Source: a virus
Strand: one strand, 5' to 3'
IMG/VR virus record: IMGVR_UViG_3300043469_003168
Location: 1 to 39,218 of that record
DNA: 39,218 bases
Part shown: piece after piece, positions 1 through 39,218 of the stretch
Position numbering within the stretch: the stretch's first letter is position 1
How the letters are laid out: the number at the start of each line of letters is the position of its first letter
Program-made: the position numbers and the translations under genes
The notes under the pieces: generated by a model
Database searches by the model: none
What the model saw: only the letters and a program-made list of their open reading frames with translations
Told to the model about the DNA's origin: nothing

Positions 1-471
1 TCAGTACCGTTTATATCCGTAATATTTTCCGTATTGCGTCACATTGCTGGCATCGGCCGAAGGCGGCGGTCCGCCGGCATCGATCGTCTGCCCCTGATAC
101 TGCTCGGATCCTGGCGCGACTGTGTGCGATGTCGCCTGGATATTGGCGATTGCCTGGCCTGCGTAATTCTTGACGCCGGCAACAACCGCATGGACCGTGG
201 AGCGAATGACATCTATCGTTTGGCCGGCATAATTCACGGTTGCGGTCGCGACCGTACTGACCGTGCCGGATCCGCTACCCACCAATTGGCCTGCGTAATT
301 CATTACCGCGGCCGTGACAGCATGCAGCGTCGCGGCCGAGCTGGTCACCGATTGCCCCGACATTGACATAACGGCAGCGGTAACCGTGTGCGTGGTACCG
401 CCACCGCCACCGCCGGCGATCTGCCCATCATCGGCAAAAGGCGCGCCGGCAAATGGATAGAAACCGAGCAT
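1..471 (-). CDS. Tail-associated protein built of five 22-residue tandem repeats
   Basis: A 156-residue protein at the distal end of the late block. After a short leader with a poly-Gly run (residues 20-25), residues 27-136 divide exactly into five 22-residue repeats. They share the pattern xHxVxxxVxNYAGQxxxxxxxT; the core NYAGQ is intact in repeats 2-4 and degenerate in 1 and 5. The C-terminus is Tyr-rich (QYGKYYGYKRY). The start ATG overlaps the TAA of the upstream tail gene by one base, so translation is probably coupled. The stop codon is the first three bases of the window, so the gene is complete but what follows is unseen. I do not recognise the family. Position after the tail proteins suggests a fibre-tip or adhesion role, which is inference. 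Confidence 0.75.
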   Translation of the reverse strand: MLGFYPFAGAPFADDGQIAGGGGGGTTHTVTAAVMSMSGQSVTSSAATLHAVTAAVMNYAGQLVGSGSGTVSTVATATVNYAGQTIDVIRSTVHAVVAGVKNYAGQAIANIQATSHTVAPGSEQYQGQTIDAGGPPPSADASNVTQYGKYYGYKRY

Positions 472-1610
472 TAGTAATCGCTCTCAATATAGACTTTGGC
501 GAATTCGATGGCGACGGATGAAGCCACCGCACCGTTGTTAATCTCACCTTTGAACGCCATGCCGGTATTGGTTGCGGGCAGGTCAGTTGTGTAACTGGTA
601 TCAAGCACCGTTACATTGGAATGAATATTGACGATACGCACAAAAATTTCGGTTGCCGCACCGGGCGGGCAAAAGATAAACATATCATAGCCATGCGTTG
701 TATTGCTGCGCGCCGCATTTGTTCCCAAGTCAACCTTAGTGCAGGTGCCCGATCCGTCATTGCGCATCAGGAAAAAATTGCCGGTGTTTGCGTCTGTCGT
801 GTCGTAACCTACACCGATACAGTTGAGCAATGCACCTGCCGAGCCAGCGGCCGTGTTCAAAATTGCAGTCGAAGCGCATAGGCCGACAAACATCTGTGCG
901 CCCGTCACGTTCAATTGATGCCCGAATTGAGTACGGAACCAGAACCCGCCAAAGCCTGCCGCGCTGCCACGAAACCATTGCGCATAGGCAAGGCGCATCC
1001 CCGTGGTCGATCCAGCAGTAGCAGCGGATGCAAAGCGTTTACGTGCTGTCGCCTGCCAAGGGTTTGCCGAAGCGAACGTCTGCTGTAGCGACATGGTTGC
1101 GGCTGTGGTGAGCGTCCCGCCCCATATTGTCGGGGCTGTCGTTCCCGATGCAGGAGCAATCATGCAAACACTGTTGCCGTGCAAGCCTACCTGCATGATC
1201 GTATCGATGCCGGAAGGCCCGATTATTTTAGGAAGATGACGGCCAGCCACTAACTTGGAATAATGTGTAATGCCTCCAACGGGCGCAACGGGATCGGCAA
1301 CGGAAGTTAAATCAACATAGCTGTTATATCGCTCCGCAATTGGCACCAGGAAAACCTTGGCCGTGCCTGACAGGCTAATCAGGGCGCCTGTTGATGATGC
1401 CGATAATGTGCGGGTTAATGTTGTCGAAGTCCCGCCAACCGTGCCGAAACCTGTTTCCCAGGCCGTGCCATCCTCGATCGCATACTGGACGATTGCACCA
1501 TCTGGAATGGATGCACCAGCCATAGTGCGGAAGCCGCTAGTAGCAGCTCCCGCCGTAATGGTGCCGGTTCCGGTTGTCGCGGTCGCGAACGATACCCGAT
1601 CATATTGCAT
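471..1610 (-). CDS. Distal tail / putative receptor-binding protein
   Basis: A 379-residue protein rich in Gly, Ser, Thr and Ala with no charged helical segments, typical of beta-structured phage fibre proteins. Residues 1-95 resemble an N-terminal module common in alphaproteobacterial phage tail proteins: a DRV start, a TTGTGTIT-like strand, then YAIEDGTAWETGFGTV and a LTRT strand. This resemblance is from memory and unsearched. The remainder (about 110-379) looks like an all-beta lectin or receptor-binding fold, but no family is recognised. It follows gene 1620-2060 after a 9-base gap and is coupled to the repeat protein downstream. Function in host adsorption is inferred from position and composition. 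Confidence 0.7.
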   Translation of the reverse strand: MQYDRVSFATATTGTGTITAGAATSGFRTMAGASIPDGAIVQYAIEDGTAWETGFGTVGGTSTTLTRTLSASSTGALISLSGTAKVFLVPIAERYNSYVDLTSVADPVAPVGGITHYSKLVAGRHLPKIIGPSGIDTIMQVGLHGNSVCMIAPASGTTAPTIWGGTLTTAATMSLQQTFASANPWQATARKRFASAATAGSTTGMRLAYAQWFRGSAAGFGGFWFRTQFGHQLNVTGAQMFVGLCASTAILNTAAGSAGALLNCIGVGYDTTDANTGNFFLMRNDGSGTCTKVDLGTNAARSNTTHGYDMFIFCPPGAATEIFVRIVNIHSNVTVLDTSYTTDLPATNTGMAFKGEINNGAVASSVAIEFAKVYIESDY

Positions 1611-1619
1611 GGCAAGCTC

Positions 1620-2060
1620 CTATGGCGTGCGGCTGATATTGAGCGCACCGGTTGCGGCCGCGATGTCGAGCGTCAACGGACCGGACACGTTCCCGAAATC
1701 CGCACCCTCGGTCATATAACCGATCAGCTTGCTGGTTCCGTCAACGCCGGTATCTTCATACCAGACATAGGTACGGCCGTTGCTGAACCCGCCGGCATTT
1801 TGCGCCCAGACGATATCGGCATGGATCCACTCCACGACATTGCCATCAAGCGCGCAGGTAACGCCGCTGATTGCCGTGCCGCGCGCGGTATAGTTGGTGC
1901 CGCTTACTTCGTTGGTGACATCGCTTTTGAACGCATGCGCCTGGCTAGGCGTATAGGCGCTGGTCGTAATCATCACCTTGATGGTGGCGGTATCGAGATC
2001 GATCGCATTGCCGTTATGTTGCTTCAGCATGAACTGATTAAAGACGGTAAAGGTACCCAT
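1620..2060 (-). CDS. Phage structural protein, unknown function
   Basis: A 146-residue, mostly beta-predicted protein (MGTFTVFNQFMLKQHNG start, then LDTATIKVMITTSAYTPSQ). This N-terminus is reminiscent of small virion proteins found next to tail fibre genes in many proteobacterial phages; the match is from memory. No catalytic motif or membrane segment is seen. Its ATG overlaps the TAA of the 90-residue gene upstream by one base. Probably a fibre-associated or tail-attached structural protein; the exact role is unknown. Confidence 0.65.
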   Translation of the reverse strand: MGTFTVFNQFMLKQHNGNAIDLDTATIKVMITTSAYTPSQAHAFKSDVTNEVSGTNYTARGTAISGVTCALDGNVVEWIHADIVWAQNAGGFSNGRTYVWYEDTGVDGTSKLIGYMTEGADFGNVSGPLTLDIAAATGALNISRTP

Positions 2061-2332
2061 TATGCGCCTCCCTCTTCAACCGGCGCCGGCGCAAGGCCAG
2101 CCTCCAGCTGTGCCAACCCGGCATAATAATCATGGAACCGCTGCAGCTCGGCAAGGCGCTCGGGCGTTTTCTCGCCGCGCTGCACGGCTTCCCGGCATTG
2201 TATGATCGCACGCGCGAAGCGGTCGCGATGGAACTCGGCCTGCGTACGATCGCGGCCAGAGGCTTCGCCGATCGAGATATCGGCAGCAGGCGGTGGATCC
2301 AGCCCGAGCAGTTTTGACCAAATGCTCATCAA
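2060..2332 (-). CDS. Small hypothetical protein of the tail/lysis cluster
   Basis: A 90-residue protein of mixed charge. A Pro-rich N-terminus (LGLDPPPAADIS) is followed by a helix-rich middle (QAEFHRDRFARAIIQCREAVQRGEKTPERLAELQRFHDYYAGLAQLEAG, here about residues 32-80) and an acidic Pro/Gly tail. No membrane segment. A near neighbour of the membrane proteins at 2656-3272 and coupled to the gene downstream by a TAATG overlap. Family not recognised; retained because it fits the unbroken coupled operon and a GGAGGT-like site precedes the ATG. Confidence 0.6.
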   Translation of the reverse strand: MMSIWSKLLGLDPPPAADISIGEASGRDRTQAEFHRDRFARAIIQCREAVQRGEKTPERLAELQRFHDYYAGLAQLEAGLAPAPVEEGGA

Positions 2333-2338
2333 TACCTC

Positions 2339-2653
2339 CTATACATATGCTGCGGTGCGCAAGATCCAGTCACCCTTGGGAAGGGAAAGCATCACACGCT
2401 CGTTGGCGCCGAGAACCTGCGAACTAGCGCCGGGATTAAGCGAGGCGGCCTCGGAATTAAGGCGGATGTCAACACGCAGCTTGGCCGTGGCCACCAGAAC
2501 CAACGTCGCTGCGGGCGTGGTGACATTGAGCACATTGCTGTCGACACCCTCGGCAAGGCCGCTTTGACCTTCCAAAAGCGGTACCGAGGGCGCAGGCGGC
2601 AGATTGCCGTACATAGGGTTACCGATTGGATGCAGCGAAATATCAACGGGCAT
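2339..2653 (-). CDS. Small hypothetical virion or tail protein
   Basis: A 104-residue protein with a predicted beta-rich body (NVLNVTTPAATLVLVATAKLRVDIRLNSEAA and VMLSLPKGDWILRTAAYV are both strand-like and partly hydrophobic). No signal peptide, and Pro residues near the N-terminus (LPPAPSVPLL). It starts two bases after the holin-like gene stops, so it lies in the same transcript. I do not recognise a family. A small beta-sandwich structural accessory is plausible but unproven. Confidence 0.6.
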   Translation of the reverse strand: MPVDISLHPIGNPMYGNLPPAPSVPLLEGQSGLAEGVDSNVLNVTTPAATLVLVATAKLRVDIRLNSEAASLNPGASSQVLGANERVMLSLPKGDWILRTAAYV

Positions 2654-2655
2654 AA

Positions 2656-2985
2656 CTATTCTCCTTCGGTTTTTTCGAGCGTGACCTTATCGCCCGAATT
2701 GATTTGCGTGCCGCCGCCTTCAGCAGAAAATCCATCCTTGCCCAGACGGACAGCGCGGATCGATACAAACATGGCAAGGCCGGTTGTGATAATCAGCAAG
2801 CAGGCCGCTACGATCAACGACAGCTGGCTGAAGGTTTTGGGCAGATCAGCACTAAGCGCTTTCAGCATCGCCCAAATTACAACGCCGGTCAGCGCAGGAC
2901 CGGATCCGGCAAAGATGATATAGACCAAAGTCTGACGGCCTTCATGGCTGTACGGTACCCAGCTCCACGGATTATACCACTTCAT
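2656..2985 (-). CDS. Two-helix membrane protein, holin-like
   Basis: A 109-residue protein with two hydrophobic segments, about residues 19-44 (LVYIIFAGSGPALTGVVIWA) and 55-78 (LSLIVAACLLIITTGLAMFV), joined by a short polar turn, with a charged C-terminal tail ending EKTEGE. Length, two transmembrane helices and a polar tail fit class II holins. It overlaps the coiled-coil membrane gene upstream by ATGA. The GH19 endolysin lies far away at 31540-32211, so if this is the holin, lysis genes are split across the genome. Holin assignment rests on topology only; another small membrane role is possible. Confidence 0.5.
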   Translation of the reverse strand: MKWYNPWSWVPYSHEGRQTLVYIIFAGSGPALTGVVIWAMLKALSADLPKTFSQLSLIVAACLLIITTGLAMFVSIRAVRLGKDGFSAEGGGTQINSGDKVTLEKTEGE

Positions 2986-3272
2986 GGCGTTGCTTCCCCT
3001 GCTGCCTTGGCCTCTTTTTTCAGATCATCGATCAAATGCTTGCACCGCTTCAGCGTACGGCTTGCCGGATCCAGGCGGTCGACCTCGCGCCACAAGAGCT
3101 CGATGATGGCGACATGCTTTTCCCGGCGACTTTGACTGTTTCGATCGCGCTGCTCACACTTTTCAAGCTTGCGATCGAGCTCTTTGAAACGCGCCTCCAC
3201 CTTGCGCCAAACAAATGCACATGCGCCACCGACAGGTGTTAAAACCCCAGCAATCACTCCCCACTCAATCAT
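2982..3272 (-). CDS. N-anchored coiled-coil membrane protein (holin- or i-spanin-like)
   Basis: A 96-residue protein with one N-terminal hydrophobic stretch (residues 3-22, WGVIAGVLTPVGGACAFVW) followed by a highly charged helix (about 24-90, KVEARFKELDRKLEKCEQRD and onward) with heptad-like spacing. That topology fits Rz-type inner-membrane spanins and some class III or accessory holins. No overlapping o-spanin lipoprotein is visible nearby, which weakens the spanin reading. It is coupled by overlap to the tailspike gene upstream and the holin-like gene downstream. A lysis role is inference from topology and the neighbouring membrane protein. Confidence 0.5.
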   Translation of the reverse strand: MIEWGVIAGVLTPVGGACAFVWRKVEARFKELDRKLEKCEQRDRNSQSRREKHVAIIELLWREVDRLDPASRTLKRCKHLIDDLKKEAKAAGEATP

Positions 3273-5554
3273 GCCATTAACTTTGCATTTTTGAGCGAGG
3301 TAATAAGCGCATCAAATTCAACTTTTGTTGGATTTGCGCCCGCTGCAAATGACACTGATGCTGCCTGCACAGCCCCTACAATCCCATAAGGATGCCAAGT
3401 CCCAGGAGTACCGCTAGCCGTACTAACAAAACCGACAGGACCGCCGACGATCGGATTAGCATTAATTACTCGATCGGCTCGCGAATGGGTGCCAGCGACA
3501 GGCGCAGCGGTATTCATTTCCACTTTGTTGATGCGGCCACCAACCCCATCATCTGCAAACATTTCGGTGCGTGTCCACGGAGGGCTTGTCGCTCCGATCA
3601 CTCTGCCGCCATAGGATGGAATGCCTAGAATAGATCCGCTCACCGTTAGATAGCCATTATTCTTTGAACCAAAGAGATCGGCCGCCCCGGTAGTCATAGT
3701 AATCTTGCATTCACCGTCATAAGTCCCACGCAAAAATGCCGTGTTAGCGGATCCGTTTTGCACAAATATGCAGTCAGAAAACCTCGCTGCCGCGACGCTG
3801 AACCCGGCTTCAACACCAGCTCCTGCTTTAAAACTGCACTCGCTGTAGTGCGCTCCAAAGTTATCATCGAATAGCAATGTCCCGAATATCGGGCGGCCAT
3901 TCCAAGGCACATTTGCGAATGTACAACGGATTAATTTAGTCCGCTGCTCAGGCGTAGCCCACGCATTCTTTTGAGGAAGGGCGAGGCCAGATATAAGGCA
4001 TTCCTCAAATACGAACCCTGGTTTGTTGACCCAAATAGAATTAGCCGTGGTCCCAAAAAATCTACACCGACGGAATGTTACATCTGCGTTGTCTCCAGCA
4101 TCAGCCAACATCGCTACGCCGTAGCTGTCAGCAAATTCGCAATTTTCGAAAATTCCGTCACGGCAAATCGATAGCTCAGCTTCGATGTCTAGACAGGCTG
4201 CTGGTGCGGATTGAAAGGCGCCACGTCCGGTCCGCAAAAACTTACAGTTTGTCGCGCGTAATCCTATTCCCCCTGTCCACGAAAGCGCTTGTCGGCTTCC
4301 ATAATCGAAAACGCAATTATTAAGATATATGGGGGTGGATGGACTATTTGCCGTCAATCCATATCCATACTGGCCCAGCAACGCACAATCGCGACCATGG
4401 TGATGACTGTAAACGCTATCGACCATCACTTTTTTACAGCCTTGGGTCATTATCCCATCGGCTTCACATTGATATCCGGTGTCACCATATTGACCACCAA
4501 GGACAATCGTCGCGCTACTTCCATCAAGCTCACCGTTGCGGATCATAATCTCTGCGCAGTTTTTTGCCTTAATAATGATCCCGGGATCCGCTCTGTAATT
4601 TGCATCCGTGAACGGCAAAGCAGGTACGTGAGCTAATCCAGTTGTCGGATTGAACGACCCCATTTTTTGGCCGTTCACCATCTGTATTGTTGATCCATTC
4701 AGATCTATGATTATTGGCTTGGTGCAATCCTTGAAGCTGAGAATGTCAAGAGCTCGATAGGAATAACCAAGGCCACCGGCACCTGCAAATTGCTGGCCGC
4801 CAACCCTATACGTTTTGTTGCGGCCCAAAGTGATTGTTCCGCCACCAGCCAGATTGATTGCATTGGCTAGAGCTGCAAACGCTGCCGTATCATTGCTTCC
4901 ATCCGCAAGCGCACCATAATCTTCAGGGGTCAGTGGTAGATCGGTCAGTCTCGACCAAAGCGTACGCAGAACAGTTCCAATTCCGCCTGCTTTCCATGCA
5001 ATTAGCAGGGTTCCGAGCAGGCTTGACGCTAAGTCAGTGCGCAAGGCAGCGTCATTACCTGTTCCAGATAATGCTATCGGATCTCCAGTTGGACCCCAGC
5101 CAAAAAATTTACCGCCTCGATCCCCACTTTTCGGCACAATGCCTGCAGTCTCACCATCAGGCACAAGATAGGATCTTTTCGCTGTATCATCGATTTTTTG
5201 ATCCTGCTCCTGATCGATCAACATTGCCGTATCGAGCGCAGCCTCATGACTTTCTGCCGGAAATGTATCACCACTCGTGTAATCCATCGTCTGGGCGCGC
5301 GGCGTAACACGCTTGATACGCAACCGCGTGCCAGCAATCGCCGCGGCCGAAACCGTTAAGCTACCACCGGCATCCGTGGAACCGCCTGTCACCGAGTAAT
5401 CTGTGCCATATAGCAAGGCGGTTACAACCCCCGCCGCGGAAACACGCGAGGCCGAAATATGCTGGGGGCTGCGGAAACGGAAAGGGACAGCAAAAACTGT
5501 GGTTACGCCATTTTCCAGATATTCAATGCTCGGCGTCAACGCGGCTGCAGTCAT
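3269..5554 (-). CDS. Tailspike with T7-fibre-like head-binding domain and beta-helix
   Basis: A 761-residue protein. Residues 1-130 (IEYLENGVTTVFAVPFRFRS, YGTDYSVTGG, RVTPRAQTMDY, ESHEAALDTAMLIDQEQDQ) match the virion-attachment domain known from T7 gp17 and related podovirus fibres and spikes. After a linker, residues from about 210 (TPEDYGALADGSNDTAAFAAL, then GGGTITLGRNKTYRVGG) start a pectate-lyase-like right-handed beta-helix with repeated N- and C-containing turns through about 620. A smaller C-terminal domain follows. Such spikes bind and often cleave capsule or O-antigen polysaccharide; no catalytic residues can be assigned here. The gene body looks more AT-rich than its neighbours, as expected if receptor-binding modules are swapped. 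Coupled by ATGA to both flanking genes. Confidence 0.85.
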   Translation of the reverse strand: MTAAALTPSIEYLENGVTTVFAVPFRFRSPQHISASRVSAAGVVTALLYGTDYSVTGGSTDAGGSLTVSAAAIAGTRLRIKRVTPRAQTMDYTSGDTFPAESHEAALDTAMLIDQEQDQKIDDTAKRSYLVPDGETAGIVPKSGDRGGKFFGWGPTGDPIALSGTGNDAALRTDLASSLLGTLLIAWKAGGIGTVLRTLWSRLTDLPLTPEDYGALADGSNDTAAFAALANAINLAGGGTITLGRNKTYRVGGQQFAGAGGLGYSYRALDILSFKDCTKPIIIDLNGSTIQMVNGQKMGSFNPTTGLAHVPALPFTDANYRADPGIIIKAKNCAEIMIRNGELDGSSATIVLGGQYGDTGYQCEADGIMTQGCKKVMVDSVYSHHHGRDCALLGQYGYGLTANSPSTPIYLNNCVFDYGSRQALSWTGGIGLRATNCKFLRTGRGAFQSAPAACLDIEAELSICRDGIFENCEFADSYGVAMLADAGDNADVTFRRCRFFGTTANSIWVNKPGFVFEECLISGLALPQKNAWATPEQRTKLIRCTFANVPWNGRPIFGTLLFDDNFGAHYSECSFKAGAGVEAGFSVAAARFSDCIFVQNGSANTAFLRGTYDGECKITMTTGAADLFGSKNNGYLTVSGSILGIPSYGGRVIGATSPPWTRTEMFADDGVGGRINKVEMNTAAPVAGTHSRADRVINANPIVGGPVGFVSTASGTPGTWHPYGIVGAVQAASVSFAAGANPTKVEFDALITSLKNAKLMA

Positions 5555-8082
5555 GGTTCAAAACCCCCTTGTTCGTTGGATAATGCAGGTTCAAGCTCGG
5601 GCGCGCGATCGGGCGACGTTTCGCCCGGTGCCCACCAAAAATCTGTTCCCTGATCTGCTGCGCGCTGTTCCATGCGGCGATGCGCGTCACGGACATCAGG
5701 ATCTGCGAGCGCGTCCAGCTCTTCCAGGAACAGGCGATTAAGCGCGAGCTTGGCATACCAGGCATTGCCGCCGGGCAGGTTCGCCTTGAAACTGCGCATC
5801 AGCTCGCGGCCGACATTGGTTTCCTCGCCGCGGGCGACCTCGCCGATATTGGCAAGGGTCAGATTGAACGCCGGATCGATGAACGTCGCGGCCGTTGGCC
5901 CTGCAACAAAGCCGGCGACCGTGTTGCCGCGGTCATTCGCAACGCCCTGGCTAAGGATATCACCCATAAGACCGGCGCCACCGCCGCGGGCAAAACCGCG
6001 CGCGAGCAGGGTTTCATCCCATGGCAGAGGATCTTTGCCATCGGTGAGCTGGATCATCTGCTCGGCCAGCATGCCGCCAAGAGTTACGCCGATAATCGTA
6101 CGGAATAGATATTCCTTCGGGCCGATCGCGCCCTCGCCGTACATGCTGCGCTGCCAGGTGTTAATCATGGCCGCGATGCCGAACGTCTTAAATTGTGTGG
6201 TCGAGTGGATCAGCTCGCCAAGCACCTTGCCCTTTTTAACTTCCAGTGCACCGCCCAGCGTGATCGCCGCCGTCTGCGCGCGCAGGCCTTCACCAACCAC
6301 GCGCGTCTTGGCCTCGGCATCGATCAGCTCAAAATATTTGACCGTGGCTTTCAGCGCCATATCGGGATCGAGATCCGCACGCCGCGCAAGATCGCCAGGG
6401 CGAAGCACCTGGACGCCGTCGCCATCCTCGATCGCGGTGGACCGCAACAGATCCCAATCATCGGCATCGATGCCATAGCGTTGGAACGCCTTGCGCTGGC
6501 CATCGCCGAGCTGGTCAAAGCTTTTGCCGGCCTGCTCGGCCCATTCCTTCATCCAGGCAAGCGCGGCCGTTTCTTTCCAGGCGACCGTGCTTGGCGTCAG
6601 CAAGGTACTGCGCAGCACGAAATCGGCCGAGCGGTTAGTGAGCTCGAACAGATTGAACCGCATGCGGGTGCCCTCGCGGAACATTCGCTCGGTACGGGAA
6701 ACCAATTCATGCGAGACAATGCCGGCATGGCGCGCGGCATCGCGATGCGACGCATCGAGCGGATTAAAGCTTGCGACATATGTCTGCAGCATCTTGAACT
6801 GCGGCAGGCCGTTGAACTTGCTGTTGGTTGCGGCCCACATGGGATCGGTGAAAAACGCCGAGATAAAGGCGCGGCCGAGCTTGGTTGCCACGTTCCAGTT
6901 GCGAGCGCCCTGGAAAAAGCGCGCCACCGTGCGGTTGTGCGGCATGGTCAGCTCGCCGGAATAATAGCGCCACATGCGCTCCATCAGATCCGCGCCATCG
7001 GCGGCATCCGCCTCCAGCTTCAGCTGCTGCCCGCCGGCCATGGTTGGCAAGGCATCTTGCTTGGCGACATCTTTCAGCCAGCGTATCGTAAGCGCAGGAT
7101 TGGGCCCGAGCACCTGCATGGCCGCAATGTCCTGGCTCATACTGTCGATATGGCTCACGATCGCGTCAAAGACATCGCCGCGGCCAAAGCGCTGGTTGTA
7201 GGCGAGCCAGCTGTCGGTATCCTTGAACACAAGGAAACGATGATCGGCGCGCCGGTTGGCAAGCTTGCCCTGGCCGGTAAAGGCACCGGGCACCTGGCCA
7301 TCCATGCCCTCGCTCGAAATGTTGCGCCAAACCGCGTCCAGCGCATCGTTGATCGCATCCTCGTCGGAAAAGGCCTTGCCGGTTGTATTGTCGATCATCT
7401 GCGACGTATCGAGCAGCGGGCGGATTGTGGCTTTCCATTCGTCCAGCCCGGCCTTGGCGATCAGCATCGCGTCATGGCTTTGCGGCATACCCCAATTTTT
7501 CAGCTTGGGGATGTCGCCGCCGGCACGATTGAACTGCAGGCGCAGCCATTCAAACGTATCTTCGATGCTTTGCGCGATCAGGCCGGCATTGGGATTGTCG
7601 ATCTTTTCCCCACGCAAGGCGCGCGCGACATCCTCCAGCTCGGCACGCTTGGCCACAACGCCCAGCAGGTTGCGCTTATAGCGGCCGACAAAATCGCCCA
7701 TGCGCGACCAGGCTAAATTGGTAATAGCGGTACGCCGGTTGGAAACGCTCGGCACGCCGCGGGCGCCCTCGTGATGATCCATCACCGCCGCAAGATAATG
7801 GCCGGCCTTGCCACCGCTTTCGATATGGGCGGTTAACCCGGTCAGCAGATCGCGCTGGATCCCGATCTGCTTGACCTTTTGGATTGCATCGCGCTGCGCC
7901 TGGTAATCCAGCGCATCGATCGTGTCCATGGTTGCCTGCGCTTCAGCATCGAGCTTGCCCATGCTCTTGCCATAAGCCGTATTCAGCCGGTCAAATTCGG
8001 TACGGAAACGCGCTGCGCGCTCGGGATCGATCGTGCCATCCGCTTCCAGGCGAGCAAGGCAGGCCGCAAACGTCACAGACAT
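5551..8082 (-). CDS. Large ejection / internal virion protein
   Basis: An 843-residue, helix-rich protein between the 1291-residue ejection protein and the tailspike. It begins MSVTFAACLARLEADGTIDPERA and contains long charged helices (about 20-90), a middle region with several small hydrophobic and Gly-rich stretches (about 600-720, with FGIAAMINTWQRSMYGEGAI and IIGVTLGGMLAEQMIQL), and an acidic Pro-rich tail. Proteins of this size and composition next to T7 gp16-like genes are usually packaged and injected with the DNA. No enzymatic motif is recognised. It overlaps the upstream gene by ten bases and is coupled to the tailspike by ATGA. It may extend the cell-envelope channel; that is inference. 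Confidence 0.7.
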   Translation of the reverse strand: MSVTFAACLARLEADGTIDPERAARFRTEFDRLNTAYGKSMGKLDAEAQATMDTIDALDYQAQRDAIQKVKQIGIQRDLLTGLTAHIESGGKAGHYLAAVMDHHEGARGVPSVSNRRTAITNLAWSRMGDFVGRYKRNLLGVVAKRAELEDVARALRGEKIDNPNAGLIAQSIEDTFEWLRLQFNRAGGDIPKLKNWGMPQSHDAMLIAKAGLDEWKATIRPLLDTSQMIDNTTGKAFSDEDAINDALDAVWRNISSEGMDGQVPGAFTGQGKLANRRADHRFLVFKDTDSWLAYNQRFGRGDVFDAIVSHIDSMSQDIAAMQVLGPNPALTIRWLKDVAKQDALPTMAGGQQLKLEADAADGADLMERMWRYYSGELTMPHNRTVARFFQGARNWNVATKLGRAFISAFFTDPMWAATNSKFNGLPQFKMLQTYVASFNPLDASHRDAARHAGIVSHELVSRTERMFREGTRMRFNLFELTNRSADFVLRSTLLTPSTVAWKETAALAWMKEWAEQAGKSFDQLGDGQRKAFQRYGIDADDWDLLRSTAIEDGDGVQVLRPGDLARRADLDPDMALKATVKYFELIDAEAKTRVVGEGLRAQTAAITLGGALEVKKGKVLGELIHSTTQFKTFGIAAMINTWQRSMYGEGAIGPKEYLFRTIIGVTLGGMLAEQMIQLTDGKDPLPWDETLLARGFARGGGAGLMGDILSQGVANDRGNTVAGFVAGPTAATFIDPAFNLTLANIGEVARGEETNVGRELMRSFKANLPGGNAWYAKLALNRLFLEELDALADPDVRDAHRRMEQRAADQGTDFWWAPGETSPDRAPELEPALSNEQGGFEP

Positions 8083-11000
8083 GCGCGCAGCGCTTTGAGC
8101 GCTGCCTCCTCGGCCTCAACCGATTTCAATACCTGGTCCACCGTTTCGTCGGCGCCGTCGCGCGCCGCAAAGGCAATGGACGAAATTCCACCCTGTTGTT
8201 GATTTGTTAGTAATTCATCCCTATATGCTGCACCGGAGGTATCCGAAATGAGATTATTTGATGTCGAAGATCGGCTGATAGCCGTAGACGGATCCACCGC
8301 CTCACTGCTCAAAGACGGTAATTGGGTTCCAGCATCGCCTGCATTGCGGGCTAAGGCGCTGGTTGACGGATCCGAAATGGATCCAGCAGCTGCTCTTGCA
8401 GCGTTCCCATCGATGCCGGCAAATTCTGTACCGGTCAGCAAGGCGGCATAACGCTCGCGCATTGTAGCAAGCGCCTGCTCGCGCACAGCGTCAGGCGTAG
8501 CAGCTTCGCGCGCGGTTTTGTAAAGCTCGCGCGCATCGCCAAACTTATAATCGGCAAGCGGGCCCGGTACGATCTGCACCTCGGCGACGCCGCCATTTTC
8601 AAACTGTAGGACAAGCTTGCGATCGACATAGCCGGCACCGGTCCGCTGCCAGCCCTTATCCTTAACGCCCAAACGCTCGCCAAAACCGGCGGCAATCGCA
8701 TCGGCCTGGGCGGGATTGTCGATAACGATCGAGATCCGCGCGAGATCCTTCAGCTCGCCAGGCTCGCCATAACCTTCATCGGCGACTTTCTGCAGGATCC
8801 GCTCGCGCGTCTTGGTACCGCCGTCAACGACACGGCCGCCTTGCGACACTTCGCCGGCAATGCGCAGCAATTCGACCTGGTTGACCGCGGCCATATCAAC
8901 CAGCTCGTCAACACTTTTGCCGAGCTGGCCCGCCATGATATCGGTTGCTGCAGCTGCAGGCGCCGGCGGCGCAGTTTCGGCGATCGCCGCTTTCAGATCA
9001 TGCCGCAAGCCATCGGCTTGCAGCTTCGGCCCTTCGCCGACAGGATCATCGAACAGGCCGAGGCCGGGTTCTTCATATTCCAGGGTAGCGCGTTCCTCGG
9101 GCGTAAGGCCGCCCGGGTCGCGGTTTACATCATCTGGCCCGAATGGATCGCCAAATGCCTGTTCATCTTGGCGGTCAAAGAGGCCGCCGCGTCCGCTTCC
9201 GAAAGCGCCATCGCCAGATCCGCCAGCTGCTCGATCCGAATTGATGATGTCGGAGAGCTCAAGCTTTCGGATTTCGGCGACAGTGTCGGCGATAACCCGG
9301 GCAGCTGGTTCGCCATCGGCAAGCCGCTGGGCGGCACGGTTGAAGATTTCCGAGACATCGCCGGTCACATACGCCAATTTTTCCACAATCGCAAGCGCAT
9401 CGGCATTGTCGGCCGCTTCGGCCGCACTTGCGACAGCATCGATCCGGTTGCCGGCACCTTCCAGCGTCTGCGCATTGCGCGCCGCGGTAGAAAACACGCC
9501 TTTCAATTTCCGCAATTCTGCCAAGGTACGCTCGACCGCGCGCGCCTTTTGGGCGAACAACGCGACCGAAAACTCGCGCGCGCCGAATAGCTCTTCCTGG
9601 GTTTCGCGGGAAAAACCTGCAGCAAGCGCCTGGCGCACGATGCCCTCGGCCTGCTTACGGTTAGGCGGGTTCAGCTTGGCCAGCAGCTCGATCATGGCCA
9701 TATGCGTATCGGGATCCGGTGCCAGCGAACCGATCACAGCGCCCCAGCTATCGGGAACAACCTCATTGACCACAGCGCCGAACGCTTCATCGGACAGGCT
9801 GGCCAGCGACTTGCCATCACGGACCAGGACAGAACGCGGCGGCAAACGCTTGGCCAAGGCCTCGGCCGCCATATCGCCGCCCTCACGAAACACCTTGGCC
9901 GCATCGGTCAGCGTCCCGGATCCTTCGCCGATATTCTTCAGCGCCGTAATGATACGGGCATCGCGTGCCGTAATGCCATCGGCTTCGCGCAGCACAAACG
10001 CATTGAGCGAGATATCGGCATCGGGATTGTCGGCCAGCATGCGCTTGGCAAGGCCAAGGCGCTGATGTCCGTCAGCGATCAGCCGGCGGCCGTCAACGCT
10101 TTCCCAAACCGTCACAGCGCCGGCAGAGATCGGGTCCCATTGCTGCACGCCGCGCAAGCGCTCGGTAACGCCCTGCGCATCACCGCCCGACTTGAACTGC
10201 ATGAGATTGGCATCGACCTCAATATCGGCAGGCTTGAACGCCTGCAGCGCAACCGGCTTTCCCTCGGCCGTCACAACAGGCCGCACAGCATCGAGCGCAG
10301 CTGGACGGACAAAAGGTATTTCTTCGCCGTCAGGAAGCCCGGAAAGGGCCCCTCCAGTTGAAATCTCGGCTTCCCCGCCACCTACCCTGCTGCGAATAAT
10401 CGATAGCGCTTGGCCGACCGTTTTACCGCCGCCAAAATATGTGGGGTTTTGGCGCACAATCGCACCGCCCAAACGGGGATTATTGGCGCGCAGCACGGCC
10501 GCAACATCCGCATTGGGATCCGCACGCAATAAAGCAGGACCATCGCCACTGCCCAAAACGTGCATGACATAAAGATTGCCATCGGTGACAGGCACGCCCT
10601 GGCGCTGCAGGATCGCGCTATTATCGGCGAGCAGGCGGTCCATCAGCTTTTCCTGGACGCCGACATCGAAACGCCGCTTGCTGTTCCAGGCTTGATCGCC
10701 GCCGGCGCCAAAGACCCGGTTGTATAAATTCTTGAATGTTTCTTCGACAAACTGATAGCGGCCGCTCGCCGAGGATCCGAGCGCATTGGTAGCAAGATCA
10801 TTGCCGCCGCTTTCGGGCCCGCGAATTGCGGCCTTGATGCGTGAAAAACCACTGAAGGAAACATTGACCGATGGCGCCGCCGGGGCACGGCCTTGCACAA
10901 TGCCGGTCGATACGCGCGCGAGCGCTGCATCGGCGCGCTGCAAATGGGCATCGATATCGGCATAGGTATCCCGATAGGGATTGACGGCCTGCAGCTGGCC

Positions 11001-11948
11001 TTGCCGCTCCAATACGGTCAGCGCATCGGCCTGCGCGGGCGTGCGATATTCTGCCGGCACAACCTGCGCGAAGATCTCGGCGATATCGCGATCGCTTACC
11101 TGGTCGATATTGGCTTTGCCGAGCGCCTTGGCGATCCGCTTGTCCATCGGCACAAGATTGCCGGCGGCATCCACGATCTTGCCGCCAACGATCTTTGCAC
11201 CTTTCAGGCCGAGATCGATGCTTTTGCCGCCAACCTTGATCGCCACCGGGAAAGCAACGCCCAGGGCGCCTGCCAATACGACATTCGCGGCCTGCTGGCT
11301 TGCGGTTTCGCTATCGCCCAACAGGGCGAGCTCTTGATTGGCAAGCGGGATTGTTGCCAATTCGGTGCCGGCATTGATGAAAAAGCCGGAGATCAGCGCC
11401 TTGGCGCCCAAACCTGCAGGCCCGCTAATGGCAAGGCTTCCGGCATTGACAGGATCCGACAATGCGCCGGCCATGCCGCCTACAACGCCGGCGGTCCAGC
11501 CATCCTCGCGCGCGGCCACATCCTTGTTGCGCGCGCGGTTCTGTTTCAGCCCGGTAAAGATCGCGCCGTCATATTCTTCCTTGCTCGCAGCAATGCCGGC
11601 AAAGGATTTACCATCGCGCCGCGCACGCTCGACTTCGGCCCATACCAGACGCTGCCGCTCTTCGGGCGTCTTAGGCCGGGTTAGACCGGTTTTGGGATCG
11701 CGGATCCCGTAGCGGGACCACTCGGCATTGATGCGCTTGCGCGCCTCTTCATCGAGCGCATTTTCCAGATTGTTGTACGCATCGCTAAAGGCAATCGCGC
11801 GGTTGTATCCGCTGCGATCCTGGCCGAGCTCCAGATTGGCGTCGGCCGCCTGCAGCCATGTTGGCGCATTTCGACCATCTGCCTGCGGTCGGTTTGCCGC
11901 CTGCGCTTCCAATTCCGGCGGCACATAAAGGCTATCAAGGCCGCTCAT
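8073..11948 (-). CDS. Giant ejection protein: transglycosylase, ParB-like and RelA/SpoT-like regions
   Basis: A 1291-residue multidomain protein in the T7 gp16 position. Residues 150-240 contain Gly/Ala-rich hydrophobic stretches, possibly membrane-active. Residues 370-470 resemble a lytic transglycosylase: RGPESGGN holds the likely catalytic Glu379, followed by SSASGRYQF. Residues 570-680 resemble a ParB/Srx-type domain, with RRLIADGHQRLGLAKR around 621-636. Residues 1040-1150 resemble the RelA/SpoT nucleotidyltransferase: a Lys/Arg-rich helix with ILQK, then KDLARISIVID (Asp1068), GYVDRK (Tyr1107) and AEVQIV (Glu1123). The transglycosylase would open peptidoglycan during DNA entry. The other regions recall the polyvalent proteins that phages inject. 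The ParB and RelA/SpoT calls are made by eye from motif order. Coupled by ATGA to the 658-residue gene upstream. Confidence 0.75.
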   Translation of the reverse strand: MSGLDSLYVPPELEAQAANRPQADGRNAPTWLQAADANLELGQDRSGYNRAIAFSDAYNNLENALDEEARKRINAEWSRYGIRDPKTGLTRPKTPEERQRLVWAEVERARRDGKSFAGIAASKEEYDGAIFTGLKQNRARNKDVAAREDGWTAGVVGGMAGALSDPVNAGSLAISGPAGLGAKALISGFFINAGTELATIPLANQELALLGDSETASQQAANVVLAGALGVAFPVAIKVGGKSIDLGLKGAKIVGGKIVDAAGNLVPMDKRIAKALGKANIDQVSDRDIAEIFAQVVPAEYRTPAQADALTVLERQGQLQAVNPYRDTYADIDAHLQRADAALARVSTGIVQGRAPAAPSVNVSFSGFSRIKAAIRGPESGGNDLATNALGSSASGRYQFVEETFKNLYNRVFGAGGDQAWNSKRRFDVGVQEKLMDRLLADNSAILQRQGVPVTDGNLYVMHVLGSGDGPALLRADPNADVAAVLRANNPRLGGAIVRQNPTYFGGGKTVGQALSIIRSRVGGGEAEISTGGALSGLPDGEEIPFVRPAALDAVRPVVTAEGKPVALQAFKPADIEVDANLMQFKSGGDAQGVTERLRGVQQWDPISAGAVTVWESVDGRRLIADGHQRLGLAKRMLADNPDADISLNAFVLREADGITARDARIITALKNIGEGSGTLTDAAKVFREGGDMAAEALAKRLPPRSVLVRDGKSLASLSDEAFGAVVNEVVPDSWGAVIGSLAPDPDTHMAMIELLAKLNPPNRKQAEGIVRQALAAGFSRETQEELFGAREFSVALFAQKARAVERTLAELRKLKGVFSTAARNAQTLEGAGNRIDAVASAAEAADNADALAIVEKLAYVTGDVSEIFNRAAQRLADGEPAARVIADTVAEIRKLELSDIINSDRAAGGSGDGAFGSGRGGLFDRQDEQAFGDPFGPDDVNRDPGGLTPEERATLEYEEPGLGLFDDPVGEGPKLQADGLRHDLKAAIAETAPPAPAAAATDIMAGQLGKSVDELVDMAAVNQVELLRIAGEVSQGGRVVDGGTKTRERILQKVADEGYGEPGELKDLARISIVIDNPAQADAIAAGFGERLGVKDKGWQRTGAGYVDRKLVLQFENGGVAEVQIVPGPLADYKFGDARELYKTAREAATPDAVREQALATMRERYAALLTGTEFAGIDGNAARAAAGSISDPSTSALARNAGDAGTQLPSLSSEAVDPSTAISRSSTSNNLISDTSGAAYRDELLTNQQQGGISSIAFAARDGADETVDQVLKSVEAEEAALKALRACL

Positions 11949-13921
11949 TTACCGGCTACCACTTGACTGACATACGGCCGTCCATCCTTGGCGCGAACGA
12001 TTGCACCGCCTCTTTCCCACTGATAGCGGCCGTTGCCCACAAATACGGGCGTTGCTTTCTTCAGGTCGAAGATGGACCCGTCAGGATTGACCGGCGGATT
12101 TTTAGCATTGGCGCGGGCATCACGCATGACCGCGGCTTCAAAACCAGCTGGCGTGAAGCCCGTAGCGATGTAATAGGGTTGGCCGTTCCATTCTCCGAGA
12201 CCGCCGGTGCCATTTTTCCAACCCAATGCCTTGTTGACTGCACTGCGGTAGGTAGCTTCGTTTAGCCTATCGCCGTCCCATCCCTGACTAGCCAATCCAC
12301 CGGCGGCAATGCGCGTCGCAACATTTTGTCGCGCGGCAGCTTCTCCGGGAAAACGTCGTAGCGCAAAGGCGAGACGTTTGTTGAAACCCTCGTACATATC
12401 ATTGATTTCGTCTTTTTGCGGATTATCCTTTGAAGGTGCAAACCACTTTGAGCCCTTTTCTTTGAGCACTTTGTAACCTTCGCTTGCGATCCGGCGATAA
12501 CCCGGTTCGAGATCTGCAAGTACGTGAAATTCGCGATCATCCGGTGCGATCTCGCGCGCGACCGCGGCACGAATTCCGCCCGTAGCTGGCACCATATCAA
12601 GCTGCGCATAAACCTGCGCCTTGCCGGCATCGCTGCCCTGATACTGCTCTTGCATCGTGGAAAGCTCGGCCTTGGACAGCAGCGGGATCTGCCGCCCTGT
12701 TGCAGCGCTGGCCGTGCGTTGCCAGGCAATACGTGCGCGAACCGATGCCGGATCCGCAAGATCCAGCGGCGGGGCAACGGTACCTGTTGAAACCTGCGCG
12801 GATCCAAAAGGGTCATTCTGGAATTTGGCGGTCAGAGATCCGCCCTTTTCCTCCAGCCAGGCGAGCTCGCGCTGCTCGGCAATGGTTGGCTTTTCCTTGG
12901 CCTGCAAAGCAGCGCGGCGCTGCTCGATCTGCAGCGGGGTCGATTTCTCATATACGCGTGCAAAGGCATTGTTGGACCGGATGCCCTGCAGCTGCACAAC
13001 GGTAGATTGATCGCCAGTCAGCGCGGCCGCGGCCTCCAATTCGGTCAGAACTTCATCAGGCACCTCGATGCCCTGTGCATCCATTGCCTTTGCCGTAGCG
13101 ATCCGCTCATTTAATGCCGCCTTGGCTGCGGCTGCTTCGCGTTCTGCAGCTGCCTCAACGCGCCGGATCTCGACATCGGCGCCATTCATCAGCGCATCGA
13201 GCTGCTCGCCTGAAAAAATATCGTTATACTCGCCGCGCAAAATGGCTTCTTTGGCCTCTTGCGGGCGCTCGTCCATCATGCCCTGCAAATATCCGATCGA
13301 TATCTTTTGCTCTGCTTCGCGCGATAGTGCCGCTTTGATATCCTCGGATGTACCCGGCATCGCCTCGATCGCCGCGCGCACAAGGGTCAGCTCTTCCTCA
13401 TAGACCGCGCGATCGCCTTTGGCGGTCCGGTTGCGGTTGCGCGCGAGATCCGTTGCCAGGCCGATATCGGTCACCAGCTTGTCAACGCGTCGGCCCTCTT
13501 CAAAATCGCCCTCGGCTTTCGCCAACTGGCCGGCATAGCTATCGAGCTGCGCCGTTGCTGATCGGCGCACGCTGTCCTCGGTAATGCCGGTCAGCAGCGC
13601 GTCGCGCTGTTCCTGCAATCTTTTCGTGATCGCAGCCGCATGCCCTTTACCGCCGGCGGCCGCATTGGCGCGCGCCTCGCGCGTGGCCTGGTCCATATCG
13701 GCGCGCGCCTGCGCAAATTTTGCCGCAAAATCGGCGGCCTCGCTGTCGGCCTGCTCTTGTCGATCGAGCCGATATGAGCGCAGCTGGACCTGCTGCAGGG
13801 TTTCGCCTGCATCGGCAATCTGCGCGCCGAGCCCAGCGCCAAAGCTCGCAGGGCTGCGCATGACAGCAGGCGCCGGCCCGCCGGGCGCCACACGGCTTTG
13901 ATATCCCCGCTCTTCAACCAT
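11945..13921 (-). CDS. Coiled-coil ejection protein (T7 gp15-like position)
   Basis: A 658-residue protein, very rich in Ala, Glu, Arg and Gln in its first 330 residues, with long heptad-like helices (for example DADSEAADFAAKFAQARADM-like composition around 58-80 and AAAEREAAAAKAALNERIATA around 255-275). The C-terminal third is more globular (WFAPSKDNPQKDEINDMYEG, then YYIATGFTPAGFEAAVMRDA). Size, order and composition place it with internal core or ejection proteins such as T7 gp15, between the gp14-like and gp16-like proteins. It begins one base inside the stop of the gp14-like gene and overlaps the next gene by ATGA. No catalytic motif seen. Confidence 0.65.
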   Translation of the reverse strand: MVEERGYQSRVAPGGPAPAVMRSPASFGAGLGAQIADAGETLQQVQLRSYRLDRQEQADSEAADFAAKFAQARADMDQATREARANAAAGGKGHAAAITKRLQEQRDALLTGITEDSVRRSATAQLDSYAGQLAKAEGDFEEGRRVDKLVTDIGLATDLARNRNRTAKGDRAVYEEELTLVRAAIEAMPGTSEDIKAALSREAEQKISIGYLQGMMDERPQEAKEAILRGEYNDIFSGEQLDALMNGADVEIRRVEAAAEREAAAAKAALNERIATAKAMDAQGIEVPDEVLTELEAAAALTGDQSTVVQLQGIRSNNAFARVYEKSTPLQIEQRRAALQAKEKPTIAEQRELAWLEEKGGSLTAKFQNDPFGSAQVSTGTVAPPLDLADPASVRARIAWQRTASAATGRQIPLLSKAELSTMQEQYQGSDAGKAQVYAQLDMVPATGGIRAAVAREIAPDDREFHVLADLEPGYRRIASEGYKVLKEKGSKWFAPSKDNPQKDEINDMYEGFNKRLAFALRRFPGEAAARQNVATRIAAGGLASQGWDGDRLNEATYRSAVNKALGWKNGTGGLGEWNGQPYYIATGFTPAGFEAAVMRDARANAKNPPVNPDGSIFDLKKATPVFVGNGRYQWERGGAIVRAKDGRPYVSQVVAGK

Positions 13922-14367
13922 CAGCCACCGCCTGACTGACCGCGGCGGGCGTCAGCCCAATCGGCCTTGCCCTTGGCAACAGACGTTCCGGCGCCAAGTA
14001 TCCCCGACAATAAAGAAAGCTTGCCCTGCAGTTTTTGTTGCTTGGCCTCGGCGCGCAGCGCGGCCGCCTTGCCCATAGCCTGGCGGCGGATTTCCAGCGC
14101 GTCCAGCGTCGCATTGATCTTGCTTTCGCGTAAAGCATCGAGCGCGCTGCCGGTACCGCCCTGGAAACCGTTGGAAAATTGCGCCGCGATCTGATCGCCC
14201 ATGGTCGCGCGCGCCGCCTCGCGGATCCGCGTTTCTTCAGCCGAGCCTTGCTGCAGCGTTTCGCGCGCCTGCTTTTTCAGCGCCTTGCTGTTGGCATTGC
14301 CAGCCAAAAGGCCGCCGACGCCCTGCACGATATTGCCCAACGATTGCGCCGCCGCTGCCGCCTGCAT
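13921..14367 (-). CDS. Small Ala-rich internal virion protein (T7 gp14-like position)
   Basis: A 148-residue protein starting MQAAAAAQSLGNIVQGVGGLLAGNANSKA. A longer reading back to 14550 is open, but the ATG at 14367 overlaps the TGA of the gp13-like gene by one base (TGATG), and the extra N-terminus would lie inside that gene, so 14367 is preferred. Features: an N-terminal Gly/Ala hydrophobic stretch (about 9-24), a Gln/Arg/Glu-rich helix (29-60), a second helical stretch, and a hydrophobic patch near 118-130 (LSLLSGILGAGTSVA). This matches the size and amphipathic character of gp14-type proteins that are ejected into the outer membrane; homology is inferred from order. Confidence 0.6.
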   Translation of the reverse strand: MQAAAAAQSLGNIVQGVGGLLAGNANSKALKKQARETLQQGSAEETRIREAARATMGDQIAAQFSNGFQGGTGSALDALRESKINATLDALEIRRQAMGKAAALRAEAKQQKLQGKLSLLSGILGAGTSVAKGKADWADARRGQSGGG

Positions 14368-14879
14368 CAGCTGATCCTCTCGAATAAAATATGCGTTTCG
14401 GACAGGCCGCCAAATTTGCGCAGCACATGCGCAGGCTTCAGGCCGACAAGCCGGGCCCAGACGCACTCGGGCGTCGCCATGGTCAGCACCGCCTCCAGCA
14501 GCTGCTGCGCATCCAACCCGGGAAATTGATCGAGCACGCTTTCCGCGCATGGCCCGCGGACGATTGCCTCCACACGCTTCAGGCCGCTGCGCACAATGCG
14601 ATCGCGGGCAAATCGCGTCATGGCCAGATGCGCGCGGCCGATGCCAGGCGCCAATGTGGCCCAGGCAACGCCCTGCACATCGGGGAAAGTTTCACGGATC
14701 CCGATGCACGCGATCAGGCGGCCCTCGGAACGCACTGCCCAGGCTTCATCCTGATCGGCCAAGGCCTCGGCTTCCTCGCGCGTGCAGCTGCGCGTATCGA
14801 TGCCAACCGTCATACGCTGCGAAGATTGAACTTCGATCGACAACAGATCATCAGCTTGAAGGCGGGAAATGCTAACCAT
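14367..14879 (-). CDS. GNAT-fold protein, T7 gp13 / DUF2833-like
   Basis: A 170-residue protein whose layout fits a GNAT acyltransferase fold. A strand pair runs around 47-64 (EAWAVRSEGRLIACIGIRE), a central segment around 72-95 (WATLAPGIGRAHLAMTRFAR) occupies the acetyl-CoA-binding position, and a late strand and helix run around 140-168 (ECVWARLVGLKPAHVLRKFGG). Phage proteins of this family (T7 gp13 and relatives) sit between the tail nozzle and the internal core genes and assist virion morphogenesis; enzymatic activity is not established for them. It overlaps the nozzle gene by eight bases and the gp14-like gene by one. The canonical QxxGxG/A loop is not clearly present, so a catalytically degenerate member is possible. 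Confidence 0.65.
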   Translation of the reverse strand: MVSISRLQADDLLSIEVQSSQRMTVGIDTRSCTREEAEALADQDEAWAVRSEGRLIACIGIRETFPDVQGVAWATLAPGIGRAHLAMTRFARDRIVRSGLKRVEAIVRGPCAESVLDQFPGLDAQQLLEAVLTMATPECVWARLVGLKPAHVLRKFGGLSETHILFERIS

Positions 14880-17124
14880 TGCTTTGGTCGACCTCCAGCA
14901 CCATCATGGCCGCGCTTACAACGCACGGCAGCGGATCCGATGAAATCCATTGCGCCTGGCCGCGGCGATCGAACTGGCCATCGATATCGCCGGCGGTATC
15001 GCCGCTAAACAAGGGGATGCCCTCGTCCATATTGCCGTCGCCGGCGCGATCGATGATTTCTTCGACCGGCCCGTCGCGATCGCCAACTTGGATCCCGATC
15101 GTATCGAGCACGCGCAAAACAAGTTTTTTCAGCTGCTGCCGTACGCCCTGGACTGTTTCGCCACGTTGCCGCACTTCAGGCCGCAAGGTTATGGCCTGCG
15201 CAGTATAGGGCAGGCCGACAATCAGGGTATAGGGGCTATCGGGCACCGATGTTGCCGGCAAGGTCAACTCACCGTCAGCATCGACAGTCAGCCCGGGGAC
15301 AACGCCGCCATTGGCAAGCACCGCAACCGCCTGCCCTGCAAGATGCGTCAGACCCGTAAAAACCGTTTGGCCCGCGGTCGCTTCAGCGCGCACACCGCCA
15401 TCAACGAAAAACACTTCCTCGCGCGGATCGCCGAGCTCGTGCCAATTGGCCTGTTTCCAGATCTCGCGCTTGACGCCATCGGCGCGCGTGCGCTCGACAA
15501 GGCACCAAAGCTCGTCGGTTTTGCCATCGGCGCCGACGATCGAAACGGCCGAAAGCACTTTTGCGCCGCCGCCTAGGATCATGCGCGAGAACCCTTTGAT
15601 TTCCAGCTTGGTGTTGCAATGGGCAATCAGCTGGCCATCTTCGCGTACGCCGTACAGCAAGGGCCAGGGCACCCGAGAATAGGCCATTTGGATAACGCCC
15701 GACTTGGTAATGTGCCGGGCCGCGGCCGTCATGTCGATCGCCGCATAGCGATCGCGGCCAAAATCATAATCGGAGGCGCGCAGCCGGCGGCCGCCACGCT
15801 CGACAAAAACCGCCTCGGTACCGATCAGAACAGGAAAAACCCGCTCGCTACCGTAGAAGCTTTGTGGATCTGCTGAGATATTATCGCCCGAAACGGCCAG
15901 CGCGCTGTTGATTGCGCCGATCGCAAGCTCTTTGGACGCGGTTCCGACAACCATCTTGCGGCTCGATAGCGTCGCCCAGAGCGGCGGATCCTCGGTTGCG
16001 ATGGTACGGCGGAACGCCATATCGGGCGCGAGCAGGCCTGCATCGGTAAAGCGGGCGAAATTGACGCGACCGCCGCCATAATCGCCCACGACGCTGCCGT
16101 GAATATCAAAATCCTTAAAATGGATCTGGCGGCCAAAACCCGTCAGGACCAAAGACGGCCACCCCTTGGAATTGCTGAAAGCGCCATGCGCCCAGCGAAA
16201 TGTGGGCACGCTCGTAACGCTTTCGGGCAGATGCTGCAGAACGGTACCGGTGACTTCGGTCGGATCTGTGAAACCGGTAATTTTTACAATGCCGCGGCGG
16301 CCGTGGACATATTTCCATTTAATGCCGTAAGGGCCCTTTGAATTGATTTCGTCCAGTTTTGCCTGACCGTCCCATTCGCTGCCATCTGTGTGGATAGGCT
16401 GGATCGATCCGGTAACGCCTGCACTTTCGGCTATATAGGCTTTGCCATCGCTGCGCACTTTGCCGCCAATGACAACGGCTTTCATGCCTGGTTCCCAGGC
16501 TTTCAGATCCGAGAAATCCTTTGCCTCGATCTCGAAAAGGCCGCCCACCATGTCAGCATCGAAAATCGCGGCCGATGAAAATATCGTTGTGGCGCCAGGA
16601 ACGACATTGCTAACCGTAACTTCGATTGTCTGATCGGTATTCTGGTCCAAAAACGGTCCGTTGACCAAATCGGTATTGGCATGGGAAAATGTGATGGCGG
16701 TCAAACGGCTCAAAGCTGCAGGCGGATAATCAGCATGATCGATGTAGAGACGGTCAAAACTTTGCGCGGTCGACAGGTACCGGCAATCTGCGGCCAGATA
16801 GGGCGTTGTTATTTCATAGGCGATATTTGGCGCGGTTTCGATGCGCGCGCCATTGGTGAAAAACCGAGCCTTTGTGTTGCTCCACTCAATCACATATTCT
16901 TGTGTTACGGAATATCGGAAAGCACCCAACCAGGCAGCGGTCGCAGCTGCATCGCGGATCTTGTAAAAACCCGGGCGCTTGACCAGCGGACCTTCATTGA
17001 TCGCGATGAAATTCTCGCACAGCTCCAGCCCGTAAGTATATTGATCGCTATCAACGCGGCCGTGCATATGCGGGTCGATTTCCCCGCCCACAAAAGCTGC
17101 CAACATATGGCGGAATTGCACCAT
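14872..17124 (-). CDS. Tail nozzle protein, T7 gp12 (tail tubular protein B)-like
   Basis: A 750-residue protein with the signature N-terminus of podovirus nozzle proteins: AFVGGEIDPHMHGRVDSDQYTYGLELCENFIAINEG (about residues 11-46), then LVKRPGFYKIRDA. The rest is Gly- and beta-rich, with paired aromatic strands (for example VIEWSNTKARFFTNG and YDFGRDRYAAIDMTAAARH). Nozzle proteins form the hexameric tip of the short tail beneath the adaptor and bind the fibres. The gene starts four bases after the gp11-like gene ends, the same pairing as in T7 and many temperate podoviruses. Confidence is high from length, motif and partner. Confidence 0.85.
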   Translation of the reverse strand: MVQFRHMLAAFVGGEIDPHMHGRVDSDQYTYGLELCENFIAINEGPLVKRPGFYKIRDAAATAAWLGAFRYSVTQEYVIEWSNTKARFFTNGARIETAPNIAYEITTPYLAADCRYLSTAQSFDRLYIDHADYPPAALSRLTAITFSHANTDLVNGPFLDQNTDQTIEVTVSNVVPGATTIFSSAAIFDADMVGGLFEIEAKDFSDLKAWEPGMKAVVIGGKVRSDGKAYIAESAGVTGSIQPIHTDGSEWDGQAKLDEINSKGPYGIKWKYVHGRRGIVKITGFTDPTEVTGTVLQHLPESVTSVPTFRWAHGAFSNSKGWPSLVLTGFGRQIHFKDFDIHGSVVGDYGGGRVNFARFTDAGLLAPDMAFRRTIATEDPPLWATLSSRKMVVGTASKELAIGAINSALAVSGDNISADPQSFYGSERVFPVLIGTEAVFVERGGRRLRASDYDFGRDRYAAIDMTAAARHITKSGVIQMAYSRVPWPLLYGVREDGQLIAHCNTKLEIKGFSRMILGGGAKVLSAVSIVGADGKTDELWCLVERTRADGVKREIWKQANWHELGDPREEVFFVDGGVRAEATAGQTVFTGLTHLAGQAVAVLANGGVVPGLTVDADGELTLPATSVPDSPYTLIVGLPYTAQAITLRPEVRQRGETVQGVRQQLKKLVLRVLDTIGIQVGDRDGPVEEIIDRAGDGNMDEGIPLFSGDTAGDIDGQFDRRGQAQWISSDPLPCVVSAAMMVLEVDQSNG

Positions 17125-17127
17125 GTC

Positions 17128-17724
17128 TTACCGCCATCCCGTAGAGACATGGGGGATATAGCGCGACTGCACCCAGCTGCTTTCTTCCTGGTCGATCGGT
17201 GGATTTTCTCGGGCGTCCACCCGCTTGGCGGCCTTCAGGCTGTCCTTATACTCAATGCCGCATTGATCCTGGTCAAATGCGGATCCGGCAATCCGGCGGC
17301 CGCAACGCCAGGCCAGGCGAAGCGCGAAACTTTCGGCAAAGCCGGCATCCCATAAGGCAGGCTCGGGAACATCAACTAAATATCGGATATAAAGCGGTCC
17401 AAGCGTATTGGCCAAAATGACCTTGCCTTCCAGCTGATAATCATCGCGCGAAGTATCAAGCACTTCGATCAGGCGCAGACATCCTTCAGGAAGGGGGAAA
17501 GCATATTCCCATGGATAAATAGTTTCACCATCAGCCTCGGCCGCGAGATCTTTCCGGCGCGTTGCAAAATTCCAGGCACCATCGCGGATTGCGGCCTGCC
17601 GCTGGATATCCCAGGCGGCCTTTATGGTCCGCGCAACAAAACGGTTATCATCGGGACTGGAAATCCGCGTTTCCGTCCCGATCCGCCCTGCAGCCAGATT
17701 GGCAATGGTGACATAATCCGACAT
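17128..17724 (-). CDS. Head-tail adaptor, T7 gp11 (tail tubular protein A)-like
   Basis: A 198-residue protein with features of gp11-type adaptors: IANLAAGRIGTETRISSPDDNRFVARTI at the N-terminus, WDIQRQAAIRDGAWNFATRR (about 38-57), a strand region with YPWEYAFPLPEGCLRLIEV (about 70-88), and a C-terminal LAWRCGRRIAGSAFDQDQ helix. These proteins form the dodecameric ring between portal and nozzle. The following gene is the nozzle protein, separated by four bases. The ATG at 17724 fits the family N-terminus. Confidence 0.85.
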   Translation of the reverse strand: MSDYVTIANLAAGRIGTETRISSPDDNRFVARTIKAAWDIQRQAAIRDGAWNFATRRKDLAAEADGETIYPWEYAFPLPEGCLRLIEVLDTSRDDYQLEGKVILANTLGPLYIRYLVDVPEPALWDAGFAESFALRLAWRCGRRIAGSAFDQDQCGIEYKDSLKAAKRVDARENPPIDQEESSWVQSRYIPHVSTGWR

Positions 17725-17737
17725 CCAGGCGTCAGCC

Positions 17738-17938
17738 TTATGCCGGCGGCCAGGTCGAGGCGCTTAATATCCGCATCTTGATGGCTTCGAGCATCATCAC
17801 AGCTTCGCCGCGGCGAATATTGGTGTAATCGATATTCAGCGATATCGTATCGCTTTGCGCTTCGGCCGAGCCTGCAGAAATCACGACTTCTTTTTCTTCG
17901 CGGCCGCCGCGCTTTACGGTCAATTTGGTTGTTGCCAT
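17738..17938 (-). CDS. Small hypothetical protein between decoration and adaptor genes
   Basis: A 66-residue protein beginning MATTKLTVKRGGREEKEVVI, with basic N-terminal strands, then an acidic-neutral middle and a helix (EAVMMLEAIKMRILSAS) at the end. The ATG is preceded by a good AAAAGGA site. It lies just after the two hairpins at 17960-18025 in the leftward transcript. No family is recognised; a small head-completion or accessory protein is possible from position only. Confidence 0.6.
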   Translation of the reverse strand: MATTKLTVKRGGREEKEVVISAGSAEAQSDTISLNIDYTNIRRGEAVMMLEAIKMRILSASTWPPA

Positions 17939-17959
17939 CTTGCTGTCCTTTTCAGTTTA

Positions 17960-18025
17960 GGCGGGAAGGGGCTGATTTCGGTGCAGCTGGCCTTCCCGCC
18001 TGCGACCCGGGGAGAGGTTCCCGGG
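17960..18025 (-). promoter_or_regulatory. Two tandem hairpins after the decoration gene
   Basis: Between the decoration-like gene and the 66-residue gene lie two inverted repeats. One has 10-base perfect arms GGCGGGAAGG (17960-17969) and CCTTCCCGCC (17991-18000). The other has CCCGGG arms (18006-18011 and 18020-18025) with an 8-base loop. No U-tract follows in the leftward direction, so they look more like partial terminators, RNA-processing or stability elements than a full intrinsic terminator. Confidence 0.5.
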
Positions 18026-18030
18026 CGAAC

Positions 18031-18474
18031 TTATTTGACGCTGGCGAATACCAGCTCAAAGGTGACGGCGATGCCGCCGGCGATACCGCCCACGCCAAGC
18101 GTGATCCAGATATCTTCGTCAGCGGTCAGCGGACCATCATCAGCCGCGGTACCCCGCGGGCCGATCGCGGTCGGCGTGTCGACCACAGTCATGGTGCGGG
18201 CGTTGGCATATTTTGTCGTGGCAGATTTAGGGCCAACCGACAGCGTTGTGGTGCCGAGCGTAGTGTCCGAGGTAACCAGGATCTCGCGCAGGCTTTCACC
18301 GGCACGCAAGGTACCGACAAAGATTTGATCGCCGTTAGCATAGGCGACGCCGGCAGGCTTCGAACCGATGATCGAGCTGCGTATTGCGCCGACAAGGCGG
18401 CCATCGGGACGATCTGCCGGGATCTTGGTGCCGTCTTTGACGCCGATCTGGCTAGAGAGATAAAAATCAGGCAT
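18031..18474 (-). CDS. Putative capsid decoration or head protein
   Basis: A 147-residue protein directly downstream of the major capsid gene. It begins MPDFYLSSQIGVKDGTKIPADRPDG and is rich in Thr, Gly, Ala and Val with predicted strands (ILVTSDTTLGTTTLSVGPKS, TMTVVDTPTAIGPRG, TFELVFASVK). No signal peptide or helix. Composition and position next to the capsid gene fit head decoration or head-fibre proteins. The ATG has an AAAAGGA site about eight bases upstream. A strong hairpin (18511-18531) between capsid and this gene may lower its expression relative to capsid. Family not certain. Confidence 0.65.
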   Translation of the reverse strand: MPDFYLSSQIGVKDGTKIPADRPDGRLVGAIRSSIIGSKPAGVAYANGDQIFVGTLRAGESLREILVTSDTTLGTTTLSVGPKSATTKYANARTMTVVDTPTAIGPRGTAADDGPLTADEDIWITLGVGGIAGGIAVTFELVFASVK

Positions 18475-18510
18475 TTCGAATATTCCTTTTCAGGTTCCTG
18501 CTGCTGCAGC

Positions 18511-18531
18511 GGCGGCGGTAAACCCGCCGCC
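18511..18531 (-). promoter_or_regulatory. Stable GC hairpin between capsid and decoration genes
   Basis: Arms GGCGGCGG (18511-18518) and CCGCCGCC (18524-18531) form an 8-base perfect stem with a five-base loop, 12 bases past the capsid stop in the leftward transcript. There is no U-tract. An attenuating or mRNA-stabilising hairpin that makes capsid transcript more abundant than downstream transcript is a reasonable inference. Confidence 0.5.
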
Positions 18532-18542
18532 ACCTTCAGATA

Positions 18543-19469
18543 TCAGCCTTTGACGTTGAGGATGATGCCGCCCATGCCGGCCTGCGTGCGCGTTGCCGCG
18601 AGCGTGGTACCGGCAAAGACCTGCACCGAGCCCTTCTTTTGCGGCAGCATGTCGACCATGGTACGCGAGCGCTGCCAGAAATTGGCAACCAGACCAGGCT
18701 TGACCCAGAAAGGCGTTTTGCGGAAACCGCTGCCATCAGTTGCAAGCGCAGGGATCGAGCCCAGCATAGGGTTATCCAATTCCATATGGATAAAGCGCCA
18801 GCCCAAAAGCGTCTGCAGCTTGCCCTTGTAGACTTCGCCGGCATAGCTTGCCTTGAAATCGGAAGAGGTTGCAGGCACTTCGGTCAGCAGCTGGGCGTTG
18901 TCGTCTGCAGTCAAGACCATGTATTTTTCCAGCATGGGATCAACATAGTTTTGGGCGAGGAGCTTATCGGCCGCGATCAACTTGGCGACGTTAATTTTTT
19001 GGTTACCAGCTGCGCCGCCTTCGGTGACCGGAATAATCTGGCCGCCGGGAAATGCGGTTGTGGTAGTGCCTTCCTTGCCGCTGATGATCGGACCATAAAA
19101 GCCCTCCAGGATCCGACGATCCTTGGCACGGTTAATCGTGCCGGCGCCGCTCGTTACCGATGAACCCTGCAGGTCGATCGATGTCGAAAGCTTGTCGGCA
19201 TTGTCGATCAGATCGGCATAATAGAGCTCGTTGGTTTTCGGGATCCAAACACCGTCATATGTCGGATTGTTATATTTGGTATCGCCGTGGCGCTCGTCAT
19301 CTTCCTGGGGAAGCGTATTACCGACAAGATCCTTGACCTTGACTTTTTCGGCGCTCGCATCGTCCTGGACGGTGACAGCCTGTTCAAGCAGGCAAGACTG
19401 CTGCTGCAGCAACATTTCAACATTGTTTTTATACTTAACCTGCATCGCAGGGGTGACATTGATTGACAT
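18543..19469 (-). CDS. Major capsid protein
   Basis: A 308-residue protein in the scaffold-capsid position. N-terminus MSINVTPAMQVKYKNNVEMLLQQQSCLLEQAV, a middle with DERHGDTKYNNPTYDGVWIPKTNELYYADLIDNADKL (about 75-112), INVAKLIAADKLLAQNYVDP (about 175-195), and a C-terminus with SRTMVDMLPQKKGSVQVFAGTTLAATRTQAGMGGI. This order (N-arm, AD-LID-like region, long helix with AAD, beta-rich C-end) is typical of HK97-fold capsid proteins of temperate podoviruses. The ATG at 19469 has an AAAGGG site about nine bases upstream. A structured 231-base leader precedes it and a GC hairpin follows it, suggesting separate control of its abundance. Confidence 0.85.
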   Translation of the reverse strand: MSINVTPAMQVKYKNNVEMLLQQQSCLLEQAVTVQDDASAEKVKVKDLVGNTLPQEDDERHGDTKYNNPTYDGVWIPKTNELYYADLIDNADKLSTSIDLQGSSVTSGAGTINRAKDRRILEGFYGPIISGKEGTTTTAFPGGQIIPVTEGGAAGNQKINVAKLIAADKLLAQNYVDPMLEKYMVLTADDNAQLLTEVPATSSDFKASYAGEVYKGKLQTLLGWRFIHMELDNPMLGSIPALATDGSGFRKTPFWVKPGLVANFWQRSRTMVDMLPQKKGSVQVFAGTTLAATRTQAGMGGIILNVKG

Positions 19470-19700
19470 GGGATATGCCCTTTCGTCAAAATGGGGTTAA
19501 AGCCAGATTGCGAAGGGCTAAGGGGCGGATCGCCCGGCCTCTCTATCAATTTACGCCTGCGATCGGCGACTGCATCCGCAGCTGGGCCCGGGGCGACCCC
19601 CGCGCAGAAAAGCGCGGATCGGCTAAGCCAGGACTTCGGCGCACAAAAAAGTGCGAGGACAGGGAAATCTCACAGCCGAGACTCCCCTGTCAAGCAAAAA
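19470..19700 (-). promoter_or_regulatory. Structured leader and possible promoter of the capsid gene
   Basis: The 231 bases between scaffold and capsid genes hold no ORF but several hairpins: CCGCGC/GCGCGG around an AGAAAA loop (19600-19617), CGCAC/GTGCG around six A (19640-19655; six U in the leftward RNA), and GACAGGG/CCCTGTC arms near 19657-19691. A minus-strand TTGACA (19693-19688) with AGATTT 17 bases further on could be a promoter with a weak -10. The arrangement suggests capsid-specific transcription or mRNA stabilisation; this is inference. Confidence 0.4.
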
Positions 19701-20630
19701 TTATGCAGCGCGCCTTTGCGCCTCTTCGTAGGCCGCCTCGGCTTCGTTGAGGCGGTTCCAACGTGCCGTTGCCGCCGGATCCTTGGCGTAGAGCTTTGCC
19801 TGGAATTCTTTATCCGATTTCAATCGGGCGATTTCCTGCTTTGCCTCGGCGCCGGTTATACCAAACCGGCCCTTGCCGCCGCCGATCATGATATCCTCGG
19901 CCATTCCCTCGCCGAGTTTTGCCATCATATTCAGCGCGAAATCGGCACCGAGCGCATTGCGAAGCGAAACCATCTTTGTACGATCGAGGCCTAGAGCGCG
20001 TGCGGCATTATCGATCGCGGCGAGCTTGGCTTCTTTTTCAGCGCCCCATGTTTTTACGGTTTCGTTGGCGATCCGCTGCTGCTCGGTATCAAAAGTTGCC
20101 GCTTCATCCATCTGCACCTGAATGAAATCGGCAATCAAACCCTCAAAAACGGCCTTAGGCGCGCCATGCTTCAATGCGCTCTCGGCCATGCGGCCGATCA
20201 GATCGTCATTCAACGGTAGATCGTTGCCGGCTTCATCCTTTGGCGCCGTGATGGCATAGCCTTTGGCATCTTCAGGCACGCCGATGGCCTTACGGAACTC
20301 GGCGACTTCCTCGGGCTTTGCACCTTCGCCGGGTACCTTGATGCGGCCGCTCTCGCGCAAGGCGGCCTGATTGTCGCGGGCGATCTTGGCCAGGCCATCG
20401 AGATCCTTGACGCCTGCCGCCTTTGCCCAATCGCGCAAAGATGGCTTGTCGCCATCCGCATCGGCCGACAAACTCGAATACCAATCTGGATCCGGCCCAC
20501 CATCTGCAGGGGGCGTAACGTCTGCAGGCGGCGTGCCATCGCCTCCAGCTGGAGGATCTGCTGCAGGGGGCGTGCCCCCCAAAAGATCTGCTGCGCTACC
20601 TGCAGGAACATCGTTATTTTCATCGGCCAT
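19701..20630 (-). CDS. Scaffolding protein
   Basis: A 309-residue, strongly acidic protein directly before the capsid gene. Residues 1-50 are Pro/Ala/Asp/Gly-rich and disordered (PPAADPPAGGDGTPPADVTPP). Then comes a region with LRDWAKAAGVKDLDGLAKI, KVPGEGAKPEEVAEFRKAIGVPEDAKGYAI (about 98-128), and a helical C-terminus ending EAEAAYEEAQRRAA. The GVPExxxGY pattern and acidic helical build are hallmarks of podovirus scaffold proteins. Scaffold guides procapsid assembly and leaves before maturation. The ATG at 20630 has a GGAGG site six bases upstream, lying inside the end of the Bbp19-like gene, which it overlaps by 11 bases. Confidence 0.85.
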   Translation of the reverse strand: MADENNDVPAGSAADLLGGTPPAADPPAGGDGTPPADVTPPADGGPDPDWYSSLSADADGDKPSLRDWAKAAGVKDLDGLAKIARDNQAALRESGRIKVPGEGAKPEEVAEFRKAIGVPEDAKGYAITAPKDEAGNDLPLNDDLIGRMAESALKHGAPKAVFEGLIADFIQVQMDEAATFDTEQQRIANETVKTWGAEKEAKLAAIDNAARALGLDRTKMVSLRNALGADFALNMMAKLGEGMAEDIMIGGGKGRFGITGAEAKQEIARLKSDKEFQAKLYAKDPAATARWNRLNEAEAAYEEAQRRAA

Positions 20631-20907
20631 CGTCTACCTCCATTAGTTTCATGGTTTCTTCTTCACTCAAACCCAGCATGCGCTGGATCCGATCGAACAC
20701 TTCGCGGCGGCCAACGCGGCGCGCCATTTCAACAGGGTCGCGGTGAAAGGGCGTTCCCGACGCCGATACGCAAAACCCGCGCAGATCGGCCAGGACATGC
20801 TCGGCCGATTTCTTGATCTCGCCATTTTCACCAATGCAGAGATCCTTATATTCGCGGGCAATGACGATCGAGCGCCATCGCCGCCAATTGAAGCCTGGCA
20901 CATTCAT
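20620..20907 (-). CDS. Bbp19-like small phage protein
   Basis: A 95-residue protein with the pattern of the Bbp19 family of Bordetella phage BPP-1: FNWRRWRSIVIAREYKDL near the N-terminus, then HVLADLRGFC (about 38-47), PFHRDPVEMARRVGRREVFDRI (about 53-74) and LGLSEEE. In related phages it lies between portal and scaffold genes, exactly as here. Its biochemical role is not established. It overlaps portal upstream by ATGA and scaffold downstream by 11 bases. The family call is from motif memory. Confidence 0.7.
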   Translation of the reverse strand: MNVPGFNWRRWRSIVIAREYKDLCIGENGEIKKSAEHVLADLRGFCVSASGTPFHRDPVEMARRVGRREVFDRIQRMLGLSEEETMKLMEVDDGR

Positions 20908-22553
20908 GCGGCCTCCGCGATGGCATTACCCTGGGCGATATCCTTGAACGCGCCGGCAGCAGTACCGAGCGCATCGATGCTTTGCGCTGCCTGCTCGGCC
21001 TCGGCACGCTGTCCGCGCATTTCGGCGACCTGTTCCTTGCTTCGCACGTAGCGCGCCGGCACGCCGATGGCATCGGCAAGGCCTGGTACCAGCTCGTCAG
21101 TGTCGACATAGTCAAACACTGCTCCATTATCGAGCTGCGCCCAGGGCGTCAGCACTTCGACAAAGCGCATGGTCCGCCCGGCTTCTTCGGCCTTGGCCAT
21201 TGCCGACAAGGGATTGTCGTAATCCATAACCGGCCAGGCGCCGGCCTCTTCGACTTCGGGCGGGAAAGCCTCCATTTGCTCGGCGCGCATGGCAAGATCG
21301 AGATCCCGCGCGCACATCGGCGCCTGCTTTTCCGTGCGATAGCGGTTTGCATAGGGCCGCACCAAAATGCCCTGTTTGCCCATAACCTCCAGCACTTCGG
21401 TTGTGGTCATGCGGCTGTTGGGATCGGTCAGGATCTTGTAAAATTCCTCCAGAAATTCCGATCGCACTTCGCTCCGCTCTTCGCCGATCATGTCCTGGGC
21501 GTAAGGCAAGCCGTTTTCGCCGCCTGGCATGCGGCCGACAAGCGGGCGGCCATCCTCGCTCCAAAGACCTGGGTTCATGCCGCCAGGCTTGGTCGACAGG
21601 CTTGTGATGCCATCATCATCAAAGAAGATCAGCGCGGGATCGACTGCCTTATGCCCTGCCCGCAATGTCGTGTGGCGCATCGCCTGCAGGCCGCGGATTG
21701 TCGCGAGCTTGTTCATAGCCGGCGATCGGCCATATTTTTCCATCGGGCTCGTCAGATGCCGCGAAACTGAGATCGGCATCGTGTGGAAGCCGGCGCGACG
21801 CAAATAGATCTTTTCGTCGATCGCCAGATAGCGCGACGAAATCGGCATGCGGCGATAGTCGAGCTTGTCCTGGTCCCATTGAGTATTTGGCTTGACGATA
21901 TGGGCGATCTGGAACTTGTCATTTTCCTTGCCGGGGGTTGACAGACATTGGCGCATTTTCGGCGTGAGCGCATCGATGCCAAACATCTGCTCGCACTCGC
22001 GCGCCGTCTTTTCAAATTCGCGGTGCACCGTATCAACCAGGCCGGCATGGTCCGTATCGATAAAACATTCGGATAGATGCAGCGTGCGGTAGATCAGGCC
22101 GCGGCCCGGGATTGCTTCTTGCCACACCGGCGAAGTACCATAGCGGCCGAGCTGGTCCATATCCTCATGCGAACACATGCCGAAGCCCGTCAGCGCCGCA
22201 TAACGGATGTCATACAAACGCTGGCCAGCGCGCTCGCACCACAGCTTGACATCTCGGATCTTCATTAGATCGGGATCTGCAAAGCGTGGCTTGATATATT
22301 GTTTTTCTTCAGGGACGGTGATCGCCACCATCGCCGCCGAAAATCGGCCATTTGCCGTTATGTGCGTTGTGTCATAATTCCCCTCGCCGCGGACATTGCC
22401 AGGCGTTTGGCGCAAAAATCCACCGGCGCCATTCGGGAATAATTCATCGATTTCCTGCCAGATACTTTCCCATGGTGCACGTTCTTCCTTCAATCTGGCA
22501 TGGTTGCGCAGGTCAGCCTTGACCAAATCATCGTCTTGCAAAATGTCGTCCAT
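20904..22553 (-). CDS. Portal (head-tail connector) protein
   Basis: A 549-residue protein of the podovirus head-to-tail connector family (Head-tail_con type). Characteristic stretches: WESIWQEIDELFPNGAGGF (about 29-47), YDTTHITANGRFSAAMVAITVP, FGMCSHEDMDQLGRYGTSPVW (about 124-144), FIDTDHAGLVDTVHREFEKTARE, YLRRAGFHTMPISVSRH, and MTTTEVLEVMGKQGI in the clip/crown region. Portal forms the dodecameric DNA channel and docks the terminase. Length (usually 500-560) fits. The ATG at 22553 has an AAAGGG site and no competing start. The gene is followed by the Bbp19-like gene with a 4-base overlap. Confidence 0.9.
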   Translation of the reverse strand: MDDILQDDDLVKADLRNHARLKEERAPWESIWQEIDELFPNGAGGFLRQTPGNVRGEGNYDTTHITANGRFSAAMVAITVPEEKQYIKPRFADPDLMKIRDVKLWCERAGQRLYDIRYAALTGFGMCSHEDMDQLGRYGTSPVWQEAIPGRGLIYRTLHLSECFIDTDHAGLVDTVHREFEKTARECEQMFGIDALTPKMRQCLSTPGKENDKFQIAHIVKPNTQWDQDKLDYRRMPISSRYLAIDEKIYLRRAGFHTMPISVSRHLTSPMEKYGRSPAMNKLATIRGLQAMRHTTLRAGHKAVDPALIFFDDDGITSLSTKPGGMNPGLWSEDGRPLVGRMPGGENGLPYAQDMIGEERSEVRSEFLEEFYKILTDPNSRMTTTEVLEVMGKQGILVRPYANRYRTEKQAPMCARDLDLAMRAEQMEAFPPEVEEAGAWPVMDYDNPLSAMAKAEEAGRTMRFVEVLTPWAQLDNGAVFDYVDTDELVPGLADAIGVPARYVRSKEQVAEMRGQRAEAEQAAQSIDALGTAAGAFKDIAQGNAIAEAA

Positions 22554-22597
22554 GGGAAAGCCCTTTCAAATTAAACCATTTTCCAGCCCCTGCAGGC

Positions 22598-23401
22598 TTA
22601 GAAAATCACATCGTCCTTCAGCTCGTTGATGCTGCCAGGGGCAAGCGTCAGCACATCGCCGCGTCGCGTCCAGGCGACTTGCTCATCGTCGAGCAGCAGA
22701 GCATAACCGGCGAGCTTGATTTCTTTCTCGCCACGGTTAGGCCCATAGACCTGCAGCTTATCAACGCGCAGGCGCACGCCGTTGGCCGCCAGATACCAGG
22801 CATCGCCCTGCACGATATGCGCCGGCAACGACTTGATTTCGTGCTTGCCATCGGAGAACGCGATTTCCACCAGATCTGCGGCCGCGATCGCTTTCAGCAG
22901 ATCCTCGCCCTGCAGCGGCCGCTCGTCCTTTTTCAGCTTCAGGGGTCCGAGCGCGCGGATGCTGCCATCGCCTTTGGGCTTTGGCGTTGCCTTCGCCTTG
23001 CCCGCTTCCTTCAGCGCAGCCGCATCGTTTTTCGCGGTCAGCTGATCGAGCGCATTTTTCACAGTATCGCGCTCGGCTTCAAGCTCTTTGAAGCGCGTCA
23101 CCAGAGTATCGAGCGCCTGGACACCATCATCTTCCGGCATGGCGATGCCGGTTTCCGACAGCTTTCCGGCAATTGTGATCAGCTGGCTTTTTAGGCCTTC
23201 AAGCTCGTCGCGCTGTTCCGTTGCGGCCACGCTTTCGCGGTTGGCGCCGGCTTCGATCGCATTAGCGAACCAGCCAATCATCAGCCCTTGATCGATTTTC
23301 GATGCATCGGGAAATTTTGCAAGGAACTCTTGCGCCCATTTTTGGCCATCCGTACCCAGGCGAGCAAGCAGATCGCCATCAGTTTCATTCGTATCGGTCA
23401 T
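22598..23401 (-). CDS. Hypothetical protein of the head-packaging cluster
   Basis: A 267-residue acidic protein upstream of portal. Residues 1-60 are helical (LARLGTDGQKWAQEFLAKFPDASKIDQG), 65-140 carry a coiled-coil-like stretch (ATEQRDELEGLKSQLITIAGKL and ELEAERDTVKNALDQLTAKN), and a Lys/Pro linker (KATPKPKGDGS) leads to a beta-rich C-terminal domain (about 155-267) with LVEIAFSDGKHEIKSLPAHIV and GYALLLDDEQVAWTRRGDVL. AAGGA precedes the ATG. Family not recognised; a packaging or head-assembly accessory is possible from position. Confidence 0.6.
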   Translation of the reverse strand: MTDTNETDGDLLARLGTDGQKWAQEFLAKFPDASKIDQGLMIGWFANAIEAGANRESVAATEQRDELEGLKSQLITIAGKLSETGIAMPEDDGVQALDTLVTRFKELEAERDTVKNALDQLTAKNDAAALKEAGKAKATPKPKGDGSIRALGPLKLKKDERPLQGEDLLKAIAAADLVEIAFSDGKHEIKSLPAHIVQGDAWYLAANGVRLRVDKLQVYGPNRGEKEIKLAGYALLLDDEQVAWTRRGDVLTLAPGSINELKDDVIF

Positions 23402-23414
23402 GTCTTAATCCTTT

Positions 23415-23660
23415 TTAGCTACCGAGAACCAATTTTCCGCCGGAAAGCGCGGCCTCGGCGCCCGTCGATCCGGTAATCATGTCGGCCGCGCCACCGCGCC
23501 GGCGCAACAATTCATCATCGCGCGCGATCGCCGCGGCATCATCACGCGAAACTTGGGGCAAAGGCTGCACCGGTTTCTTTTTCTTGCTAAGCAGCGACTT
23601 TGCAGCGCCGCCGAGCAGGCCACCGGCCAAAAATCCAAACGTCTTTCCAATTGCTTTCAT
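23415..23660 (-). CDS. Small Gly-rich protein next to the terminase
   Basis: An 81-residue protein starting MKAIGKTFGFLAGGLLGGAA. The open frame extends upstream to 23705, but the ATG at 23660 has a GGAAGG site at the right distance and lies directly after the terminase TGA (TGACATG), so it is chosen. The N-terminus has a short Gly/Leu/Ala hydrophobic patch (6-20), then a Lys-rich stretch (LLSKKKKPVQPLP) and an Arg/Asp-rich helix with RDDAAAIARDDELLRRRGG. Small proteins with such an N-terminus are common between terminase and portal genes in podovirus prophages; the function is unknown. Confidence 0.6.
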   Translation of the reverse strand: MKAIGKTFGFLAGGLLGGAAKSLLSKKKKPVQPLPQVSRDDAAAIARDDELLRRRGGAADMITGSTGAEAALSGGKLVLGS

Positions 23661-23661
23661 G

Positions 23662-25353
23662 TCAAACCCTTCCTCGTAAAACATCGAAACCGCTGTCGTT
23701 GACAATGGGCCGACGGCGTTGCCCTATGCGGCCCTGCCCATCGCTGGACAGGCCCAAGCCTTTGTTGAGCTCAAAGCAGCCATATTGGATCGCGTTCATC
23801 AGATCCTCGTAGCCCTGGACCTTTTTCGGCACGTCCGAATAGGTGCCATCTGTGCTGCCCTTGCCAATGCGAACGTAGTAATATTTTGTCCGAAACGCGC
23901 GGCGAACCATCGTGCAGCGCTTGTGCACAAGGATACCCCGCACATCGGCGTAAATCGGCCCAAATAGATCGCGGACAGCCTTGATACGCGGCGCAATTGC
24001 GTTTTTGGGGACACGCGCCTTGCGCACCCGGTGCCCTAATCCCTTTTGAAATTCTTGCCGCCAGCTTTTGAAATTGATGGCCTGCTCGCCTGCAGCTCCA
24101 GCTGGATCGCAGACAGCATCGCCTATTTCAAATCCGGCGTAGCGCGTCGCGAGCAGATCGCGCACCTGCTTGCCAAGCGTTTCGCCGCCCATCTGCACAA
24201 CATGGATTTCATCGTTGTCGGTTTCAAAAACGCAGGCGATTTCCTCCAATATACGCACCTGGCGCTTGACCTGCTGCGCAATGACCACAGCGCCTAAGAT
24301 GCCCTGATCCGCCCACACAAGCAGCGGGATGCCTGGAATGGCCTCAAACTCGCCGCTATGCACATCCTCGACATATTCGGGGTACACCGATCGCCCGGCC
24401 AATGGCGGGGTAAATTTGCTGCGCAGCATCCGGTCGATATAGACCTGGTTGCCGCGCGCTTTGGCGAACAGATACTGCCGCTCGTAATATCCTTTTGGCA
24501 GATTTTCGAGATTTTCAGCCTCTGGATTTACCGCCCAGCCCCCGGGTATATCTTGCCCTTCCAAAATTGCCGGCGGATATTCGATATATTCGATCAGCGG
24601 TCGATCCGCCGACATTTCCTCGATCGCCGAAGCGACATCATCGCCAAGCCTTTGCTCGACCAGAACGCCATGCAGGTAATTTTCATCATCGGCGCCGTTA
24701 AGCGACAGGCCGATGAACGGATCCACGACCTGATCGGGATCCAGATCGCCAAAACGCCCGACGCGGCCTGCCATGAATGTAAGCAAATCGGGATGTAGAC
24801 GGTCAGCCTCGTCGACAATCGCGGCCGTAAATTCGGCGCCGCGCATCGCATCCTCGATCGACTGATCGCCGATCGCGCGGAACTCGATCTCAACCGATGC
24901 GATATCGATCGCCTTGGCATCGCGATCGAGAATGTGCCCGTCCCGCTTCAGGACCATGGAAAACTGATGCACTGCCGGCATGGACATGATGAACCGGCCG
25001 ACATGACCAGGAACGATCTTTTTCCAGCTGGGGATCGTGTTGCGCGTGATATTGGGATACGTATCGCGCACGAAAATATATCGAGATTTTCGGATCAGCT
25101 GGCCCTGGCTGTTCAAAACGCCCTTTTGCTTGGCCGCATGATGCTGGATTTTGGTGGAATAACCTATCGTTTTACCGCATCCAACCGGGCCCATGGCGCC
25201 GACAATGAACGCGGGACTTGCAATAAGCCGATCGGTTTTGGGACCGATGCGCTTCAGCTCGCGCGCAGGCGGTAATGGCTCGTTCTCCAGATCCGGCTCT
25301 AGCGGATCGATATCGGGATAGTCAGGATGGCGATCTAAAACCTCATACGACAT
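23662..25353 (-). CDS. terL: Terminase large subunit
   Basis: A 563-residue packaging ATPase-nuclease. I use the ATG at 25353 rather than 25425 because a GAGGAGGG site lies about ten bases upstream. Walker A is GPVGCGKT (residues 55-62) and Walker B AAIVDEAD (177-184, Asp181-Glu182). The C-terminal half has the RNase H-like nuclease layout: LLVWADQG with Asp349, EEIACVF around 370-376, and GDAVCDPAG with Asp416. It cuts concatemeric DNA and drives it through the portal. The start overlaps the end of the small terminase gene by 11 bases. Type of end (cos, pac or direct repeat) cannot be read from this sequence. Confidence 0.9.
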   Translation of the reverse strand: MSYEVLDRHPDYPDIDPLEPDLENEPLPPARELKRIGPKTDRLIASPAFIVGAMGPVGCGKTIGYSTKIQHHAAKQKGVLNSQGQLIRKSRYIFVRDTYPNITRNTIPSWKKIVPGHVGRFIMSMPAVHQFSMVLKRDGHILDRDAKAIDIASVEIEFRAIGDQSIEDAMRGAEFTAAIVDEADRLHPDLLTFMAGRVGRFGDLDPDQVVDPFIGLSLNGADDENYLHGVLVEQRLGDDVASAIEEMSADRPLIEYIEYPPAILEGQDIPGGWAVNPEAENLENLPKGYYERQYLFAKARGNQVYIDRMLRSKFTPPLAGRSVYPEYVEDVHSGEFEAIPGIPLLVWADQGILGAVVIAQQVKRQVRILEEIACVFETDNDEIHVVQMGGETLGKQVRDLLATRYAGFEIGDAVCDPAGAAGEQAINFKSWRQEFQKGLGHRVRKARVPKNAIAPRIKAVRDLFGPIYADVRGILVHKRCTMVRRAFRTKYYYVRIGKGSTDGTYSDVPKKVQGYEDLMNAIQYGCFELNKGLGLSSDGQGRIGQRRRPIVNDSGFDVLRGRV

Positions 25354-25948
25354 CGTTGCGGCCCTCCTCGATATCGTGATATTCCGCATCGTAAACGAAT
25401 GTCCCCTCGGCCACTTTGCGCGCATCGTCCTCGCTGATATTCAGACCTGGTACCAGCAGGTTGAAATCGCCCTTTGCGTCCAATTCGACTGCGACAGGCT
25501 TCTTGCTTTCGATGTACGGCAGCAGCCCTTCAGCGCAGCGCACACGCAGCGCCTGGGCATCGCCGTACGACATCCGCCGCTTGATCGGATCTATTTGCCT
25601 GGAACGCTCAACCAAGACTTCAGGCGGCGTTGTCTGGATCTGCATCATGGTGACTGCAGGATGCTGGCCGTGCGACAGGATGAAGCGCGCGAAATCCTCG
25701 CTTCGCCGGTTTTTGGATCCCCGCGGGCGGCCGCGCCTGTTCTCCCTGGCCTCGCGCAATACCGTCAAATTGCCAGCATTGGGCCCGAGGCGCGCTTGTG
25801 CATCCGCCATTTCCTCGGGCGTAATCGGATCGAGGAAATCGAACTGCTGAACTTGCGCCTTTTCCCCGTCGATCAGCGCCTTTGTTTGCTGAACGAGATT
25901 TTCAGCCACAAGTTTTCCACCGTCTTTTGCACCATCGTTAATTGACAT
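25343..25948 (-). CDS. terS: Probable terminase small subunit
   Basis: A 201-residue protein directly upstream of the large terminase. The open frame runs back to 26140, but the extension has abnormal Arg/Cys-rich composition, while the ATG at 25948 (MSINDGAKDGGKLV) has a GGAGG site nine bases upstream. Features: helical N-terminus (EEMADAQARLGPNAGNLTVLREARE), a basic AT-hook-like GRPRGSKNRRSEDFARF (about 72-88), and a helical middle (PPEVLVERSRQIDPIKRRMSY). DNA recognition by the small terminase selects the phage genome for packaging. The call rests on position and the basic helical build. Confidence 0.7.
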   Translation of the reverse strand: MSINDGAKDGGKLVAENLVQQTKALIDGEKAQVQQFDFLDPITPEEMADAQARLGPNAGNLTVLREARENRRGRPRGSKNRRSEDFARFILSHGQHPAVTMMQIQTTPPEVLVERSRQIDPIKRRMSYGDAQALRVRCAEGLLPYIESKKPVAVELDAKGDFNLLVPGLNISEDDARKVAEGTFVYDAEYHDIEEGRNDVV

Positions 25949-26556
25949 CGCGGCCGCCTCCGATAGCTTGTGTAATTCGGTGCAGCTTTCCTGCCGTTTT
26001 TTGCATACCCCGACCCGTATCGACCGGGTCGAAACGCACCGGCCACCCCTTCCCCGACCCGATCTGGCGCCAACCGTTTCGGCGTGCCCCGCCTTGGCGG
26101 TCGCGCATTGTGCCGCTATGGTTAAGGCGGCGAAGGGCAATCAAATTTTGGCAAAGCTTGCGCGCCAGGGAGCTAGGGGAGATCGTCGCCGGCAATGGGG
26201 GCATAGGGGGGGTGCCTACCGGCACCTGGGCGCATGCGCTCGCCTTCCCGATAGGAAGGGGCCTATTGCCAGAATAGCGCGCATTTCTGCGCCTTTGCGC
26301 CGACCATTCCAACATTGCCATTCCAACAAGCCCTGATCGACCCGCTGAAACCCGCAGAAATCCGTCAATCGCCCTCGCCTGGTCGACATCGAGCCCAGCT
26401 GCTGCCCGATCGATGCCGATCGGCCCGAAATCGCCAAAAGTTTCGCCAGGACACCCGAGCAACAAACCCCTGCAGGCACTGATCGGCACATATCGCCCGA
26501 CTAATTTAATCGAAACCGGCGGAAATGCGTGGCTTTCGATGCCTGCTCGCAGTGCT

Positions 26557-26802
26557 GGTTCTGGCCAGAACCGCGCAGAACCATGGCCAGAACCAATATC
26601 TATATGATATATAACAATATATTGGAGTGGTTCTGAGGTTCTGGATTTTCTCGCGCACATATACGCGCATGTACGCATATACGCACGCCTACGCGCATAA
26701 CGCGAGGCAAAATCACAGAACCACAGAACCGAGCCTGTTTGTGCAATGTTTTCAATATGTTGCTGGTTCTGGCCATGGTTCTGGCTGGTTCTGTCCAGAA
26801 CC
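26557..26802. repeat. Mirror-symmetric array of 12 GGTTCTG heptamers; candidate replication origin
   Basis: Twelve perfect heptamers. Plus orientation (GGTTCTG) at 26557, 26629, 26637, 26765, 26777 and 26787; minus orientation (CAGAACC) at 26566, 26576, 26588, 26716, 26724 and 26796. The order is four, two, two, four, and every spacing mirrors around 26679.5: gaps 2, 3, 5 on the left are 5, 3, 2 on the right, and the two inner pairs both have gap 1. The first four flank AT-rich DNA at 26595-26625. The centre carries four TACGC copies (26662, 26672, 26680, 26690). Iterons beside an AT-rich tract are typical of phage and plasmid origins, and P4-type primase-helicases use short repeats of this kind. 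The origin role is inference. Confidence 0.75.
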
Positions 26803-26843
26803 GCCCCCCCTGACCCGATGGACGCCGAAAATTGGCTCGCCAA

Positions 26844-26873
26844 TCTATAGGCTCCCCAACGGGCCGGGGTCAA
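26844..26873 (-). promoter_or_regulatory. Candidate leftward promoter facing the late block
   Basis: Minus-strand TTGACC (26873-26868), 18-base spacer, TATAGA (26849-26844). It would transcribe through the heptamer array toward the small terminase gene, giving a leader near 900 bases. A CGGGCCGGGGT repeat (26860-26870) sits in its spacer and could be a regulator site. Confidence 0.4.
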
Positions 26874-27046
26874 GGTCACAAAAAAAGAAAGATGCGATCG
26901 CGAGCTGATCGATCGGGCCGGGGTAGCATTTAATGAACGCTCGCGCACCGCGTCCGCTACGCGGCCGCTGCGAGCGTATTTTATATATTGACATGACGCT
27001 TTCGCGCCATGTTGAGCGGCATCGATGCCAAGCACAAAATGATTGC

Positions 27047-27085
27047 TTGACATGCTCGGCCCTTCCGCTTTATAGGAAGGGCCGA
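27047..27085 (+). promoter_or_regulatory. Rightward promoter with overlapping inverted-repeat operator
   Basis: TTGACA (27047-27052), 18-base spacer, TATAGG (27071-27076), about 50 bases before the gene at 27129. A perfect 11-base inverted repeat, TCGGCCCTTCC (27056-27066) and GGAAGGGCCGA (27075-27085), spans the spacer and the -10. That placement fits a repressor operator. No U-tract follows, so a terminator is unlikely. Confidence 0.5.
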
Positions 27086-27128
27086 GGCCGTCGGAATTGT
27101 CCGCGGACCTGGTCAGAAAGGACCTGAA

Positions 27129-27314
27129 ATGAACGATCAACCCGATCTTATCAAACAAGGCCTGCAGCAGCTCGGCAACCCCGACGCTGCACGCAAACAA
27201 GCCGAACTGCTGCGCTTGCGAGCTGCAGCTCCCATGCGCCCCACAGACGGCCGCACGGCCGATGTCGATGGCCTCGGCCTGTTCGACACTGTCCGCAGCC
27301 CCAGCTTGTTTTGA
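27129..27314 (+). CDS. Small hypothetical protein, first gene of the rightward two-gene unit
   Basis: A 61-residue protein beginning MNDQPDLIKQGLQQLGNPDA, with a short amphipathic helix (about 5-32, rich in Gln, Leu, Ala and Arg) and a non-helical C-terminus (RTADVDGLGLFDTVRSPSLF). An AAAGGA site precedes the ATG at proper spacing and the promoter at 27047 lies just upstream. No family is recognised. It is followed after 12 bases by the 197-residue gene. Confidence 0.6.
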   Translation: MNDQPDLIKQGLQQLGNPDAARKQAELLRLRAAAPMRPTDGRTADVDGLGLFDTVRSPSLF

Positions 27315-27326
27315 AAGGCCTTTAAG

Positions 27327-27920
27327 ATGAACAACGAACAAATCGAGCAGCAACGCAAGATCTACATTCCCGCCAAGGCGCGCAAATTTGTGTGCAACGG
27401 CGCCGATGCGACCGCTTACGTCTACGACGATGCCAAGGGCCGGCCCTGCGTCGTTGCTTTTATTGGCCGCGCGCGCAAGCCCTCGGGCCGCTACTATTTC
27501 AACAGCGAACAACGCCGGGAAGCTTATGTGCGGCAGATCTTTGACAGAGCCCGGGAACGCGCCCAATACAAGGCCGAGCGCGCGGCCGAGAAAAAAGCCT
27601 TTGTCAACCCGTACAAGGTTGGCGATATCTTTCGCAGCAGCTGGGGCTACGATCAAACCAATATCGACTATTTCGAGTGTGTCGCCGTCGCCGGCAGCAT
27701 GCTGACGGTTCGCGAGCTGCGCCAGGACACCGAAAGCGATGGCTTGCTGACCGGAAAATGCGTGCCGCTGCCCGGCGAGTACCGCGGCGAGCCTAAGCGG
27801 GTTCGCGCGCAACCGTGCGGCTTCAAGTCGCCAATCTACGGTTGGGCGTCTTTTGTGGAGCCCCAAATGATTGCCGGCATCAAAACCTATGACAGCTCTA
27901 GCTGGAGCAGCTACGCCTAA
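27327..27920 (+). CDS. Hypothetical protein with WGYDQTN motif
   Basis: A 197-residue protein. The N-terminal half is basic (IPAKARKFVCNGADATAYVYDD, then a Lys/Arg/Glu-rich helix about 70-92). The second half starts at VGDIFRSSWGYDQTNIDYFECV (about 97-118), followed by strands (GSMLTVRELRQD) and PIYGWASFVEP. As far as I recall, proteins with a GDIF-xSSWGYDQTN motif are scattered in phages and plasmids with no assigned function. It ends 22 bases before a strong terminator and is transcribed apart from the early and late operons. An AAAGGCC-like site precedes the ATG. Function unknown. Confidence 0.65.
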   Translation: MNNEQIEQQRKIYIPAKARKFVCNGADATAYVYDDAKGRPCVVAFIGRARKPSGRYYFNSEQRREAYVRQIFDRARERAQYKAERAAEKKAFVNPYKVGDIFRSSWGYDQTNIDYFECVAVAGSMLTVRELRQDTESDGLLTGKCVPLPGEYRGEPKRVRAQPCGFKSPIYGWASFVEPQMIAGIKTYDSSSWSSYA

Positions 27921-27942
27921 AAACCCATCAACGGCCAGCATC

Positions 27943-27974
27943 GGGGCCCGGGCAGCAATGCTCGGGCCCCTTCT
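27943..27974 (+). terminator. Strong hairpin terminator of the 27129-27920 unit
   Basis: Stem arms GGGGCCCG (27943-27950) and CGGGCCCC (27963-27970), extended inward to about 12 pairs including one G-U, closed by a GCAA tetraloop (27955-27958) and followed by TTCT. It lies between converging genes and may stop transcription from both sides. Further left-right symmetry (GCAAGGC 28001-28007 and GCCTTGC 28033-28039) follows. Confidence 0.65.
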
Positions 27975-28084
27975 GCTATGTGGGACACCAACTAAGTTGC
28001 GCAAGGCGGCGCCCGATAACGCCGCGCTGGAGGCCTTGCGAGCCGTGCCAGATGTCCCGGGGTATTTCTTCGCCGGCAATTGCA

Positions 28085-30115
28085 TCACGCGCCCTCGCCG
28101 GTCTGCTTAGCCAGCCAGGCGGCAACGGCCGCGGCCGCACTGGACGCCGGCAATTCCTCGGCATCAATCACCGCGCACAAGGGCACCAGCACCGCGTTGG
28201 CGCTGATCCGGTCGAACTTTACCTTAACGCCATCGATGGCGCCGATCGCGCCGCGCTGGATCTGCTCGCCCTCGCCGGCTGTCCACTCGATTTCCGTACG
28301 GCCGAGCGCTTGCTTCCACACGCCGCCCCGCCATTTTGTATCCTGGAACAACGGATCCAGCCCGCGATGCTTCCAGGCAATGGCCAGATAGCCAGGCTGA
28401 TGCGGGACATAGTTTTGTGTCCCCCAGCGCGGTACCCGCTCGCCATCCGGCCCCTCGACCATATCGAGCAGCTTAGCGTTGACCAGCTTCAGGCCGAGCT
28501 GCTGCAGGCGCCGCGTGGCGCTGCCGTCCTCGTTCTCGACCGCGTCGCGGATTGCATCGCCAACCCAGCTGCCCAGGGTCACGCGCTCGTCACCGCCGCG
28601 CGCCTGGACCGGGCTAGTCAACAGATGATCCAGGCAAGAGCGCTCTTCGCTGCCGGCATCGCCGATATCGGTCAGGCTGGCAGGATCGCAGCGCAACGCC
28701 CATTCGTTGACCAGCTCATCATCCGGCAGCTCGTCATAAAGCGCGATATCGGCGCACGCGAGCAGCGTACCGTAAACATTCTGGCCGCGCGCATCGAGGC
28801 CGCGCTTCTGCAGCGCCTCGGCATAGGCCGCGATGGTTTCATCCAGGCGCTCGGCCTGATCGATCACCCGGCGCAGCAGCTTGGCGCCGAGCGCGGCCGC
28901 GTTCATTTTGAAAAAATCGGGTTTCTTCAGGTCGCTGCGCAACTTCTTCAGCTCGACCGTTACGATACGGCTGCGATCCTGCGCCTGCAACGGCGGCTGC
29001 AGGATGCTGGAGAACCAAAACGGGCTGCGCAGGGTAAATTCATGCGCCTGCTGATCCTGGCCACCCCTGTGCCCCTTGGCGCCGCCTGCAGCAACGCGGG
29101 CGAGCGCGATCAGCGCATCGATCTTTTCTTTCGGCGCGTCAGGCTCCAGCTCGTCAATGAAAACAGGCACGGTGGAATTTTTCAACGTCTGGCGGATCGC
29201 CGCCTCCGATGCGTTGGCCGTGTTCATCCGCCCAGGGCCGAGCAGATGGCCGATGAAGCCCTCGTTGGCGCTTGGCTCGCCATCCAGCGTTGACTTACCG
29301 GTGCCGCGCGGGCCGACAATCCACATGACAGGCCGCCATGACAGGAAACCGCCCAGCTGCGACGCAACCAGGGCGCCGAGCAGCAGCATGGGATCCAGCA
29401 ACGGCCGCTTGTAATTCCACGTCTGCAGCTGCTGCAGCACGCGCTGGCCGGCATCGATGCCAACCTCTTCATGGTGCGGCCGCATCGATGGCGCAAAGGC
29501 AGGGTAAACATAACCGCCATGCGCGCCGGGATCCGCATAATGATATCCGCTTACGGCGCCATTGGCACGCTCTTTGGGCAGCATCAACGCATCGCCCAGG
29601 TGCAGAACCAGATGCCCCTTGTCGGTACGATGCGCGCCGCGGCCGCGCAGCTTGCCGGTGGGGTCGAAGATCCCGCGCCGCGTGCACTCTTCAATGTGCG
29701 AGCGCGAGGCTTCGGCCTGGTCGAAACCGATGATGCGCGCCTTTTCGACCTCGACCCATTGCTTAGAGCTTCGGTCATATTCTTTCTTCGGCTTGGACCA
29801 TTGCGGCCAGCTCGCCTCCAGGAAATCGGATCCGCTGCCATAAAGGGCAATCATCGCATTTTTGCCGTGCCGGTTATTGGCATCGAGGCCGACGATCTGC
29901 CCCAGGCCGTCCAGATAATAGCATTTGATGCTACCCGACATGTCGGACTGTATGCCCAGGCACTTGACCGGCCCGCCCAAAGGAAAAGGCGGCCGCTCCG
30001 ATCGCGCGCCGCCATCATCATCGCCCAGCATCGGGCCGGGGTCACCCGCTTCAGCCAGGCGCGGCGCATCGACAGGGTTCTGCAGCGCCTCCAGGACAGG
30101 ATCTGTGCCGTTCAT
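28085..30115 (-). CDS. Replicative helicase-like P-loop ATPase
   Basis: A 676-residue ATPase in the replication operon. The ATG at 30115 overlaps the primase TGA (ATGA) and has a GGGGAG site; the open frame to 30169 is discarded. Walker A is GPRGTGKST (268-276) and Walker B PVFIDELEPD (317-326), followed by a sensor-like stretch PFWFSSILQPPLQAQDRSR (about 365-384) with an arginine-finger-like pattern. The N-terminal 200 residues form a separate domain with a strand-rich GLGQIVGLDANNRHGK region. The layout resembles SF3/AAA or DUF927-type phage helicases paired with a Toprim primase. It probably unwinds DNA at the phage origin; the exact family is not certain. Confidence 0.75.
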   Translation of the reverse strand: MNGTDPVLEALQNPVDAPRLAEAGDPGPMLGDDDGGARSERPPFPLGGPVKCLGIQSDMSGSIKCYYLDGLGQIVGLDANNRHGKNAMIALYGSGSDFLEASWPQWSKPKKEYDRSSKQWVEVEKARIIGFDQAEASRSHIEECTRRGIFDPTGKLRGRGAHRTDKGHLVLHLGDALMLPKERANGAVSGYHYADPGAHGGYVYPAFAPSMRPHHEEVGIDAGQRVLQQLQTWNYKRPLLDPMLLLGALVASQLGGFLSWRPVMWIVGPRGTGKSTLDGEPSANEGFIGHLLGPGRMNTANASEAAIRQTLKNSTVPVFIDELEPDAPKEKIDALIALARVAAGGAKGHRGGQDQQAHEFTLRSPFWFSSILQPPLQAQDRSRIVTVELKKLRSDLKKPDFFKMNAAALGAKLLRRVIDQAERLDETIAAYAEALQKRGLDARGQNVYGTLLACADIALYDELPDDELVNEWALRCDPASLTDIGDAGSEERSCLDHLLTSPVQARGGDERVTLGSWVGDAIRDAVENEDGSATRRLQQLGLKLVNAKLLDMVEGPDGERVPRWGTQNYVPHQPGYLAIAWKHRGLDPLFQDTKWRGGVWKQALGRTEIEWTAGEGEQIQRGAIGAIDGVKVKFDRISANAVLVPLCAVIDAEELPASSAAAAVAAWLAKQTGEGA

Positions 30116-31242
30116 GCCGCTCTCCCCTGCTCTAACGGCACCGGTTGCGGCGCCACGGCGATCATCCATTCGTCAATATCCTTGTACGGTTGCGGCGGCC
30201 GCACGATCTGCACCGCTAGGCCGCGGGCCTGCTGGCTTGCGATTGCACGCTCCAGACTGACCAGCTCGGCATCATCCTTGTCATTGTCGACCACCATCAC
30301 CAGGCGCCGGCATTGCGGCGGCAACAGGATGGCGCCCATATTGCGCAGGTTAAGGCCGGAAATAATCCGGGCGCCGGGCATCTTCATGCGGATCGCGATG
30401 CACTTCTCGATCCCCTCGGCCATATATATCGGCTCGTCGGGGTGCATTTCGGTCATGCTCTTGCCGCTGGATCCCTTGTGGATCGGAATAAAGCCGCCGC
30501 CCCATGGGCCCAGCGCCATGCGCGCGTTGCGGCCGTCGATCTTGGTCCAGCCCCGCGAAGGGCTATGCTGGATATAGGTCCGGTGCGTCGCAACGTGGAT
30601 CTGCTTGGATCCGTTCCAGGCGAGCACCTGGGCAAGCATGCAGTGCATTTTCACGCCATGCTCACGGTTCCAGGCTTCAGGATGATAGCGAAGCGCGCCC
30701 GGCCATTCGCCGATCGGCGCATTGGACAGCTGCCGGTTGCGCAAATAGGCCTCGGCAGGCGTGCCGGCCAGGGCTTTCGTGTCGGCATGCAGGTAAAGCG
30801 CGCGGGCGCCCTTCATCTTGCCTTGCCGCTCGACCATTTCCTCGGCCGCGCGTGCCTCTTCCCGGGCGCGCTGCTCGGCTGCACGCTTGGCGAGCTCTTC
30901 AGGGCTTGGCCGTACTGCAGGGCCGCTCCAGCTGTCAGCGATGCCCAACCGCTGCTTGACATCCTGCAGCGCGGCCTTGCGATCGCCGCCATAACGGCGA
31001 AGCGCGAGCAGATCGATCATGTCGCCATGATCTTCGCCCAAGCGCGCATTGCCGTAATCGGTCCAATGGCCGATATTGCTGCCGGAAAGATTTACGGCCA
31101 GGCTTGCGCTCTTGCCGCTGTCGTCAATCCCCGATGCCATCCATTTGTTGCCGGCCTTGTGCCCATTGGGCAGCAGCTCTTTGGCGAGCGATGCTGCCTG
31201 GGCGTTGAACTGCGCAGCAATTTCGGCGACCGATACCAACAT
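30112..31242 (-). CDS. DNA primase with Toprim domain
   Basis: A 376-residue protein. The N-terminal domain (about 1-100) resembles phage CHC2-type primase heads: GHWTDYGNARLGEDHGDMIDLLALRRYGGD (58-87) keeps the flanking motif, but the usual zinc cysteines are absent. A charged linker (115-145) leads to a Toprim domain at about 271-360: EGIEKCIA with Glu276, VVDNDKDD with Asp319 and Asp321, and KDIDEW near 354-359. It would lay down primers for the adjacent helicase and host polymerase. The gene is coupled to the zinc-finger gene upstream (TGATG) and to the helicase downstream (ATGA). Confidence 0.8.
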   Translation of the reverse strand: MLVSVAEIAAQFNAQAASLAKELLPNGHKAGNKWMASGIDDSGKSASLAVNLSGSNIGHWTDYGNARLGEDHGDMIDLLALRRYGGDRKAALQDVKQRLGIADSWSGPAVRPSPEELAKRAAEQRAREEARAAEEMVERQGKMKGARALYLHADTKALAGTPAEAYLRNRQLSNAPIGEWPGALRYHPEAWNREHGVKMHCMLAQVLAWNGSKQIHVATHRTYIQHSPSRGWTKIDGRNARMALGPWGGGFIPIHKGSSGKSMTEMHPDEPIYMAEGIEKCIAIRMKMPGARIISGLNLRNMGAILLPPQCRRLVMVVDNDKDDAELVSLERAIASQQARGLAVQIVRPPQPYKDIDEWMIAVAPQPVPLEQGRAA

Positions 31243-31538
31243 CAGAACTCGGCGCGCCCCTCGATCAGATCCGCAAGGCGCTGGATCTCGGCCGCCATCT
31301 TGAACGCATCCTCAGACGAAAGCGCCTGGTCGATCTTGACCCGCACTTTCCAGCCATCCTCTTGCCGCTCGGCCCAAACCATGAACGCCGCGCGCGGATC
31401 CACAAGGCCGCGCGTTGCTTCCAGATCTCCAGGGCGCTGGTCAAAAAGCTGCTCGATTGCCTTGCCGCCGCATTGGTGCAGAACATTATGCGGTATAACC
31501 GTATTGCAATGGAAACACTGATAGGACGTGCCGCCCAT
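31242..31538 (-). CDS. Small zinc-finger-like protein of the replication operon
   Basis: A 98-residue protein with CFHC and a later HQC near the N-terminus (YQCFHCNTVIPHNVLHQCGG, about 7-25), a likely single zinc site, followed by a helical region and a C-terminal MAAEIQRLADLIEG helix. It lies between the endolysin and the primase, starting one base after the endolysin stop codon. It may be a nucleic-acid-binding cofactor of replication. Family unknown. Confidence 0.6.
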   Translation of the reverse strand: MGGTSYQCFHCNTVIPHNVLHQCGGKAIEQLFDQRPGDLEATRGLVDPRAAFMVWAERQEDGWKVRVKIDQALSSEDAFKMAAEIQRLADLIEGRAEF

Positions 31539-31539
31539 A

Positions 31540-32211
31540 TCACGCCCCCCGCTTCAGCAGCTCTTTGACCACACGGTCAAACCGCGCGCGGCGATCGGCA
31601 AGGCCATTGGTCCCGCCATTGATGCGCCGGCTTTCATCATCAACGCCGGGCGTATCGGCCAGGCGGTTGATGTCATTCGCTTCCCAAAACCAGGCCGCAA
31701 ACATGATGCCGCCCTCGATCGTACCTTGCACCCATGGCACCGCTTCGATTAGCGGCATGTCCATTTCCTCGGCAAAGCGCGTATAATTGTCGCGCCCCGT
31801 CGCCTGCAGCGGACCGCCCCCGCGGAAAAACCAACCGTCACCTGGTTGCGTATTGCCGAGATTTTCGCGGCCCCATTCGCCGCCATAGATGCAATTGGCG
31901 ATCGCGACCGGGTTCGCCTTTTGCGTAGCCGTACGGCCGAAGGCCTTGGCATCGGCCCGGCTGATGCGATGCCGGCCAAACAGGGTCAGCAAGGCATCAA
32001 CTTTGTAATTCAGATTTTCGCTGCGCGGTTTCAGGCCGCTTTCATGCGCCATCTGCGCAATAAAGGCCGCAACGCGCCGCACGCGATCGATTTCGAACTT
32101 GGCGCATGCCGCCTTGATCGGCGCGACCCATGCCTGCAGATCCGCGATCGGGGTTTCCGGCGCCGCAATGTGCAGCAGCTGCGCATCGATCAATTCTATA
32201 GGATGCGTCAT
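31540..32211 (-). CDS. Endolysin, glycoside hydrolase family 19
   Basis: A 223-residue GH19-type lysozyme. Hallmarks: VAAFIAQMAHESGLKP (about 47-62) with catalytic Glu57 in the HES motif, SENLNYK (64-70) with the second acidic residue Glu65, a substrate-groove segment IYGGEWGRENLGNTQPGDGWFFRGGGPLQATGRDNY (about 108-143), and NGGTNGLADR near the end. There is no signal peptide, so release needs a holin. GH19 endolysins cleave the glycan backbone of peptidoglycan. The position is unusual: it lies between the Cro-like regulator and replication genes, coupled by ATGA to the regulator, not with the holin-like genes at 2656-3272. Confidence 0.85.
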   Translation of the reverse strand: MTHPIELIDAQLLHIAAPETPIADLQAWVAPIKAACAKFEIDRVRRVAAFIAQMAHESGLKPRSENLNYKVDALLTLFGRHRISRADAKAFGRTATQKANPVAIANCIYGGEWGRENLGNTQPGDGWFFRGGGPLQATGRDNYTRFAEEMDMPLIEAVPWVQGTIEGGIMFAAWFWEANDINRLADTPGVDDESRRINGGTNGLADRRARFDRVVKELLKRGA

Positions 32212-32453
32212 GCCGCCTGCCTTTCCTGTTGTGAAATGGAGCGCACGGCGGCCAGATTGAAAAAATCATTGGGCTGCAGATCGTTTATGATCTCGCAAAG
32301 CGAGCGCATAGCGTGCCCGCGTGGCTGAATTTCGCCGTTTTCCCAGCGAAACCATGTCATACGGGTAACGCCAAAACGCTTAGCGGCCTGCGCTTGAGTA
32401 AGACCCTCAACCGACCGCCACGCTTTCAATTTTGCCGATGCGTTGTTTACCAT
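32208..32453 (-). CDS. Cro-like XRE-family regulator
   Basis: An 81-residue HTH protein. The recognition unit is TQAQAAKRFGVTRMTWFRWENGEIQPRG (about 19-46), a typical XRE helix-turn-helix. It is the first gene of the leftward early operon and is divergent from the CI-like repressor. No ribosome site is visible before the ATG at 32453 and operator O1 (32462-32480) begins nine bases upstream, so a leaderless or near-leaderless message is possible. Placement opposite a longer repressor gene fits a Cro role; alternatively it could act as the immunity repressor with roles reversed. Confidence 0.75.
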   Translation of the reverse strand: MVNNASAKLKAWRSVEGLTQAQAAKRFGVTRMTWFRWENGEIQPRGHAMRSLCEIINDLQPNDFFNLAAVRSISQQERQAA

Positions 32454-32461
32454 GAATGTCG

Positions 32462-32480
32462 AGTAACATCATGCGTTACT
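32462..32480. promoter_or_regulatory. Operator O1, 19-bp inverted repeat
   Basis: AGTAACATCATGCGTTACT: six-base arms AGTAAC/GTTACT around seven bases. It lies between the divergent Cro-like and CI-like genes, two bases from the -35 of the rightward repressor promoter, like an activating operator beside a lambda PRM. Two related sites lie at 33148 and 33181. A lone half-site GTAAC occurs at 32496. Confidence 0.65.
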
Positions 32481-32482
32481 AG

Positions 32483-32510
32483 TTGACAAGCCCATGTAAC
32501 AAATTATGCA
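32483..32510 (+). promoter_or_regulatory. Promoter of the repressor gene
   Basis: TTGACA (32483-32488), 16-base spacer, TATGCA (32505-32510). A start site about seven bases later would fall on or just before the ATG at 32520, giving a leaderless repressor mRNA; no ribosome site precedes that ATG. Confidence 0.5.
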
Positions 32511-32519
32511 GCTTTTTTT

Positions 32520-32888
32520 ATGACTGCCCAGCTTTTACTCTTCGTCCCTATGACAGAGTACCCTAACCGCATATATGAATTGCGTCGGGCCAAAGGCTGG
32601 TCGCAGCTGGATCTTGCCGAAATCGTCGGCTGCTCCAAGATGCATATATCCGGCATGGAGCGCGGCAAAAGAGAACTTTCCCTCGAATGGATGAGACGAC
32701 TGGCCCAGGCTTTTAATGTCCCGCCGGTCGATATTTTAGCCGACGTAGACAATCCCGATCGCCTAACTGATGAAGAGCAGCGCTTTCTCGAAACCTACCG
32801 TGCGGCAGATCCCCAGACCAAGGAAAGTATTCAACGCGTTACTGAAGCTTTGATGCCATACAAGCACATACCTTCGAAAGCCGCATAA
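32520..32888 (+). CDS. CI-like phage repressor (XRE family, no peptidase domain)
   Basis: A 122-residue protein with an N-terminal XRE helix-turn-helix: RIYELRRAKGWSQLDLAEIVGCSKMHISGMERGKRELSLEWMRRLAQAFNV (about 17-68), closely matching lambda-type HTH_3 patterns. The C-terminal part (about 80-115, LTDEEQRFLETYRAADPQTKESIQRV) is a short helical segment like those of small repressors and is far too short for an S24/LexA-type autoprotease. A second ATG at 32550 is possible; neither has a ribosome site, and the promoter position favours a leaderless start at 32520. It should hold lysogeny by binding O1, O2 and O3. SOS induction by self-cleavage is not expected. Confidence 0.8.
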   Translation: MTAQLLLFVPMTEYPNRIYELRRAKGWSQLDLAEIVGCSKMHISGMERGKRELSLEWMRRLAQAFNVPPVDILADVDNPDRLTDEEQRFLETYRAADPQTKESIQRVTEALMPYKHIPSKAA

Positions 32889-33122
32889 TTGTACGAGTGG
32901 ATTAGCTTTTCAAAGCAATTTATCATCGGTATCAATTTGATCGCTGCCTTACTCGGCGCAGCCTGGCTAGCTGAAAAAATTCGGCCGATGAAATCCGATC
33001 TAGAGCTGGCAAGATTAAATCAAACCGACCCTTGGGGCTGTTGGATACAGGCCGCAATAGTGATTGTGCTTTTTACCGCCTTCTGGTCCATTTTAGCGCT
33101 CGCTTTTGTGTCATTTGATTGA
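32889..33122 (+). CDS. Two-helix membrane protein coupled to the repressor
   Basis: A 77-residue protein starting at TTG directly after the repressor TAA, so it is probably translated by re-initiation. Two hydrophobic stretches: about residues 11-28 (FIIGINLIAALLGAAWLA) and 50-73 (CWIQAAIVIVLFTAFWSILALAFV), separated by a charged loop (KIRPMKSDLELARLNQTDPW). No family is recognised. Cotranscription with the repressor means it is expressed in lysogens, as expected for a superinfection-exclusion or host-altering protein; that role is inference. Confidence 0.6.
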   Translation: MYEWISFSKQFIIGINLIAALLGAAWLAEKIRPMKSDLELARLNQTDPWGCWIQAAIVIVLFTAFWSILALAFVSFD

Positions 33123-33147
33123 TGATTACGCGTGCCAGGTTCAGAAA

Positions 33148-33166
33148 AGTAACATGATATGTTATT
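33148..33166. promoter_or_regulatory. Operator O2, 19-bp inverted repeat
   Basis: AGTAACATGATATGTTATT has the same AGTAAC-N7-GTTAYT layout as O1. It lies upstream of the TTGACC of the rightward early promoter, 33 bp (centre to centre) from O3, close to three helical turns. Confidence 0.6.
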
Positions 33167-33173
33167 TTCTATA

Positions 33174-33202
33174 TTGACCGAATAACATAATAGGTTACTT
33201 AT
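33174..33202 (+). promoter_or_regulatory. Rightward early promoter and operator O3
   Basis: TTGACC (33174-33179) is followed at about 16-17 bases by TACTTA/ACTTAT (33196-33202). Operator O3 (AATAACATAATAGGTTACT, 33181-33199) covers the spacer and -10, so a repressor bound there would block RNA polymerase. The first gene starts at 33231. Confidence 0.5.
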
Positions 33203-33230
33203 CGCCCCCATCTTAACGATGGAGGCACTT

Positions 33231-33587
33231 ATGGCATCGCGCCAACCTTTCCCACAACAGGCCGCCGATGCGCCCAGCTGCAGCATTTGGTATATCCAGC
33301 TGCGCCTCGGCCGTCACGATTACAGCGTGCCCAGGATGCTGACCTATGTCGGCCAACTCACCGAGCAATATCAATTCCCGCCGGCCTATCCCCGCATGAA
33401 AGCGGGCAAGCTGGTCCAGGACATATCGGATAAAAGCCGCTGGCCGCGCGAAGCGGTCGACCAATGGCTCGCCGATTTTCTCCCCCCCGCGACAACCGCC
33501 GCGCTCGATGCCGCCGCCCTTGCTGCAGCCGCTACCGAAATGGACGGCCGCGCCGGCATGCTGCGCCTTGTGAAGGGAGGCCGCTGA
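33231..33587 (+). CDS. First gene of the rightward early operon, unknown
   Basis: A 118-residue protein. The ATG at 33231 is chosen over 33219 because GGAGG lies six bases before it. N-terminus MASRQPFPQQAADAPSCS, then SIWYIQLRLGRHDYSVPRMLTYVGQLTEQYQFPPAYPRM, a region that could be a winged-helix or small HTH-like fold, then KLVQDISDKSRWPREAVDQWLADFLPP and an Ala-rich helix. It stops one base into the next start (TGATG). I do not recognise the family. Being the first gene under O2/O3 it may be an early regulator or excision factor, but nothing proves this. Confidence 0.6.
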   Translation: MASRQPFPQQAADAPSCSIWYIQLRLGRHDYSVPRMLTYVGQLTEQYQFPPAYPRMKAGKLVQDISDKSRWPREAVDQWLADFLPPATTAALDAAALAAAATEMDGRAGMLRLVKGGR

Positions 33588-33934
33588 TGGGTATCCAGAA
33601 AGCATTTAACCTGCCTGGCGGCCGTAATATTTCCAGCGATCCAATTGCGCAGCAACCGCCGAAAATCGTGGAGCTGATGGGCAAGCCTACAATCATTGTC
33701 CATTGCAGCAGCATGTTTACCGGCTTGCGTGCCGATAGCGTTGAAAACGGAAAGCAGTTTGATGGCCAGCTGATGGTCATGTGTGGCACGCCCGGCGATG
33801 TTGGCATGATGTATCTGATGAACGTCGAGCAGGCCCGCGCATTTAGCGAGGGCATGCTTGCCCTATGCGACAAGCAGGAAGCCGCCGCCAAAGAGGCTGC
33901 AGCTGCAGCATTGCAAAAGGCAGGTGCGAAATGA
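33587..33934 (+). CDS. Hypothetical early protein
   Basis: A 115-residue protein beginning MGIQKAFNLPGGRNISSDP, with a mixed strand-helix middle (KPTIIVHCSSMFTGLRADSVENGKQFDG, DVGMMYLMNVEQARAF) and an Ala-rich charged helix at the end (KQEAAAKEAAAAALQKAGAK). GGAGG precedes the ATG at 33587; the longer frame from 33464 has unnatural Arg-rich composition and is rejected. Coupled by TGATG to the gene before and by ATGA to the small membrane gene after. Family unknown. Confidence 0.65.
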   Translation: MGIQKAFNLPGGRNISSDPIAQQPPKIVELMGKPTIIVHCSSMFTGLRADSVENGKQFDGQLMVMCGTPGDVGMMYLMNVEQARAFSEGMLALCDKQEAAAKEAAAAALQKAGAK

Positions 33935-34029
33935 GCGCGCCGACACAACCCGAAAGCGTGCCGCTATGGGCAGACCTGCTGACCGGCGGATCCCTGATCT
34001 TCATGATCTTGTGGAGCCTGATTGCATGA
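33931..34029 (+). CDS. 32-residue single-helix membrane peptide
   Basis: A 32-residue ORF: MSAPTQPESVPLWADLLTGG then a hydrophobic stretch SLIFMILWSLIA that can only just span a membrane. The ATG overlaps the stop of the preceding gene by ATGA and its own TGA overlaps the next ATG by four bases. Such precise two-sided overlap supports real translation, although so short an ORF could be chance. Function unknown; small phage membrane peptides often modulate host envelope or lysis timing. Confidence 0.5.
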   Translation: MSAPTQPESVPLWADLLTGGSLIFMILWSLIA

Positions 34030-34118
34030 GCCTGCTCGATCGACATACCCGCCTTGTAATCGCCCTGATCTTGCTCGCCATGGTCCTGGGCGGCACGTAC
34101 GCGAAAGTTTCCATATGA
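34026..34118 (+). CDS. 30-residue single-helix membrane peptide
   Basis: A 30-residue ORF: MSLLDRHTRLVIALILLAMV LGGTYAKVSI, a basic N-terminus followed by a clear hydrophobic helix (about residues 10-24). It is coupled upstream and downstream by ATGA. Together with the 33931 ORF it forms a pair of consecutive membrane peptides. No homolog is recognised. Confidence 0.5.
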   Translation: MSLLDRHTRLVIALILLAMVLGGTYAKVSI

Positions 34119-34270
34119 TGGCGCTGCCATCTTCCCCTATTCGGCCTGTAAGAAACGCCAGGCCGGGTCGATCGGTGGACCCCCGCCGATTGTGCCTTAC
34201 CGCTGCCGCGGCCCATTTCTCTTCTATCTTAGGTGCGGCAGCGGTTTTTTATTCCGGGAACTGCGCATGA
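34115..34270 (+). CDS. 51-residue ORF overlying three RNA hairpins
   Basis: A 51-codon frame, basic in its first half (PIRPVRNARPGRSVDPRR) and hydrophobic at the end (TAAAAHFSSILGAAAVFYSGNCA). It begins by ATGA overlap with the membrane peptide before it and ends by ATGA overlap with the next gene. The same DNA carries three hairpins and a U-tract (34142-34252). It may be a leader-peptide-like ORF whose translation keeps the terminator open, or it may not be a protein gene at all. Coding status is uncertain. Confidence 0.4.
   Translation: MMALPSSPIRPVRNARPGRSVDPRRLCLTAAAAHFSSILGAAAVFYSGNCA
34142..34252 (+). ncRNA. Three-hairpin RNA ending in an intrinsic terminator (attenuator or small RNA)
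   Basis: Hairpin 1: CGGCCTG (34142-34148) pairs with CAGGCCG (34159-34165), ten-base loop. Hairpin 2: ATCGGTGG (34171-34178) pairs with CCGCCGAT (34183-34190) around ACCC with one G-U. Hairpin 3: ACCGCTGCCGC (34199-34209) pairs perfectly with GCGGCAGCGGT (34235-34245), 25-base loop, followed by TTTTTT and ATT (34245-34253). The third has all features of a rho-independent terminator and sits inside an early operon, like lambda tR sites that need antitermination. No family of structured RNA is recognised. Confidence 0.55.
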
Positions 34271-34578
34271 CCAGCGCGCCCAAGCAAAACGAAAAGCGCA
34301 CGCTCGGCATCCCCGATGCCTATACCCGCGAATGGCGGTTGCCGGCGATCCTTTACTGGCTGCTGCGCCGCCGCTCGATCCTGCTCGCGGACCAGGGCGA
34401 CATATACGCCAACGAATATGCCTGGAAACGCCGGATCATGTCGATCGACAGGCGCATCGCCAAGGTCGAGCGCGAGCTGCTGAAGGTCGACCAGGCCACG
34501 CCTTTCGCTTGGCTAACCCCTGAAAAATCAATCGCCCCTGCAGGAGCTGATAATGACCAATATCGCGACGCCGCCTGA
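34267..34578 (+). CDS. Hypothetical early protein
   Basis: A 103-residue protein starting at the ATG that overlaps the 51-codon ORF stop (ATGA). N-terminus MTSAPKQNEKRTLGIPDAYT, then a basic-aromatic segment (WRLPAILYWLLRRRSILLAD, about 24-43), a tryptophan- and Arg-rich helix (EYAWKRRIMSIDRRIAKVERELL, about 50-72) and a flexible end. It lies just downstream of the intrinsic terminator, so its level depends on readthrough. It overlaps the next gene by 26 bases. Family unknown. Confidence 0.55.
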   Translation: MTSAPKQNEKRTLGIPDAYTREWRLPAILYWLLRRRSILLADQGDIYANEYAWKRRIMSIDRRIAKVERELLKVDQATPFAWLTPEKSIAPAGADNDQYRDAA

Positions 34579-34927
34579 CCTGACGCCCGAGCAGCAAGCC
34601 ACGCTCGACCGCGTGCTGAAGGGCGAGGCCTTGTGCCGGGTCAACACGCTGCGCATCGAGCAGATCACTAAATTCGGGCATACGGATGAAGCCGATGCCA
34701 ATGAACCGGTGAACAGATTGCCCAAATTTGCGCGCGAGGAAATCAACGCCGCGCTGGAGGATCTGATGATGCCCCGCGAAACCGGCATCCCGCTTGCCTA
34801 CAAACGTATGGCCAAGGCCGCGGCAATGTTGCTCGCCGGCATGGATCGTATCCAGCCCGAGCTCGATCGCCTGCAGCGCGCGCGACCATCAACCCCTGAT
34901 TTATTTGCAGAGAAGGATCCAGCATGA
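34553..34927 (+). CDS. Hypothetical helical early protein
   Basis: A 124-residue protein beginning MTNIATPPDLTPEQQATLDRVLKGEA with a GCAGGAG ribosome site. It is helical and charged, with an acidic Asp/Glu-rich middle (GHTDEADANEPVNRL) and a helix pair (EEINAALEDLMMPRETGI, AYKRMAKAAAMLLAGMDRI). It overlaps the preceding gene by 26 bases and the ParB-like gene by ATGA. No family is recognised. Confidence 0.6.
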   Translation: MTNIATPPDLTPEQQATLDRVLKGEALCRVNTLRIEQITKFGHTDEADANEPVNRLPKFAREEINAALEDLMMPRETGIPLAYKRMAKAAAMLLAGMDRIQPELDRLQRARPSTPDLFAEKDPA

Positions 34928-35925
34928 GCAACCTCGGCCGCCTTGGCTTAAACCCTCAAAAAGGCACTATGCCGGTTTTGCAATGGATGCCGCCCTCGAT
35001 GCTGGCAATTGATGGCAGCTATCAGCGCACGATCGACAACCCGGCATCGCAAAAGCTGATCTTGCGGATTGCGAAATTTTGGGATTGGGATTTGTGCCAG
35101 CCACTGGTCGTATCGCGCCGGCCTGATGGTACGCAATGGATCGTTGATGGCCAGCACCGCCTTGCCGCGGCCGTATTGCGTGGCGATATCCAGCAGCTGC
35201 CTTGTTTTATCTGCAATTACCCCGATGCTGCGACCGAGGCCCAGCGTTTCGTTGACTTCAATCGCAACCGCAAGGCGCTAAAGCCTTTAGACCTATGGAA
35301 AGCCGCCGTTGCGGCCGAGGAACCGGATACCATGGCGATCATCGGCGCCCTCGATGCCGCCGGCATGCACGTCCACCACAGCAGCAACAACCACAGTATG
35401 CCGCCCGGCGCCGTGACCGCAATCGGCGCCCTACAGCGCACGGTGGCAAAATATGGCGTCAATGTGCTGCAGGTCAGCCTGATGGCCATCGCAAAAGCTT
35501 ATGAAGGCCAGGTACTGCAATACAATGGCACCATGATCGGAGGCAGCGTGGCGATTGTCGCGCGCGAATGTGGCGATGCAACCGCACTCGATTGGCAGGG
35601 CTCGCCTTCATTTTCTTCGCTTATCAAGTTGCTCGGCGGAACTTCGCAGCGCGATTGGTACGAGAAAATTGCCGAGGTTAAAAAGCAAGAGCCCGATCTG
35701 AATTTTCAACGCGCAATCAACAAATGTTTTACAGACGCATGGGCCAATCGCGGCCGTGAAATTGTTGCGGCGCCACCGCCACCCGTCGCTCGCTTGGCAC
35801 CAACAATCGATATCCCGCGAAAACCAGAGCCCGCGCCGGCACCAAAGCCCGCCAGCATAGATCCGCTTGCTAAGGCAATCATCGAAAAGCACGGCATCGC
35901 TCGGCCTGCAGGCGCCAAGGCGTGA
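34924..35925 (+). CDS. ParB-like (DUF6551-like) protein
   Basis: A 333-residue protein with a ParB/Srx-type core: WMPPSMLAIDGSYQRTIDNP near residues 21-40, PLVVSRRPDGTQWIVDGQHRLAAAVLRGD (about 60-88, with the diagnostic DGQHR), and FVDFNRNRKALKPLDLWKAAVAA (about 109-131). The middle is helical and the C-terminus is a Pro/Ala-rich linker with a final helix. ParB-like proteins in phages act in plasmid-like partition, as nucleases or as DNA-binding factors; CTP-dependent function is not tested. It is coupled by ATGA before and GTGA after. It is more like a DUF6551-type enzyme than a classic ParB with HTH. Confidence 0.7.
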   Translation: MSNLGRLGLNPQKGTMPVLQWMPPSMLAIDGSYQRTIDNPASQKLILRIAKFWDWDLCQPLVVSRRPDGTQWIVDGQHRLAAAVLRGDIQQLPCFICNYPDAATEAQRFVDFNRNRKALKPLDLWKAAVAAEEPDTMAIIGALDAAGMHVHHSSNNHSMPPGAVTAIGALQRTVAKYGVNVLQVSLMAIAKAYEGQVLQYNGTMIGGSVAIVARECGDATALDWQGSPSFSSLIKLLGGTSQRDWYEKIAEVKKQEPDLNFQRAINKCFTDAWANRGREIVAAPPPPVARLAPTIDIPRKPEPAPAPKPASIDPLAKAIIEKHGIARPAGAKA

Positions 35926-36425
35926 ACATCAATAGCGCCCTGTTCCCTGGCATAACCTATGCCATCGCGACGGCCGAGGCAGAGCGCGAGCTCGCTTCGC
36001 GCCGCCGCCTTTATCCCGATCGCGTCAAGACAGGCCGTATGAAACAGGAAGAGGCTGATTTCCAGATCCAGATAATGGCCGCGATCGCCGCGGACACGCT
36101 GCGCATGGCCATGGTAGCGGCCGACGATATCCCGCCGGCATCGCATGGCTTCAGCTATGCCGATCGCCGACGCGCGCTGGAGCGCGAGCTGGATCTGCGC
36201 ACCCGCTTCTATCCGCAATGGATCGACAACCTGCGCCTGACCAAGGCCAATGCCGATCGGCAGATGGACGCCATCAAGGCAATCTTGTGGCGCTACGATG
36301 CCGGGTTCGATTGGCAGGATGCCCAGCTCACCGGACAGGCCCGCCGCACCGCCTGGAATAGCCACTGGCAGGCGATCCTGCCCCGCTGGTACCCAACACC
36401 CCCCGCGCAAGCGACAATGCTATAA
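35922..36425 (+). CDS. Hypothetical helical protein with GTG start
   Basis: A 167-residue protein starting at GTG that overlaps the ParB-like TGA by three bases (GTGA). It has two similar-looking helical halves, AEAERELASRRRLYPDRVKTGRMKQEEADFQIQIMAAI (about 18-55) and RRRALERELDLRTRFYPQWIDNLRLTKANADRQMDAIKAI (about 87-126), each with RELxxRxxxYPxxxxxxRxxxxxAxxQxxxxxAI spacing; this suggests internal duplication. Helical ERELxxRRxxYP modules of this kind are common in plasmid and phage hypotheticals. Function unknown. Confidence 0.6.
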   Translation: MNINSALFPGITYAIATAEAERELASRRRLYPDRVKTGRMKQEEADFQIQIMAAIAADTLRMAMVAADDIPPASHGFSYADRRRALERELDLRTRFYPQWIDNLRLTKANADRQMDAIKAILWRYDAGFDWQDAQLTGQARRTAWNSHWQAILPRWYPTPPAQATML

Positions 36426-36436
36426 AGGGACAGAAA

Positions 36437-36682
36437 ATGCCTGAAGAATATTTTGACGTCGCGTACATTAATTTCGACAAAGCAATATTGCATGGCCGGA
36501 TCCGCGGAGGGCTAGATGCCAACCGCTGTGTTATCGAGGCCATGATTGAACAAGTGCTTACCGAAGAACAAAAACGCGAAATCGAAGATCTGAATTTCGA
36601 GCATCAAGTGGCGATGAATAAGCTGCTTTCGCGCTTTGTTGACCGTGAAGCAGCGCTAGCATCAGCCGAGGCGTTGTCATGA
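36437..36682 (+). CDS. Hypothetical acidic protein
   Basis: An 81-residue protein, MPEEYFDVAYINFDKAILHGR then RIRGGLDANRCVIEAMIEQVLTEEQKREIEDLNFEHQVAMNKLL, an amphipathic charged helix over the last half. An AAGGGA site precedes the ATG. It overlaps the following zinc-motif gene by ATGA. Family not recognised. Confidence 0.55.
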   Translation: MPEEYFDVAYINFDKAILHGRIRGGLDANRCVIEAMIEQVLTEEQKREIEDLNFEHQVAMNKLLSRFVDREAALASAEALS

Positions 36683-36897
36683 GCGGCCCTAAATGCGATT
36701 GGTGCGAAAGCAACGACGTTGTCACGCACCTGGACGGTGACAACCTTTGCCATAGCTGCGCTAACAAATGGGTTCGCGGCGAAGGGATTGCGGCACAAGA
36801 GGCCGTTGACCAGGAACGCCGCCAGGCCGAACTGGAGGCACAGCACAACATGACCGATGCCACATTCGAGCTTGCACCAACCGAAGCAATCCAGTAA
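36679..36897 (+). CDS. Small zinc-ribbon protein
   Basis: A 72-residue protein with CDWC (residues 6-9) and CHSC (24-27), spaced as a zinc ribbon, in the context KCDWCESNDVVTHLDGDNLC. The rest is an acidic Glu/Gln helix (QEAVDQERRQAELEAQ) and a short end. It could bind DNA, RNA or protein. It is coupled by ATGA with the gene before and is the last gene before a 55-base gap that contains an imperfect inverted repeat (TGCGC 36909, GCGCA 36925). Confidence 0.65.
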   Translation: MSGPKCDWCESNDVVTHLDGDNLCHSCANKWVRGEGIAAQEAVDQERRQAELEAQHNMTDATFELAPTEAIQ

Positions 36898-36952
36898 AAC
36901 ACGCACGCTGCGCCGTATTGGTACGCGCAAGCGGTCAAAAGAAAGGACCGAT

Positions 36953-37255
36953 ATGACTGACCCCATGAACCAGGAACAACGCCGGCAGGATTTTATCCTG
37001 GCAACCGAGCTGCTCGGCGGACAACGCGCCACCGCGCGCCTGCTTGGCATCAGCGAGCGCAGCATGCGCAACCTTGTCAACGGATCACACCCCATACACA
37101 TGGGCTTTATGCAGGATCTAACCGGCGCGCTGCGCGATCACGCTCGCGCCTGCAATGAACTGGCCAAGGCCACGGATCCGCTGTTCACCGCCAACCTTAT
37201 CCCCGGCGAGCGGGCACCCGCTGCGCGTCGCCGCGTGGGAGATAACAATGGCTGA
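36953..37255 (+). CDS. Small HTH regulator or excision-like protein upstream of the integrase
   Basis: A 100-residue protein starting MTDPMNQEQRRQDFILATEL. The longer frame from 36857 is rejected because AAAGGA precedes the ATG at 36953. A clear HTH-like segment is GGQRATARLLGISERSMRNLVNGSHPIHMGFM (about 22-53). It ends eight bases inside the integrase gene, so it is coupled with it. Small HTH proteins in this position often regulate the integrase or act as excision factors; sequence alone does not decide between these. Confidence 0.65.
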   Translation: MTDPMNQEQRRQDFILATELLGGQRATARLLGISERSMRNLVNGSHPIHMGFMQDLTGALRDHARACNELAKATDPLFTANLIPGERAPAARRRVGDNNG

Positions 37256-38531
37256 TCTGCGCGTCCCATTTCTTGTGTTCAAGAAAAACAAATCGGGCAT
37301 TGTCACCGGCTTTTGGCAACCATCGGCCACGCTGAAGGCAGCAGGCTGGAAATCAACCCCCCTCGGATCCGACGAATGGCAATGCGTGGAAAAGGCGCGT
37401 GCCATCAATGCCCAGGTGCAGGCCTGGAAATTGGGCGGACCATCGCCGATCGCGATCGAGCGCCGCAAGGCCCGCGGCACGATCGATGCGCTGATCGCCC
37501 GCTATCGGAAAGAATATCTCAACGCACTGGATCCAGCCACCGGCAAACCGACACTGTCCAGCAAGACGCGCGAGAACTATGAAACCCCGCTGAAGCGAAT
37601 TGCTATGTGGGCCGGCGATCAGCAGCTCGCCTATGTCACCCCGGGCCGCGTAAAGGTTCTGAAGGATACGCTTGTCGGCCCCGAGGACAAGGGCGGCATC
37701 GGCCATGCGGCCGCACACAACACGCTTAAAATGCTGCGCCAGCTCTTCGCCTTTGCCGAGAGCGTGGATCTGATCCCCAAGGGACAGAACCCGGCAACCA
37801 GCTTTGGCCTTGGCGCACCGCCACCGCGGCGCACCATCTGGAAACACGCCCACGAAAAGGCTTTCGATGATGCCGCTTTCCGCAAAGGATTGCCGAGCCT
37901 GGCACTGGCACGCGAGCTCGCCCTCTACAGCGCGCAGCGCGAAGGGGATCTGCTGCACTTCACCGAGAACCACTATAGCGCGATCGAGATATTCGATCCG
38001 ATGCTGGTCCGTCACTTTGGCGATGATGCCGGCATTGTGAAGGGCTGGATCCTCGACCAGCACAAGACGGGTTTGACCCAGCTGGAGGTGCCGATGGATG
38101 CCAAGCTGCGCGCCAAGGTGGAGGAAGCCATGCGCCGCAACCGAGCGCGCGATCGCAGCGCGGTACCCGCGCGTCTGGTAACTTATGTGATTGTTGACGA
38201 TCGCACTGGCCTGCCCTGGAAAAAGCGGGATTTCATAAAGGCCTGGAACGCTGTCCTGGACGATGCCGCCAAGGTGACCGGCATGGACGAAATGCGCGAC
38301 CTGGTTTGGCATGACCTGCGCCGCACGCGCGTTGTCCGGTTGCGCCGCATGGGCATGTCAGAGGCGCAGATCGCCACCGTCACCGGCACCAGCCCGCAAA
38401 CGATCATGGCGATGCTGAAAGCCTACGGCCCGATTGATGCCACCATGACAGCACACGCCCTCGCCGCGGCCAGCATGCACGAAATTGCACGCGACAAAGC
38501 GATCGAGGATCAGAAGGGGAAAGTGGGATAA
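37248..38531 (+). CDS. int: Tyrosine-type site-specific integrase
   Basis: A 427-residue integrase. The ATG at 37248 is chosen (GGGAG site); the frame from 37155 would overlap the HTH gene. A core-binding helical domain covers about 70-190 and the catalytic domain 195-400. Candidate catalytic residues: Arg231 (SAQREGD), Lys273 (QHKTG), His355 and Arg358 (WHDLRRT), Tyr393 (KAYG). The second conserved His/Trp position is Thr in VTGTSP, a variation from most family members. It drives integration and excision, presumably near the tRNA-Thr about 570 bases downstream. It overlaps the following gene by one base (TAATG). Confidence 0.85.
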   Translation: MADLRVPFLVFKKNKSGIVTGFWQPSATLKAAGWKSTPLGSDEWQCVEKARAINAQVQAWKLGGPSPIAIERRKARGTIDALIARYRKEYLNALDPATGKPTLSSKTRENYETPLKRIAMWAGDQQLAYVTPGRVKVLKDTLVGPEDKGGIGHAAAHNTLKMLRQLFAFAESVDLIPKGQNPATSFGLGAPPPRRTIWKHAHEKAFDDAAFRKGLPSLALARELALYSAQREGDLLHFTENHYSAIEIFDPMLVRHFGDDAGIVKGWILDQHKTGLTQLEVPMDAKLRAKVEEAMRRNRARDRSAVPARLVTYVIVDDRTGLPWKKRDFIKAWNAVLDDAAKVTGMDEMRDLVWHDLRRTRVVRLRRMGMSEAQIATVTGTSPQTIMAMLKAYGPIDATMTAHALAAASMHEIARDKAIEDQKGKVG

Positions 38532-38995
38532 TGGATCTGCCTGATATAGATAGAATTGCCCGCGCAATTTTCTGGTCACGCGGCGGAGGCAATTGGTTGT
38601 TATCTAGCGAAGAAGAAAAAGAAGGCTGGCGAATTTCTGCGCGTTGCGCAGTTGAAGAAATGTCACCTGTGTCAGATGAATGGCAGGATATTGCCACCCT
38701 ACCAGACGATTTGCCCATCGGAACCAATGCGCTGTTTTGGGGCGTCGCCCATGTATCCGGCCCTTGGCTGAAAGATGAACAGAGCTATCAACGCTGGATT
38801 ACCGATCAAAAAATATTCAAGTGGGCCTATGTCGGCAGAGAGCATGGACGAGGGCTTAACGGTTCGGCCAATCTTGAAAACTGGTATGAGCCGTCCAGCA
38901 ACGGCGCGTGTCGTGTCGATAAACTGGAAGCAACCCACTGGCACCCTCTACCAGCCCAACCAAAATCAATTGCCACGCCCCAAAATCCTCGCTAA
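38531..38995 (+). CDS. DUF551-like hypothetical cargo protein between integrase and tRNA
   Basis: A 154-residue protein with N-terminal DLPDIDRIARAIFWSRGGG, a charged Glu/Lys tract (SSEEEKEGWR), then DEWQDIATLPDDLPIGTNALFWGVAHVSG and a C-terminal THWHPLPAQP. The final motif (A-T-H-W-x-P-L-P) is the signature of DUF551-type small phage proteins; the call is from memory. The gene looks more A-rich than its neighbours and lies after the integrase, between it and the probable attachment site, as cargo genes often do. Function unknown. Confidence 0.6.
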   Translation: MDLPDIDRIARAIFWSRGGGNWLLSSEEEKEGWRISARCAVEEMSPVSDEWQDIATLPDDLPIGTNALFWGVAHVSGPWLKDEQSYQRWITDQKIFKWAYVGREHGRGLNGSANLENWYEPSSNGACRVDKLEATHWHPLPAQPKSIATPQNPR

Positions 38996-39026
38996 TGGCC
39001 GGCGCCGAAGCAGCGCACCAGGATCT

Positions 39027-39097
39027 TGTTGGAATTCCAACATGGACTAATGTTGGAACGATGCGGCGGAAAGTACCAGAAACCTTGGATTTCCAAC
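39027..39097. repeat. TTGGAA palindrome cluster, candidate attachment or integrase arm sites
   Basis: TGTTGGAATTCCAACA (39027-39042) is a perfect 16-base palindrome. TGTTGGAA recurs at 39051-39058, and TTGGATTTCCAA (39085-39096) is a second inverted pair. All lie in the 106 bases between the last prophage gene and the tRNA. Integrases bind short inverted sites in such positions, but a regulator is also possible. No half-site repeat that would define attL was found inside the window. Confidence 0.4.
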
Positions 39098-39101
39098 GGT
39101 T

Positions 39102-39177
<76 letters not shown>

Positions 39178-39218
39178 TTTTTCCCCTCAAAACCCGATAG
39201 GAGCGATGTATTTTCGTG

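Follow-up and report, generated by a model that had tools for sequence, protein, structure and literature searches.

A mirror-symmetric heptamer array next to a helicase gene is a probable replication origin of temperate phages and linear plasmids

Gram-negative PICI origins carry two iteron sets 3' of rep that flank an AT-rich region, and one cloned gram-negative PICI rep-ori drove plasmid maintenance; the authors knew no other replicon organised in this way (PMC6092414). SaPI Rep uses its C-terminal domain to bind repeats that immediately follow its own gene, and Cch2 likewise recognises AAGTG repeats past the end of its gene, a site of only three repeats with no dyad (PMC7581432). SCCmec Cch and SaPI5 Rep are self-loading initiators. 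The phage array described here comes close to the PICI organisation described by those authors, and no description of this phage origin was found in the open-access papers searched.

The window is a 39,218-base virus contig. Besides terL and further late-operon ORFs, it carries genes for a portal-type head-tail adaptor, a Toprim primase, a tyrosine integrase and a primase-helicase homologue of 694 aa. Its 458-aa recombinase matches integrase family phrog_1 and the record ends just past a tRNA-Thr. A protelomerase target site of the N15 type would require a protelomerase gene in the element; the recombinase, the protein compared in this regard, and the terminal tRNA-Thr are as in an integrating phage. 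The integrase and the tRNA-Thr at the record end indicate an integrating temperate phage which, judged by its nearest relatives, is probably podovirus-like. On the minus strand, primase and helicase come first, followed by two small antisense genes, the array, terS and terL. The array lies 1283 nt past the helicase stop codon, in agreement with the initial annotation, which had placed it close to the end of the replication operon. The principal features of the region are as follows.

25343 to 25948, minus strand: probable terS, beside terL, with an inferred start at 25948
25938 to 28088, minus strand: ORF X, a frame of 716 codons that is stop-free across the whole array
26557 to 26594: left outer cluster of four GGTTCTG units (+ - - -, gaps 2, 3, 5), located by exact pattern search
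26595 to 26628: left AT-rich spacer of 34 bp, 6/34 G+C in the sequence
26629 to 26643, plus strand: left inner tandem pair GGTTCTG A GGTTCTG, located by pattern search; inner tandem conserved in relatives
26644 to 26715: 72-bp centre, which includes four TACGC units and an alternating purine-pyrimidine run of 37 nt
26716 to 26730, minus strand: right inner tandem pair mirroring the left pair, located by pattern search
26731 to 26764: right AT-rich spacer of 34 bp, 13/34 G+C in the sequence
26765 to 26802: right outer cluster of four units (+ + + -, gaps 5, 3, 2), located by pattern search
27129 to 27314 and 27327 to 27920, plus strand: two small genes between helicase and array
28085 to 30169, minus strand: 694-aa primase-helicase homologue (phrog_21086 / phrog_35358)
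30112 to 31242, minus strand: 376-aa Toprim primase, the replication partner (DUF7146, Toprim_3)

The probable terS is the next gene downstream of the array on the helicase strand, and terS homologues are present in 55 of the 83 loci scanned. The terS candidate gave no PHROG match and the 694-aa protein no Pfam match. Two further repeat elements are found close to terS. Repeats of the GGGGTCGGGG type occupy 26000-26090 upstream of terS, have counterparts in the relatives L015, L019 and L024 and represent a candidate packaging or terS-related signal. The direct-repeat element CATTCCAACATTGCCATTCCAACA at 26306-26329, between array and terS, is a candidate terminase recognition element; it is recognisable in altered form in L015 and L024, with an exact copy only in the window. 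Elsewhere, an endolysin-type (chitinase-like) gene (31540-32211, minus strand) sits within the replication operon between an HTH regulator and the primase.

The array is an exact dyad in both unit position and unit orientation. An exact pattern search of the window located all twelve GGTTCTG heptamers at 26557-26802, where the initial annotation had reported them. Around 26679.5, the gaps (2, 3, 5, 34, 1, 72, 1, 34, 5, 3, 2) and the orientations (+ - - - + + | - - + + + -, with GGTTCTG as +) are mirrored without exception, as had been claimed. All six possible pairs are exact mirrored pairs, with p = 5e-5 under shuffling of gaps and strands. The six heptamers on each side amount to two sets of short iterons. 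Over its 246 bp, the array matches its own reverse complement at 70% of positions and is the most symmetric example among the arrays compared. The heptamer is concentrated here, with 12 of the window's 19 copies falling inside the array and shuffled sequences containing only 3.1 ± 1.8 copies (largest 9).

The centre of the array is 51% GC and is distinguished by its purine-pyrimidine alternation, which ranks in the top 0.1% of the window. The four TACGC units noted at the outset are present at 26662, 26672, 26680 and 26690 with the reported 10, 8, 10 spacing, but they are direct repeats within the 37-nt run, and relatives keep the alternation at the centre rather than TACGC. Alternation was in the top 1% of the respective locus for 54 of 58 centres tested, and the alternating run at array centres has a mean length of 21.5 nt, the background value being 6.1. 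What had been described as AT-rich flanks are two 34-bp spacers inside the arms (26595-26628 and 26731-26764), the left one a candidate melting or protein-bending segment. Across relatives, spacers between inner and outer units have a mean GC content of 41% compared with 64% for the loci, and array centres are not AT-rich (60% GC).

To place the array among related elements, a four-helicase profile was used and brought 80 loci. These helicase relatives (29-72% identity) share the two-tier dyad while the heptamer is phage-specific, with CAGAACC, GGGAACA, CCTAACG, CGTTACC, CTGCAAC, GAGACGC, GGGACAC, CACAACG, CCACGAC, CATAACC and others observed. In a k-mer scan nearly every locus contained a dense group of copies of a single heptamer, in both orientations and usually 30-600 bp past the helicase. 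At least six copies of one heptamer, in both orientations and within 300 bp, were found in 70 of 77 non-redundant records versus 5 of 154 shuffles. Scrambling of the array in close relatives, named in the initial annotation as a refuting observation, was not seen: L015, whose helicase is 72% identical to that of the window, keeps the window's orientation pattern and spacing column by column in a gap-free alignment, with some units altered to GGTTCCAG. A full dyad is indeed unusual, as first suggested, yet it is a family-wide architecture and not the feature of one phage.

When each array was placed on its own centre, the canonical half consisted of an alternating purine-pyrimidine centre, inner tandem units, an AT-rich spacer and reversed outer units. 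Inner units 20-60 bp from the centre point in one common direction (by construction for the first unit on each side, not for the others), units at 75-115 bp are mostly reversed relative to them, and at 115-135 bp the direction turns back again. In 26 of 60 arrays, mirror pairs (within 2 bp) were more frequent than in shuffles (p<0.05), and the combined Fisher p is about 1e-24. No clear array was seen in BcepC6B, a Leisingera plasmid, Bordetella PY223 or the Azospirillum copy. A direct DNA similarity search of the phage collection yielded nothing meaningful and helicase scans of the genome contig collection found no relative. An exact scan for the 16-mer GGTTCTGGCCAGAACC returned 12 viral contigs with isolated palindromes and no arrays, which we consider chance matches. 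In L020, two near-identical palindromes AGTGCAGATAATCTGCACT (14135-14153 and 14533-14551 of that locus) lie next to 38-bp repeats and precede small antisense genes close to the origin, likely representing a shared operator or promoter.

The position of the array in phages makes a packaging role a rival reading. The array usually lies between the primase-helicase gene and terS, 29-400 nt past the helicase in most relatives, and almost every phage relative has it upstream of terS/terL. On this reading the heptamers would be small-terminase binding sites of a cos or pac site ahead of terS. Consistent with this, terS distance and heptamer distance are correlated (rho 0.41, n = 30), and in one exceptional sub-group (L030, L031, L033, L038, L039, L041) the array is nearer terL than helicase, being located 5-8 kb from the helicase with genes intervening and ~2-3 kb upstream of terL. 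A mirror-symmetric site, however, provides no packaging direction, and the GGGGTCGGGG repeats and CATTCCAACATTGCCATTCCAACA region are closer to terS and make better candidates. The dyad also occurs away from terminase genes. In Bdellovibrio phage phi1422, a dyad of eleven GGTAACA units with five exact mirrored pairs (p = 2e-4) begins 10 nt after the homologous helicase gene and is 7.5 kb from terL. The 8.3 kb plasmid pArsFIN16, whose annotation consists solely of the helicase, one small protein and single protelomerase, Rpn and HTH proteins, carries the dyad and has no annotated terminase gene, although PLSDB tables are incomplete and a gene may have been missed. Taken together, we regard a packaging site as improbable.

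pArsFIN16 belongs to a set of small Arsenophonus nasoniae protelomerase plasmids with a helicase-dyad module (L144, L145, L146 and L107). In these linear plasmids of 8-12 kb the dyad directly follows the homologous helicase gene and is built from GGTAACA in paPv15, GCTAACA in paPv13, GGTTGTA in paNv_CAN17 and CATTACA in pArsFIN16. paNv_CAN17 is recorded as circular, yet has a protelomerase gene. The centres of the Arsenophonus and phi1422 arrays are AT-rich. The plasmids list protelomerase, HTH and Rpn genes, and the helicase is the only recognisable replication gene in the incomplete PLSDB tables. Since such a plasmid needs an origin, the dyad is the obvious candidate. paPv13 and paPv15 are co-resident in one strain and differ in their heptamers, which would fit a role of the word in setting compatibility.

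The same plasmids bear on two other functions proposed for the array in the initial annotation. A repressor or activator bound to the heptamers might loop the DNA and control replication or the late operon. Palindromic unit pairs such as GGTTCTGGCCAGAACC do resemble dimer operators, and an additional regulatory role would be compatible with an origin. As the main function, such a regulatory centre is nevertheless very unlikely: the repressor-region DNA separating the divergent HTH genes (32300-32600) contains no GGTTC, a promoter scan of 26400-27140 found no sigma-70-like promoter, and small plasmids conserve the array beside the helicase gene. Even less credible is a centromere for partition, with a ParB-like protein as its ligand. 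A ParB/Srx-domain protein is encoded in the window (34924-35925, plus strand), but its gene is 8 kb from the array, the phage carries an integrase gene and lies next to a tRNA-Thr, and the 8-kb Arsenophonus dyad plasmids list no par genes, ParA and ParB included, in PLSDB tables that are incomplete. The ParB/Srx-domain protein (phrog_1033) is probably not a partition protein; other partition genes were not seen.

The 694-aa protein resembles initiator helicases in its predicted structure. We modelled the window helicase with AlphaFold2 from a 65-sequence alignment (pLDDT 89.9) and compared the model with solved structures. The best VIA-align match was SCCmec Cch (5dgk_B, Z 15.8 over 435 residues), spanning helicase residues 60-674 and thus reaching the C-terminus, with SaPI5 Rep (7om0_D) at Z 15.7 and MCM proteins at about 15. 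Foldseek listed SaPI5 Rep and D5-like helicases. By sequence alone the similarity to Cch is not significant (E 0.7, 12% identity). The model indicates that the window helicase shares the initiator-helicase fold of SaPI Rep and Cch. Comparison of two plasmid helicases suggests which part reads the heptamer. The proteins of paPv13 and paNv_CAN17, whose heptamers are GCTAACA and GGTTGTA, are 99% identical over residues 151-420 but only 73% over 531-600 and 60% over 601-694. Because the C-terminus diverges together with the heptamer, this points to the C-terminal part (about 531-694) as the proposed heptamer-binding region. In phages, a Mantel analysis of heptamer covariation with protein distance did not single out the helicase, with primase, terL and terS correlating about equally; the analysis is non-discriminating because all of these neighbours follow the same lineage.

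We conclude that the array is very probably the replication origin of the phage, with GGTTCTG as the iteron for the 694-aa initiator helicase and the heptamer word as a replicon identity tag. The bidirectional origin put forward in the initial annotation is well supported by the position of the array, by the exact dyad and its conservation in relatives, by the linkage to the helicase across phages and tiny plasmids and by the predicted initiator fold. We infer initiator binding, melting, bidirectional firing and incompatibility from these observations. Each GGTTCTG would be bound by the phage-encoded helicase, and the six sites per side would recruit one helicase assembly each, in opposite orientations and face to face. 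The AT-rich spacers would then melt, possibly together with the centre. Alternating purine-pyrimidine DNA is prone to unwinding or Z-DNA formation under negative supercoiling. Two helicase rings would load head to head and depart bidirectionally, with the neighbouring Toprim primase priming synthesis. The array is not marked by a switch in GC skew. As the word changes between phages while the layout stays, initiators may fire only their own origin, representing a natural lock-and-key between a replication protein and its origin.

A stop-free frame runs through the origin in a subset of these phages. The initial annotation had described the region as gene-free, a description that needs qualifying since ORF X (25938-28088, minus strand) crosses the array. 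ORF X starts with GTG on the helicase stop (GTGA) and stops just inside terS. The window and its nine nearest relatives have exactly one stop-free frame over the ~1 kb from helicase (or last small gene) to terS, always on the helicase strand, with 2-17 stops in the other five frames. Over all arrays, a stop-free frame is present on the helicase strand in 30 of 67 cases and on the other strand in 6 of 67. A frame starting from the helicase stop (often ATGA) is open through the array in 26 of 45 testable loci versus about 5 expected, and most of these frames close about a dozen bases or less from where the next gene starts. Codon-position substitutions do not support an ordinary gene. In the L028/L029 comparison they are flat for ORF X (0.28/0.30/0.27), while helicase (0.16/0.12/0.39) and terS (0.12/0.12/0.35) show a third-position excess. 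The product may be a fast-evolving protein. The combination of flat codon positions and conserved openness makes ORF X look selected for translation and not for its product. It is possible, though somewhat less likely than not, that the origin is a translated non-coding element in which ribosome passage itself is selected and the ORF X amino acids are unconstrained. Ribosome passage would protect the helicase-terS transcript from Rho, prevent R-loops or control origin firing. Other clades lack ORF X-type frames, as do the arrays of phi1422 and the Arsenophonus plasmids, so the origin itself does not depend on ORF X. It raises the question of how transcription, translation and replication coexist at one site.

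The results suggest that a PICI-like origin plan is not confined to satellites and point to an origin, open to experimental test, for linear plasmids and for a large group of temperate phages that is apparently uncharacterised. The roughly sixty natural origin/initiator pairs, which combine a single layout with many different heptamers, form a data set on how a self-loading helicase reads DNA and could be used for building mutually compatible replicons.

The closest described systems are the PICI/SaPI rep-ori modules (SaPIbov1, SaPI5, EcCICFT073), which share with the window an initiator helicase of related predicted fold, two sets of short iterons, iteron words specific to each element and a C-terminal domain implicated in iteron recognition (PMC6092414, PMC7581432). 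Their origins lie 3' of rep, a position matched closely in most relatives, whereas the window array is 1283 nt past the helicase and that of one sub-group 5-8 kb from it. Their iteron sets flank a putative melting region; AT-rich DNA between the two sets is seen in the Arsenophonus and phi1422 arrays. In contrast to these systems, the window-type dyad is found in complete temperate phages and linear plasmids, and each arm of the near-exact dyad is two-tiered, with inner tandem units, an AT-rich spacer and a reversed outer cluster. The centre is alternating purine-pyrimidine and the AT-rich parts lie inside each arm. Whereas PICI satellites lack structural genes of their own and are helper-dependent, the window encodes terL and a portal-type head-tail adaptor. 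SCCmec Cch / Cch2 represents the closest solved fold to the modelled 694-aa protein (PDB 5DGK; PMC7581432). Unlike the three-repeat Cch2 site, the window array is a twelve-unit dyad. Iteron plasmid origins such as RK2 and P1 similarly possess repeated initiator sites and an AT-rich melting segment, and their iterons define incompatibility. RK2 and P1 iterons are long direct repeats, and the small Rep that reads them depends on a helicase loader of the host. In the window, by comparison, the units are 7 bp long and arranged in mixed, mirrored orientation, and the initiator would itself be a helicase. SV40 and papillomavirus origins also use a helicase-type initiator, short sites and symmetric double-hexamer assembly (see also PMC7581432) but, unlike the window, have fewer sites, an N-terminal recognition domain and no sequence kinship.
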